A stretch of DNA of 46,221 nucleotides, from IMG/VR virus record IMGVR_UViG_3300003324_000887, positions 1 through 46,221 of that record, one strand, 5' to 3'. Position numbers and translations under genes: made by a program. The stretch's first letter is position 1; every line of letters starts with the position of its first letter. This DNA comes from a virus. The notes beneath the pieces were generated by a model that was given only the letters and a program-made list of their open reading frames with translations, did no database searches and had not been told where the DNA came from. Below are positions 1 through 46,221 of this stretch, one piece after another.

Positions 1-25
1 ATACCATAGCGATCAATAACTGGTC
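1..25. repeat. Left copy of the 25-bp terminal overlap
   Basis: The first 25 bases are identical to the last 25 (46197-46221). The fibre reading frame continues through this overlap without interruption. This is what an assembler leaves when it closes a circular or circularly permuted phage genome. It is too short to be a typical phage direct terminal repeat. Confidence 0.9.
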
Positions 26-740
26 AGGAAAGGATAGTTGCTACATATCACGTTGGTACAATCAAGGTAGCAGCACAGCCTTTTCATATTTCCAAAGTGT
101 GACCGTACCTCAAGGTATAAGGTTCAGGCTAAAAGGCGGTTTACCATATGCTGAGTATAACGGCATCAGCTATATGAATACCAATTCAAACACATCTGCT
201 ACAGTACCATTCCTATACGACGGCAGTAAAACAGTAACTGCAAATATTGTTTTTGCAACTGCAAACGCAACCACTTCAAGTGTGTATGGCTTATTTGGTA
301 ATAATGCAGGAAGTACAGCTTCAAAGGGCATGTATTTAATATACGACCATAGGGCAAGCGCTTCGAGTACTAATGCATTAGCGATGACGGTAACTAATGG
401 TAACAGTGGCCAATATGTTATTAGTGACAAGTATAACAATAGCCCAATACCTATAAACTCAAAAGGCGTTGCCACTATTATATACAATCCATCAGACGCA
501 ACAACTTTGAACAGGAGTAAGATTTACGGAAATGGTAGTACTGCGCAGCAGAACAATACGGGCACGGATGCCCCCTCTGCGTTATCTGCACCAACACCAT
601 TCTCATTAGGTTCTATCGGTTCCAATAATACACGACTTACAGGTAACATCTATGAGTTTATCATTTATGATACAGCCCTGACAGATACGCAAAGAACTAA
701 ACTTAGGGATAATCAAAATTCACGCTATAATATTTATTAA
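1..740 (+). CDS. Tail fibre, C-terminal part (continues from 43856)
   Basis: Read in frame 3, this stretch is open from base 3 and joins in frame with the gene that starts at 43856. The joined protein is about 1026 aa; the part from position 99 onward corresponds to residues 814-1026. The C-terminus (IYEFIIYDTALTDTQRTKL then a few residues and YNIY) is typical of the end of a concanavalin/LamG-like lectin domain, which would bind a surface glycan. A GTG at 99 could look like a separate start, but the upstream frame is open and coding-like, so an independent gene is unlikely. The holin-like gene begins 1 base after the stop. Domain name is inferred from sequence pattern only. Confidence 0.85.
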   Translation, partial: TIAINNWSGKDSCYISRWYNQGSSTAFSYFQSVTVPQGIRFRLKGGLPYAEYNGISYMNTNSNTSATVPFLYDGSKTVTANIVFATANATTSSVYGLFGNNAGSTASKGMYLIYDHRASASSTNALAMTVTNGNSGQYVISDKYNNSPIPINSKGVATIIYNPSDATTLNRSKIYGNGSTAQQNNTGTDAPSALSAPTPFSLGSIGSNNTRLTGNIYEFIIYDTALTDTQRTKLRDNQNSRYNIY

Positions 741-741
741 C

Positions 742-1155
742 ATGGATACATTACAACATATAGTTACAACTATAAATTCAACAGAATTATTGCCATCTGT
801 TCGTTATGGTAAGCCGCTCATCTTCTTTATAGGTCTCTGTGGCATATTGCTACACAACCTTATGAGACTGAAGCGGCTTAATAAAAAAGGCGCTGCTACG
901 ATTGATTACAGGGCCTACTTCTCACAGGAGATAATCTCTATATTGATATCACTTGTTTTTACGGCTCTTTACTCTTTCGCGCTGGCCGACGAGGTATTTG
1001 CATATGCTGCGCTGAAGCTGCCGTTTGTATTAGGACTTGCAGGTACGTTCTCATTCCTTATTGGGTATTGTGCCGTGAGTCTACTTTCAAAAGCTACCGG
1101 CACAGCTGAGGATTATATCGATAGCCTCAACAAACCTGATACTGACAACCCCTAA
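742..1155 (+). CDS. Holin-like integral membrane protein
   Basis: This 137-aa protein has three hydrophobic segments (about residues 27-42, 67-85 and 91-113) and a polar C-terminus ending in KPDTDNP. It starts one base after the fibre stop and opens a cluster that contains a spanin-like lipoprotein and a transglycosylase. Size, topology and position fit a phage holin, which forms inner-membrane lesions that release or activate the endolysin. No holin family was recognised, so the call rests on context. Confidence 0.6.
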   Translation: MDTLQHIVTTINSTELLPSVRYGKPLIFFIGLCGILLHNLMRLKRLNKKGAATIDYRAYFSQEIISILISLVFTALYSFALADEVFAYAALKLPFVLGLAGTFSFLIGYCAVSLLSKATGTAEDYIDSLNKPDTDNP

Positions 1156-1179
1156 ATCACACGGTAAATACAGACAAAA

Positions 1180-1425
1180 ATGGATTGGAAAAAATTGGTA
1201 GATCATCTCGATAATAGGCCTATGTCTGTATTGTTAGCAATAGCATTAGGTTTTGGTACCTGGGCATTTTTAAATTGGGCAGCAGAAGTCAAAGAGCATA
1301 AAGAGGACCTGAGATTGATATACCCAGTACTGGAGAAAACAACTGAATTGCAAAAAGAAGTAAACGAATTATTACGTCAAAAAAACGCAGAGCAATGGAG
1401 CGAAAAAGATACGGTGGCGCATTAG
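1180..1425 (+). CDS. Small membrane-anchored coiled-coil protein of the lysis cassette
   Basis: The protein has 81 aa: a short N-terminal segment, one membrane helix (about residues 16-34, SVLLAIALGFGTWAFLNWA) and a charged, coiled-coil-prone tail rich in K, E and L. This is the general shape of an inner-membrane spanin (Rz-like) or of a holin accessory protein. It lies between the holin-like gene and the lipoprotein. The start is the ATG shortly after the preceding stop. No family recognised. Confidence 0.5.
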   Translation: MDWKKLVDHLDNRPMSVLLAIALGFGTWAFLNWAAEVKEHKEDLRLIYPVLEKTTELQKEVNELLRQKNAEQWSEKDTVAH

Positions 1426-1622
1426 CGCTATTATCGGTGCTGATTGCAATAGCCTTGTTCAGTATATGGCCACCACAAAAAGCAAGCAGTAAAGCTGCTA
1501 TATACGTTAACCGAATGGATTCTTTGAATGCGATGAATCGTGTAGAAATAGATCTGTTCGAATATAAAAAACTTAACAATGAAAAAAATACTACTGATTC
1601 CAATACTACTTATTCTAAGTAG
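1395..1622 (+). CDS. Small single-pass membrane protein
   Basis: The 75-aa product begins with MERKRYGG, has a hydrophobic helix at about residues 8-25 and a polar remainder. It overlaps the end of the previous gene by 31 bases and the start of the next by 44 bases, in different frames. Such nesting is common in phage lysis cassettes but lowers certainty that every frame is translated. It could be a second spanin or antiholin-type component. No family recognised. Confidence 0.45.
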   Translation: MERKRYGGALALLSVLIAIALFSIWPPQKASSKAAIYVNRMDSLNAMNRVEIDLFEYKKLNNEKNTTDSNTTYSK

Positions 1623-2094
1623 CTGCTATACGGCAAACAAAGCCACAAAGCAGGTTGTAAAGGCTCAGGCATATTATCCTGAACTTGTCGCCGGTCTGTT
1701 CGCTGATTGGTATCCTCCATTAGAATTTACAAGAGACAGCTTTATTTATATACCAGGAAGCACAATTACAATTCCTAGCCCCGTTAAATATGTCGATTGT
1801 GACAGCATAGCCAAGGCTAATAAAAAAGCAGGAGGTGAAGAGAAAGCAGGAAAAGTTCCATGTGATTGTCCACCATCTACAAAACAGGTAGATACATTCT
1901 GGCGTGTTAAAGAAGTTCAGGTAGCCAATAAAGCCAAAGAAAAGCAACTGGCCGACCAGGTTGAAAAGCTTCAAATTAAGAATACCAGTCAAAGCACTAC
2001 GAATCGTTACCTATGGATAGCAGTTGCAATCCTGGGCATTTACACACTCGGACGCTGGATACTGCGTGCTACGACTAAAATAAACCTACCCTAA
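1579..2094 (+). CDS. Lipoprotein with C-terminal membrane helix, candidate unimolecular spanin
   Basis: The 171-aa protein starts with a lipoprotein signal peptide: basic MKK, a hydrophobic core and a lipobox ending LILSSC, with the lipidated Cys at residue 16. The middle is periplasm-like, with a coiled-coil-prone stretch at about residues 110-140. A hydrophobic helix near residues 144-163 (LWIAVAILGIYTLGRWIL) forms the C-terminus. An outer-membrane lipid anchor at one end and an inner-membrane helix at the other is the hallmark of u-spanins such as T1 gp11, which fuse inner and outer membranes in the last step of lysis. It directly precedes the transglycosylase. Architecture is seen; function is inferred. 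Confidence 0.65.
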   Translation: MKKILLIPILLILSSCYTANKATKQVVKAQAYYPELVAGLFADWYPPLEFTRDSFIYIPGSTITIPSPVKYVDCDSIAKANKKAGGEEKAGKVPCDCPPSTKQVDTFWRVKEVQVANKAKEKQLADQVEKLQIKNTSQSTTNRYLWIAVAILGIYTLGRWILRATTKINLP

Positions 2095-2095
2095 C

Positions 2096-2620
2096 ATGCA
2101 TACAGAACGAGACCAAATAAATAATAACCCCTCAAGATTGGATAGAGTGAGCACGAACGATAATTTGAATGCATTCCTTTACATGATACGGAAATGTGAA
2201 GGTACAGCCAGCGCGAACGGGTACCGATATTTATTTGGTAGCACCTATAAACATGAGAAGCTATTTGATAGCTTTAAAGATCACCCTAAATTATATTTTG
2301 ACTACACTGATAAGGCAGGCAAGGCAATAGTTACGTCTGCTGCAGGTGCATATCAGATAACATATTCTACATGGAAGGCTTTGAAGATGAAAATTAGTTT
2401 ACCCGATTTCGCACCAGCTAATCAGGACAAAGCAGCTATTCAGTTAATATCTGAAAAGAAAGATGCATTGGATGACATCAAGGCAGGCCGTTTGGAAGCG
2501 GCTATTGATAAGGTACGTAAGATATGGGCATCTTTACCGGGTAGTGGACATAATCAACCTGAGCGCTCACTTGCTAAGGCAACTGGTTGGTATGAGGAGG
2601 CTGGAGGAAAAATTGCATAA
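2096..2620 (+). CDS. Endolysin: lambda R-like lytic transglycosylase (GH104 type)
   Basis: The 174-aa protein closely follows the pattern of phage lambda R: RKCEGT with the likely catalytic Glu35, YLFGS, DHPKLY, TSAAGAYQI, LPDFAPANQDKAAIQLI, and IWASLPGSG near residues 143-151, ending in YEEAGGKIA. Lambda-R enzymes cleave the peptidoglycan glycan strand and release 1,6-anhydro-muramyl products. No signal peptide is visible, so export would depend on the holin. It is the last gene of the lysis cassette and is followed by a terminator shared with the convergent integrase gene. Confidence 0.88.
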   Translation: MHTERDQINNNPSRLDRVSTNDNLNAFLYMIRKCEGTASANGYRYLFGSTYKHEKLFDSFKDHPKLYFDYTDKAGKAIVTSAAGAYQITYSTWKALKMKISLPDFAPANQDKAAIQLISEKKDALDDIKAGRLEAAIDKVRKIWASLPGSGHNQPERSLAKATGWYEEAGGKIA

Positions 2621-2623
2621 TAA

Positions 2624-2654
2624 AAAGCGGCTCAATGGCCGCTTTCTTGTTTTT
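2624..2654. terminator. Bidirectional terminator between endolysin and integrase
   Basis: An 8-bp perfect stem (AAAGCGGC at 2624-2631, GCCGCTTT at 2638-2645) has a 6-nt loop. It is followed by a T-rich tract on the plus strand and preceded by A residues that act as the T tract on the minus strand. It sits between two convergent genes and overlaps the last codon of the integrase. Confidence 0.75.
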
Positions 2655-3891
2655 GAGGAGAAAAAGTATTTGTCAACTTTCGTATAACTGTTGCCGTTCT
2701 TTCTTCCGCTCTCACATCATAATGTTTTTCTAAGATCTCAACAGAGTGTGCATTTGCCTCAGCTGTCATATTCTTTCCAATTAAGGCTACAGTTTCAGTA
2801 GTATTCAAGTGTTTAAGACTGTACCAGTCAGGGACATTTTCACCATATTTAGGGTTGCCGTTTTCATCTTTCTTATTTTTAACCCATCTACGCCAACGCC
2901 TGGATATCTGTTCTCTCCTGATTGGTGTATCGGCAGGCATTAACCCTTCACCAAACAAGTATTTATCTTCTCCATTACAACGGTTGATAGCAATTTTCCA
3001 ATAAGATAAAACGCAGTCTTTCATCGGCCGTGTAACCTTCCTATACACTTTTCCCTTTTTAACAGTGTATTCAATCTCCTGTTTTTCAAGGTTTACATCT
3101 TTGTACTTGACTTTCAACAATTCTGTTGTCCTGGAATGTGAATGGAAGAATATTTGCATAAACATCCAAAAGTTGAAATTGTCTTTGCGTAGATCTTCAT
3201 CTATCATTATCCGTTGCTGATCCGTTAAAGTGTCCCTTTTTTCAACTATATGTGGCAAAAGTTCAATCCCATCTACAGGATTTAATTCTACCACGTCTTG
3301 GTTGAATAAGAATTTGAAGATCATTGATAAGTGAGCTTTATAGTAATTATGGGTACGATTAGACCACTTGCCCTTGACTTCTGGAAGTACTTTAAGTATG
3401 GCCCTGATTTCCCTTTTTCTTATTGTATTGACTGGCCTACTTTCCAATTTTAGTTTTAAAGCTGCGTACCCTGTATATTTCAAGACAGAACGTAAATCTG
3501 TTTTTACTTCAGGAGAATAATTCGATTCGTGGATAGTGCGCCGAATGGCCGCGATAAAAGGCGTGTCGGGAGACATTATAAATTTTGAAACCTCATCTAT
3601 TATAGATGGTTCGCTTGGCGCCGAAGGTAAGTAACCTGTTATCGGATTGTAGCCGGCATTCAGCTTCTCAAGCTCATTGTCATAAAGGGATTGGGTAGCG
3701 ATCTGTCGGTCTTGAAGCTCCTTAAAATCGTTCATCCCTTTAATCGTAACCTGCTTAGGCTTAGGATAACGAGGATCATAGAAACGGTAACTCATGTACC
3801 AAATCTTCTTTACTGTAGCACGGGATGTTTTCCAGTTATCTGGATAAACAGTGATTTTGCTGCGTCTGCAGCCATTTGGTAGCTGAAACAT
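2632..3891 (-). CDS. int: Tyrosine-family integrase
   Basis: The 419-aa protein has an N-terminal arm-binding/SAM-like region (about residues 1-210) and a C-terminal tyrosine recombinase domain. Visible catalytic positions are Arg254 (HSHSRTTELLK), a Lys in the beta-hairpin (KKGKVYRK, 278-285), His361 (WYSLKHLNT), His382 and the nucleophile Tyr391 (ILEKHYDVR). Box II reads H-L-N-T, so Thr364 occupies the place of the usual second Arg. It is transcribed away from the tRNA-derived attP immediately upstream, the classical int-attP arrangement. It should catalyse integration into and excision from a host tRNA gene. The start at 3891 gives the full N-terminus. Confidence 0.9.
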   Translation of the reverse strand: MFQLPNGCRRSKITVYPDNWKTSRATVKKIWYMSYRFYDPRYPKPKQVTIKGMNDFKELQDRQIATQSLYDNELEKLNAGYNPITGYLPSAPSEPSIIDEVSKFIMSPDTPFIAAIRRTIHESNYSPEVKTDLRSVLKYTGYAALKLKLESRPVNTIRKREIRAILKVLPEVKGKWSNRTHNYYKAHLSMIFKFLFNQDVVELNPVDGIELLPHIVEKRDTLTDQQRIMIDEDLRKDNFNFWMFMQIFFHSHSRTTELLKVKYKDVNLEKQEIEYTVKKGKVYRKVTRPMKDCVLSYWKIAINRCNGEDKYLFGEGLMPADTPIRREQISRRWRRWVKNKKDENGNPKYGENVPDWYSLKHLNTTETVALIGKNMTAEANAHSVEILEKHYDVRAEERTATVIRKLTNTFSPQKQESGH

Positions 3892-3905
3892 TGTAAGCCA
3901 TTTGT

Positions 3906-3924
3906 GTTAACGTTTTTGTTAACG
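3906..3924. repeat. Paired GTTAACG sites, left attP arm
   Basis: GTTAACG occurs at 3906-3912 and again at 3918-3924, a 12-bp period. The same pair with the same period lies on the other side of the tRNA-like core at 4136-4154. Paired direct repeats flanking a core are the usual layout of integrase arm-type or excisionase binding sites. Confidence 0.65.
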
Positions 3925-3957
3925 GTTAAACAAATGCTACAACACAAGAACTTGGTT

Positions 3958-3995
3958 AAAAAACTCTGGAAGCACTTGGGCAAAGGCTTCCAGAG
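3958..3995 (-). terminator. Rho-independent terminator downstream of the tRNA 3' end
   Basis: A perfect 10-bp inverted repeat (CTCTGGAAGC at 3964-3973, GCTTCCAGAG at 3986-3995) has a 12-nt loop. Read on the minus strand it is followed by six T residues (3963 down to 3958). It begins 4 bases after the 3' end of the tRNA half. It would terminate a tRNA transcript reconstructed by integration and shield the downstream integrase gene from it. Confidence 0.75.
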
Positions 3996-3999
3996 AATG

Positions 4000-4042
4000 T
4001 GGTCCCACTAGGACTTGAACCTAGGACCCCCTGATTATGAGT
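4000..4042 (-). other. attP: attP core: 3' half of a CAU-anticodon tRNA
   Basis: On the minus strand this 43-bp segment reads as the tRNA from the anticodon loop (CTCATAA, anticodon CAT) to the discriminator base A. It includes the 3' anticodon strand TCAGG, the variable loop GGGTC, the T-stem CTAGG/CCTAG with loop TTCAAGT, and the acceptor 3' strand TGGGACC. The 5' half is missing: bases upstream of the anticodon loop do not pair with the anticodon strand. Phages carry such 3' halves so that integration restores the host tRNA gene. It lies 108 bp upstream of the integrase start. Isotype (elongator Met or Ile2) is not resolved. Confidence 0.88.
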
Positions 4043-4065
4043 TACCTGCCCTAAAATTAGGTAAC
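4041..4065. repeat. Inverted repeat bordering the attP core
   Basis: GTTACCT at 4041-4047 and AGGTAAC at 4059-4065 form 7-bp arms, with a nested CCTAA/TTAGG between them. It abuts the tRNA-derived core on the side away from the integrase. It may be a binding site for a recombination protein or part of the strand-exchange region. No gene is present between 3892 and 4164. Confidence 0.5.
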
Positions 4066-4135
4066 GCCAAAAGCTTGTGTGTAGCGGTTATTAATATTTT
4101 CTATATCCGACAAGAGCACGCATTCGTGCAATCTT

Positions 4136-4154
4136 GTTAACGGTCCTGTTAACG
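4136..4154. repeat. Paired GTTAACG sites, right attP arm
   Basis: GTTAACG occurs at 4136-4142 and 4148-4154 with the same 12-bp period and orientation as the left pair. The pairs lie about 105 and 125 bp from the middle of the core. Likely arm-type sites for the integrase or sites for an excision factor. Confidence 0.65.
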
Positions 4155-4164
4155 CTGCAAAGAA

Positions 4165-4467
4165 CTATTTTGCCTTTATTTTCAATGCTTTTGCTATATC
4201 GCTCATAAGCACCTGAACATCCATTTTTACCTCTCCTTTATTCAAAAACATCCAATTTGCATTGAAGTTGCCTTTAAGACATAGGGTAATGGCCTGCTCC
4301 ACAGTCGGGGCTTGCTTGAAATCCAAAATGCGATATATGGATTGCTTATGCACACCGATTAGGTCAGCAACTTCCACTAGGCTTGATAATTCCAGATCTG
4401 CCATAATTTGATTTACAGCCCGATTGAAATTCTTATGGAATTGCTCTGTGTACTGCTTATCTGCCAT
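4165..4467 (-). CDS. Small XRE-like DNA-binding protein, third gene of the lysogeny operon
   Basis: The 100-aa protein contains a helix-turn-helix-like stretch (LVEVADLIGVHKQSIYRIL, about residues 30-48), followed by NANWMFLNKGEV, which resembles the segment after the HTH in CI-type repressors. Its start overlaps the stop of the lipoprotein gene by one base, so the two are probably translationally coupled. With no protease domain, it may be an auxiliary regulator of the lysogeny or integration region. It is the gene nearest to attP on this operon and could also serve as an excision or directionality factor. Confidence 0.65.
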   Translation of the reverse strand: MADKQYTEQFHKNFNRAVNQIMADLELSSLVEVADLIGVHKQSIYRILDFKQAPTVEQAITLCLKGNFNANWMFLNKGEVKMDVQVLMSDIAKALKIKAK

Positions 4468-4976
4468 TAGAAAGAAATATCGAAATAGGTTTGATAAACT
4501 ACCTGGTCATCTTTGGCGAACACACAATAAACTTTATAGCACTCCCCTGCTGTTAAGTATGATTCCAAATAGCTTGTATTATTAGCAGGTGCAATACTCG
4601 CGATTGACCGTGTAAAGTCATGTATCATTACATCATTTGAATACACCTTGAAAAATAGTTGTGTGTTATCGTATGTATCAGGCAAATTCAGATTGTCTTT
4701 ATACATCTTATCAGCAGAGATTACCCTATGACCATTGTAATCTATCAACTTGAACTTTAATCGGCCAGTATAGATGGTATCATATGGATAGGAAAAATCA
4801 AACCCTTGATCTTTGTATGTATTCAATACTGCTTCAGGAAAATCGTCTTTATATTCCAGGGCAGGTATCGAAGTATTAGTAGGGCACTCGACGTTTTGTG
4901 GTTCAGGCTTTTCCTTGTCTCCACACGCAGATAAAGACGTCGTTGCCACAATAAGAATCATTAATATTTTTTTCAT
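4467..4976 (-). CDS. Phage-encoded lipoprotein expressed with the repressor
   Basis: The 169-aa protein begins MKKILMILIVATTSLSACGDK, a lipoprotein signal peptide with lipobox LSAC (Cys18). The rest is polar with two further Cys (KVYC and EC contexts) and has no recognisable domain; the length and beta-rich pattern suggest a small sandwich fold. It sits 5 bp after the repressor gene and overlaps the next gene by one base, so it should be made in the lysogen. Prophage lipoproteins in this position commonly block superinfection or change the host surface. That role is inferred from position alone. Confidence 0.7.
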   Translation of the reverse strand: MKKILMILIVATTSLSACGDKEKPEPQNVECPTNTSIPALEYKDDFPEAVLNTYKDQGFDFSYPYDTIYTGRLKFKLIDYNGHRVISADKMYKDNLNLPDTYDNTQLFFKVYSNDVMIHDFTRSIASIAPANNTSYLESYLTAGECYKVYCVFAKDDQVVYQTYFDISF

Positions 4977-4981
4977 AGTTA

Positions 4982-5773
4982 TTATTCTTCAGGTATATCA
5001 ATTTCAATATCAAATTTCTTTGGTGGAGGCATGCTAAAATCTATATGCCGTTTTACCAGCCAAATCTCTTTTATAGCTTGTTTTTTAAGAAGTATCTGTG
5101 GATAGAATGGATTATCGCTTATCAAAACATAATAATTGCCCTTTCTGAAAAGACGCTTCACTAATATTTGGTCATCTGTTACAATAACATGAACATAATA
5201 TTGAGGAGTATGATCCCAAAAAAGGGGCTCTACAAATTTTGCCACCACGTGCGACCCTTTCATTATACCGCGCGGCTGGTTCTCAATGTCAAGATATTCC
5301 ATACTATCACCATCCACTTCAAAGGCTCGATATTCCGGATCGGTGTATTCTTCCAACCCGGGCATATTCATTGGCTGCAGTTCATGTATAAATTTTGGAT
5401 CTGTGTAGTGCTGCGTATAACCACCCACCGCCTTATTTGGAACCACCTTTAATGGCTCTCTTTTTGTTTCCCCAAAAGCTTTATTGTAACGCATCTCATC
5501 GCCTACCGTTTGTAAATTGTTTGTAATACTTTCTTCTGTGTTTGTTTTTGGCAAACTTCCTTCTTTTACATACTTGCGGCTTATCCCAAAGCTATCAGCT
5601 AAGGAATTCAATAGCTTGTCGGAAATGGCTCTCCCCCCCTTGATCTCCGAAATCATTGACCTGGAACTATATCCCAACAGTTTCAATAACTCTGCGTCAC
5701 TACTAATATTCTCCTTATTCTTCACCCATTCCCACATTTCCAAGAACCTCTCTAATTCAGTGTTTTCTGGCAT
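4982..5773 (-). CDS. CI-like repressor with S24 autoprotease domain
   Basis: The 263-aa protein has an N-terminal HTH (about residues 25-65: ELLKLLGYSSRSMISEIKGGRAIS) and a C-terminal LexA/S24 peptidase domain. The catalytic Ser157 is in VDGDSMEY and Lys206 in ILVKRLF. A plausible self-cleavage site is AVGG near residues 115-118. Such repressors hold lytic promoters off and cut themselves when RecA filaments form after DNA damage. It is transcribed divergently from the early operon, and a 25-bp palindrome lies 41 bp upstream. It heads the lysogeny operon. Confidence 0.9.
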   Translation of the reverse strand: MPENTELERFLEMWEWVKNKENISSDAELLKLLGYSSRSMISEIKGGRAISDKLLNSLADSFGISRKYVKEGSLPKTNTEESITNNLQTVGDEMRYNKAFGETKREPLKVVPNKAVGGYTQHYTDPKFIHELQPMNMPGLEEYTDPEYRAFEVDGDSMEYLDIENQPRGIMKGSHVVAKFVEPLFWDHTPQYYVHVIVTDDQILVKRLFRKGNYYVLISDNPFYPQILLKKQAIKEIWLVKRHIDFSMPPPKKFDIEIDIPEE

Positions 5774-5813
5774 TGTTTGTTTTTGGTGAACTTATTTTAA
5801 AAAATATTTGATC

Positions 5814-5838
5814 GATTGTTTGTTTTTTACAAACAATC
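5814..5838. promoter_or_regulatory. Repressor operator palindrome
   Basis: Perfect 10-bp arms (GATTGTTTGT at 5814-5823, ACAAACAATC at 5829-5838) are separated by TTTTT. A half-site-like TTGTTTGT lies at 5773-5780, overlapping the repressor start codon. The palindrome overlaps the -33 element of the rightward early promoter, so repressor binding should block it. Confidence 0.8.
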
Positions 5839-5849
5839 TTCTACATTTG
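5819..5849 (+). promoter_or_regulatory. Rightward early promoter, Bacteroidota type
   Basis: TTTG at 5819-5822 is followed by exactly 19 bases and then TACATTTG at 5842-5849, matching the Bacteroidota consensus TTTG-N19-TAnnTTTG. The first early gene begins 42 bases downstream. The -33 box lies inside the operator palindrome. Confidence 0.78.
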
Positions 5850-5891
5850 TGATACAATACGACAACACAACAAATACAAAGTGTTTACAAA

Positions 5892-6203
5892 ATGGGAACA
5901 AAGGTAGCAAAAAAACATAATCAATCTCTGAATAATATATCGGGAGAAATCAAGGAGGAGGAACTTGCTTCATTGGTGAAATTCTTTTCTTATGCAGGCA
6001 TGAAAGCCGCATTCTTAGATGCTCATAGGGATGAGTCGGATAATGAAAAACCCAAGTACACACTAAGACAATTAAACTATACCCTTGGAGAAGGCACATG
6101 CAAAATGGGCATGCTAAAAGACTTACGCCTGTTTGTTGATGAAAACAAAGAAGTGGTTGAGGAGTATTTCCGTTCACAAGAAACAAACATCCATGAACAA
6201 TAA
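5892..6203 (+). CDS. First early gene, unknown function
   Basis: A 103-aa soluble protein with a basic N-terminus (MGTKVAKKHNQ) and a mostly helical, charged body. It is the first gene behind the repressor-controlled early promoter, the position often held by antirepressor, cro-like or host-takeover proteins, but no HTH or other known domain is visible. Its stop overlaps the start of the next gene by 11 bases. Confidence 0.7.
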   Translation: MGTKVAKKHNQSLNNISGEIKEEELASLVKFFSYAGMKAAFLDAHRDESDNEKPKYTLRQLNYTLGEGTCKMGMLKDLRLFVDENKEVVEEYFRSQETNIHEQ

Positions 6204-6399
6204 AGTAATTCAGCGACTGGAAAATATTGAGGCGATGTGTAAGAACCTCTTGCAAGAATGTTACAACACAAGAAAAGAACTGGAGCAGGGCAATGCTTCA
6301 GTTCTCCCGAAAGGGACTGACGATAAAGCCTCAAAGATTGCCGCGATGGTTACCTCGAAACGTAACACTAGACTTTTCAAACTGAATAAATCAGCATAA
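6193..6399 (+). CDS. Small helical early protein, unknown function
   Basis: The 68-aa product starts MNNKVIQRLENIEAMCKNLLQ. The frame is open further upstream to 6133, but the ATG at 6193 overlaps the previous stop and removes an overlap of more than 60 bases, so it is the better start. The first 40 residues look like a helical hairpin or coiled coil; the C-terminus is basic. No family recognised. Confidence 0.6.
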   Translation: MNNKVIQRLENIEAMCKNLLQECYNTRKELEQGNASVLPKGTDDKASKIAAMVTSKRNTRLFKLNKSA

Positions 6400-6403
6400 A
6401 AAA

Positions 6404-6426
6404 AGCACCGGCTGGAACCCGATGCT
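6404..6426 (+). terminator. Hairpin between early genes, possible attenuator
   Basis: AGCACCGG (6404-6411) and CCGATGCT (6419-6426) pair over 8 positions with one mismatch, after seven A residues. There is no strong T tract, so it may be a weak terminator, an attenuator or an RNA stabiliser in the leader of the next gene. Confidence 0.35.
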
Positions 6427-6444
6427 CATTTCATAAACAACTAA

Positions 6445-6876
6445 ATGCTTAATGCTATGACAAAAGTAAAACAAATAGAACCGAACTACAAAATATCGGT
6501 TGACTACTACGAAGAAAATGACAATGGTACCGTTACCGCTTATTGCTTTACCCCCGGCTTGGTAGGTGAGAAAAGCTACTTGGAAAGAACGGTAACGATG
6601 CAGAGCCTTGAAGAAACTGCATGCGACACATACGGCAAAGTACGTGTTACCTACCTGAATGATACACAGGAAACAGAGGACTTAACATTTGCTATGTGGT
6701 ATGCTAATAACAGGCATAGCGAAGAGGTGCACGACCTGATAGCAGATATTATCAATAAAAGCGAAGGCCGTAAAGAAAGTGTGCCTTTTGGCGGTGTACC
6801 TAATGCTAACGTGGGCTTGATGGATAGGACGGTGCACTACTTACAAACTATTGCTAAACCTGCTAAAACTGCATAA
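6445..6876 (+). CDS. Early protein, unknown function
   Basis: A 143-aa protein with an N-terminal half of alternating beta strands (NYKISVDYYEENDNGTVTAYC) and a helical C-terminal third. ATGs at 6445 and 6457 are both possible; 6457 (MTKVKQIEP) would shorten it by four residues. It is 3 bp upstream of the GHKL-like ATPase and could be its partner. No family recognised. Confidence 0.65.
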   Translation: MLNAMTKVKQIEPNYKISVDYYEENDNGTVTAYCFTPGLVGEKSYLERTVTMQSLEETACDTYGKVRVTYLNDTQETEDLTFAMWYANNRHSEEVHDLIADIINKSEGRKESVPFGGVPNANVGLMDRTVHYLQTIAKPAKTA

Positions 6877-6879
6877 GCC

Positions 6880-8157
6880 ATGAAATACCTAAAAATTCAA
6901 AACAACGGAGAACTTGACATTCGTTTGGTCGCTTTGATGGGCGGCACGACTAAATCTAAAGACCAATATAAAATTGGTCAATTCGGGACTGGCTTGAAAT
7001 ACACACTCGCTTTTCTATTCCGCAATAACCTTGACTTCAAAATATTTGTTGGCAATGAGGAAGTAAAAGTGCATTTGGAAAGAGAAACTATCAGAGATGA
7101 GGTGTTTGAAATCATCTGTATAAATGGCAACAGAACATCGATAACTACTCGTATGGGTGAAGATTGGCAACCATGGATGATAGTTCGTGAATTATGGTGC
7201 AATGCCCTTGATGAAGGAGGTGCTAAGTATGAGGTGACGGAAGAGATGATACCTGTTGAAAATACAACGGCCTTTTATATACAAGTAGATAATCAAATCA
7301 AAAATGTAATTGACAACTGGCACAAGTACTTCATACATAACAAGCAGCCACTTTTCAGCGATGGCACCTATGCAGTATATCCCCCTGGTGAAAGGCTAAG
7401 CATTTACAAGCAAGGTGTATTAATATTCGAACACCCAGAAAAGAAGTCCGTTTTCAGCTACGACATAGCCAACGCCGAAATAAATGAGCTCAGGGAGTTC
7501 AAAGGATCTGCATCATACATGATAACACAAGCATTGCATAATGCTAATGAAAAAGTGGCCACATGTTTTTTTGAAAGCATAACCGATGAGCATTTTGAGG
7601 CAGCAATGGATTATGAATGGTATGTAGGAGACTGGAGTAATGCATGGACAAATGTAATAGGAAATGGCAAGCTGATTTATCAGGAAGCTTTAAATGAAAT
7701 TAAAGCAAGAGGCAGTAACCCTGATGAGGCAAACCTCATAGTAGTACCTAAATCAGTGTATAAAGCTCTTACAAAAAAGTTTGAAGGTATTGGGGCGTTA
7801 CGTATTGCATCGAAGATTGGCGACTTCTTTGAAACATTTAATGAAGAAGTAGAAAATAAAATAAAACAAGGGCTAACTATACTGGAGCATTGTGGTTATA
7901 TAGTACATCCAGACCTGCAATTTGTTTACGGCTTCTTTGAGGATAAACGGGTACAGGCAAAGGTTTCCCTCGATAAGAAAGTGGTATATATCTCCAATAC
8001 CATTTTACAAGTGCCCCTATTCACCATCGTTGGCATTCTGATAGAGGAAAACGAACACTTCAATACTGGATTAGAAGACCATACTCGTGAATTCCAACAG
8101 CACTTTATCAACTTATACACTCGTACACTATTAGCTAAACACGAAATCGAAATATAG
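6880..8157 (+). CDS. GHKL-like ATPase with permuted motif order
   Basis: The 425-aa protein carries motifs of the Bergerat/GHKL ATP-binding fold (Hsp90, MutL, gyrase B) in an unusual order. It begins with a G1-like strand (LKIQNNGELD, residues 4-13), then GGTTKSKD and the G2 loop IGQFGTGLKYTLAF (32-45), close to Hsp90 IGQFGVGF. The N-box comes afterwards: VRELWCNALDEGGAKYEV (102-119), nearly identical in pattern to MutL VKELVENSLDAGA. In normal GHKL proteins the N-box helix is first. The C-terminal 35 residues contain a conserved-looking IEENEHF...DHTREFQ segment (388-404). ATP binding is likely; the process it drives is unknown. It lies in the early operon ahead of the recombination genes. 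Confidence 0.6.
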   Translation: MKYLKIQNNGELDIRLVALMGGTTKSKDQYKIGQFGTGLKYTLAFLFRNNLDFKIFVGNEEVKVHLERETIRDEVFEIICINGNRTSITTRMGEDWQPWMIVRELWCNALDEGGAKYEVTEEMIPVENTTAFYIQVDNQIKNVIDNWHKYFIHNKQPLFSDGTYAVYPPGERLSIYKQGVLIFEHPEKKSVFSYDIANAEINELREFKGSASYMITQALHNANEKVATCFFESITDEHFEAAMDYEWYVGDWSNAWTNVIGNGKLIYQEALNEIKARGSNPDEANLIVVPKSVYKALTKKFEGIGALRIASKIGDFFETFNEEVENKIKQGLTILEHCGYIVHPDLQFVYGFFEDKRVQAKVSLDKKVVYISNTILQVPLFTIVGILIEENEHFNTGLEDHTREFQQHFINLYTRTLLAKHEIEI

Positions 8158-8159
8158 CC

Positions 8160-8537
8160 ATGAACCACAACGAACAATACACGAAAATAACTGAGTGGAT
8201 AAACAGCTTCGATAATGCCGATGCATTGGGAGCATTCCGCAAATATGTAGAGAATACCGACCTGCCAAACGAAATGCAGGAACAGCTACAGCTACAAATA
8301 AACTGCCGTATAGCGCACCTGAAACATGAGCCGTACTTCCACCATATAGATGGAGAATTCTACCTGATGGATGATAAAGGCAATGTACGCCTGTTTAACT
8401 CTTCTTTCGGTGCATTTGTGATAACTGTGTTCCTGAACCTGCGAGGGTTGAAAGTGAAAATGATACACGGCGAACTATACAAAGTGGCTTTACAAGAGGT
8501 GATACCAGTAGAAAACTTTGAAGTAGTAAACCCATGA
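8160..8537 (+). CDS. Early protein, unknown function
   Basis: A 125-aa soluble protein starting 2 bp after the GHKL-like ATPase gene. The first 55 residues look helical, and the second half looks like beta strands (YFHHIDGEFYLMDDKGNVRLF). The tight spacing suggests co-expression with the ATPase. Its stop overlaps the next start (ATGA). No family recognised. Confidence 0.65.
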   Translation: MNHNEQYTKITEWINSFDNADALGAFRKYVENTDLPNEMQEQLQLQINCRIAHLKHEPYFHHIDGEFYLMDDKGNVRLFNSSFGAFVITVFLNLRGLKVKMIHGELYKVALQEVIPVENFEVVNP

Positions 8538-8686
8538 TCTCGTTTACAGCAGCATGCGGGTGGTGCATAGTTACCGCTATCATAGGCTTTGGTATTGGCT
8601 ACCTCAGATGCTGGCAGCATGAGCAAGAATATCAACTTAAACAACAAAAGAAATTCAATAAATGGAACAGGCACTCGAAATTTTAA
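8534..8686 (+). CDS. 50-aa single-pass membrane protein
   Basis: The start codon overlaps the previous stop as ATGA. The product has one hydrophobic helix (CIVTAIIGFGIGY, about residues 11-23) and a basic, glutamine-rich tail, and four Cys in its first 26 residues. It overlaps the RecT-like gene by 25 bases. Such small early membrane proteins often target host membrane functions, but nothing specific can be assigned. Confidence 0.5.
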   Translation: MISFTAACGWCIVTAIIGFGIGYLRCWQHEQEYQLKQQKKFNKWNRHSKF

Positions 8687-9393
8687 ACAACAAACCACAG
8701 CATTCATCATTTGGCGATAATGCTTCTTTTGAACACGCACAGCGGGTAGCGAAAATGCTAGCCAGCTCGACACTGATACCTAAAGAGTATCAAGGTAATA
8801 TTCAGAATACGATGATAGCCCTTGAAATGTCGAACAGAATAGGCGCCAGCCCTCTTATGGTAATGCAGAACCTGTATATAGTTCAAGGCCGTCCGTCATG
8901 GAGCAGCACTTTCATTATCGCCTCTATCAACTCGTGCGGAAACTTTAGCCCGTTAAGGTACGATATGCAAAATGAAGGAACAGAGCAAATGACTTGTTCA
9001 GCATGGGCTTATGATAAAGAGACCAAAGAAAAGCTGTACGGCCCAATGGTTACTATCCAAATGGCAAAAGATGAAGGATGGCTAAATAAGAATGGTAGTA
9101 AATGGAAAACGATGCCTTCTCTAATGATAAGGTACCGTGCGGCTGCATTCTTTGGACGTTTATACGCCCCTGAAATAATGATGGGTATGCAAACAATGGA
9201 AGAATTGCAGGATGTATATGCGCCAGCCGAAGTAGTGAAACCTGACCGTGAAGCAGAACGTGTAAAGCTACTTATCGAAGAAGCAACCGAGCTAACCCAC
9301 CTGACAGAGGAGCTTTGGATGGCTGCGAAAGACACCAACCAACTACCACTCTTCGATACTAAACGTGAACAATTAGAAAACGATAAAGGGTAA
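8662..9393 (+). CDS. RecT-like single-strand annealing protein
   Basis: The 243-aa protein shows the RecT-superfamily pattern: LIPKEYQGNIQNTMIALEMSNRIGASPLMVMQNLYIVQGRPSWSS (about residues 38-82), and later WKTMPSLMIRYRAAAFFGRLYAPEIMMGM. These proteins anneal complementary single strands during recombination and replication repair. The next gene encodes an exonuclease and overlaps by one base, the usual exonuclease/annealase (SynExo) pairing. The specific subfamily is not resolved. Confidence 0.75.
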   Translation: MEQALEILNNKPQHSSFGDNASFEHAQRVAKMLASSTLIPKEYQGNIQNTMIALEMSNRIGASPLMVMQNLYIVQGRPSWSSTFIIASINSCGNFSPLRYDMQNEGTEQMTCSAWAYDKETKEKLYGPMVTIQMAKDEGWLNKNGSKWKTMPSLMIRYRAAAFFGRLYAPEIMMGMQTMEELQDVYAPAEVVKPDREAERVKLLIEEATELTHLTEELWMAAKDTNQLPLFDTKREQLENDKG

Positions 9394-10229
9394 TGAATTT
9401 CGATAACCTCTTAATACGCTGCTCTGCTATCGGTAAGATAATGACCGAACCCCGCACAAATGCAGATAAAGCTGCCGGCAAGTTGAGCGAAACGACAAAG
9501 ACCTACTTAAAAGAACTGTACCGCAGTATAAAGTACAGCAGGCAGAAAGACTTTACCAGTAAAGAAGTAGAGAAGGGCATACAGCAAGAAGAACTGGCTA
9601 TAACGCTATACAGCCTGCATACAAAGCGCATGTTCAAAAAGAACAAAGAGCGCATCGGTAACGAATACCTGACTGGTGAGCCCGACTTATACATAGGCCA
9701 AGACATATACAACGTAGAAGAAGGCTTTGATACCAAATGTAGCTGGAGCCTATGGACATTCCCTGATGTGGCAGACCCGCTGGATACTTCATACTACTGG
9801 CAGAACATGGGTTATATAGCACTGACAGGCGCCAAGAAATGGACAACAGTGTATTGCTTAGTAAATGCCCCTGCCGAACAGATTACGGCTGAAAAGCAAA
9901 AGATATGGTACGCAACGGGTATGCCTGACGATAGCAACGATAGGTATATGGAAAGGCGCAGGGAGGTAGAGAAGAACATGATCTTCGATATGAAGCAGTT
10001 TAGAGACGATAACCCCAACTATGACCTTGATATAAAAGACTGGTGCTATGACATACCGAGGGCTGAAAGGATAGTAGAGTTTCCAGTACTGCGAGATGAA
10101 GCAGCGATACAAAAGATATACTGGATGGTAGGCAAGGCAAGGGCTTATATGAATGAAAAGTATGGTACACCTCTACTACTGGCAGAAAGAGACGAAGAAG
10201 TACAAGCAACGATAATTAAAGAAGCATAA
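9393..10229 (+). CDS. YqaJ/RecE-like PD-(D/E)XK exonuclease
   Basis: The 278-aa protein has the PD-(D/E)XK nuclease core of phage recombination exonucleases: Glu67 in GIQQEELAI, GEPD (95-98), D-T-K at 113-115 (GFDTKCSW) and Gln137 in YYWQNMGYIALTG. Such enzymes digest one strand from double-strand ends and load the annealing protein encoded just upstream. It overlaps that gene by one base. Confidence 0.8.
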   Translation: MNFDNLLIRCSAIGKIMTEPRTNADKAAGKLSETTKTYLKELYRSIKYSRQKDFTSKEVEKGIQQEELAITLYSLHTKRMFKKNKERIGNEYLTGEPDLYIGQDIYNVEEGFDTKCSWSLWTFPDVADPLDTSYYWQNMGYIALTGAKKWTTVYCLVNAPAEQITAEKQKIWYATGMPDDSNDRYMERRREVEKNMIFDMKQFRDDNPNYDLDIKDWCYDIPRAERIVEFPVLRDEAAIQKIYWMVGKARAYMNEKYGTPLLLAERDEEVQATIIKEA

Positions 10230-10376
10230 GCATAGGCATACGGCTGGCCTGTTCTCAGGTTGGCTCTTTCTAAAACATTTCAGGCAAACCACGTACAAAT
10301 TTTTGAAAGCTTTTGAGTGCGTGAGGGAGCCAAACAACGGGTGTTATAGGGCTGCATGTGTAGCCCCGCCCGAAAA

Positions 10377-10457
10377 GGACAGTAGCGACGTGAATATCTT
10401 CTCGCATATGAGTGTTCATGTATATGGAGCGAGGTGGTTCGAATCCATCACTGTCCA
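10377..10457 (+). ncRNA. tRNA-like RNA element with intact acceptor and T arms
   Basis: GGACAGT (10377-10383) pairs perfectly with ACTGTCC (10450-10456). The latter directly follows a canonical T-arm, GGTGG-TTCGAAT-CCATC (10433-10449), and is followed by a discriminator-like A. The 49 bases between do not make a normal D-arm (no GG in a D-loop) or a 7-nt anticodon loop. They can instead form one long arm, CTCG(C)...GCGA, or a short GCGA/TCGC stem. It could be a degenerate tRNA or a true tRNA-like RNA. The region 10230-10470 has no convincing gene; 10230-10376 shows only a small GGGCT/AGCCC hairpin near 10350. Confidence 0.5.
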
Positions 10458-10470
10458 CAAACACATTCTT

Positions 10471-10803
10471 ATGAAAATATACATCTCCGGAAAGATTACA
10501 GGCTTGCCCCTGCACATAGCTCAGGAGTATTTCGAGACAATCGAACAAGAGCTAAAGAAAGCAAACCACGCACCGGTAAACCCGATGAACATTTGCCCCT
10601 TTGACCCTGCACACACTTGGCAGCACTACATGAAGGAAGATATAAGGGTGCTGATAGACTGTGAGGCCATCTTCATGCTGGATAACTGGACTGACAGCAG
10701 AGGTGCACAACTGGAACACCATATAGCTAAAGAACTGGGACTAAAAATATACTACGCAAATAATCATAACCTGTTTAAAGTAACGTACCAATGTCAAGAC
10801 TAA
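10471..10803 (+). CDS. DUF4406-type nucleoside 2-deoxyribosyltransferase-like protein
   Basis: The 110-aa protein begins MKIYISGKITGLP, the signature opening of DUF4406/nucleoside deoxyribosyltransferase-like phage proteins. DCEAIFMLDNWTDSRGAQLEHHIAKELGLKIYY near residues 68-100 matches the conserved D-x-S/R-G-A-x-x-E segment. The reading frame extends upstream to a TTG at 10303, but that part overlaps the tRNA-like element and lacks homology, so ATG 10471 is chosen. A role in nucleotide salvage or modification is likely. Its end overlaps the next gene by 13 bases. Confidence 0.78.
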   Translation: MKIYISGKITGLPLHIAQEYFETIEQELKKANHAPVNPMNICPFDPAHTWQHYMKEDIRVLIDCEAIFMLDNWTDSRGAQLEHHIAKELGLKIYYANNHNLFKVTYQCQD

Positions 10804-11804
10804 TTCAAATAGTAAAGGCTAAGCTGGACAAAGACGGTAAGCTGGTAGTAAGCTACAACGAGAAGCTACCGGAAGGCAACCAGCGTATTGTAAAGGATGA
10901 AGAAAATACCACCCCTGTACATAACGACCTTATAGAAGCGTTCCACGCATTGAACCCGCACCTTGCCCGGCTGTGTGAGCAATACGAAAAGGAAGGGAAG
11001 CTAACTGAAGAGATTGAAACGCGATCGTTCAGCCTGAAAGGAGATGATGACGCTGCCGGTATTGTGCTATCGGGAATAAGAAAGGTGGCGAATAATAAAT
11101 CATTTGCCATCAATACGCCCTTCTTGCATTGGGGAAGAGAGGACAACTATGCAAAGATGCAGGAGCTGATGGAAGCTGTAGAGCTTTGTGAAGAAGAGGT
11201 AAAAGAATACCTGGTGAACGGTAAGCATGCAGTAGACCCGCAAGGAGATCTGTTTGATGAAGATGCCAATTTGCAAAAGCTGCCTAAATCAGATGCGCCG
11301 TTCATAACCGAGCCAGCAGCTGCAGAACTGGTAGCCGCCGCGAGCCTTGAAAAAGACCACCTGATACTAATACCGTGTGCCAATACCGGTACCATCTTAA
11401 AGCAGGCGCTTACTACCGATACCGATATGCACATTGACTATTGCGAGATACTACCGGCAAACCGCAAGATACTGGCCGATATACAAGGTGGCCAGTACGT
11501 AGGCGGTGACTTTATACAAATGGAGAGCGCCAACCTGTATGACCGCATTATAGCTGCACCACCACGCAGCAAAGCGCAGGAAGCCACACACCTGCTGAAG
11601 ATGTGGAACCTGGTAAAGCCCGGAGGTAGAATAGTAGCACTGGTAAGCCATGCAACACTATCAGGCACCAAGAAAGCAAATACCCGACTGGTAGACTGGC
11701 TAAGAGAGGTAAACGCTATTGAGAAGCCAATAGAAGCAGCTGGCTTTGACAAAGATGGCAAGCCGGTAAAAGCATTGATGGTAATAATTGATAAAGCAGC
11801 TTAA
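10791..11804 (+). CDS. Fusion protein with a degenerate SAM-methyltransferase domain
   Basis: The 337-aa protein has two parts. Residues 1-160 are a charged domain with SFSLKGDDDAAGIVLSGIRKV...INTPFLHWG, a pattern I associate with phage proteins of unknown role. Residues 165-337 look like a Rossmann methyltransferase: LILIPCANTGTIL (motif I, 191-203), an acidic strand (DYCEI), GGDFIQ, and YDRIIAAPPRS in the place of motif IV. A working adenine methyltransferase has N/D-PP-Y/F there; here it is A-P-P-R, so catalysis may be lost or altered. The next gene is an intact N6-adenine methyltransferase, so this could be its regulatory partner. Confidence 0.6.
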   Translation: MSRLIQIVKAKLDKDGKLVVSYNEKLPEGNQRIVKDEENTTPVHNDLIEAFHALNPHLARLCEQYEKEGKLTEEIETRSFSLKGDDDAAGIVLSGIRKVANNKSFAINTPFLHWGREDNYAKMQELMEAVELCEEEVKEYLVNGKHAVDPQGDLFDEDANLQKLPKSDAPFITEPAAAELVAAASLEKDHLILIPCANTGTILKQALTTDTDMHIDYCEILPANRKILADIQGGQYVGGDFIQMESANLYDRIIAAPPRSKAQEATHLLKMWNLVKPGGRIVALVSHATLSGTKKANTRLVDWLREVNAIEKPIEAAGFDKDGKPVKALMVIIDKAA

Positions 11805-11807
11805 GAA

Positions 11808-12407
11808 ATGAAAGACTGGACTGGCAATACAAACAGCATTTTCAAAACTCTTGGTAGTAGCCAACACTCTGAAGGAGAGCGTGAGCAGAACGATTATTAT
11901 GCAACAGATCCAATTGCAATAAAACTACTCCTAAACATGCACCGGTTCGACCGGTGCATTTGGGAACCTGCATGTGGTGAGGGGCATCTATCAAAAGAGA
12001 TGCTGAAGATGGGATATGCAGTTGAAAGCACAGACCTCATAGACCGTGGCTTTGGTTTTGGGGGTATTGATTTTCTGCAATGCAATGATGAGTGGGAAGG
12101 AGACATTATTACAAACCCACCATACACTAAAGCAAAAGAATTTATTGAACATGCTCTCAGGCTGATTCGGCCGGGTAAACAAGTAGCAATGTTTCTCAAG
12201 GTGCAATTTATGGAAGGGAAAGGCCGCAAAAAGCTATTCTGTTCTACACCTCCGAAGATTATTTATGTTTCTTCTTCTCGTATCAACTGTGCAAAGAATG
12301 GAGATTTCGTAGGTCTTCGCACAAGCGGTGGTAGTGCTGTTGCTTATGCGTGGTATGTGTGGGAGAAAGGTTTCAATGGGGATACAATAGTAAAATGGTT
12401 CAATTAG
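11808..12407 (+). CDS. DNA N6-adenine methyltransferase
   Basis: The 199-aa protein has the SAM-binding motif WEPACGEGHL (residues 52-61), an acidic motif STDLIDRG and the catalytic NPPY (103-106). Together these define an N6-adenine DNA methyltransferase. It is short and has no obvious target-recognition insert, as in orphan phage methylases. It likely modifies phage DNA against restriction. Three bases separate it from the degenerate paralogue upstream; its stop directly abuts the next start. Confidence 0.82.
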   Translation: MKDWTGNTNSIFKTLGSSQHSEGEREQNDYYATDPIAIKLLLNMHRFDRCIWEPACGEGHLSKEMLKMGYAVESTDLIDRGFGFGGIDFLQCNDEWEGDIITNPPYTKAKEFIEHALRLIRPGKQVAMFLKVQFMEGKGRKKLFCSTPPKIIYVSSSRINCAKNGDFVGLRTSGGSAVAYAWYVWEKGFNGDTIVKWFN

Positions 12408-12635
12408 ATGAGCAAACCGCCGGCATATAGTGAACTGGAGCAGCAACTTAAAGGCGAACAAGCCTTGAGGCTCAACTTCATGAAGCTAGTGCTGGCGATG
12501 CGTGAGGCGCAAAAGCGGTATATAAAAACCCATAGCAGTCTTGCGCTGGAACAGGCAAGAAAGTATGAAACGATGGTAGACAGGGTAATAAAACAATACA
12601 AAGCACCGGTACCTAAACAGGGAGAAATATTTTAA
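12408..12635 (+). CDS. Small coiled-coil protein, unknown function
   Basis: The 75-aa product is almost entirely helical and charged (SELEQQLKGEQALRLNFMKLVLAMREAQKRY), with a Pro-rich end. It starts directly after the methyltransferase stop (TAGATG). No family recognised. Confidence 0.6.
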   Translation: MSKPPAYSELEQQLKGEQALRLNFMKLVLAMREAQKRYIKTHSSLALEQARKYETMVDRVIKQYKAPVPKQGEIF

Positions 12636-12671
12636 ACCCTCACCTATCACAAATTAACAGTAGAAACTAAA

Positions 12672-13664
12672 ATGGCAAGAAAACCGAAACAAGGCCTTTC
12701 ATACTTCCCGCTTGATGTAGACATCTTTGAAGATGATAAACTACAGCTGGTAAGTGCGGAACATGGATGGGAAGCAGAATATATAGCGATCAGGCTTCTT
12801 TGCCTCATATACAAAAATGGATACTACTATAAGTTTACGGAGGCAGAAGCGATACTGCTTGCAAAACGCATAGGAGGAACTATAAAAGGCACCCGAATAC
12901 TGGAAATAGTAGATGAGTTAATAGCTCGAAATTTCTTCGACAAACAGAAATATGACGATTATCAAATACTCACTTCTAAGGGAATTCAGACAAGATATGT
13001 AGATGCTGCCGGAAGGCGCTTAAGTGTACAAATGTTAGCAGAATACCTCGTGAGCGGGATTAATGTATACATTAATAAAGATAATGTCAACATTAATTCG
13101 ATTAATGACGACAGAAGTACACAAATAAAAGTAAATAAAAGTAAAGTAAATAAAACAAAAGAAAACAATACAGATACTATCGTATCTGATGGCAAAACAA
13201 AAGTTTCGCCGACAGAAGATGAAGTAGTTGCTAAAGAGCTAAAAGCAGAATACAAAACTCTACCTAAAACCAAAAAAGACATTTTCAGGTTCATCAAAGA
13301 AAATCGTCCGGGCTTCATTGAGCCTTATGTGGCACTTTGGAATATCTGGGCAGAAGAGCGTAACAAACCCAAAGTATCAACCATCACCAAATCGCGCAGA
13401 AGCCATCTTACAGCCCGATTGAAAGAACCAGCATTTGACTTTTTGAAAATACTTGAACTGGCCTCTAAATCTACCTACCTCCTTAAGCCTCATAATTGGT
13501 TTGGTTTCGATTGGTTGACTAAAAACGATGATAACTACACTAAACTTTTAGAAGGCAAGTACCAACAGGAAGTTGAAGAAAAAGACAGTAGCAATGAACC
13601 TGAGCAGATTGACCAGGCTACCGCTGATTTGCTAAAAGTAATGGAGCTAAAAATGAATTCTTGA
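12672..13664 (+). CDS. Replication initiator-like protein (Lin1244/DUF4373 N-terminal domain)
   Basis: The 330-aa protein opens with LSYFPLDVDIFEDDKLQLVSAEHGWEAEYIAIRLLCLIYKNGYYYKF, the pattern of the Lin1244/Lin1753 (DUF4373) winged-helix domain in phage replication proteins. A low-complexity linker (residues 130-190, rich in N, K, S and T) follows, then a helical C-terminal domain with FIEPYVALWNIWAEERN and HNWFGFDWLTKND, reminiscent of DnaD-like helicase loaders. It is immediately upstream of DnaB. The linker DNA is full of repeats and is a candidate origin. Confidence 0.75.
   Translation: MARKPKQGLSYFPLDVDIFEDDKLQLVSAEHGWEAEYIAIRLLCLIYKNGYYYKFTEAEAILLAKRIGGTIKGTRILEIVDELIARNFFDKQKYDDYQILTSKGIQTRYVDAAGRRLSVQMLAEYLVSGINVYINKDNVNINSINDDRSTQIKVNKSKVNKTKENNTDTIVSDGKTKVSPTEDEVVAKELKAEYKTLPKTKKDIFRFIKENRPGFIEPYVALWNIWAEERNKPKVSTITKSRRSHLTARLKEPAFDFLKILELASKSTYLLKPHNWFGFDWLTKNDDNYTKLLEGKYQQEVEEKDSSNEPEQIDQATADLLKVMELKMNS
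13059..13188. other. Candidate replication origin inside the initiator gene
   Basis: Within 130 bp there are four ATTAAT units (13059, 13071, 13092, 13101), the first two forming a perfect 18-bp palindrome at 13059-13076. There is also a tandem 10-bp repeat AAATAAAAGT (13123-13142) with a degenerate third copy, and a 7-bp inverted repeat CAGATAC/GTATCTG (13171-13188). The stretch is very AT-rich and encodes only the low-complexity linker of the initiator. This mirrors the lambda O gene, whose linker contains the origin. Confidence 0.5.
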
Positions 13665-13665
13665 T

Positions 13666-15171
13666 ATGGCTGTGAACATAAAAAAAGACTTTGGTAACAC
13701 ACGCAGCCGCAAGCCCGACCTTATAACACTGGTATATGGTAAGGTGCCGCCCCAAGCCCCTGAGCTTGAAGAGGCAGTACTAGGTGCGATAATGCTGGAG
13801 AAAGATAAACTGGAAGAGGTTGTAGCTATACTTAAATCTGAAGAATATTTCTACGTAGATGCTAATCAGAAAATTTATACAGCTATACTCGATTTATATA
13901 CAGCTCAACAGCCAATAGATCTATTGCTTGTGAGCGAGGCATTGAGAAAAAATAGTGAGCTGGAATTGGTAGGAGGCGATTATTACCTCGCTAAGCTTAC
14001 CATGGGGGTTGTCAGCAGTGCACACGTAGAGGCGCATGCTTATGTGATAGCTGAAAAATATCTGCAACGCAGATTAATTCATATAGCAGGTAGTGTAGTA
14101 GGTGACGCTTACGAAGATGGTACCGATGTGTTTGAATTACTGGAGCGTACACAAAGAGAGCTTTATGAAGTGCAGATGCATTCAGCCAAACAAGAGGTAA
14201 GCCATATATCCGGCACCGTGATGGAAGTAATGCTGGATGCTGATGAAAAGCGGGAAGCCAATACAGAGTTTACAGGGGTACCTACTGGCAGTAGTGACAT
14301 GGATGCCTGTACCGGTGGGTGGCAGGAATCAGACCTTATCATCATAGCAGCACGGCCAGCTGTAGGTAAAACCGCATTTGCTTTAAACCTAGGTTATAAT
14401 GCTGCAGTAGCGAAACAACCGGTTGCTATCTTCTCGCTGGAGATGAAGAAGGCGCAAATAGTTAAGCGTATGCTGGCTATGGCATCGGGGGTTGAACATA
14501 GCAAAATAAAGTTCCCTAACAGGCAAACCCCTGAAGAAACGGTACATCTCGCTAAAACCGCTGCGGAACTAGGGCAATTGCCTATTTACATAGATGATAC
14601 AGCAGGAATCAGCATCAGTGAATTGAAATCTAAAGTGCGCAGGCTAAAACAAAAGAAAGGGATAAAGATGGTGATAATAGACTACCTGCAACTAATGACT
14701 GGTGACGGGGTGAAAAGCGATAAGCGGGAGCAGGAAATTTCTATGATATCAAGGCAACTGAAAGGGCTGGCCATGGAGCTAAGCATACCGGTAATAGCAC
14801 TTTGCCAAATAAATAGAGCTGTGGAGAGTAGAGCGGTTAGGACATACAAACTTTCAGATTTGCGGGAGAGTGGGGCCATTGAACAAGATGCTGACCTGGT
14901 AATGTTCCTGCACGTACCTAGTTCAGAGGATATGAAAGATAAGAACAATGTTAGCCTGCATACAGCCGGTGTATTCATTGAAAAGCATAGAAGTGGGGAA
15001 TGCCGGAAGATACCCTACGTTTTTGATAAGAGCATACAGAAATGGAGTGAGTTTGGCAAGCAGGGTTTCACCTTTTTCAACAGCGGACCAGCAGGAACTA
15101 ACCATGCAGATTTTCAACACACATCACAATCAAATATTAATTCCGGTAGTAGTGACGATCTACCATTTTAA
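13666..15171 (+). CDS. dnaB: Replicative DNA helicase, DnaB family
   Basis: The 501-aa protein has the DnaB N-terminal domain (APELEEAVLGAIMLEKDKLEEV, residues 31-52) and the RecA-like motor. Walker A is ARPAVGKTA (229-237), Walker B is MVIIDYLQLM (335-344), followed by REQEISMISRQLKGLA and CQINRAVE, and SGAIEQDADLVMFL near 402-415. It unwinds DNA at the fork. The C-terminus ends SGSSDDLPF, an acidic tip like that of SSB and not a normal DnaB feature. It starts one base after the initiator gene. Confidence 0.92.
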   Translation: MAVNIKKDFGNTRSRKPDLITLVYGKVPPQAPELEEAVLGAIMLEKDKLEEVVAILKSEEYFYVDANQKIYTAILDLYTAQQPIDLLLVSEALRKNSELELVGGDYYLAKLTMGVVSSAHVEAHAYVIAEKYLQRRLIHIAGSVVGDAYEDGTDVFELLERTQRELYEVQMHSAKQEVSHISGTVMEVMLDADEKREANTEFTGVPTGSSDMDACTGGWQESDLIIIAARPAVGKTAFALNLGYNAAVAKQPVAIFSLEMKKAQIVKRMLAMASGVEHSKIKFPNRQTPEETVHLAKTAAELGQLPIYIDDTAGISISELKSKVRRLKQKKGIKMVIIDYLQLMTGDGVKSDKREQEISMISRQLKGLAMELSIPVIALCQINRAVESRAVRTYKLSDLRESGAIEQDADLVMFLHVPSSEDMKDKNNVSLHTAGVFIEKHRSGECRKIPYVFDKSIQKWSEFGKQGFTFFNSGPAGTNHADFQHTSQSNINSGSSDDLPF

Positions 15172-15182
15172 TCTTAAGCAAA

Positions 15183-15614
15183 ATGCCAATACTGAATTAT
15201 ACCACAACCATCGACGCTAACAAGACAGTTCAGGAAATACAGGGCTTACTATCAAAAAAGGGTGCAAACCGTATCATGACGGATTATGATAACGAAGGCA
15301 ATGTAACGGCTGTTAGCTTCTTCATATCAGTAAATGGTATGCCTGTACGTTTTGAAATGCCTGCCAACTGGAGGGCTGTGCAAAAAGCTTTGATAAAGCA
15401 GAAAGTAGCACAGAAATACCAAACCAACGCCCATGCTATACGTGTGTGCTGGCGTATACTTAAAGACTGGATAGCAGCGCAGATGGCAATCATAGAAGCA
15501 GAGCAGGCAGACCTTGCGACCATCTTCTTACCATACGCTGTAATGAAGAATGGAACAACAGTAGCAAACAACCTGTTAGGTGAACAATCAAAACAATTTT
15601 TAATAGGCGAATAG
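15183..15614 (+). CDS. Early phage protein, unknown function
   Basis: A 143-aa protein with an N-terminal helix (VQEIQGLLSKKGANRIMTDYD), a beta hairpin (VSFFISVNGMPVRFEMP) and a long helical part with HAIRVCWRILKDWIAAQMAIIEAEQADLATIFLPY. Located between helicase and RuvC-like resolvase, so a DNA-metabolism role is possible. No named family recognised. Confidence 0.65.
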   Translation: MPILNYTTTIDANKTVQEIQGLLSKKGANRIMTDYDNEGNVTAVSFFISVNGMPVRFEMPANWRAVQKALIKQKVAQKYQTNAHAIRVCWRILKDWIAAQMAIIEAEQADLATIFLPYAVMKNGTTVANNLLGEQSKQFLIGE

Positions 15615-15616
15615 TT

Positions 15617-16045
15617 ATGTGGACTAACCAACAGTTAGATATCGCAATAGGTATAGATAGCGGAACAAATACTGGCTTTGCTATTTGGAGCAAAAAAGAA
15701 AAAAGGTTTATCGAAGTAAGCACTATGAAAATACATCGTGCCCTAGATAAAGTCAAAGATTACCACAAGCAGGGTTATACAATTCTTGTAATTGTTGAAG
15801 ATGCCCGTAAGGCAGTATTTGGTAGAAGTGAAGATTATCACAAAGCGCAAGGTGCTGGGAGTGTGAAACGTGATGCTAGTATATGGGAAGACTTTCTTAA
15901 AGACCACAACATAAAGCACATTATGCAGCGGCCAATGAAGGCGAAAACCAAGATTGATGCTGTGAAATTCAGAACCATAACTAAATACACTGGCCTAACA
16001 TCTGAGCACAGCAGAGATGCAGCAATGCTAGTATATGGTTTATAA
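15617..16045 (+). CDS. RuvC-like Holliday junction resolvase
   Basis: The 142-aa protein has the RNase H-fold signature of RuvC: IGIDSGTNTGFAIW with Asp14, VIVEDA with Glu61, and SEHSRDAAMLVYGL with His131 and Asp134. These residues bind the metals that cut four-way junctions. In phages the enzyme resolves recombination and replication intermediates before packaging. It starts 2 bp after the previous gene. Confidence 0.82.
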   Translation: MWTNQQLDIAIGIDSGTNTGFAIWSKKEKRFIEVSTMKIHRALDKVKDYHKQGYTILVIVEDARKAVFGRSEDYHKAQGAGSVKRDASIWEDFLKDHNIKHIMQRPMKAKTKIDAVKFRTITKYTGLTSEHSRDAAMLVYGL

Positions 16046-16072
16046 AGTAAAACCAAGAATTGAATTTTTTAT

Positions 16073-16082
16073 AAAGGAGGTG
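16073..16082 (+). promoter_or_regulatory. Strong Shine-Dalgarno sequence
   Basis: AAAGGAGGTG lies 2 bases before the ATG at 16085 and is nearly fully complementary to the 16S rRNA 3' end. Most genes in this window lack such a site, so this start is exceptional. A second AGGAGG lies at 19091-19096, 6 bases before the ATG at 19103. Confidence 0.7.
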
Positions 16083-16084
16083 AA

Positions 16085-16261
16085 ATGAAGAAACAGCCTG
16101 AGTGGACAATGCCTGATACCAATAAGCTGATTGCAAATTACTATACCGCAACATGGAAACAATTATGTGCCATGTTTCCTGACCGGACAAAACTAGCAAT
16201 CTACAACCACGCCTTAAGGCAAGGCCTATATGGTAAAAACAAGTTTAAATATATCGAGTAA
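16085..16261 (+). CDS. 58-aa homeodomain-like small protein
   Basis: The product (MKKQPEWTMPDTNKLIANYY...) has conserved aromatic residues and the segment WKQLCAMFPDRTKLAIYNHALRQGLYG. This resembles the trihelical SANT/homeodomain-like repeats found in small phage DNA-binding proteins. A near-consensus Shine-Dalgarno precedes it and its stop overlaps the next start (TAATG). Confidence 0.6.
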   Translation: MKKQPEWTMPDTNKLIANYYTATWKQLCAMFPDRTKLAIYNHALRQGLYGKNKFKYIE

Positions 16262-16629
16262 TGAAATCGCAACAACTAAAAGAGATCTTCTTAACCAATA
16301 TACTGGCATGTACGCTGGTAATGGAAGGTATAGAAGCATTGCAAGGTACGCAGGTATACAGGCGAGAGCTGAAGAATGCTGCAAAGAGTTTCTTACGCCA
16401 ACTTGAGACATACAGCTCAGGCCCGTTATCTGATATATGGGGCAATGATGACAAAGGCATGTACACTATCATGGAATATCAGAAAGAGCTACTAAAAAAG
16501 ATAGCACTGCTGAAACTTGAGGATGCCGGAGTTATTGCGGCAATGCTGGATAAGTATGCTGAAAACCCTGAAGGTGTATTGAAGCAATTAGAGATACAAC
16601 TGGTAGATAGTGAAGGAGCAGCAATATAG
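16261..16629 (+). CDS. Early helical protein, unknown function
   Basis: A 122-aa all-helical protein (MKSQQLKEIFLTNILACTLVMEGIEAL...). The segment ELKNAAKSFLRQLETY and the regular heptads suggest an oligomeric helical bundle. It overlaps the preceding gene by one base and abuts the next. No family recognised. Confidence 0.65.
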   Translation: MKSQQLKEIFLTNILACTLVMEGIEALQGTQVYRRELKNAAKSFLRQLETYSSGPLSDIWGNDDKGMYTIMEYQKELLKKIALLKLEDAGVIAAMLDKYAENPEGVLKQLEIQLVDSEGAAI

Positions 16630-17019
16630 ATGAACGGTAATGAAACATATCGACATGAAAAGTTTAAGATGCCCGGGCTGGATAAGTATTGGTGTTACCC
16701 CGATGGCAAGGTATGGCATATAAAAGCTGAATACTTTATGCAGGTACAGGCGGATGGGTATTACCACACTTATGACGATTGCTATGACCTTTCACCTATT
16801 GCACCCAAAGAGATAATTACCTATCACCAACACCTTATGGATATGTTTAGCAGGATGACAGCAGATGAAACAGAGGTGGTGATATACCGGCCATACCGAG
16901 CTACCATGCATGCGATAGTAGATAGTGAAGGTAAAGAGGTAATGATACTGAATAATTATTTACGGGAGATAGCCATATCAGAAGGCATACCCGAGCATTA
17001 TAAAATCGTGAAATACTGA
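16630..17019 (+). CDS. Early protein, unknown function
   Basis: A 129-aa protein, rich in Tyr and His in its first half (YWCYPDGKVWHIKAEYF), with a helical C-terminus. The stop overlaps the next start (TGATG). No domain recognised. Confidence 0.65.
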   Translation: MNGNETYRHEKFKMPGLDKYWCYPDGKVWHIKAEYFMQVQADGYYHTYDDCYDLSPIAPKEIITYHQHLMDMFSRMTADETEVVIYRPYRATMHAIVDSEGKEVMILNNYLREIAISEGIPEHYKIVKY

Positions 17020-17654
17020 TGAAAATATTAATAAATGTTATTGGCCATTTGATGATGATGGCAAATAGGGAAGGAGTAAAAACCTATTGGTACGAACTAA
17101 AAAGCAGGTTATGTAGCAAGTATGGTGTAAATGATGGCTACGATTTGCAGCATCTGGCAGGTAAGCATTGTTATAGTTGTGATGGCACAGGAGTATATCG
17201 TAGGTACGTAAGTCCTGAGTTATGTTGGAATTGTTATCACGGATGGTACAAAAGGCCTTGCTATGTATTACTTGAGCGCATACGGGTTGGTACTTATGTG
17301 TTCCATAAGCCAATAAGAAGGGAGTACAGCCTAAAAGCCTACGAAGAAACAGAAGTACCAATGACGGTCACCATTGAAGGGTATATAAACCATAGCAGGC
17401 ATAAGTATGGAGAGTATGCCTTACTGATACTGCTGTTGTTGTTCGACCGTAAAAACCTAAATACTTACTTCCGTTACAACGGTATAGGCTGGCGATTAAA
17501 ATGGTGGCTACCCCGCAACTGGCTATATAATGCCATCCACATATATCGTAAAGGCTTCGATGCTTATCCCCTTCAGAAGTTAAAGCAAAATACGAAGCGG
17601 CTATCTATTCCTAAACACAGTAACATTCCCGACACAGACGATTTACCATTTTAA
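17019..17654 (+). CDS. Zinc-knuckle protein with SSB-like C-terminal tail
   Basis: The 211-aa protein has a DnaJ-type Cys pair set: CYSCDGTG (C51, C54) and CWNCYHGW (C69, C72), which should bind one zinc. The rest is basic and aromatic (WRLKWWLPRNWLYNAIHIYRKG), which suits nucleic-acid contact. It ends DTDDLPF, the acidic hydrophobic tip used by SSB to recruit RecO, RecQ, PriA and primase. No OB fold is visible, so it is not an SSB itself. A replication or recombination accessory role is inferred. Confidence 0.6.
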   Translation: MKILINVIGHLMMMANREGVKTYWYELKSRLCSKYGVNDGYDLQHLAGKHCYSCDGTGVYRRYVSPELCWNCYHGWYKRPCYVLLERIRVGTYVFHKPIRREYSLKAYEETEVPMTVTIEGYINHSRHKYGEYALLILLLLFDRKNLNTYFRYNGIGWRLKWWLPRNWLYNAIHIYRKGFDAYPLQKLKQNTKRLSIPKHSNIPDTDDLPF

Positions 17655-17669
17655 TAAATACTAAAAATT

Positions 17670-18107
17670 ATGAATCTACAAGAATTCAACTTAGACAACA
17701 GCCAAGGCGTAAAGCCTACGCAAAATTTAGTGAACCTGCATGAAACAGGCAGGATATCGTTTAGCAAACAACTGATGAGAGAGCTAAACATTACTAGGGG
17801 TACAAAGCTTTCCTTCTTCCAGGATAAGGATAAACCTACTGAATGGTACATAGCAATAAACACTCCTAACGGTATACCTGTAATAACCAGAGAATCCGGT
17901 AAAGAAACAGGCAGAGGAAATTTCCAGTGTAAGGCTATAGTCGAAACTTTCTTTTTATCGCTTAAGTACACAAGTAAAAGTGTGAGCCTTATTGTAAGTA
18001 ATGAGCCTGAAGAGAAAGATGGTGTGAAATACTACCAACTAATGACTGGCCATTTAGCTAAAAAGATAAAGGCTGAGCAGGAAGCTTATCAATTCAATAA
18101 TCACTAA
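17670..18107 (+). CDS. Early protein, unknown function
   Basis: A 145-aa protein with GRISFSKQLMRELNITRGTKLSFFQD (about residues 27-52). This resembles the swapped-hairpin pattern of AbrB-like transition regulators (I-x-I-P-x-x-x-R-x-x-L-x-I-x-x-G-x-x-L). It is only a local resemblance; the rest is beta-rich and unassigned. Confidence 0.55.
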   Translation: MNLQEFNLDNSQGVKPTQNLVNLHETGRISFSKQLMRELNITRGTKLSFFQDKDKPTEWYIAINTPNGIPVITRESGKETGRGNFQCKAIVETFFLSLKYTSKSVSLIVSNEPEEKDGVKYYQLMTGHLAKKIKAEQEAYQFNNH

Positions 18108-18117
18108 AAGTAGCCAT

Positions 18118-19110
18118 ATGTCAAAGATTGAATGGACCATGCAGACCTGGAACCCTGTTGTAGGGTGCGATAAGGTAAGCGAAGGCTGCAAGAACTGCTA
18201 TGCCATTACTATGGCACACCGGCTGATGCATATGCCTGCCAGTAAAGACAAGTATGCTGGCACCGTAGAGAAAACAGCCGGCGGCAAGTTGAACTGGACT
18301 GGCAAGGTAAACCTTGACCATTCAGCATTACAGAAGCCGTTGAATACCAAGAAGCCCACAACCTTCTTCGTCAATAGCATGAGCGATCTGTTTCATGAGG
18401 ATGTGCCTTTTGAGTTCATAATGGAGGTTTTCTTCATCATGCAGAAATGTCCACAGCATACATTTCAGATACTTACAAAGCGACCTAAACGCATGGTTGA
18501 GTGGTTTACAGAATGGACGCCTAATCCTTTCGGTGTACCGTATGAGCCACTAAAAAATGTTTGGATCGGTGTATCGGTTGAAAATCAGAAAACTGCTGAT
18601 GAGAGGATACCACTTTTGCAAAATGTTCCCGCAGCAGTTCGTTTTCTTTCCTGCGAACCACTACTTGGGCCCGTTGATATTATGAAAGCTGTTGGTTGCT
18701 ATCTATCGCCAAGCCGCTTTTCATGGAACATCAACAGGGAAATACATTGGGTTATAGCCGGTGGCGAAAGCGGGCATGGTGCAAGGCCATCCCATCCCGA
18801 CTGGTTCCGACAGCTAAGAGATCAATGCAAAGCAGCAAACGTTCCTTTCTTCTTCAAGCAATGGGGGGAATGGTGTGATATCACCCATGCTGTACAATGC
18901 ATACCAGAGGACCGGTCGCTAGCATCATTCAGATTCAAAGAATGCTTTATTTGGAAGGATGGGCAAGTAACGAATGAAGCTAACTACCGTGACATAGATA
19001 ACGACCTATGTACAACAACTTTTAAAATGGGCAAGCATGCTACAGGCCGCTTACTGGATGGTGTAACCCATGACGAAATGCCGAAAATACAGGAGGCTAC
19101 CAATGGATAA
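18118..19110 (+). CDS. DUF5131 (phage Gp37/Gp68) family protein
   Basis: The 330-aa protein has the family hallmark TWNPVVGCDKVSEGCKNCYA with Cys17, Cys24 and Cys27, then FVNSMSDLFHEDVPFEFI, FQILTKRPKRM, NVWIGVSVENQKTADERI, CEPLLGPVD, WVIAGGESG and FFFKQWGEW. DUF5131 proteins have a radical-SAM-like barrel and a three-Cys cluster site. They are common in phages, but the substrate is unresolved; nucleic-acid modification is a plausible role. The full family length is present. Confidence 0.85.
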   Translation: MSKIEWTMQTWNPVVGCDKVSEGCKNCYAITMAHRLMHMPASKDKYAGTVEKTAGGKLNWTGKVNLDHSALQKPLNTKKPTTFFVNSMSDLFHEDVPFEFIMEVFFIMQKCPQHTFQILTKRPKRMVEWFTEWTPNPFGVPYEPLKNVWIGVSVENQKTADERIPLLQNVPAAVRFLSCEPLLGPVDIMKAVGCYLSPSRFSWNINREIHWVIAGGESGHGARPSHPDWFRQLRDQCKAANVPFFFKQWGEWCDITHAVQCIPEDRSLASFRFKECFIWKDGQVTNEANYRDIDNDLCTTTFKMGKHATGRLLDGVTHDEMPKIQEATNG

Positions 19111-19348
19111 CATCCAACTCTACAGCATTCATGTACAATGCACTTCATGTGAGGACATTTTGCTGAAAAGCGAACCGATACCCAAAGAGGAACTTAAAGA
19201 AAGCATTGCCACGGTAAGAAGGCTGGCACCGATCAATCTTGACCCTTGCAAGAAACCTGAATGCAGAGGAGCATATCCCGACCTCAACACTAGCTACAAA
19301 GTACTGGTGTATGACCTGAACCTGAATAGTTATGTGGAACCAAAATAA
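19103..19348 (+). CDS. Small Cys-containing protein, unknown function
   Basis: The 81-aa product starts MDNIQLYSIHVQCTSCED at an ATG with AGGAGG 6 bases upstream. The frame is open to 19070, but this start is better supported. Two Cys pairs (CTSC and CKKPEC) suggest a small zinc-binding protein. It overlaps the DUF5131 gene by 8 bases and may be linked to its function. Confidence 0.6.
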   Translation: MDNIQLYSIHVQCTSCEDILLKSEPIPKEELKESIATVRRLAPINLDPCKKPECRGAYPDLNTSYKVLVYDLNLNSYVEPK

Positions 19349-19357
19349 AATAGAGAC

Positions 19358-19714
19358 TTGCACTACCCCAGCCCATATATCGCACCTGGCTTACCACGGC
19401 ACAGTACGTTTGACCGTATGCACGCCGTTGTTAATGCCGTGTGTCAGGAATACGGGATAGAGAAAGAGCATTTCTTTAAAGATGGCAGAGCGACTAAAAG
19501 GGCTATTAGTATTCCCAAGCAGGAAGCGTATTATATCATTAAGCTGTATGTAAAAGCGAAAAGCCCTGAAATAGCGAAGTTCTTTAAGATGAATCCATCA
19601 ACGATAAGGCACGGTTGGAGGCTAGTAGCTTTTGAGGTGGATAATAACAGCGAAACAGCAGATAGAATAAAACGGATAAGGCAAAATATAAGCCTATCCA
19701 GCATCAATAAATAA
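19358..19714 (+). CDS. DnaA domain IV-like HTH protein
   Basis: A 118-aa basic protein. The C-terminal half, SPEIAKFFKMNPSTIRHGWRLV, resembles the DNA-binding HTH of DnaA domain IV (IAxYFgRdHSTVxHA). The upstream segment (VVNAVCQEYGIEKEHFF) matches the helix that precedes it there. The start is a TTG at 19358; an ATG at 19418 is an alternative. It may act at the phage or host origin, or as a regulator. Confidence 0.55.
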   Translation: MHYPSPYIAPGLPRHSTFDRMHAVVNAVCQEYGIEKEHFFKDGRATKRAISIPKQEAYYIIKLYVKAKSPEIAKFFKMNPSTIRHGWRLVAFEVDNNSETADRIKRIRQNISLSSINK

Positions 19715-19743
19715 CAAGGGCAACACCCCGCAAAACCAATAGT

Positions 19744-19962
19744 ATGAAAGAAGTGCTTAACAGAGAGTTATTTGCGATGGCAATTACAGATACAAAAGAT
19801 TACAGGAGCTTGTCCTTATCGGATATTGTTAAACAAACAGGGCTATCTAAAGCAACTATATCAAGGTGCTGCAATGGTACGTTCCTTCCTGATGTTGAAA
19901 CATATGCAACTATGTGTAAGTGGCTTAATGTGCCGCTACAACACTTCTTCACTAAACATTAA
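19744..19962 (+). CDS. Small XRE-family HTH regulator
   Basis: The 72-aa protein is essentially one HTH domain: LSDIVKQTGLSKATISRCCNGTFLPDVETYATMCKWLNVPLQHFF (about residues 25-69), a Cro/CI-type fold. It lies near the end of the early operon, so it may control the early-to-late switch. No dimerisation or protease domain is present. Confidence 0.75.
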   Translation: MKEVLNRELFAMAITDTKDYRSLSLSDIVKQTGLSKATISRCCNGTFLPDVETYATMCKWLNVPLQHFFTKH

Positions 19963-19971
19963 AAAAATAAT

Positions 19972-20181
19972 ATGAAAAGAATAAAAAATCAGTTCCTGAT
20001 AGGAACAAAGTATGGTGTCAACTTGGTAGTCGAAACCTTTGAAGGTGAGTATTATCAACAAATACATTCCACATTATGCCATGATGGCGGTGGCGCAGCA
20101 ACATGGGTAAAACTTGCCCTTGATGAAATAGACCAACCACAATTCTTAAACCCACTAACCCCGCAAACCGATAAAGGATGA
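19972..20181 (+). CDS. Small protein, unknown function
   Basis: A 69-aa product with an N-terminal beta hairpin (NQFLIGTKYGVNLVVETFEGEYY) and a Gly-rich turn (HDGGGAA). It overlaps the next gene by 4 bases. No family recognised. Confidence 0.55.
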   Translation: MKRIKNQFLIGTKYGVNLVVETFEGEYYQQIHSTLCHDGGGAATWVKLALDEIDQPQFLNPLTPQTDKG

Positions 20182-20372
20182 AAAACACAAGCAAAGAAAT
20201 TAAGAAAGAACTAAAAGAAATCATTAGCGGTTTATCTAAACAGCATGATGAACTTATGACTTACCAAATTGCTTTTGACGTTCCTACAGAGGTTCGTTAT
20301 GAAGCTAACAAAGCCGTGTGCAGTTTGGATAAGACTATCAAAGGGCTTAGAGACGTAATGAACAATCTTTAA
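20178..20372 (+). CDS. Small coiled-coil protein, unknown function
   Basis: A 64-aa, nearly all-helical protein (KEIKKELKEIISGLSKQHDELM). The start overlaps the previous stop as ATGA. No family recognised. Confidence 0.55.
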   Translation: MKNTSKEIKKELKEIISGLSKQHDELMTYQIAFDVPTEVRYEANKAVCSLDKTIKGLRDVMNNL

Positions 20373-20392
20373 CCCAAACCGATAAATAGGAT

Positions 20393-20560
20393 ATGAAATA
20401 CAGAATAGTGCCCGATAATTATTTGGGCTACGAAGTACAGGTAAAAAAATGGTATTGGCCGTTTTGGCATATGCCATTTATAAATACTAATGTTTCTATA
20501 AGACAAGCAACAGTGTTAATTGAGGTACTAAAAGCAACAAAACAAAATAAAGTGGTATGA
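20393..20560 (+). CDS. 55-aa small protein, unknown function
   Basis: A short frame (MKYRIVPDNYLGYEVQVKKWYWPFWHMPF...) that fits tightly between its neighbours: 20 bases after the previous stop and 1 base before the next ATG. The Trp/Phe-rich middle followed by an amphipathic helix looks coding. It resembles short phage proteins that begin with a beta hairpin around KKWWWPFW. Confidence 0.55.
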   Translation: MKYRIVPDNYLGYEVQVKKWYWPFWHMPFINTNVSIRQATVLIEVLKATKQNKVV

Positions 20561-20561
20561 C

Positions 20562-20807
20562 ATGCCGCACGCTCGTATATTCATCAACCACCCGAAGGTG
20601 GGCACTATACTAGTACGCAAGACACGACCGGGTTATAAAAACTATCGGCATCAACAGCTTTGGGACTATATTCATAAGTTAAAAAGCGCTGGAGCAATAC
20701 CGTATGGGTTTACAGAGTGTAAATTTTGCGGTACAATGCTACTTAACCCTCATTCTATCCTGATGCACATGGGAAATGGGTGTGAAAAGAAAAAACCTAA
20801 CGTATAA
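20562..20807 (+). CDS. Small zinc-finger-like protein
   Basis: An 81-aa basic protein. The C-terminal part has CKFCGTMLLNPHSILMHMGNGC, a C-x2-C ... H-x3-H/C arrangement suited to one zinc ion. Basic residues dominate the first half (LVRKTRPGYKNYRHQQLW). Likely nucleic-acid binding; partner unknown. Confidence 0.55.
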   Translation: MPHARIFINHPKVGTILVRKTRPGYKNYRHQQLWDYIHKLKSAGAIPYGFTECKFCGTMLLNPHSILMHMGNGCEKKKPNV

Positions 20808-20820
20808 TTACAAAATTTCT

Positions 20821-21285
20821 ATGAAAGGTCACGGCTTCTACCTAGCCGAAAACAGATGCGACATTTACTTTCGGGTGGTGTCGCTTCTTACATTTGGGAA
20901 AATACCTATCAATATGAGATATTTCGGCTTCAGTGATGAGTACAATATGGAGGATCAGCAGCAGAAGGATATCAAAGCTTCGCTGCAAAGTGGTAAATTT
21001 ATAGTTATGAACTATGAGGATGCCAAACAAGTGATAAGGAAGTTCGTATATGCCAAATTCAAGAACTCCATAGCGTATGGGCATAAAGAGGATTACGGCG
21101 AAAAGTATAGCGCAGAAAAAAAGGAACTCCAGGCCGTAATGCCGGGCATAACATCAGATCAGTTGCAAGCTTTCCTGGATGCCATGTATGAGGAAGGGAA
21201 AATCCGGAAGGATAACGGGGTAACCATTTACTTTACAGTGCAGTATGTTTTCAGCACTCCCCCTAAAGGATACTTTGGCAGTTAG
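20821..21285 (+). CDS. Last early-operon gene, unknown function
   Basis: The 154-aa product starts MKGHGFYLAENRCDIYF at 20821. A longer frame from 20776 would overlap the previous gene by 32 bases and is less likely. The C-terminal half is helical (SDQLQAFLDAMYEEGKIRKDNG) and winged-helix-like. It converges with the minus-strand gene and overlaps it by 4 bases. No family recognised. Confidence 0.6.
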   Translation: MKGHGFYLAENRCDIYFRVVSLLTFGKIPINMRYFGFSDEYNMEDQQQKDIKASLQSGKFIVMNYEDAKQVIRKFVYAKFKNSIAYGHKEDYGEKYSAEKKELQAVMPGITSDQLQAFLDAMYEEGKIRKDNGVTIYFTVQYVFSTPPKGYFGS

Positions 21286-21542
21286 CAATCACAATCGCTG
21301 GTTATTTCGACTATATCATTGTCGGTTAAGAATGTAAGAACTTGAGCCTTAATATTAACCTCTTCAGGAGTATTTGCATCAAAATTTACAACTGGAACCA
21401 CATCCATACCCATAATCCGCCCATACTTTTTTAATAGCGTTTCATCAAGCATAGTAATATTAACACTTACGCGATTCTCTGCTTTTACTAATTCATATTT
21501 AACCTTACCGGGTTTCCCATCTTCATGTACTGTAATAATCAT
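21282..21542 (-). CDS. Minus-strand small protein at the early/late boundary
   Basis: An 86-aa beta-rich protein (MIITVHEDGKPGKVKYELVKAENRVSVNITMLDE...) ending TSDCDC. It is the only minus-strand gene between 5774 and 37708 and is divergent from the cargo region. Upstream lie a TGATAATCA palindrome and a 14-bp palindrome, so it may have its own regulation and be made in the lysogen. No family recognised. Confidence 0.55.
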   Translation of the reverse strand: MIITVHEDGKPGKVKYELVKAENRVSVNITMLDETLLKKYGRIMGMDVVPVVNFDANTPEEVNIKAQVLTFLTDNDIVEITSDCDC

Positions 21543-21571
21543 AGCAATCGATTTACCATAAAATTACCCAA

Positions 21572-21584
21572 AAGTGATAATCAA
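21572..21584. promoter_or_regulatory. AAGTGATAATCAA operator-like motif
   Basis: This 13-mer contains the palindrome TGATAATCA, about 30 bp upstream of the minus-strand gene start. The same 13-mer with one changed base occurs at 38071-38083, upstream of the other minus-strand gene pair. A shared operator is possible. Confidence 0.4.
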
Positions 21585-21621
21585 TTATAGTCACATTCTG
21601 CCCATGTGCATAATATGTGGG

Positions 21622-21635
21622 TAGATACGTATCTA
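21622..21635. promoter_or_regulatory. 14-bp palindrome in the divergent intergenic region
   Basis: TAGATACGTATCTA is a perfect palindrome 24 bp before the ATG at 21659 and 80 bp before the minus-strand start at 21542. Likely a transcription-factor site. Confidence 0.45.
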
Positions 21636-21658
21636 ATTTTACGTAAAACGGAACTAAA

Positions 21659-21937
21659 ATGGAGATAAAACCATATCAAATTGCCGAACTGTCCACACAA
21701 TATGGAGGTTCAACAACTCTTTCCGAATTGTCGGCCGTTGTACTTACAGCAGCAGGGAGAACATACGATTGCCCACAATGCGGAGGTGCCGGACAAATTG
21801 CAAACCCTGACTCAGACACGCCTCCAGTGATTGAATGCCCTACCTGTCAAGGATGGGGAAAGACAGTAATACCTTATATAGAACAATGCGATAGCGTTAA
21901 GTATGTTCCCGATCCATCACCACCAGAAGCGCCATAA
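21659..21937 (+). CDS. DnaJ-type zinc-finger protein
   Basis: A 92-aa protein. Its core is two CxxCxGxG-type knuckles, CPQCGGAGQI and CPTCQGWGKT, separated by 15 residues, as in one zinc site of the DnaJ central domain. A short helical N-terminus and a Pro-rich tail (PDPSPPEAP) flank it. No J domain is present. It may act as a zinc-dependent adaptor or chaperone-like factor. Confidence 0.7.
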   Translation: MEIKPYQIAELSTQYGGSTTLSELSAVVLTAAGRTYDCPQCGGAGQIANPDSDTPPVIECPTCQGWGKTVIPYIEQCDSVKYVPDPSPPEAP

Positions 21938-21948
21938 ATTCATTTTAC

Positions 21949-21996
21949 TTCACTAGGTGAATATTAATTTACTTTTTGAATAAATAATTACCTTCG
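21949..21996 (+). promoter_or_regulatory. Probable promoter of the secreted-protein gene
   Basis: TACCTTCG at 21989-21996 matches the Bacteroidota -7 element TAnnTTTG at all but one position and lies 37 bases before the ATG at 22034. No clear -33 TTTG is found at the right spacing. An inverted repeat TTCAC-TAG-GTGAA (21949-21961) lies just upstream. Confidence 0.4.
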
Positions 21997-22033
21997 TTTT
22001 CTCAAACAACCAAACAAATAAATGTAAACAGAA

Positions 22034-22498
22034 ATGAAAAAGCTCTTTACGCTCTTGCTTGCGACAGTAGCAATGACAATCACCTCTTATGCTCAGGGTA
22101 TAGGCGGTACACTCGGTAAGCCAGGTTCTACGGATACAGTAACAACTACCGGCAGTGGTGGAACATTCGTAATGGCAATTACACCTGGCACCATGTCTGG
22201 TGTATCCACCTTTAAGGGGATGAAGGCCCTGGGCGCTGCGGTATCATTTGTAAAGATTGACTCGCTGAGCGGTGTGTACCTGAAACTACAAGGTCGGAAC
22301 GAAACTACCGGTGTCTGGGCTGATCTTGCGGCAACACCTGGAGATAGTACTTATGTCACCTTGCCAAATGCAACAGGTACACGTAACCTTACCTTGCCGC
22401 GTCCTCTAACACCATTGCTACAAAAGCAGTATCGATTGCAGCTAATTTGTCCGCGAGCATCGAAGTTTACCATTAGCGGGGATTGGTCCGCATTGTAA
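22034..22498 (+). CDS. Secreted protein, candidate cargo (moron) gene
   Basis: The 154-aa protein has a clear Sec signal peptide, MKKLFTLLLATVAMTITSYAQ, with cleavage after AQ. The mature part is Thr/Gly-rich and beta-like (GRNETTGVWADLAATPGDSTYV), ending TISGDWSAL. It has its own probable promoter and a downstream hairpin and belongs to neither the replication nor the virion block. That is the pattern of a moron gene expressed independently. Function unknown; it could also be a virion decoration or surface factor. Confidence 0.65.
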   Translation: MKKLFTLLLATVAMTITSYAQGIGGTLGKPGSTDTVTTTGSGGTFVMAITPGTMSGVSTFKGMKALGAAVSFVKIDSLSGVYLKLQGRNETTGVWADLAATPGDSTYVTLPNATGTRNLTLPRPLTPLLQKQYRLQLICPRASKFTISGDWSAL

Positions 22499-22513
22499 GA
22501 ATGTTAATACACA

Positions 22514-22552
22514 GGGGATGGCATTGTGGTAGTGCTGTCCCCACTCCTTTTA
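22514..22552 (+). terminator. Terminator after the secreted-protein gene
   Basis: GGGGATGGCA (22514-22523) pairs with TGCTGTCCCC (22533-22542), allowing G-T pairs, with a 9-nt loop. CTCCTTTT follows. The T tract is modest. Confidence 0.55.
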
Positions 22553-22556
22553 AGCC

Positions 22557-23129
22557 ATGCAGATAAGAAACAAGATATTAGGTAAGCATCCCATAAATTG
22601 GCGTTCACTACAATTCATTCAGCAACCCGATTTTAAGCAGCATACCGACGAGAACCGCGAAAAACTGAAACAGTCGATTAAAGACAATGGCTTTATACTC
22701 CCTTTTAATGTATGGAATGATAACGGCACCAATTGGTGCTTAGATGGTTACCATCGTTATCAGGACCTCATAGACCTGGAGAAAGAAGGTGTTGAAATAC
22801 CAGATTTGCTTGATGCACTTTTTATTGATTGTAAGGATAAAGAAGAAGCGGCAAAATATGTGCTGCTGTTTTCGTCTCAATACGCTACCATCACACAGAA
22901 GGGTCTTGATGAGTTCATGCAGATGTATCAACTTCCTATAACGGTCTTAGCGCAGCAGACATCGCTATCCATCTTACCTGAGAACATACCACCGGTATAC
23001 AAAGAACCCAACATTCAGGAGATACAACCGCAATGGTACTTGAATATCAGATGTGAAAGCGAGCAGCATTGCCAGCAGCTATATGAAGAGTTTACAGGGA
23101 AAGGATTTGACGTAAAAATAGTATCATGA
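22557..23129 (+). CDS. ParB/Srx-fold nuclease-like protein
   Basis: The 190-aa protein carries the ParB N-terminal domain pattern: a strand, REKLKQSIKDNGFILPFNVW (residues 34-53) and CLDGYHRYQDL (61-71), where ParB has xxGxRRxxA. In phages such domains occur in small DNases and CTP-dependent switches. It overlaps the ABC-ATPase/acetyltransferase gene by 4 bases (ATGATAG), so the two are one module, just upstream of terminase. Role in packaging or DNA marking is inferred. Confidence 0.72.
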   Translation: MQIRNKILGKHPINWRSLQFIQQPDFKQHTDENREKLKQSIKDNGFILPFNVWNDNGTNWCLDGYHRYQDLIDLEKEGVEIPDLLDALFIDCKDKEEAAKYVLLFSSQYATITQKGLDEFMQMYQLPITVLAQQTSLSILPENIPPVYKEPNIQEIQPQWYLNIRCESEQHCQQLYEEFTGKGFDVKIVS

Positions 23130-24246
23130 TAGGCAATACAGTAGAAGTAAAGTTACAAAGCGAAATATCAGATAGCTTCCGTTGTCAGATGGCCTGCAAT
23201 GCACTGGATATCGATATAAACAAAAAATCTGTCCATCACCTGTTGGTCGATGGCATTTCTATTCCTGAGCAATGGCATGTGGGCCTGATATGTGGAGCAT
23301 CAGGTAGCGGTAAAACCACCTTGGCTAAAAAGGTGTTTGGCGATAATATATTCAGAACAATACTGGATGAAGATAAGCCCATTATTGACCAGCTACCGGC
23401 TAATCTTTCTTATGATGAATGCGCAGAGATATTATCAGGTATCGGCCTGAATAGTGTCCCATGTTGGGTGAGGCCTGTAAAGACGCTCAGCAATGGCCAA
23501 AGAGCGCGAGCAGAGGCCGCACTATTGATGGTTCAGGATGCAGAGGTTATATGTATTGATGAATGGACTTCTGTTGTAGATCGCACAGTGGCTAAAGCTA
23601 TGAGCCATTGCGTACAGAAATTTGCTAAGAAGCGCAATAAACAAATTATCCTGTTGTCCTGCCACTATGATATTATCGAATGGCTATCACCTGATTGGGT
23701 TATCGATTGTAACGAACAAAAGTTTCTGCTTCCGGCCGGGGAAGATTTTTTTTTTCAAAGGAGAGAGCAACTCCAGTTCAATATCAGGAAGATTGGGAGA
23801 GAAAGTTGGAAATACTTTAGCAAGTATCATTATCTGAGTGAGAACCTACCAGGCGGTGAAATACATCTGTATGGATTATACCATAACGATAAGCAGATTG
23901 GTTTCCAGTGTTTTGCGAATTACACACCGCATAGGAAGGGCAAGGCTAAAATATTTCATTCTAACAGAACGGTTATCCATCCTGACTATCAGGGCTTGGA
24001 TTAGGTATAAAGCTAATAAATGAAAGCAGTGCAGTATTTCATAATGAGTTTCCTGCTCATCGCATCATGGCAAAGTTTAGTTCTATACCGGTATTCAAAG
24101 CTATGTTGAAGCAAAAGCAGTGGCGATATATTAAAACAGAGCGTAAAATGGGGAGTGTGACAGTAGGCGGTACGATGGATAGAAAGAGTGGATTTAGGGA
24201 ATATGGTGTAAAAACCTTCCATTTTGAGTATTTAGAAACCAATTAG
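23126..24246 (+). CDS. ABC-type ATPase fused to GNAT acetyltransferase, frameshifted
   Basis: The first frame (23126-24004) encodes an ABC-type ATPase: Walker A GASGSGKT (57-64), signature LSNGQ (121-125) and Walker B VICIDE (141-146). It continues into a GNAT-like domain (KYHYLSENLPGGEIHLYGLY...) and stops at 24002 in the middle of the acetyl-CoA loop (HPDYQG). The -1 frame, from 23995 to TAG at 24244, continues exactly with LGLGIKLINESSAVFHNEF and 60 more GNAT-like residues. The joined protein would be 373 aa, matching the COG2401 architecture. No slippery heptamer is visible, so this is a real single-base deletion or a sequence error rather than programmed recoding. It forms a module with the ParB-like gene. 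Confidence 0.7.
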
Positions 24247-24278
24247 TAATAAATTCGTTGCTCTGAAATAAGGCAACG

Positions 24279-24530
24279 ATGAACACGGATGAAAAGCTAA
24301 AGATCATGCAGAATACAGCTAAAGGAATTGTTGACCTTATTGATAGAAAAATCAAGATTCGTACTAATGCGTTGGTGGCATTCGACCCCAACAATCTCAA
24401 CAATCTTCCGGATGATGTTAAACGCGCACGTGAGCAAGAAGCCCAAACTATCCGTGCCGTCCTACAGGAACTAATGGACCTACAGGAAACAATTAAGATC
24501 ATGTACCCGGATGTCCAAACAAGCGAATGA
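24279..24530 (+). CDS. Small helical protein upstream of terminase
   Basis: An 83-aa all-helical protein (MNTDEKLKIMQNTAKGIVDLIDRKIKI...). It overlaps the terminase small subunit gene by 20 bases, suggesting coupled translation and possibly a packaging role. No family recognised. Confidence 0.6.
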   Translation: MNTDEKLKIMQNTAKGIVDLIDRKIKIRTNALVAFDPNNLNNLPDDVKRAREQEAQTIRAVLQELMDLQETIKIMYPDVQTSE

Positions 24531-24957
24531 TAACAAGCAGGATAAAACGCCTAAAACGCGCTCTTCAAACATCGAGCTCGATAAACGTATTGACGCTATT
24601 ATCGGCTGGATTCTTGAAGGGCACAACACGTCCATAATTAAAGCGAGCTGTGTTAGTACTTGGAGCATTACCGACAGGCAGGCAGCTACTTATATCTCCA
24701 AAGCGCGAAAGGTCATCAAGACCAGAACCAAAGGCAAACTGGATGAAAAGATTGCCTTCCATCTCGAAATACGCCTGCGCTTGTACAATCAGTTAAAAGA
24801 TAAGTCAACTCCATCGGGTGCAGCTGCGGCATTGAAGATACTTGATTCAATGGCTGAGATAGATGGCGTGAAGCAACGTGCAGGCTTCGGCAAGAAGGAA
24901 GAAGAAGGTTCCATACTGCATGATGAGGTTATCGAAACTACACTTGTGTTGAAATGA
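24511..24957 (+). CDS. terS: Terminase small subunit
   Basis: The 148-aa protein has an N-terminal HTH-like region (DKRIDAIIGWILEGHNTSIIKASCVSTWSITDRQAATYISKARKVI) followed by an oligomerisation helix (KIAFHLEIRLRLYNQL). This matches small terminase subunits that recognise the packaging site. It overlaps the large subunit gene by 4 bases (ATGA). Assignment relies on the HTH plus position. Confidence 0.78.
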   Translation: MSKQANDNKQDKTPKTRSSNIELDKRIDAIIGWILEGHNTSIIKASCVSTWSITDRQAATYISKARKVIKTRTKGKLDEKIAFHLEIRLRLYNQLKDKSTPSGAAAALKILDSMAEIDGVKQRAGFGKKEEEGSILHDEVIETTLVLK

Positions 24958-26270
24958 AAAAGAAGCTCCTCAAAATACATTACACCCGGCCGGCTATTAT
25001 CAACCAATACGCCAAGCAACGTCAATTCCTTGACAATCCTGAACGTTTTACCATTGTTGAGGCTACCACTAAGGCGGGTAAAACATCTGGCTGTATCGTG
25101 TGGTTGTATGAGGAAGCTATACAAGGCAGGGATGGAGATAATTACTGGTGGGTGGCGCCAACATCTAAAATATGCCGCATAGCATTCAGGCGTTTTAAAA
25201 GGTTCATGCGTCCTGCAAGGATATTCAAGGCCAACCAATCAGAAATGAGCATCACTTTACGCACCGGTGCAATTATCTTCTTTAAAACAGCGGAAGATCC
25301 TGACGGTCTTTATGGCGAGGACGTGAAAGCAGCAGTGCTGGACGAGGCAACCCGTATGAAAGAAGCCTCTTGGTTTGCGGTATTCTCTACCCTTACCGCT
25401 ACTGAAGGTAAATGCAAGATCATTGGTAACGTAAAAGGTATTGGTAACTGGTGTTATAAGCTGGCCCGGGAAGCTGAAACAGGCAAGAAGGAAAACTGGG
25501 CTTATTTCAAGTTGACCGCTGCCGATGCCGTAGAAGCGGGAGTACTAAAACAGAGCGTTATTGATGAAGCAGCCAGGACACTACCTAAAGGCATATTTCT
25601 TGAGCTGTATTATGCTATTCCTTTCGTAAACAGTTCAGACAAATTTGCGTATGCGTTTGATAGAAATAAACATGTCGCTAAATGCGAAATAAATTATGAC
25701 TACCCTATTTACCTGTCCTTTGACTTTAACAAAAACCCCATATGCTGCACAGTGTTTCAATACATTGATGGCTGTATAAATGTGCCGTATGTATTCAAAC
25801 TACAAAACAGTGACATATACAAGCTATGTGCCCATATTAGGACAAAACTTGAAAAGCCAGGCAAACCGAAACCTCATTACATAGTTAATGGTGATGCCTC
25901 GGGTAAGAACCAAAGTGCCATGGTAAAGGATAACCTGAACTATTTCCGCATTATCAAAGAGGAATTGAAGCTGTCTATTCAACAGATGCAGCAACTTGCA
26001 TCAAATCCTAAGATAGAGGAAAACCAGGTGGTGGTAAATGCCGTACTGGAGCACATACCACACAGAATAGACCCCGACTACGCAGCGCCATTGATATTTG
26101 ATTTTGAATTTGCCGAAATGTTACCAGATGGCACTTTAAAAAAATCTGACCGTAACGACCCAACCCAACAGCTCGACGCATTAGATACATACCGCTATTA
26201 TATCAACAGAAACTTCCGCAAGGCAATATTGAGGGGCTTAAAGGGCATACCTTCTAAATCGGCGGCATAA
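24954..26270 (+). CDS. terL: Terminase large subunit
   Basis: The 438-aa protein has the packaging ATPase motifs: Walker A EATTKAGKTS (36-45) and Walker B AAVLDEATR (127-134). A C-terminal RNase H-like nuclease follows, with Asp257 (YLSFDFNKNP), Asp314 (VNGDASG) and a late acidic cluster (DPTQQLDALDTYRYY). It powers DNA entry through the portal and cuts the concatemer. Length is at the short end for TerL but both domains are complete. Confidence 0.9.
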   Translation: MKKKLLKIHYTRPAIINQYAKQRQFLDNPERFTIVEATTKAGKTSGCIVWLYEEAIQGRDGDNYWWVAPTSKICRIAFRRFKRFMRPARIFKANQSEMSITLRTGAIIFFKTAEDPDGLYGEDVKAAVLDEATRMKEASWFAVFSTLTATEGKCKIIGNVKGIGNWCYKLAREAETGKKENWAYFKLTAADAVEAGVLKQSVIDEAARTLPKGIFLELYYAIPFVNSSDKFAYAFDRNKHVAKCEINYDYPIYLSFDFNKNPICCTVFQYIDGCINVPYVFKLQNSDIYKLCAHIRTKLEKPGKPKPHYIVNGDASGKNQSAMVKDNLNYFRIIKEELKLSIQQMQQLASNPKIEENQVVVNAVLEHIPHRIDPDYAAPLIFDFEFAEMLPDGTLKKSDRNDPTQQLDALDTYRYYINRNFRKAILRGLKGIPSKSAA

Positions 26271-26274
26271 TACA

Positions 26275-26311
26275 GTAAATTATTTATTCACATAATCTAT
26301 AAATAATTTAC
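26275..26311. repeat. 13-bp perfect inverted repeat after terminase
   Basis: GTAAATTATTTAT (26275-26287) and ATAAATAATTTAC (26299-26311) are perfect complements separated by 11 bases. The element is pure AT except at its ends, lies directly upstream of a -7 promoter element, and looks like an operator rather than a terminator. Confidence 0.6.
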
Positions 26312-26316
26312 TTTTG
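26309..26316 (+). promoter_or_regulatory. Promoter -7 element for the virion operon
   Basis: TACTTTTG matches TAnnTTTG exactly. It ends 4 bases before the ATG at 26321, so transcripts would be leaderless or nearly so. No good -33 box is seen at the usual distance; the inverted repeat covers that position, which suggests activator or repressor control. Confidence 0.45.
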
Positions 26317-26320
26317 GTGT

Positions 26321-26650
26321 ATGGATATTCCAGTGCTGTTTTTATTTATAACGTTTACTGTACTGTTCCTGCATGTTACTACATGGGAGGGAATGATATT
26401 CGAGATAGTGAGAACTACGCTCGATGACTTACCGGGCAATATCAAAAAACCATTGTATGACTGCCCTATATGCATGACTCCATGGTGGGGAGCTGTAATA
26501 ATCCTAGTAGGAGAATATACCCATAACATACCCTGTTATGGTTTCTTCTTTGAAGCCCTGATACTATTTGCAGCAGCAGGACTTAACACTTTGCTGATAT
26601 ACATTATCAGCCTCGCACGCGACTATATTATTGCCAATGGAGAGGAATGA
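26321..26650 (+). CDS. Membrane protein with CPxC motif
   Basis: The 109-aa protein has hydrophobic segments at about residues 4-20, 57-66 and 77-97, and the motif KPLYDCPICMTPWWG (C48, C51). This resembles small phage and bacterial membrane proteins of the DUF1360 type. Its place between terminase and tail genes suggests a virion-membrane or entry role, but this is unproven. Confidence 0.6.
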   Translation: MDIPVLFLFITFTVLFLHVTTWEGMIFEIVRTTLDDLPGNIKKPLYDCPICMTPWWGAVIILVGEYTHNIPCYGFFFEALILFAAAGLNTLLIYIISLARDYIIANGEE

Positions 26651-26861
26651 GCCGACAGCATTGGCTGAGAATGGTTGGCAATTCTATGAAAAGTGTAATT
26701 GCCAGCGTACGTTAAAATACAGATATATCCATCCAAACAAACCAGGGCTAAAACTAGAGTGGATAGTACGATTTCAGCAGTTCAGTATCAGCGATAAAGG
26801 GTTAACAAAAGTTCCTCTTACTAAATTATCAAAATTGGACGAAGTCCTAAAATCATTATGA
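26637..26861 (+). CDS. Small protein, unknown function
   Basis: The 74-aa product starts at the ATG 26637 (MERNEPTALAENGWQFYEKCNC), inside the end of the membrane-protein gene. An upstream TTG at 26631 is in frame but less likely. Beta-rich, ends with a helix. The stop overlaps the next start (ATGA). No family recognised. Confidence 0.6.
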   Translation: MERNEPTALAENGWQFYEKCNCQRTLKYRYIHPNKPGLKLEWIVRFQQFSISDKGLTKVPLTKLSKLDEVLKSL

Positions 26862-27472
26862 GAAACCCATTCAGACTATTCTTCAATTTATTTAAACGCA
26901 AGCCTAAATCATATTTGCTTGACGACAAATACGAGATAGTGCCTGCATTTACTTGGAAAGGTGAAACGTACTACATGCATCGCGATCCGCTTACGATACA
27001 AGCTGGCAGAGGATTAAATGCAATGGTATTTATGGAAGAACTTATGATGCGTTGTGATATTCGATATTTGGAAGATTACACCAAAGCAGTAGATGAAATA
27101 TTTAGCAATCCGCAAAAGATAGATATCAGTAAACTGGTAAAACTGAACATGCATTTAAAGGAGCGAATACACTTCCTGGCAGCTATACCTGACCATGTGT
27201 ATAAGATGGCAAGTGTGGTTTTCTTTACCAAGCATGAAAGCCCATTTCGGTACGATTTTAAGGAAGGACAGCGCAAAATCAAAGAATGGAAAGAAACCCC
27301 TGGGATGTATGATTTTTTTTTGCAAACTCCCTTAAAGACATTGATACCATCTTTGGCATTGCCGGAACAAGATTCAAGTTCGTATTTGGACCTACAGGAA
27401 CGAATAAGCGAGCTCCATTTGAAAGAGCTCCATCAAGTATTCTCCAGGACAGAATCGAAAACAGATATTTAG
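26858..27472 (+). CDS. Tail assembly chaperone (gpG-like), unshifted form
   Basis: The 204-aa protein lies immediately before the tape measure gene, the standard place for lambda gpG-type tail assembly chaperones. Its reading frame passes through nine T residues at 27313-27321 and ends at 27472. The -1 frame from that point stays open to 27654, giving a longer gpGT-like form. These chaperones coat the tape measure during tail assembly. Sequence similarity alone does not identify it; the frameshift site and the neighbours do. Confidence 0.72.
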   Translation: MRNPFRLFFNLFKRKPKSYLLDDKYEIVPAFTWKGETYYMHRDPLTIQAGRGLNAMVFMEELMMRCDIRYLEDYTKAVDEIFSNPQKIDISKLVKLNMHLKERIHFLAAIPDHVYKMASVVFFTKHESPFRYDFKEGQRKIKEWKETPGMYDFFLQTPLKTLIPSLALPEQDSSSYLDLQERISELHLKELHQVFSRTESKTDI

Positions 27473-27654
27473 AACTGACATACCTGGGTGACAATAACCC
27501 TGTCATTATAGAAGCCTTGGAGCGTGGACCATTACTCACGTACTGGTTTAAGCTCAACAAAAAGCTTGAAGAAATAGCAAGCAAAAAACGTACTAATAAG
27601 CAGAAACCAAGTGCAAGTATTAGTCGAACTGGTACCAGAGGCCAGCAAGGTTGA
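26858..27654 (+). CDS. Tail assembly chaperone frameshift product (gpGT-like)
   Basis: A -1 slip on T-TTT-TTT (27313-27319) would replace the last 50 residues of the short form with a 111-residue extension (ANSLKDIDTIFGIAGTRFKF... ending GTRGQQG, stop 27652-27654). The extension is coding-like, ends with a Lys-rich region, and overlaps the tape measure start by 44 bases, as in lambda-like G/GT loci. It would bridge the chaperone to tail tube or tape measure. Evidence is sequence-level only. Confidence 0.68.
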
Positions 27655-30544
27655 AGCCACTATTGAGCAATTAGCAAAGAAAGGACAGATTACGGATGCA
27701 GCTGCGCAAGCATATACGAAAGGGAATGCTGAATTGCAGAAACGTAATACTCTACTCGCCTCAACTGAGCAAAATACACGAAAGGTAACAGAAGCGCAGA
27801 AGCAACAAATTCCAACCATTGGAGCAGTAGAAAAAGCTATCGCATCAATGGTTGATGAATTTATGATTGGTGTAGGTGAAGGTATAAAAGAAGCCGCTCA
27901 GGAAGCGGGAATATCCGTAGAACAGTTACTGGAAAAGGTACAAAAGCTGACAAACGGCACGGAAGAAACTGCCGAAGCGCAAGGGACATTAAAAAGCCAG
28001 CTACGCTCTCTTAAAGAAGAAATCGCTCTTTTATTGGCTACTGAGGATGAATGGAGTGAGGCCGATAAAAAGCGATATGACGCGTTAATTCAAAAGGCAG
28101 GGGCGCTAAATGATGCTGTTGGTGATGCCACCGATGCTGTTTCGCGCGCCGGCAGCGACACGAAAGGTTTTGATAATCTAATTGATGTAACACAAGGGGC
28201 TGCTGCTGGGTTCGCGATAGCTCAGGGCGCTGCAGCACTATTTGGTACAGAAAGCGAAGAATTGCAAAAGACATTAGTGAAGCTCAATGCGGTCATGGCT
28301 ATTCAGCAGGGGCTTCAGCAAATACAAGATCTTTTATCGAAGAAATATATTAAGGATCTACTAACGCTTAATAAGGTACAACTGATAAGAAATGCTGAGC
28401 TAGCAATAGAAAACGGCTTGCAAAGTAGTTCGGTAGTTGTCCGTGGCCTTGCTACAGCCGCACAGTGGGCCTTAAACGCAGCAATGGCCGCTAACCCAAT
28501 AGGGTTGGTTATCACTCTTCTCGCCAGTGCCGTAGTCTTACTAAAAAATTATGCAGATGCTGCGCGAGATACCGCAAAAGAACAAGCTGCATTAAACGAA
28601 GCCGTAGAAGCAGGTACGAACGGCCTCAATGCAGAGCTAGAAGTATACGACAGAAATCTTAAGAAACGCCTGGCAGATCTTGATGCTGCCGGTGCTAAGC
28701 AAAGTCAAAAAGATGAAGCAGAATTGCAAACACTCCGATTAAAAGGAAATGCAATAAAGGAACAGCTCAAAGACCTGAATACAGTAATCCAAGTCAATGA
28801 CAAGTTGGGCGCTGATAACAAAGCTGCTTTGGAATTGCAGACCAAACTAACCAAGGATCTCGACGATATCAATACCGAAGGTTACGTAAAAAAACGAGCG
28901 CGGGAAAAAGATTTAAACGATGAAAAAAAACAAGCTGCCGAAGATGAGAAGAAAAGACTTGATGAACTGGAAACTAAGACCAAAGAAGCCAGAGAAAAAG
29001 CCCAAAAGGCATTACAAAACGAATTGAATGACAGAAAGGCGCTGGCCGAGTTAACACTCTTATATGTAGAAAATGGCTCGGAAGAAGAACTACAAGCTCG
29101 TATTGAAGTTATCAATAAAACCCGTGATGCTGAATTAGCTAACGCAGAATTAACAGCCAACCAACGAGCTTTAATTTACGCCAAAGCCAACAAAGAAATA
29201 ATTGATCTTCAGAAATCTTTCAACGACCAACAAGCCAAATTATCTGCAGAAGTTGAACTATTAAAAGCGAAGAACCGGGTTGATTCTTTTCAGCAAGGCA
29301 GCAAAGAGTATTATGCAGCACAGTCAGAATTATTAGTGAAGCAGGCCGAACTAGATACCCTAAGTGTCCGCCAGTCGACAGATTCCGAACAAAAGAAAGC
29401 TGAGCAAATAAAAGCAATAAACATAAAGCTTTTTTCAGACCTCGAAGCTTTGCGGAAAACGCAATTTGAAAAAGAGATAAACCAACGGCAAGCTGCAATT
29501 GAGAGGTTACAGACGGTGGAAATGGGCCGATTGGGCAGAGAGGCACAAGATGTGACTAAGAATAATTTAGAACGATTTAACGCTTCCCAGCAGTTACGAA
29601 TGAAAGAACTGGAGGCACTTGAAACACAACGTACCAAAATCAACAGCATGGCTCTGGCTGGTGTGATTAGCACTGAGGAGTACGAACAACAAAAGACTGA
29701 TATTATTGAGGCGGAAAATCAAAAGCGCTTTGAAATTGAGCAGGCATATGCACAGAGAGAACTAGATACTAAAAAATTCATACGCGATAAATCTATTGAG
29801 CTGGCGGGTGAGGTAATCAATACCATAGCCGATATGGAAAAACAAGATAGAGAGGCGGCACTACAGGCTAACCTCGAAGCGTTGAACCAACGCAGGCAGG
29901 ACGTACTCGATAATGCTAATCTTACGGAAAGTCAAAAGAGATCGCTCAATAAAAAATTAGATGCAGAAGAACGGAAGCTTAAAAATGACGCCGCCAGGAA
30001 AGAAAGAGAAGCTGAGATCAAAAAGGCTATTGCACTAGGTATCGTTGCGGCTATCCAATCGTATGCGAATTTCGGTTTCCCATACGGCCTTATCGCCGCA
30101 GGCTTCTCCGTAGCTGCTACTACATTACAGGTAGCCAATCTACAAAGTGCACCGCTTCCACAATATGCGAAAGGTACCAATCGTGCAAAAAAAGGTTGGG
30201 CACTTGTCGGGGAAGAAGGGCCAGAGCTCGTTAAGCTGAATGGTGGAGAAAGAATACTGACAGCAAAACAAACATCAATTGTTGAGGGGGCTTGGGAAAA
30301 AGCTGCCGATCCTGATGCAATATTATCTAGCAGGTTAACAGGCGACCATGCGCGAACATTAAGCCAATACTCCGTTACCTCAGGTGGTAAGATGGAAATT
30401 GATTACGAGAGGTTAGGTAAGGCAGTTGCAAAATATATGCCTAAGGCATCAATGTCAATGAATGTTGATGAAAAAGGCTTCAGGAGGTTTGTTACAGAAG
30501 AAAACTATCGTTTAGAAATACGTAATAAAGATTACTCACTATAA
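27611..30544 (+). CDS. Tape measure protein
   Basis: The 977-aa protein starts at a GTG and is the longest single frame inside the window. It is mostly coiled coil with long K/E/A/Q helices (residues 320-750), a hydrophobic patch NPIGLVITLLASAVVLL (about 296-312) typical of tape measures, and a second hydrophobic stretch near 820-850. The end, KGTNRAKKGWALVGEEGPELVKLNGGERILTAKQT, is a hallmark of phage tape measure C-termini. Protein length sets tail length; 977 residues suggest roughly 140-150 nm. The stop overlaps the next ATG (TAATG). Confidence 0.92.
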   Translation: MQVLVELVPEASKVEATIEQLAKKGQITDAAAQAYTKGNAELQKRNTLLASTEQNTRKVTEAQKQQIPTIGAVEKAIASMVDEFMIGVGEGIKEAAQEAGISVEQLLEKVQKLTNGTEETAEAQGTLKSQLRSLKEEIALLLATEDEWSEADKKRYDALIQKAGALNDAVGDATDAVSRAGSDTKGFDNLIDVTQGAAAGFAIAQGAAALFGTESEELQKTLVKLNAVMAIQQGLQQIQDLLSKKYIKDLLTLNKVQLIRNAELAIENGLQSSSVVVRGLATAAQWALNAAMAANPIGLVITLLASAVVLLKNYADAARDTAKEQAALNEAVEAGTNGLNAELEVYDRNLKKRLADLDAAGAKQSQKDEAELQTLRLKGNAIKEQLKDLNTVIQVNDKLGADNKAALELQTKLTKDLDDINTEGYVKKRAREKDLNDEKKQAAEDEKKRLDELETKTKEAREKAQKALQNELNDRKALAELTLLYVENGSEEELQARIEVINKTRDAELANAELTANQRALIYAKANKEIIDLQKSFNDQQAKLSAEVELLKAKNRVDSFQQGSKEYYAAQSELLVKQAELDTLSVRQSTDSEQKKAEQIKAINIKLFSDLEALRKTQFEKEINQRQAAIERLQTVEMGRLGREAQDVTKNNLERFNASQQLRMKELEALETQRTKINSMALAGVISTEEYEQQKTDIIEAENQKRFEIEQAYAQRELDTKKFIRDKSIELAGEVINTIADMEKQDREAALQANLEALNQRRQDVLDNANLTESQKRSLNKKLDAEERKLKNDAARKEREAEIKKAIALGIVAAIQSYANFGFPYGLIAAGFSVAATTLQVANLQSAPLPQYAKGTNRAKKGWALVGEEGPELVKLNGGERILTAKQTSIVEGAWEKAADPDAILSSRLTGDHARTLSQYSVTSGGKMEIDYERLGKAVAKYMPKASMSMNVDEKGFRRFVTEENYRLEIRNKDYSL

Positions 30545-32871
30545 TGAACTGGCGTTTTACACTTATAAACACAGCAGGAGTTGCAACCGTAATAGATGAA
30601 CCTACCGGATGGGTTAATCAGGTATTGGAACTAAAACGCGATGCTAACTACCATGGTATAGACTTCCTGTATAGTGATGACTTCACTTATGATACGAAAG
30701 CGGCTATGCTCATACGCGAGGACAAAAAGCAGTATGGTGTAGAGGCAAATATGGTCATTGTTATAGAGGGAGAATGCAATAATGTTTATCAAGAAGCATA
30801 TAGAGGTAGATTAAAGTTCAAAGAATATGATACTTCTTACGGTGACGATTGTGAGGTAAAAATACCAACAGATGAAACAAGCGATATAGTAAACTTCAAG
30901 AATCGAATAGATCAGAAAGTAAACCTTGAATCGTTGACATCATTTGGCGGGTTCGCTATGACGCCTTATCCAGCCCTCGGGGCCTACAAAAGTGTACCTT
31001 CAAAAAGTATTTTTGTACAGGACCATGCAAACAGAAAAGTATTGCGTGGCGATATTTACCAGGGCGACCATTCAGGCGGTGGGGCTACATTCACCTTTCC
31101 TCAATACACTGTTTTCGTTCCTGCTATGGAAGTAACCATAAGCGAAGAGATAGGCGGTTTCTCATATCCCGTGGACAATGTGACCCCAGAGTACGAGATA
31201 CCGGTTGACGGCACCACACCTATAACTGACTGGTCACTTCCTTATGAACTTATAGTAGGCGGGGGTTATAACTATGTTGATCTTGACAGAATAACACCGC
31301 TAGTGAACTATGATAAAACATTAGGTAAATATCATGGTCCTTTGCTGAACCTCACATTCGACATAAATATAGGCTTCGCGAATATTAACCAATTATATCA
31401 CTTAGGCAATCCGGTAACCTCGGGGCTTACGTCATACGCTTACTTCTGTTGTATCAGGCATTCAGACGATACCATCACATGGCTATCAACAAACCCTGCC
31501 ATTTGGGCTAAGATACACCATAACGCAGGCGATCCGCCAACAACAGGACTAGTTAACACAGCTTTTACGCAAACACTTCATATTGATCTGGCCGAAGGTG
31601 ATAGGTTATACTTTTTTGTGATGTTTACCAGTCAGAAATATCAGACTGAAATAACCCAAGCAGCATTTTTAATCACAAACGGCGCCAACAATTATTTGAA
31701 GTTGAGCGGCTTGAGCACCGCTCCGGCTACAGATACAAAATTCTTTTTCGTAAACGAAGCTTTAAGTAGAATTGCTGAATCGATAACAGATAACAAACTC
31801 CGGGTATATAGCGATTACTTTGGGCGCAGCGATTCGATGCCTTACAACCGAACAGGGGACGGATGCGGGTCATTAGAAGCCTTAACAACCGGATTATTTC
31901 TACGTAGAATTGAAATTAACAGGCCCATTACCCCACCGATAATATCGCTTTCATTCAAGGATATGCTTAACGGTCTTGTGCCTATTCATAATATCGGATT
32001 AGGTATTGAGCCGGACACATCACGAGCAGGCTACAATAGAGTGCGCGTAGAGCCATTTGATTTCTTCTACAAAGAAGGGATTGGCTTTGAGTGTAGGAAT
32101 ATTGATAAAATACAGGTCAAAGTAAAAGGGCAAGAACATTACAGTGTCATAAAGTTTGGATATGACAAATACGAGGCCGAGGAGTATAACGGTATCGATG
32201 AATATATGACACGCAGAGAATATCGTTCATTGCTAACTCAGGTGAACAACACCTTTGAACAAGTAAGCACATTTATAGCATCTCCTTTTGCTACAGAGAT
32301 AACCCGAAGAGTAGGCAACGAAACCTCTGAGGATTGGAGATATGATAAAGATATATTCATCCTATGTTTTAAACGAGATGGGGGCAACATTGTTGTGGAA
32401 CAGGGCAACGTGTCTAGCCCATCAAACATAGTAGATCCAAATACAACATTCAATTATCGAATTAGCCCGGTAAGAAATATTATCCGTTGGCTTCCTATTA
32501 TTCTGGCCAGCTACGCAAATGCAGGCTATAGTTCGAAAATAGTGTTTACGGACGGTGAGGGCAATTTCTATGCTTCAGGTAAAATGTCAAGCACATTTTG
32601 CAATAACGAAAATGCAGTTATATCTGAGAAAGGAGACATAAGTGCCAATCTGTTGACCAATAAAGATAAAGCTCTGCCAATATGGGAATTGGACAGTATA
32701 GTTTATAACTATCCGTGTACTCTATCTGAATGGAACATAATTAAAGCAAATAAATACTATGAGGTGTTATTTGAAACAAACGGCTTCGAAGGTACAGGGT
32801 GGATTGATTTGGTAAGATATAAGCCATCCCAGGGGTTAGTAGAATTCACATTAAGACCAAAAATTGACTAA
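30544..32871 (+). CDS. Tail tip / baseplate protein 1
   Basis: A 775-aa, beta-rich protein directly behind the tape measure (overlap by one base). The position matches distal tail or tail-associated proteins. NPS-like N-terminal segments (WRFTLINTAGVATVIDEPTGW) and LDLAEGDRLYFFVMFTS-type carbohydrate-module patterns are visible. It overlaps the next gene by one base. No named family is certain. Confidence 0.65.
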   Translation: MNWRFTLINTAGVATVIDEPTGWVNQVLELKRDANYHGIDFLYSDDFTYDTKAAMLIREDKKQYGVEANMVIVIEGECNNVYQEAYRGRLKFKEYDTSYGDDCEVKIPTDETSDIVNFKNRIDQKVNLESLTSFGGFAMTPYPALGAYKSVPSKSIFVQDHANRKVLRGDIYQGDHSGGGATFTFPQYTVFVPAMEVTISEEIGGFSYPVDNVTPEYEIPVDGTTPITDWSLPYELIVGGGYNYVDLDRITPLVNYDKTLGKYHGPLLNLTFDINIGFANINQLYHLGNPVTSGLTSYAYFCCIRHSDDTITWLSTNPAIWAKIHHNAGDPPTTGLVNTAFTQTLHIDLAEGDRLYFFVMFTSQKYQTEITQAAFLITNGANNYLKLSGLSTAPATDTKFFFVNEALSRIAESITDNKLRVYSDYFGRSDSMPYNRTGDGCGSLEALTTGLFLRRIEINRPITPPIISLSFKDMLNGLVPIHNIGLGIEPDTSRAGYNRVRVEPFDFFYKEGIGFECRNIDKIQVKVKGQEHYSVIKFGYDKYEAEEYNGIDEYMTRREYRSLLTQVNNTFEQVSTFIASPFATEITRRVGNETSEDWRYDKDIFILCFKRDGGNIVVEQGNVSSPSNIVDPNTTFNYRISPVRNIIRWLPIILASYANAGYSSKIVFTDGEGNFYASGKMSSTFCNNENAVISEKGDISANLLTNKDKALPIWELDSIVYNYPCTLSEWNIIKANKYYEVLFETNGFEGTGWIDLVRYKPSQGLVEFTLRPKID

Positions 32872-34145
32872 TGGCTATCAAAATATACAGCGAAAAATAT
32901 TCATTCGTTCAGTTCTTTTATCAAAAGGGAGTGATACCCTACGAAAGCAGCTTACTGAATAAAGTATTGAATAATGACTGGCCTGAAATGCAAAAGCCAG
33001 GTTACGAGCTGGGTTTTTATCTACCGGTTAGTGCAAATGATGATCTATACTTCGGGGTGTACGTCGAAGCCTCTACACCGGCAGAACAATTGCAGCTTTG
33101 CAATCTCGATAATAAAACCAGATGCACAATATATCTACTGCCAGGTATAAGAGACGCGGCGCCAACTGATACTTCATTTATAGTGGATTCACCTAAGAGC
33201 TGGCCAGACGTTAATAATGGGGGATATCAATACGTACAAAAAGTAAGAATATCAGAGAACCTATTTTTTTTCTACTGGAAATGGCCTTTACATGAACTGA
33301 TGCAGTATGTATTTAATAAGTGCTTTCAATTGGTATTCCGATTAAACATAGGGAGCATAATAGCACCCAATGACAACTTCGTTATTAGCAATGGCATGGT
33401 GGGTGTCCCACACGCTGAGGGTTACACCACGACTTTGGAGTATAGAAGCGAGATCGGTGATTATGGCTTCATGTATCATAGTGCGGTAGACTTCTCGCAT
33501 AAAGTTCGACTACCAATGTACGCTTCCAATCTTGAATTTGTTGAAGATGAATCAGTATATGTAAAAAGCAATGGTCTAAGAAAAATCACTAAAAGCAATA
33601 CATATAAGCGTCACACCTGGAAGGTCGATTATTTGCCTGACTGGGGGCATGAAATGTTGTTGGCTGCTTTAAAACATGAAAGCACCATAGTTTCTAATAC
33701 TGTTATGCGTGGTGAGATACGTAAAGATGGTCCATACACTATAGAACAAATAGATGGTGTCGATTACCCGATGGCCCCGGCTTCTTTTAAAGCATACGTT
33801 GTGCCATTCCAAATGAATAATGATGTATGCGCTGTCAACCCAAATACATATGTACCTCATAATTATGATCTGTCAGTTGACTATGTAGCCTGTGGCACTC
33901 AATCATTCGACCTAACAGGAGTAGTACCTGGCAGTTGCGATGGCATACAATATTTTGAATTGATATACGCTAATCCGGCCTATACCGTATCTGCAGTAGT
34001 CAATAATGCAACAAAAAAATTAGATGTGGTAATGAAAAATGTTACTGCTGACATCATAATAGCGACCATAAGAGTTATACATCCTTACAGCAAAGGAGAC
34101 ACTATCACAGTTAAAGGATTTTTCGCCACAAGCGTATGTGTATAA
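32871..34145 (+). CDS. Tail tip / baseplate protein 2
   Basis: A 424-aa beta-rich protein that starts on the stop of the previous gene (TAATGG). The C-terminal 90 residues have the look of a small Ig-like or receptor-contact domain (YDLSVDYVACGTQSFDLTGVVPGSCDGIQYFEL). It completes the tail-tip block before the glycosyltransferase. Function is inferred from position. Confidence 0.6.
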   Translation: MAIKIYSEKYSFVQFFYQKGVIPYESSLLNKVLNNDWPEMQKPGYELGFYLPVSANDDLYFGVYVEASTPAEQLQLCNLDNKTRCTIYLLPGIRDAAPTDTSFIVDSPKSWPDVNNGGYQYVQKVRISENLFFFYWKWPLHELMQYVFNKCFQLVFRLNIGSIIAPNDNFVISNGMVGVPHAEGYTTTLEYRSEIGDYGFMYHSAVDFSHKVRLPMYASNLEFVEDESVYVKSNGLRKITKSNTYKRHTWKVDYLPDWGHEMLLAALKHESTIVSNTVMRGEIRKDGPYTIEQIDGVDYPMAPASFKAYVVPFQMNNDVCAVNPNTYVPHNYDLSVDYVACGTQSFDLTGVVPGSCDGIQYFELIYANPAYTVSAVVNNATKKLDVVMKNVTADIIIATIRVIHPYSKGDTITVKGFFATSVCV

Positions 34146-34158
34146 AATTTAAAAATTT

Positions 34159-35025
34159 ATGAAAAACACCAAAGGAATTTTAATGTTTGCTACTGGCCAC
34201 CCTTACTATGGCAGGATGGCATATAACCTGGCTGTAACAATTAAAGCCACCGGCACAGATTTACCAATAGCGGTAGTTCACGATAAAACAGGTCTGGCAC
34301 ATCTGGACGACCAACAATTGAAAATTTTTGACCATTTCATACAAGCAAAGCCTAATACAACAATAAATGTTCTTCGCCTTACCCTACCTGCCTATACCCC
34401 ATTCAGTGAAACGCTGGCGTTAGATGTAGATATGCTTTGGATAGGCGGTGACCCTGCTAATCTGTTTGAGTTATTGAACGACAGGGATTTTACAGCTATA
34501 AATGAAGGGTATATTGACATGGATAATAACCAAGGCCATACTACCGGTAAATACACCCATTGGGCAGACCCTAACAAAATAAAAGAAGCGTATGAGTTGC
34601 AAGGACGTTTGTACCAAATAAGAGGGGAATTTATTTTGTTACGAAAAGGAAAAGTAGCTACCGCACTATATAAAGAAGCTAAAAGGGTGCAGCGAGAAAG
34701 CAAGATAGAAACACACCGGTGGGCCGATGGCGATATAACAGACGAATTCGCCTTGAACCTGGCGGCGAATAAATTAGGATTGGAACTGCACCAATCGCAA
34801 TGGCTACCAACGTACTGGCCGCAACGTGAGGGGTTTCTATTGCCGCTGATTAAGGATCTACGAAATGAATACTATGCGTTGAGCTTTGGCGGTAACCGAA
34901 TCACGGCGCAACTGAAAAAGATGCATGACATCATAGTTAAAAATGCATGCTATAAACTTGGGCTCCCTTTTGTTTTTACAATACAGCCAAAACGTAACTA
35001 CCTGACTGAAAGAATTTTCAACTAA
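34159..35025 (+). CDS. Glycosyltransferase (GT-A fold, GT8-like)
   Basis: The 288-aa protein shows MFATGHPYYGRMAYNLAVTIKATGTDLPIAVVHD at the N-terminus and the metal-binding DxD in ETLALDVDMLWIGG (D89, D91). FTAINEGYIDMD and a conserved WADGDITDEFALNLAA segment follow, as in GT-A family enzymes acting on nucleotide sugars. It lies between tail-tip and portal genes, with the portal start overlapping its stop (TAATG). This hints that virion proteins or a host surface glycan are the acceptor. Acceptor is unknown. Confidence 0.75.
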   Translation: MKNTKGILMFATGHPYYGRMAYNLAVTIKATGTDLPIAVVHDKTGLAHLDDQQLKIFDHFIQAKPNTTINVLRLTLPAYTPFSETLALDVDMLWIGGDPANLFELLNDRDFTAINEGYIDMDNNQGHTTGKYTHWADPNKIKEAYELQGRLYQIRGEFILLRKGKVATALYKEAKRVQRESKIETHRWADGDITDEFALNLAANKLGLELHQSQWLPTYWPQREGFLLPLIKDLRNEYYALSFGGNRITAQLKKMHDIIVKNACYKLGLPFVFTIQPKRNYLTERIFN

Positions 35026-36785
35026 TGCCAACATTAAAATTTACAGAAGAACAGTTAAAGCTGTGGTTCTCTGGCAGCTACTTCCATAAAGACTATGATG
35101 AAACAGTAGCTCTCGCAGACCGTATTGCTGTTCATGCTAACGGTGAATATCCAGGCGCTATCATTGATGAAAGAAGACCTAATGAAAGTGACAAGATAAA
35201 GGACTATAGAAAATTGATATGGAAGGCAATTACTAAGCCGTATTTCAGCAAAGTATTAACATCGCTGAACAAGATTCGCCGCAGCACGGAATGGTCTGTA
35301 TTATTCGATGAACGATTCTTTCCGGCCCGTATTGCTGAAAGTGAACGACTTGACAATTATCTTACATACAACTTCCCGAAGTTCGAAAGTCTGACTAACT
35401 GGGCGTTTGCTCTTCTTCTAAGAGAATGGGGTATAGATGCCAACGCATGGATCGTTGTTGCTCCTGAATCTGATCCGGTTAATCCTAGCGACTATGTCAA
35501 GCCTTATCCCTTCATTTTCAAGAGTGAACAAGTAATCGAGCCTGCAGAGGGTGACTACTTAGTAGTTATCAGTACTGACAAATCAATATACTACGTGGAT
35601 GAAACCCCAAAGTTTGGTGATAAATACTACATAGTTACAACCCAAGAAATCCAAACGTGGGAGCAGATTTCAGACGACAGGAAATTTAAGCTTGCTAAAA
35701 CATACATCCATGGGATTGGTGAGCTACCTGCCTTCAAGGTAAAAGCCTTGGTGCAAAGCAGTAATGATGGCACTTTCATAAATGAAAGCCGCCTTGCAGG
35801 TATGATTGAATGGTTTGACGAAGCGGTGAGGGAGTATAGCGATTTACAGGCGGAGGTAATTCAGCATATATATAGCGAACGGTGGGAAATAGGCGGAGCC
35901 GAGTGCCAGTACTGTAGTGGTAAAGGTGAAAGGGTTATCCCAGGATTCAGATCAAAAACTGAAACATGCAGGGAGTGTAACGGTAGTGGATATAAACCTC
36001 GCGGCCCATATTCTGAATTGATAATTGCCCCACCAATGGCTGGTGAAAATTCCATACCCAACCCACCTATGGGTTATATAGATAAGGATGTGACTATAGT
36101 GGAAACACAAGACAAACGTTTTGATAAACACATATGGCGCGGCCTTGCAGCAATCAATATGGAGTTCCTTTTTGAAAAGCCATTGAATGAAAGCGGAATA
36201 TCTAAGGCTTACGATGCGGATGAGACTAACAATTTTGTCCATTCATGTGCCGAGGACATAATAGCGATAATGGACAAAGTTGCATACTTCATTAATGAAA
36301 TGCGCTATCATTTAGTCGTACCTAACAAGTATGACCGTATGTTGATGCTCCCGAAAATACAAGTGCCGGAGCGTTTTGATATTTTCAGTTCTCAGGTTAT
36401 TGAACAGGAGCTTACCAATGCGAAGGACAAGAAAATTAATCCCGTAATCATTAATGCGATGGAGATTGAGTATGCCAGTAAAAAGTTTGCAACAAACGAA
36501 GATGTAGCAGCACGATTAGGTCTAACTCTTTCATTGGACCCGTTGCCAAACATTAGTGAAGAAGATAAAATGATGCGGTTGCAAAATGGAGGTATCACAA
36601 AACAGATATATATCCTTAGCTGTAACATACACGAATTTATAGCACGCGCTATCGAGGAACACGGTGACAAATTTTATAGCATGGCTTCAAAAGATCAAAA
36701 GGATATCTTAAAAAACTACGCATTAGAACAATCAGAGGATAGTACGTCGAAACAGGAAGTAATATCAGAAGTAATAGAGCCTTAA
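35025..36785 (+). CDS. Portal-like protein with inserted zinc knuckle
   Basis: The 586-aa protein precedes the MuF-like gene and the scaffold/capsid pair, so it is the portal candidate. Supporting signals are the long helices, WGIDANAWIVV, AVREYSDLQAEV and the C-terminal helix-rich half (residues 370-500). Between residues 294 and 323 it contains a DnaJ-type zinc site, CQYCSGKGERV...CRECNGSG, which ordinary portals lack. The portal forms the dodecamer through which DNA passes. Family assignment is by size and context, not by a clear motif. Confidence 0.7.
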   Translation: MPTLKFTEEQLKLWFSGSYFHKDYDETVALADRIAVHANGEYPGAIIDERRPNESDKIKDYRKLIWKAITKPYFSKVLTSLNKIRRSTEWSVLFDERFFPARIAESERLDNYLTYNFPKFESLTNWAFALLLREWGIDANAWIVVAPESDPVNPSDYVKPYPFIFKSEQVIEPAEGDYLVVISTDKSIYYVDETPKFGDKYYIVTTQEIQTWEQISDDRKFKLAKTYIHGIGELPAFKVKALVQSSNDGTFINESRLAGMIEWFDEAVREYSDLQAEVIQHIYSERWEIGGAECQYCSGKGERVIPGFRSKTETCRECNGSGYKPRGPYSELIIAPPMAGENSIPNPPMGYIDKDVTIVETQDKRFDKHIWRGLAAINMEFLFEKPLNESGISKAYDADETNNFVHSCAEDIIAIMDKVAYFINEMRYHLVVPNKYDRMLMLPKIQVPERFDIFSSQVIEQELTNAKDKKINPVIINAMEIEYASKKFATNEDVAARLGLTLSLDPLPNISEEDKMMRLQNGGITKQIYILSCNIHEFIARAIEEHGDKFYSMASKDQKDILKNYALEQSEDSTSKQEVISEVIEP

Positions 36786-37711
36786 TGAATGACTTTAAAT
36801 CATTGATAGCCTTAATAGAAAAGGCTATAGAAAATTTCAACAGCAAAGTGCCTGCTATCCAGCAAAAAATGTTGGATAGCATTCGCTTTGAGCTAAGGAC
36901 ACTTGATGTAAAGAACGGTAAGATATCGGCTACGGTTAAGAATGTTCGAAAGATTGCTGAAATAAAAAACAAACTACAAAGCCTTATCCTCAGCAAAGAA
37001 TACCTTAAAAATGTAAAAGAATTTGTCGCTAAGTTCGACCAGATAACCGCTTTACAAAATCAATACTTCGAAACCCAGGTAGGAAAATTTACCATACCAG
37101 CTATAGTTAAAGAAATACGTAAGCAAGCTATAGAATCGCTGATTGATAAACTTACTGAAAGCGGTATACAGACAAATATCACTAACGGGATCGAAGATAT
37201 ACTACGTAAGAATATCACAACCGGTGGTAGCTATTCCGAACTAGACACAATACTTGAGAATAATATAATCGAAAATGGTACTGGTGAGGGTAATTTACAG
37301 CGATATACAAAACAAATCACCACTGACTCTATCAATCAGTACAGCGCGCAATATACTCAGATAGTAAGTAGTGATTTGGGGTTTGAGTGGTATCGATACT
37401 CAGGGAGTAATATCCAAACAACCAGACCGTGGTGTCTTGCCTGCACTAAGAAGTTATATATACATATCTCAGAATTTCCAGCGCTCATCCGTGGTGACTT
37501 TCCAGAGTTTGAAGAATTTGATGGCAAACTTTATAAGGGGTTACCGGCAGGCATGTACCCAGATACTAATGTATCAAACCTTACTATCTATAGGGGTGGA
37601 TATAATTGCGGACATCAATTAAGGCCGGTAACTGAATCTCTTGTACCAGAAACTTATAAGACTAAAGTATACGCAACCCCCGCATACAAAGCCTGGAAAG
37701 CAGCTGCTTAA
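36785..37711 (+). CDS. MuF-like minor head protein
   Basis: The 308-aa protein has a helical N-terminal two-thirds and a C-terminal Mu-F-like domain. TRPWCLACTKKLYIHISEFPAL (about 214-235), GLPAGMYPD and YRGGYNCGHQLRPVTE (273-288) give the Cys/His-containing pattern of phage head morphogenesis proteins (SPP1 gp7/Mu F). Such proteins join the portal and enter the capsid. Its position right after the portal gene agrees. Confidence 0.82.
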   Translation: MNDFKSLIALIEKAIENFNSKVPAIQQKMLDSIRFELRTLDVKNGKISATVKNVRKIAEIKNKLQSLILSKEYLKNVKEFVAKFDQITALQNQYFETQVGKFTIPAIVKEIRKQAIESLIDKLTESGIQTNITNGIEDILRKNITTGGSYSELDTILENNIIENGTGEGNLQRYTKQITTDSINQYSAQYTQIVSSDLGFEWYRYSGSNIQTTRPWCLACTKKLYIHISEFPALIRGDFPEFEEFDGKLYKGLPAGMYPDTNVSNLTIYRGGYNCGHQLRPVTESLVPETYKTKVYATPAYKAWKAAA

Positions 37712-37893
37712 TCCAATTTTACAAAATCGTCCATGGCAGTAGCTATATCGCGCATTTTATGGATAACTATTAAATGTCCGCTTTTAGCATCAACACTAGC
37801 GCTTGGCTCGCAAGCACATAATAAACTAGTTATGTGCAGCCTGTTTTCACCTTCTGGAATCTTATGTATTTCCAGTAGCTTTTTCTTCTTCAA
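37708..37893 (-). CDS. 61-aa small protein with CxC motif, minus strand
   Basis: The product reads MKKKKLLEIHKIPEGENRLHITSLLCACEPSAS... with HLIVIHKMRD near the end. This H-x-P ... H ... C-x-C-x-P ... H pattern recalls short phage and plasmid proteins of unknown role. It overlaps the end of the MuF gene by 4 bases and the CopG-like gene by 32 bases. Interrupting the virion operon on the opposite strand, it is likely made from the same transcript as the upstream minus-strand gene. Confidence 0.5.
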   Translation of the reverse strand: MKKKKLLEIHKIPEGENRLHITSLLCACEPSASVDAKSGHLIVIHKMRDIATAMDDFVKLD

Positions 37894-38059
37894 GCGCTTT
37901 ATATTTTCTTATTAAGGAATACATCGTGCCTTCGATACTTTTCCAGCATTTGCATTCAATTCTAAGCTCTGCTTGTTTAGTAAGCAGGTACTCATGAATG
38001 TCAGGAGGCATTTGCCGTAATAAAAGTTTCTTGGTGCCGCTTGGTTGTTCCTGAGCCAT
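37862..38059 (-). CDS. CopG/Arc-like ribbon-helix-helix protein
   Basis: The 65-aa protein, started at the ATG 38059, has a short N-terminal strand (KKLLLRQMPPDIHEYLLTKQAEL) followed by two helices (CWKSIEGTMYSLIRKYKALEEE). This is the layout of a ribbon-helix-helix DNA-binding domain. A tandem AAGTGATT repeat lies just upstream. It may repress its own operon and possibly the similar site at 21572. Confidence 0.6.
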   Translation of the reverse strand: MAQEQPSGTKKLLLRQMPPDIHEYLLTKQAELRIECKCWKSIEGTMYSLIRKYKALEEEKATGNT

Positions 38060-38060
38060 A

Positions 38061-38083
38061 AAGTGATTGCAAGTGATTATCAA
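38061..38083. promoter_or_regulatory. Tandem AAGTGATT operator and TGATTATCA palindrome
   Basis: AAGTGATT occurs at 38061-38068 and 38071-38078, a 10-bp period typical of ribbon-helix-helix operators. The second copy is part of AAGTGATTATCAA, shared with 21572-21584 except for one base. It adjoins the start of the CopG-like gene. On the minus strand, TATCTTCG (38094-38087) is one mismatch from the -7 consensus. On the plus strand, CACCTTTG (38124-38131) could serve the next gene. Confidence 0.5.
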
Positions 38084-38150
38084 AAACGAAGATACGATTT
38101 ATACACTAATTCTATAAATATTCACCTTTGTAAGTATAAATATTTCTTCA

Positions 38151-38411
38151 ATGGCTACTAACAAGAAAGCAGCATACTTAAAAGTGCTTACTCCTCTTAC
38201 AGAGGATGGTTTAAACCTCGTACTGGATGAGAAAGAGGCAAAACAGTATAAGGAAACTACGGTTCCAATTACTGCAAAACCTCACTTTGAAAGCCTAAAT
38301 GCTAAGCTACCCGACACTCTAAAGCATAAACTGATAGAGCTTGATGCTGACGGCAACGAGATTAAAGCGGAAACGACTAGTGGTAAAAAGAACTCTAACC
38401 AAAGCGAATAA
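38151..38411 (+). CDS. Small virion-operon protein, unknown function
   Basis: An 86-aa charged protein (MATNKKAAYLKVLTPLTEDGLNLVLDEKEAKQYKETTVP), Lys-rich at the end. It precedes the scaffold gene and could be a head accessory or decoration factor. No family recognised. Confidence 0.6.
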   Translation: MATNKKAAYLKVLTPLTEDGLNLVLDEKEAKQYKETTVPITAKPHFESLNAKLPDTLKHKLIELDADGNEIKAETTSGKKNSNQSE

Positions 38412-38412
38412 T

Positions 38413-38475
38413 ATGTGCTGTGGTATGCCATCAACCAGGCCGAAGCCTAAGAAGCCGAAAAAACCAAAACGTTAA
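38413..38475 (+). CDS. 20-aa basic Cys-starting peptide
   Basis: A short frame, MCCGMPSTRPKPKKPKKPKR, fills the gap between two virion genes, starting one base after the previous stop. It is extremely Lys/Pro-rich with two N-terminal Cys. Short MCxx...KPKKP peptides exist in other phages, so it may be real. Length makes this uncertain. Confidence 0.3.
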   Translation: MCCGMPSTRPKPKKPKKPKR

Positions 38476-38490
38476 TCTTCAATTTCTACT

Positions 38491-39375
38491 ATGTCAGAAA
38501 TAAAAAATTTGGGTCAACTAATACAACACCTTGCAAAAAAAGCAGGTGTTTCTTCCGATGACCAACACCTGATAAATGTGCTCGCAAATGCTGATATCAC
38601 GAAGGTGACTATACACAGCGATTTTGTAAAAGCTATCGATGAGAATCTTTTGAGTTTAGATGCTGCTAAAGACAATCATCCCGATATCAAAAAAGTGTAT
38701 GTAGCGCAAGCTCTAAATGCACTTGATAAAAAATTGGCAGCTTTGATACCAGACCTCGGCTTGTCGGAAGATGAGGCGAAAAAACTCGAAGCTAACACTA
38801 ACACTTACAGCAAACTGGACGAAGTAGTTAAAAAGCTACAGGAGAAAAAGGCAGTTGCAGCCACCGAAGATAAAAGCGCACTACAAAAGCAAGTAGATGA
38901 TTTGCTTGCTCAGTTGCAAACAGCCGAGCAAGATAAAGCTCAGGCAGTAGCTAATATTGAAAGCTTGCGAAAAGCTGACCGCACGGACTACGCGCTAAAG
39001 CTCATGATGAACGGTGTAAAAACTGTATATGATAATATGCCGGCAGACGCTAAAGACGGTGCAATAGGAGTGTTGATTAAAAAAGCGTTACAGGACAAAG
39101 ACGCGGAATTTGATTTCGATGAATCAGACTCGTTCATCATCCGTAAAAAAGATGGTACTAGTCTACTTGGAGCCAACCATACGAGAATCACTCCGCAGTC
39201 ATTCGTAGATGATATACTGGCTCAAAACAAAGTACTGGTTGTATCACAACCCCAACCAGAAGTACCGGCACCAACTGAACCAGTTATAATTCAGGGTGGT
39301 CCTAAGCCCACAGGGAACAATCAGACAGCTAATATCAACTTAAGACAGCGTAGTGCTGTGATAAAAGCTGACTAG
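38491..39375 (+). CDS. Capsid scaffolding protein
   Basis: The 294-aa protein has a helical charged middle with coiled-coil regions (DKSALQKQVDDLLAQLQTAEQDKAQAVANIESLRKADRTDYALKLMM), an acidic stretch and a Pro/Gln tail with a basic end (NINLRQRSAVIKAD). It is directly upstream of the capsid gene. These are standard features of phage scaffolds. Confidence 0.75.
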   Translation: MSEIKNLGQLIQHLAKKAGVSSDDQHLINVLANADITKVTIHSDFVKAIDENLLSLDAAKDNHPDIKKVYVAQALNALDKKLAALIPDLGLSEDEAKKLEANTNTYSKLDEVVKKLQEKKAVAATEDKSALQKQVDDLLAQLQTAEQDKAQAVANIESLRKADRTDYALKLMMNGVKTVYDNMPADAKDGAIGVLIKKALQDKDAEFDFDESDSFIIRKKDGTSLLGANHTRITPQSFVDDILAQNKVLVVSQPQPEVPAPTEPVIIQGGPKPTGNNQTANINLRQRSAVIKAD

Positions 39376-39403
39376 CAGAACTTATTTTTTCAACTCTTAA
39401 AAA

Positions 39404-40552
39404 ATGGCACAAGGCCTGGGATATTGTCCCGACATTTTACTACACCTTGCAGCAATGGCTGGCTGCAATCCTGCTAAGAAATTACGTCCTATGGGTTTCT
39501 TGGCAGCTGTATTATCCGCTATGGATGGTGCGACTAAAGCTGAGGTAAACAAAAACCATGAATCAGGCCACGTAAAGGGTGCTACTGTCGAATACAGTAA
39601 ACGCCCGTTGGTATCTGATGTTCGCGACACACCGGGAGCTTGCGATATAGCTGTTACTCCCCGAAAGTTTGAGTTCAACCTACCAAACCTGCTTTACAGG
39701 GAAATTTCATTTTGGATGCCTGATGAATTGATCCGTCAATACTGTGAGGATGCCAGCAAGTACGTGAAGATAAACGGTAACACCACGGAGCTTAATCAAA
39801 ATACTTCTGTAATGCAGGAGGTTTACGATGAGTTCATTAAATACGGTGGCGCTCTGTTGTCTTCTATAAACGCTGCACTTGTAACGCAACAAGCAACTCA
39901 GTTCGGTAAAAACCTGATGACTGATTCAACAGCTGCAACCGAACTTGCTTTTTCTCTTGGTTCAAACGGTATGCAAGACGCTTTTGTAAATCTAATGGTT
40001 GCATTGCGCGAGAATGAGGTGTGCGATGATGTTATCATGGTTGGTAACGGACCATTCGCAAACCTGGACTTGATCCGTAAATGGTTTGCAAATGCTGCTG
40101 CCGATAATGGTTTGAACAAGGCAAATATCCTTGCTTCTTTCCCTGAAGTGTATTTTGATAAAGATACTCGTGCTATATGGGGTAATAACCAAATCGGTGT
40201 ATTTGAAAAGGGTGCCTTGGCACTTGTTTCTTACGACCAATACGTTGGTAGCTTCGCGCGTAAAATCGCGAATACAGAGAAGTTTACTGCTGCTCTGCCA
40301 ATAGACGAATACTGCTGCCCACAAGACCAACTAGATAAACTGAATTTTGACATTCAGATCCGTGAGGTTGACTGCCCTACCGAAATGACTATTAACGGCG
40401 TGCCTACAACCGTTAGCGATGGTGTTCAAATAACGATGAGTAAATACTTCTCATTGTTTACCCGTCCTGCTAACCTTTGGTTGCCTGGTGATCCATTGGA
40501 TGGCGTTAACGGCACATGGAGGTATCAGATTACTGAAGCTCCGGCGGCTTAA
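39404..40552 (+). CDS. Major capsid protein
   Basis: The 382-aa protein lies between scaffold and connector genes, has no low-complexity regions, and is followed by a strong terminator, as expected for a highly expressed capsid gene. The mix of helices and strands (DAFVNLMVALRENEVCDDVIMVGNGPFANLDLIRKWF, YDQYVGSFARKIANTEKFTAALPI) fits an HK97-like fold. No primary-sequence signature was recognised, so the call relies on context and composition. Confidence 0.78.
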   Translation: MAQGLGYCPDILLHLAAMAGCNPAKKLRPMGFLAAVLSAMDGATKAEVNKNHESGHVKGATVEYSKRPLVSDVRDTPGACDIAVTPRKFEFNLPNLLYREISFWMPDELIRQYCEDASKYVKINGNTTELNQNTSVMQEVYDEFIKYGGALLSSINAALVTQQATQFGKNLMTDSTAATELAFSLGSNGMQDAFVNLMVALRENEVCDDVIMVGNGPFANLDLIRKWFANAAADNGLNKANILASFPEVYFDKDTRAIWGNNQIGVFEKGALALVSYDQYVGSFARKIANTEKFTAALPIDEYCCPQDQLDKLNFDIQIREVDCPTEMTINGVPTTVSDGVQITMSKYFSLFTRPANLWLPGDPLDGVNGTWRYQITEAPAA

Positions 40553-40569
40553 TTGATAACACATAAACA

Positions 40570-40598
40570 AAGGCCCTGCTTACGGGTAGGGCCTTTTT
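40570..40598 (+). terminator. Strong terminator after the capsid gene
   Basis: AAGGCCCT (40570-40577) pairs with AGGGCCTT (40588-40595) across a 10-nt loop. TTTTT follows (40594-40598). The next gene begins at 40606, so the structure may act as an attenuator within the virion operon. Confidence 0.85.
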
Positions 40599-40605
40599 CT
40601 ATATC

Positions 40606-41589
40606 ATGTTCCCACTTTTAAATTATATAGGTATTCGTGGCTTTGATGCAAATCCGCCAAGCCGTCGGTTCATCAATGAACTGCCAGGCATTACTATGAG
40701 AAACATGCAGAAAGTAGTAAACGAAGAACAGGTTACTTTCTTGGGTTCATGGCAAGATGTGCAAAGCAGAGGATGGATGCGGCTATCTACTGATATCCGT
40801 AATAAGATGAGGAGCACCTATAATTTAAAAACTACCCGTGAATTGATTTCAATAACCTCATCTGATGTTGCAGATACAATTGTAGCGAGCGAGCATTACA
40901 GAGGAATTATTGTCGGTTCAGGATATGATTTCAACGGCTTCTTTGCATTTCACATACGGTCAATAAAATTGAAAGCTGCGGCTGCAGCAGGAATTATCGT
41001 AAAAATATTCGACCAGGATGGTAGCGAATTGGACAGCTATTCAATTAATACGGTTGTTGGTAAGAATACCATTTCGGTAAATCGTAGTTATGCAGCCAGA
41101 GAGTTATTCATAGCAGTGGATGCCAGCAACATAGATTTATATCAGTCAGAATTTCACATTCCTTCGCTACATATGTACTATGAAAGCGTTTGCGATCTGT
41201 TAGGGCATTCAGATAAGGTCACTGTATATAGTGCAGAGGCAATGAAAGAAACGCCATCAGTGCATACGAAAACAGGCATCTCCTACGGTTTGTCTGTTGA
41301 TATGATGGCCACTTGCGATTACTCAAGCATTGTTTCTTATAACCTAGTTAGTTTTCTTCCAGCATGGATGTATTTGTGTGGTGCAGAGCTTATGCTTGAA
41401 AGACAGTTTTCTAACAAGAAAAACGAGCTCACGACAGTAGACGCAGAAATGGCCGAAGAACTACGCGACCATTATACCGGTGAATACGAAAATGCGCTGA
41501 ATGATGCCATTAAAGGAATAAGAATTGATAAATGCGACACCTGTATAGAGTGCAGGGAATATGTGACGAGAGTAGAACGATTACCATGA
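40606..41589 (+). CDS. Head-tail region structural protein, unknown
   Basis: The 327-aa protein has a central beta-rich part (GIIVKIFDQDGSELDSYSINTVVGKNTISV) and ends DKCDTCIECREYVTRVERLP. Downstream are neck and tail genes, so it is probably a connector or a head-associated protein. It overlaps the following gene by 4 bases. No family recognised. Confidence 0.62.
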   Translation: MFPLLNYIGIRGFDANPPSRRFINELPGITMRNMQKVVNEEQVTFLGSWQDVQSRGWMRLSTDIRNKMRSTYNLKTTRELISITSSDVADTIVASEHYRGIIVGSGYDFNGFFAFHIRSIKLKAAAAAGIIVKIFDQDGSELDSYSINTVVGKNTISVNRSYAARELFIAVDASNIDLYQSEFHIPSLHMYYESVCDLLGHSDKVTVYSAEAMKETPSVHTKTGISYGLSVDMMATCDYSSIVSYNLVSFLPAWMYLCGAELMLERQFSNKKNELTTVDAEMAEELRDHYTGEYENALNDAIKGIRIDKCDTCIECREYVTRVERLP

Positions 41590-42035
41590 GTCAGGTACAA
41601 ATAAGATTCGATGCAAAGCATTTAGCCGAAGAAATAGGCGATAAGCTAAGGGTCGAATTGGCTATCAAGCCACTACTGAGAATCGTAGCTTTTGACTTGG
41701 TAGCATTGATGACAGACAGGATACATAATCAGGGTTTGGATGCAAGCGGAAGCAGAATAGGAACTTACGGAAGGGCATATTTAAAGGTAAGGATGTCCAA
41801 ATATAAAAGGACAGGAGACTCCAAAATAATTATGAGCCTTACTCGTCAACTGGAAAATGATTGGGCTGTAGGTGAAACAGAAAGAGGTTGGGGGATTGGA
41901 TTTAATAACCCGTATAATGCTCAAAAAGCAATTTGGGTAGAGGAACAAACAGGAAAGAAAATTGTTCAGCTCAGTTCAGATGAACTTGAATATGCTGAAA
42001 AAAAAATAAACGAATTGTTAGCGCAACGCGGATAA
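41586..42035 (+). CDS. Neck / virion morphogenesis protein (gp10/gpG type)
   Basis: The 149-aa product starts MSQVQIRFDAKHLAEEIGDKLRVELAIKPLLR at 41586; an upstream start at 41532 would overlap the previous gene by 58 bases. RAYLKVRMSKYKRTGDSKIIMSLTRQLENDWAVG and the length fit phage head-tail joining proteins that close the connector. The stop overlaps the next ATG (TAATG). Confidence 0.65.
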   Translation: MSQVQIRFDAKHLAEEIGDKLRVELAIKPLLRIVAFDLVALMTDRIHNQGLDASGSRIGTYGRAYLKVRMSKYKRTGDSKIIMSLTRQLENDWAVGETERGWGIGFNNPYNAQKAIWVEEQTGKKIVQLSSDELEYAEKKINELLAQRG

Positions 42036-42616
42036 TGCAATACCTGGATAACATAACTAATAAAATTGATGAAGTCCTGAAGGGGCAATTACCATTTTTA
42101 TCCGAATCTAAACAGGTACAGAATATGGGTATTGTCCAACTTGTAAGGAGGCAAAAGGATAATAAAGAAACCGTGTGGCCAGGCAAGCTTGTTGCTGGGA
42201 ATTATGAATATGCTGGAGTGGATGATGACTTTAAAATCATAACATACCACAGGGTATTAAGCTTAAAACCTTCTTCGGTACCCAATAGTGGTTACGGCGA
42301 TAGCAGGGGCAAAAACAAAAATACCGTTTCCATGTCTTTTGTATTGTTCGCCGATAGGGAATTGGTAGCTGTTACTGCCGATGTACTGGCTCTGCAAATA
42401 CAAGGAGTACTACCCGAGATGCTAACAGTAGAGAATTTTAGTTCGACACTTATCAACTTAAACGATATAGTCCTTAACGAAAAGCAGGTGTTTGATGAAG
42501 AATATAAGAATGTAACGTACTTCATTGGCCCTGAACACATCTTCTTAAAGATAAACTACACTATTGAAAGCACCTTTCAGAAAGGATGCTTTAACAGATG
42601 CGACCCAAACAGATAA
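42035..42616 (+). CDS. Tail completion / terminator protein candidate
   Basis: A 193-aa protein lying between the neck and tail tube genes, the usual position of the tail terminator. Beta-strand-rich, starting MQYLDNITNKIDEVLKG. It overlaps the previous gene by one base. No family signature recognised. Confidence 0.55.
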   Translation: MQYLDNITNKIDEVLKGQLPFLSESKQVQNMGIVQLVRRQKDNKETVWPGKLVAGNYEYAGVDDDFKIITYHRVLSLKPSSVPNSGYGDSRGKNKNTVSMSFVLFADRELVAVTADVLALQIQGVLPEMLTVENFSSTLINLNDIVLNEKQVFDEEYKNVTYFIGPEHIFLKINYTIESTFQKGCFNRCDPNR

Positions 42617-42628
42617 TTCTGTTAAAAA

Positions 42629-43189
42629 ATGTCTTACCAAATTTATTATCCTACTCCATGTGAGGGAACACTACCCGACCACATAACAGATGGATGCGAT
42701 GGTGACAATATTGAGCATGCCAGAATAAGAAGCATTGGCTTCGTGTATGACAGTATTGCTGCAACTATCGAAACAGACCTTTCCGATCCTGCGCCTTGGA
42801 AGGCAGGTATCGTAGAAAAGCAAGTTATCATAGTCCCTGAAACGCAAGGTTCTTTGGATAGTGCCGAAGTTACAGGGCCTGGCTATGGTGATGAATCAGA
42901 ACGTTTAATAGGTTACAATCACACCGTAACATTCCGCGACCCTAACTACAAGCAAAACTCAGCATTCTACAACTCAATAAAGTTCAGTAGATCACTTCGT
43001 CTTGCTTATCGCACTGAAACTCAGACACACTTGTCCGGGAAGACAGTAAAGGTAATTCCAAAGGCAGTTATTGCTGATGATCTTACCGGTGAAGTAGTAT
43101 GGGAAGTTACTGTTAAATGGTTTGAAGCAGACATTCCTGCTCCTGCCGATACACCACCAGGTGTGTTCTTGCCATTCCAATATGTATAA
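42629..43189 (+). CDS. Major tail tube protein candidate
   Basis: The 186-aa protein has many beta strands (IGFVYDSIAATIETDLSDPAPW, NHTVTFRDPNYKQNSAFYNSIKFS, GEVVWEVTVKWFE) and ends DTPPGVFLPFQYV. Its size and position after the tail-completion gene suit a siphovirus tube protein, although a tail accessory role is possible. A terminator follows it, consistent with high expression. Confidence 0.6.
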   Translation: MSYQIYYPTPCEGTLPDHITDGCDGDNIEHARIRSIGFVYDSIAATIETDLSDPAPWKAGIVEKQVIIVPETQGSLDSAEVTGPGYGDESERLIGYNHTVTFRDPNYKQNSAFYNSIKFSRSLRLAYRTETQTHLSGKTVKVIPKAVIADDLTGEVVWEVTVKWFEADIPAPADTPPGVFLPFQYV

Positions 43190-43192
43190 CAT

Positions 43193-43228
43193 CAGCAGGC
43201 CGGTATAACACCCGGCTTTGCTGTTTTT
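43193..43228 (+). terminator. Terminator after the tail tube candidate
   Basis: CAGCA/TGCTG and GCCGG/CCGGC arms (43193-43203 and 43212-43223) form a hairpin with a small internal bulge. TTTTT follows at 43224-43228. It ends 13 bases before the next ATG. Confidence 0.75.
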
Positions 43229-43241
43229 CAATTTTTCTACT

Positions 43242-43856
43242 ATGTGCAAACAAATAGCTATCAATAGCAGCATATCACAGTTCCCAACAACGATAACTGT
43301 ATGGGGGTTGCTTGCGCCTGTATCAGACTACATATGGATGATTACCGATGTGCATGGTAACGTTTACAATCTGCCATTTACTACAGATGAAGATGGCATT
43401 GGAAAGATACTATCTTCTCAATTGCCTGATGGTTTTTTCAACCCTGCAATGCGCTTTACTATACAGGTAAAGACTAATGCAGATAATTGCGATGTAGTAC
43501 CTATGACCTTCTTGCAAAAGGTAGATAAGATTACTGCATGTGTTGTCTATAGCAATACACCAATGACCGCTATAGGTTGTCCGGTGGATATACCTATACC
43601 AAATGTATTCCAATCTAAAAAGCATCAGTTTGTTGGTGCTGCAGCGCAACAGCAGTTCCCGCTTAATAACGACCCAGATGTAGAGGTTATCAAAGAACAA
43701 ATCAAAAAAGCCAAGCAAATATTGGTTTTCAATGAGAGCGGGTTTATTCAGGAAGGTGATGCTTATGACCAATACACAGTGAACCCTACCACAGGTATTA
43801 TCACTTTCAATCAGTCAATAGAAGGCCAAGAAATAACAATCATAACAACGTACTAA
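43242..43856 (+). CDS. Tail fibre-associated / adaptor protein
   Basis: The 204-aa product starts MCKQIAINSSISQFPTT at 43242; a TTG at 43218 lies in the terminator and is not used. The C-terminus has NESGFIQEGDAYDQYTVNPTTGIITFNQSIEGQEITIITTY, a beta-hairpin module found at the ends of phage tail proteins that contact fibres. It overlaps the fibre gene by one base (TAATG), which suggests an adaptor that attaches the fibre. Confidence 0.6.
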   Translation: MCKQIAINSSISQFPTTITVWGLLAPVSDYIWMITDVHGNVYNLPFTTDEDGIGKILSSQLPDGFFNPAMRFTIQVKTNADNCDVVPMTFLQKVDKITACVVYSNTPMTAIGCPVDIPIPNVFQSKKHQFVGAAAQQQFPLNNDPDVEVIKEQIKKAKQILVFNESGFIQEGDAYDQYTVNPTTGIITFNQSIEGQEITIITTY

Positions 43857-46221
43857 TGAAAAATATTCTTTTATTTATTGCAATAATACTATCACTCAGG
43901 TCTACAGCACAAAAAAATGGTGTTAGCTGGCCTGGGGGTTACTTTATTAATGGTCCTGTATCCGTATCTATGGGCAGGGACAGTTTTCCAGATCCCGCCT
44001 CGTTTTTGCAGATAGGTCCTACTGGTAACAGTACAAAGGGCGTTATATTCCCTCACGGTAATGTTAGCGACATTAACAATACCCGAGGCATACCAGGTTT
44101 GTATTTTCACAATACTGCAGACAATTCACTTTATTCAGTATCCCAGGCAGGCCCATTAAAGCAATTCAATGAAAATGATACTGTAACATTGGCTACTAAG
44201 CATGATTTAATAGCAAAGCAAGACAGGATATCGCAAATACTTCCAATAACGGTACCTCATTCCTTCAATACTCGTAGCGACGCCAGTGCAGTAGTTTATA
44301 GGAAAGGAGAATATCTAATATTCTTCAACTATTTCTATGGGGCTTCAGGTGATCTTGGTGGTGCATCGATTGCCATGGCCAAAACAAAGAACTTCCTAAC
44401 TTTTTCGGATACTACTATCGTTGCCAACACAAACTGGTTTGGTGGCAAAACAATAGCATGCCCTCATACCTATACAGACCCTCGAAACGGAACACTAAGG
44501 TTAATATTTCTTGCTAATAAAGAACTTATTGTTAGTGACACTGCTAAAATAGCAGTGTATAAAATGGAACTCCCTTATGATGCGGATCCTGCCACTGGGT
44601 GGAGTGATACTGTAAAAATAATTGATAACAACCGAAGGGATATTACAGCATCTGACAGGCTAATAGATGTAGGGCAAAAAATGTATGGTGTATCGAACGG
44701 ATACCTAATAATACCTTTTTGCTATGTAGTTACTGGTACAGGGAATAGTAGTGGCACTCTTGCCTATGGTGGTGTATATAAAAGCTATGATTACGGTGTA
44801 ACCTGGACGACGGGAGCACTAACCATAATAGATGGCACAACAGTAGGGAAAGGCAGTGTATTTGAGCCGGGCATGTATTATATCAAAGACCGTGGATGGT
44901 GGTATTACTGGCGGTCACTTAGCGGGGAGGTTCGTAGGGTATCTATGGGATATGATACCACTTTCAATAATGCTACACGACCGCTTACGATGATGCCCGG
45001 GCAAAATGCCATGAGCACCTTTAAGTATTTACCATCACAACAAATGCTAATAGGTGGCGTTATGCGTCAACTAAATAGGACAAGCGGCAAGACACGAACG
45101 TTTTTAGATATAGTATTCTCTGACGATAACGACAACCTTGTTTATCGTAACATGGTACATACGGATAGCTCAACTAATGAATTGAATGAGCCTACCATAT
45201 ACTTTGCTGACAGCCTGCAATCATTGATCTATATCTACACACGTACTACAAATGGTGTAGCCTATTCAGGTTTACAATGCATGATAATACCCTATTCTTT
45301 ATTGCAGCTAATGAAGCCGCAGATACCCGCTACACTTCCTAAGTTGGGTATTTCTTTGAATGGTACTGTTTCCGGTGAAGATAATACGCTACTCTCTCTC
45401 TATTCAGGTAGAATATCTACCGATAGTGCAGGGCTATCTATTCAATCACTATCGCCTAATTCAGCCTCTGACGGCACTTCGTGGGCAACCATGCTACTGT
45501 CAAAGTCGACTAGTGCAACTACAAATGGCATAAACAGATATTTTAATATACTCGGCAATCAAAATGCTGTAAGCTTCGAAAGTGGCAGCAGGGCCGGTAA
45601 GCTATTCTCATTTTCATCAAAGGCCGACCTTGCCACCCGTGGCCCGTCAGGTAATGAAGTGTTTGCCATCGGTAACAACTATTTAAGGATACCCAGCAAA
45701 CAGGATACTACTAATACTAACATTCCGTCCGATAATGCTATACGTGCGAACAATGATATAAACAAATTGGAAGTAAGGATGGCCGGGCAATGGTATGCAC
45801 CGACAGAAAATTATCTATATGAATTAACTGGTAGCAACTTTTCAGCTGATAGTATCTATAGGGATACAAGTCTTAAAAACAAATTTGTAACGGTGTTTTA
45901 CAATAATGCTGGTAAGTATTTACGCAGAGGTGCAGAGTTTAGCATGCGCGATAGTGGTGGTATTAAGATACTGAATAAAACAGTAGCTAGTACTGACACC
46001 TTTATAATACGCACAGAAGCTAAATACATCTCTGGCCTCGTGCCAAAATATCTTCCACTTGACAGCATAGGGCAACCTGTGATAGCAGTTTCATTTAGGA
46101 AACTGTGGAGTGGTTATACCGGCTATGCATGCAGGCTTACAAGTCTTGTGGATGGTTCCTTTATTGATGTAGGTTTTAATCCTCAAAGTGAACTGGATAC
46201 CATAGCGATCAATAACTGGTC
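43856..46221 (+). CDS. Tail fibre with sialidase-like propeller, N-terminal part (continues at 1)
   Basis: An ATG at 43856 opens a frame uninterrupted to the window end and, through the 25-bp overlap, on to 740: about 1026 aa in all. The N-terminus (MKNILLFIAIILSLRSTAQ) looks like a signal peptide cut after AQ, unusual for a virion protein. Residues about 150-480 are sialidase-like: an Asp-box, SYDYGVTW (310-317), lies among repeated strands such as YIKDRGWWYYW. The middle (about 500-800) is Ser/Gly/Asn-rich fibre, and a lectin-like domain ends it. It likely binds or trims a host surface glycan. Confidence 0.8.
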   Translation, partial: MKNILLFIAIILSLRSTAQKNGVSWPGGYFINGPVSVSMGRDSFPDPASFLQIGPTGNSTKGVIFPHGNVSDINNTRGIPGLYFHNTADNSLYSVSQAGPLKQFNENDTVTLATKHDLIAKQDRISQILPITVPHSFNTRSDASAVVYRKGEYLIFFNYFYGASGDLGGASIAMAKTKNFLTFSDTTIVANTNWFGGKTIACPHTYTDPRNGTLRLIFLANKELIVSDTAKIAVYKMELPYDADPATGWSDTVKIIDNNRRDITASDRLIDVGQKMYGVSNGYLIIPFCYVVTGTGNSSGTLAYGGVYKSYDYGVTWTTGALTIIDGTTVGKGSVFEPGMYYIKDRGWWYYWRSLSGEVRRVSMGYDTTFNNATRPLTMMPGQNAMSTFKYLPSQQMLIGGVMRQLNRTSGKTRTFLDIVFSDDNDNLVYRNMVHTDSSTNELNEPTIYFADSLQSLIYIYTRTTNGVAYSGLQCMIIPYSLLQLMKPQIPATLPKLGISLNGTVSGEDNTLLSLYSGRISTDSAGLSIQSLSPNSASDGTSWATMLLSKSTSATTNGINRYFNILGNQNAVSFESGSRAGKLFSFSSKADLATRGPSGNEVFAIGNNYLRIPSKQDTTNTNIPSDNAIRANNDINKLEVRMAGQWYAPTENYLYELTGSNFSADSIYRDTSLKNKFVTVFYNNAGKYLRRGAEFSMRDSGGIKILNKTVASTDTFIIRTEAKYISGLVPKYLPLDSIGQPVIAVSFRKLWSGYTGYACRLTSLVDGSFIDVGFNPQSELDTIAINNW
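46197..46221. repeat. Right copy of the 25-bp terminal overlap
   Basis: Identical to bases 1-25. It falls inside the fibre gene and keeps the frame, so it marks where the circular genome was opened for this record. Confidence 0.9.

Follow-up and report, generated by a model that had tools for sequence, protein, structure and literature searches.

Among the described systems closest to the locus analysed here, dnaX yields from one gene an N-terminal ATPase either alone or together with a C-terminal domain (the tau/gamma pair). According to the passages on dnaX in PMC5009743, its mechanism varies by lineage (a -1 frameshift, a reversed arrangement or slippage at nine Ts), and stops of the other frames lie nearby. 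The same passages describe runs of nine A or T as sites of efficient polymerase slippage in bacteria, which make dnaX gamma in Thermus (PMC5009743). A different precedent is the +1 frameshift site of prfB, whose consensus is given as CTT_TGA_C behind a Shine-Dalgarno sequence in the corresponding part of PMC3711429. By domain content, the nearest described relative is the pT24-type system, with the same domains as the gene studied here: for an ABC ATPase with a coupled GNAT, acylation of a DNA base was predicted, pT24 being named (Aravind and colleagues; Iyer et al.; portion of PMC7824862 on this family). pT24 belongs to the same homology set, with 37% identity over 98% of the first ABC-GNAT ORF of our sequence. 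The word 'frameshift' is absent from the portion of the text of PMC7824862 covered, and no report of recoding in the ABC-GNAT family was found in the part of the full-text literature covered, recoding and jumbo-phage papers included. The com-mom pair of phage Mu offers a further comparison: shared with the ABC-GNAT family are an upstream Com-like Zn-finger gene in its Mu-like members (Com being the activator of Mu mom), the GNAT fold and an HY motif, whereas Mu Mom has no ABC domain. The match of ABC-GNAT to the Mom profile was collinear and marginal (hhalign P 0.002, probability 13%), and a phage Mom stood at rank 10 among viral folds in the structure comparison.

The DNA stretch considered here (the window) is a 46,221-base IMG/VR virus record, which was compared with its relatives in a set of 180 non-redundant loci, the window counted as one; the relatives are not mutually independent, so that multiplied probabilities overstate significance. 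We consider it probable (roughly 0.8) that the ABC-GNAT family keeps a two-protein output through at least three interchangeable recoding devices acting at one codon position with a shared off-frame stop; it would then be a viral DNA-modification counterpart of dnaX. The devices would be homopolymer slippage, a release-factor-2-type shift in which a sense codon takes the place of the stop, and slippery heptamers for a -1 shift that are combined with a hairpin.

In the window, the module, its linker and break and the neighbouring terminase gene lie on the plus strand. The ParB-like partner gene (ParB_N/Srx fold, 190 aa; 22557-23129) is followed by the frame-0 ORF for the ABC ATPase and the first half of the GNAT (292 aa; 23126-24004), and the two share the ATGA at 23126-23129, so that the 4-base overlap reported in the earlier note stands with all its coordinates correct. 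The ParB-like protein matches PHROG ParB-like families alone and weakly (E 6e-5 to 6e-4), its similarity to ParB_N being weak and no HTH family being found by Pfam; its positional counterpart in the related phage Pmp13 is accepted by Pfam ParB_N (E 2e-7). Of the 180 loci, 100 have a ParB-like gene immediately upstream, which bears out the reading of the pair as a conserved module. The term 'partition-like', used for it in the earlier note, is probably misleading, since the N-terminal domain of the Pmp13 partner is about 55-63% identical to regions of annotated phage DNA (adenine) methyltransferases. The ABC part is recognized by Pfam ABC_tran (E 7e-9) and carries a P-loop, an LSNG signature, a DE motif and an H-loop; GxSGxGK, LSxG, DE and H are invariant among 60 aligned relatives (alignment A2). 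The ORF matches PHROG 11143, the GNAT assignment, with E 2e-71, and Pfam GNAT models were matched in 22 of 25 intact relatives. For the relative L004, AlphaFold gives a model (mean pLDDT 90) in which an ABC nucleotide-binding domain is followed by a less certain linker and a second domain; the pLDDT drops to 70-77 at residues 201-220, which correspond to the interdomain linker, and Foldseek matches the model to ABC ATPases. PADLOC gave general ATPase-level matches in the window and nothing more specific. The claim that packaging genes are nearby holds as well: a terminase large subunit gene lies downstream (24954-26270; matched by PHROG terminase families and, at an E of 1e-4 that misses the cut-off, by Pfam Terminase_3), its matches being remote (25-28% identity), and in relatives the module is often found near terminase genes. 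Elsewhere in the window, 19358-19714 encodes a small protein of 118 aa, most of which is the helix-turn-helix domain known from the C terminus of DnaA (Pfam PF08299, E 2e-9).

The GNAT domain is present in the window, but it is split over two frames at the Q-x-x-G-x-G acyl-CoA loop (YQG|LGLG) instead of lying in one frame. Frame 0 runs to ...HPDYQGLD and ends at TAG 24002-24004, whereas the -1 frame continues from 23998 with GLGIKLINESS... for 82 residues to a stop at 24244-24246, as had been noticed earlier. This second half (23998-24246) shows 59-60% identity to the C-terminal part that L002 and L004 read in frame, and in the closest relatives, L002-L013 (59-70% identity in the first part), both GNAT parts are contiguous in one frame (tblastn); the -1-frame stretch is thus real GNAT sequence. 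More broadly, the GNAT frame is open, for at least 118 residues from a conserved Trp, in 173 of 176 non-redundant relatives that do not run off the contig. Intact copies exist, and the objection foreseen in the earlier note, that homologues would always have the two halves in different genes, does not hold for this position. The three broken GNAT frames belong to the window, pT24 and L225, with three different stop positions. In Tenacibaculum phage pT24 (L087, 3753) and in L225 the frame is interrupted elsewhere than in the window, and the pT24 gene is annotated as two ABC pieces.

The joined product suggested in the earlier note implies that a programmed -1 frameshift takes place at 23998-24004 and yields the full GNAT. 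The exact continuation of the domain in the -1 frame speaks for this idea; we regard it as extremely improbable, because the break has no slippery heptamer, no relative changes frame there and the GNAT is in one frame in 173 of 176 relatives. On the same grounds, judging from the sequences compared, the break is a private event, either a fresh indel or mutation or a sequence error. An exact-pattern scan of viral contigs, among which very near records may be hidden, found no second copy of the window virus. The break would remove the second half of the GNAT and leave the ABC protein and its tail intact, so that the window as sequenced could give ABC products but no complete GNAT.

The frame changes that recur in the family are located elsewhere, near residues 200-215 (tblastn), that is, at the interdomain linker, and we think it very likely that they represent programmed recoding across the ABC-GNAT family. 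In 120 of the 180 loci the site codon is preceded by an in-frame NGG-RGG-NNN pattern, a Shine-Dalgarno (SD) sequence followed by a free triplet. Among these 120 SD loci the site codon is CTT in 91 and GTT in 20, with a few others, and in 115 the codon behind it is itself followed by a C. Whenever the site encodes Leu the codon is CTT (91/91), compared with about 12% of the Leu codons of the same genes, and Val is always GTT (20/20). The NNN spacer between the SD and CTT has changed at least 78 times on the tree, while its surroundings were kept. In prfB, the gap between the Shine-Dalgarno sequence and CTT is exactly 3 nt. The relatives are like prfB in having the Shine-Dalgarno, the 3-nt gap, CTT, and one codon and then C. 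They differ from it in that a sense codon (CGG, TGG, CAA, CGA and others) replaces the stop, the A-site position being a sense codon in 120 of 120 SD loci and never the UGA typical of prfB, and in that frame 0 leads to the long product. The window itself lacks the Shine-Dalgarno 3 nt before CTT and the C after the A-site codon, and carries a T10 run at the site.

It could be argued that the junction motif reflects a constraint on the protein linker or a DNA or RNA binding site, for instance for packaging, a repressor or a translational operator. Indeed, the motif also encodes a recurrent RSLxRRP-like linker, and terminase genes are near. We nevertheless find this very unlikely, since CTT is invariant among six Leu codons, the codon register and the 3-nt spacing are fixed while the NNN spacer is free, and slippery runs substitute at the same place, with the GNAT moved to another frame and the off-frame stop kept. 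Taken together, these features argue for a change of frame and not for binding. Translation initiating internally behind GGAGG was also considered and rejected: at most CTT CGG and CTT CAA sites, no ATG, GTG or TTG is in place (by eye).

The CTT site is found without the SD pattern in 21 further loci, and Bacteroidota genome bins are the origin of some (L235, L241) of the 11 loci classed as 'other'. In L038, L042, L051, L053, L058, L066, L070, L073, L244 and similar loci, CTT CGG has no Shine-Dalgarno nearby (CGT GAC TGT CTT CGG), and L062, L235 and L241 have CCC CGG C. A possible reason for such SD-less shift codons is a host in which the anti-Shine-Dalgarno plays no part. One locus, L167, was assigned to the SD class manually, its frame being broken further upstream. 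In GTDB genomes we confirmed 428 stretches of the family, the best being in Planctomycetota, Nonomuraea, Endozoicomonas, Rhizobiales, Pasteurella and others.

In two lineages of the tree the GNAT lies in the -1 frame. Fourteen loci are labelled as -1 type; in these the GNAT can be reached solely via a frame change, and one of them has an extra upstream break. The first lineage (L168-L178) carries A_AAA_AAA, an X_XXY_YYZ heptamer followed by a hairpin; the pattern is weaker in L171 and L173-L175, where the A run is longer. In seven of the L168-L178 loci the hairpin has 8-10 bp and lies a few bases downstream, and three of its pairs are changed on both sides. The second lineage includes isolate phages and prophages (P335, Vinitor-27, Javan141 and MismyG). 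Not all of its members have a textbook heptamer as slippery site; L096 and L097, contigs related to the P335 lineage, have T_TTT_TTT. Homopolymer types (T10, T11 and A9-A12) arise elsewhere on the tree. Since the device labels need 24 changes by parsimony, the devices were exchanged repeatedly.

The feature common to all device classes is the stop in the frame +1 relative to the GNAT. In 177 of the 180 loci the first stop of this frame stands at one fixed distance, 28 nt, from the start of the conserved Trp codon, downstream of it, and lies across the Leu of an HHYL/KYHYL motif. The stop word itself has switched among TGA, TAA and TAG at least 40 times on the tree. In the window, the Trp codon is at 23807-23809, and the GNAT+1 frame (23757-23837) would give the proposed short product a tail of 26 residues, ending in ...LASIII before TGA 23835-23837. 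Behind SD-type sites the tails are 24-37 residues long, except in L057, L064 and L075, where they reach 57. These three, which are close together on the tree, are the exceptions to the conserved position; in them the GNAT+1 stop has been lost (CTC codon) and the SD-like bases are kept. To what extent does the protein sequence alone produce such a stop? When the same genes were redrawn with synonymous codons, the conserved stop ended the frame in a mean of 37% of cases, compared with 50 of 50 observed, for 50 loci chosen on SD+CTT (the counts of CTT, GTT and C given above condition on SD alone). The GNAT-1 frame, used as a control, has a recurrent stop as well: in 118 of 180 loci it follows the Trp start by 11 nt. 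The protein sequence therefore accounts for part of the stop pattern, though not for its presence in 98% of loci. In the -1 lineages, it is the frame-0 ABC ORF that is ended by the conserved GNAT+1 stop, so that both arrangements would yield an ABC protein with a tail and an ABC-GNAT protein.

In the window the place of the shift codon is taken by a run of ten Ts (23746-23755) on the ABC/GNAT linker, the sole homopolymer of at least 10 in the 46 kb and the proposed slippage site; the earlier note had overlooked it. A T10 run is present in frame in L002-L005, and a T11 run out of frame in L016. Together with the window these form a clade of six (support 99), and in each of these loci the T run is the longest run. 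As in Thermus dnaX, a run of at least 9 T/A at a domain boundary is combined with nearby stops in both other frames, which close in 26 and 20 residues after the T10 of the window. In frame, the run encodes FFF; given the amino acids, the codon choice is no more than modestly unlikely, the joint value of 10^-4.9 being based on five genes and mostly due to L005. No RNA hairpin beyond those of shuffled sequences was found 3' of the T10 in the window. We consider it likely, though less so than recoding in the family as a whole, that the T10 run acts as a recoding site in the window. Polymerase slippage would be the likeliest mechanism in this clade and ribosome slippage a less likely one, because nine A or T in a row suffice for efficient slippage in bacteria and are what Thermus dnaX relies on, and because the site shows no stimulatory RNA structure and both off-frames close within 26 codons.

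The main rival for the T10 clade is phase variation, in which slippage during DNA replication would toggle the GNAT half between genomes instead of giving two products simultaneously. Phase-variable DNA-modification genes are common, and related loci do have T10 in frame and T11 (L016) or A12 (L019) out of frame. Set against this are the rest of the family, most of which has no long run and has ribosomal-frameshift signals at the same spot, and the off-frame stop common to all types. As a replacement for recoding, phase variation thus seems distinctly unlikely, and in this clade both could hold. Two further runs, T9 at 27313 (ORF 26858-27472) and A9 at 41998 (ORF 41532-42035), lie inside or at the end of ORFs of the window and are possible slippage sites.

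Returning to the two-product reading, the linker would be a programmed recoding site through which one gene encodes both an ABC-GNAT fusion and a tailed ABC protein. The tail, 26 residues long in the window, would follow the GNAT+1 frame as far as the conserved stop. In the window, slippage at T10 would alter the frame in a fraction of the products, both off-frames stopping within 26 codons. We infer the production of two proteins from the conservation of the site, the stop and the structure. The full account, which combines family-wide recoding at the linker, a dnaX-like pair of ABC and ABC-GNAT proteins, the T10 device in the window and a separate private break, seems to us probable to the same degree as the main proposal. 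The parallel to dnaX would lie in an ATPase that is produced either by itself or joined to a C-terminal domain, in devices that depend on the lineage and in nearby off-frame stops. The differences are that the ABC-GNAT protein is unrelated to that of dnaX, that a prfB-like type is added to the devices, and that the short product would not end directly but carry a tail of 24-37 residues up to a fixed stop.

Should the proposal hold, two proteins would come from each of hundreds of genes in phages and bacteria that at present are labelled 'ABC transporter' or 'hypothetical protein' or are entered as two broken genes. They would offer a natural comparison of sense-codon +1 shifting, -1 shifting and slippage with the same output, including loci that keep the shift codon without a Shine-Dalgarno, some of them from Bacteroidota genome bins. 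An ATPase-only subunit would also be predicted to be necessary for an uncharacterised DNA modification system.

As for function, it is tempting to think that the ABC subunit alone might drive loading or assembly on DNA, that the GNAT might modify bases to evade restriction and that the ParB-like partner might help to choose the DNA. The earlier statement that such a module has no clear known role in phage goes too far, since acyl modification of DNA bases had already been predicted for the ABC-GNAT family (in the portion of PMC7824862 concerned). We lean slightly towards this prediction. Alternatively, the enzyme might acylate a protein or a small molecule, with host RNA polymerase, the ribosome or terminase as conceivable targets. 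Acetylation of host proteins is known for phage GNATs, Rac among them (in the corresponding lines of PMC7824862), and the best solved-structure matches are ordinary acetyltransferases. We hold a protein or small-molecule target to be rather unlikely, in view of the earlier DNA-base prediction and of gene neighbours that suggest DNA modification (the Com-like gene in 22 of 180 loci, the ParB domain shared with methyltransferases, ASCH and formyltransferase).

The family consists of widespread phage and prophage genes, usually beside a ParB-like or a Com-like gene. The Com-like Zn-ribbon gene was identified upstream by motif in those 22 loci, and Pfam (PF10122) confirms the two tested; it may possibly provide post-transcriptional control besides recoding. 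A Com-like gene replaces ParB upstream in L093, L102-L104, L106, L109-L112 and 13 others. In Appa, a ParB-like gene is followed by Mom-like genes. In Streptococcus phage MismyG (L089, 2477-4461), ParB/Srx, ABC, GNAT and ASCH-domain genes stand in a row. A formyl transferase gene (PF00551) lies directly downstream of ABC-GNAT in L092 (4122-4595) and L093 (4077-4694), a Porphyromonas and a Pseudomonas phage, respectively.
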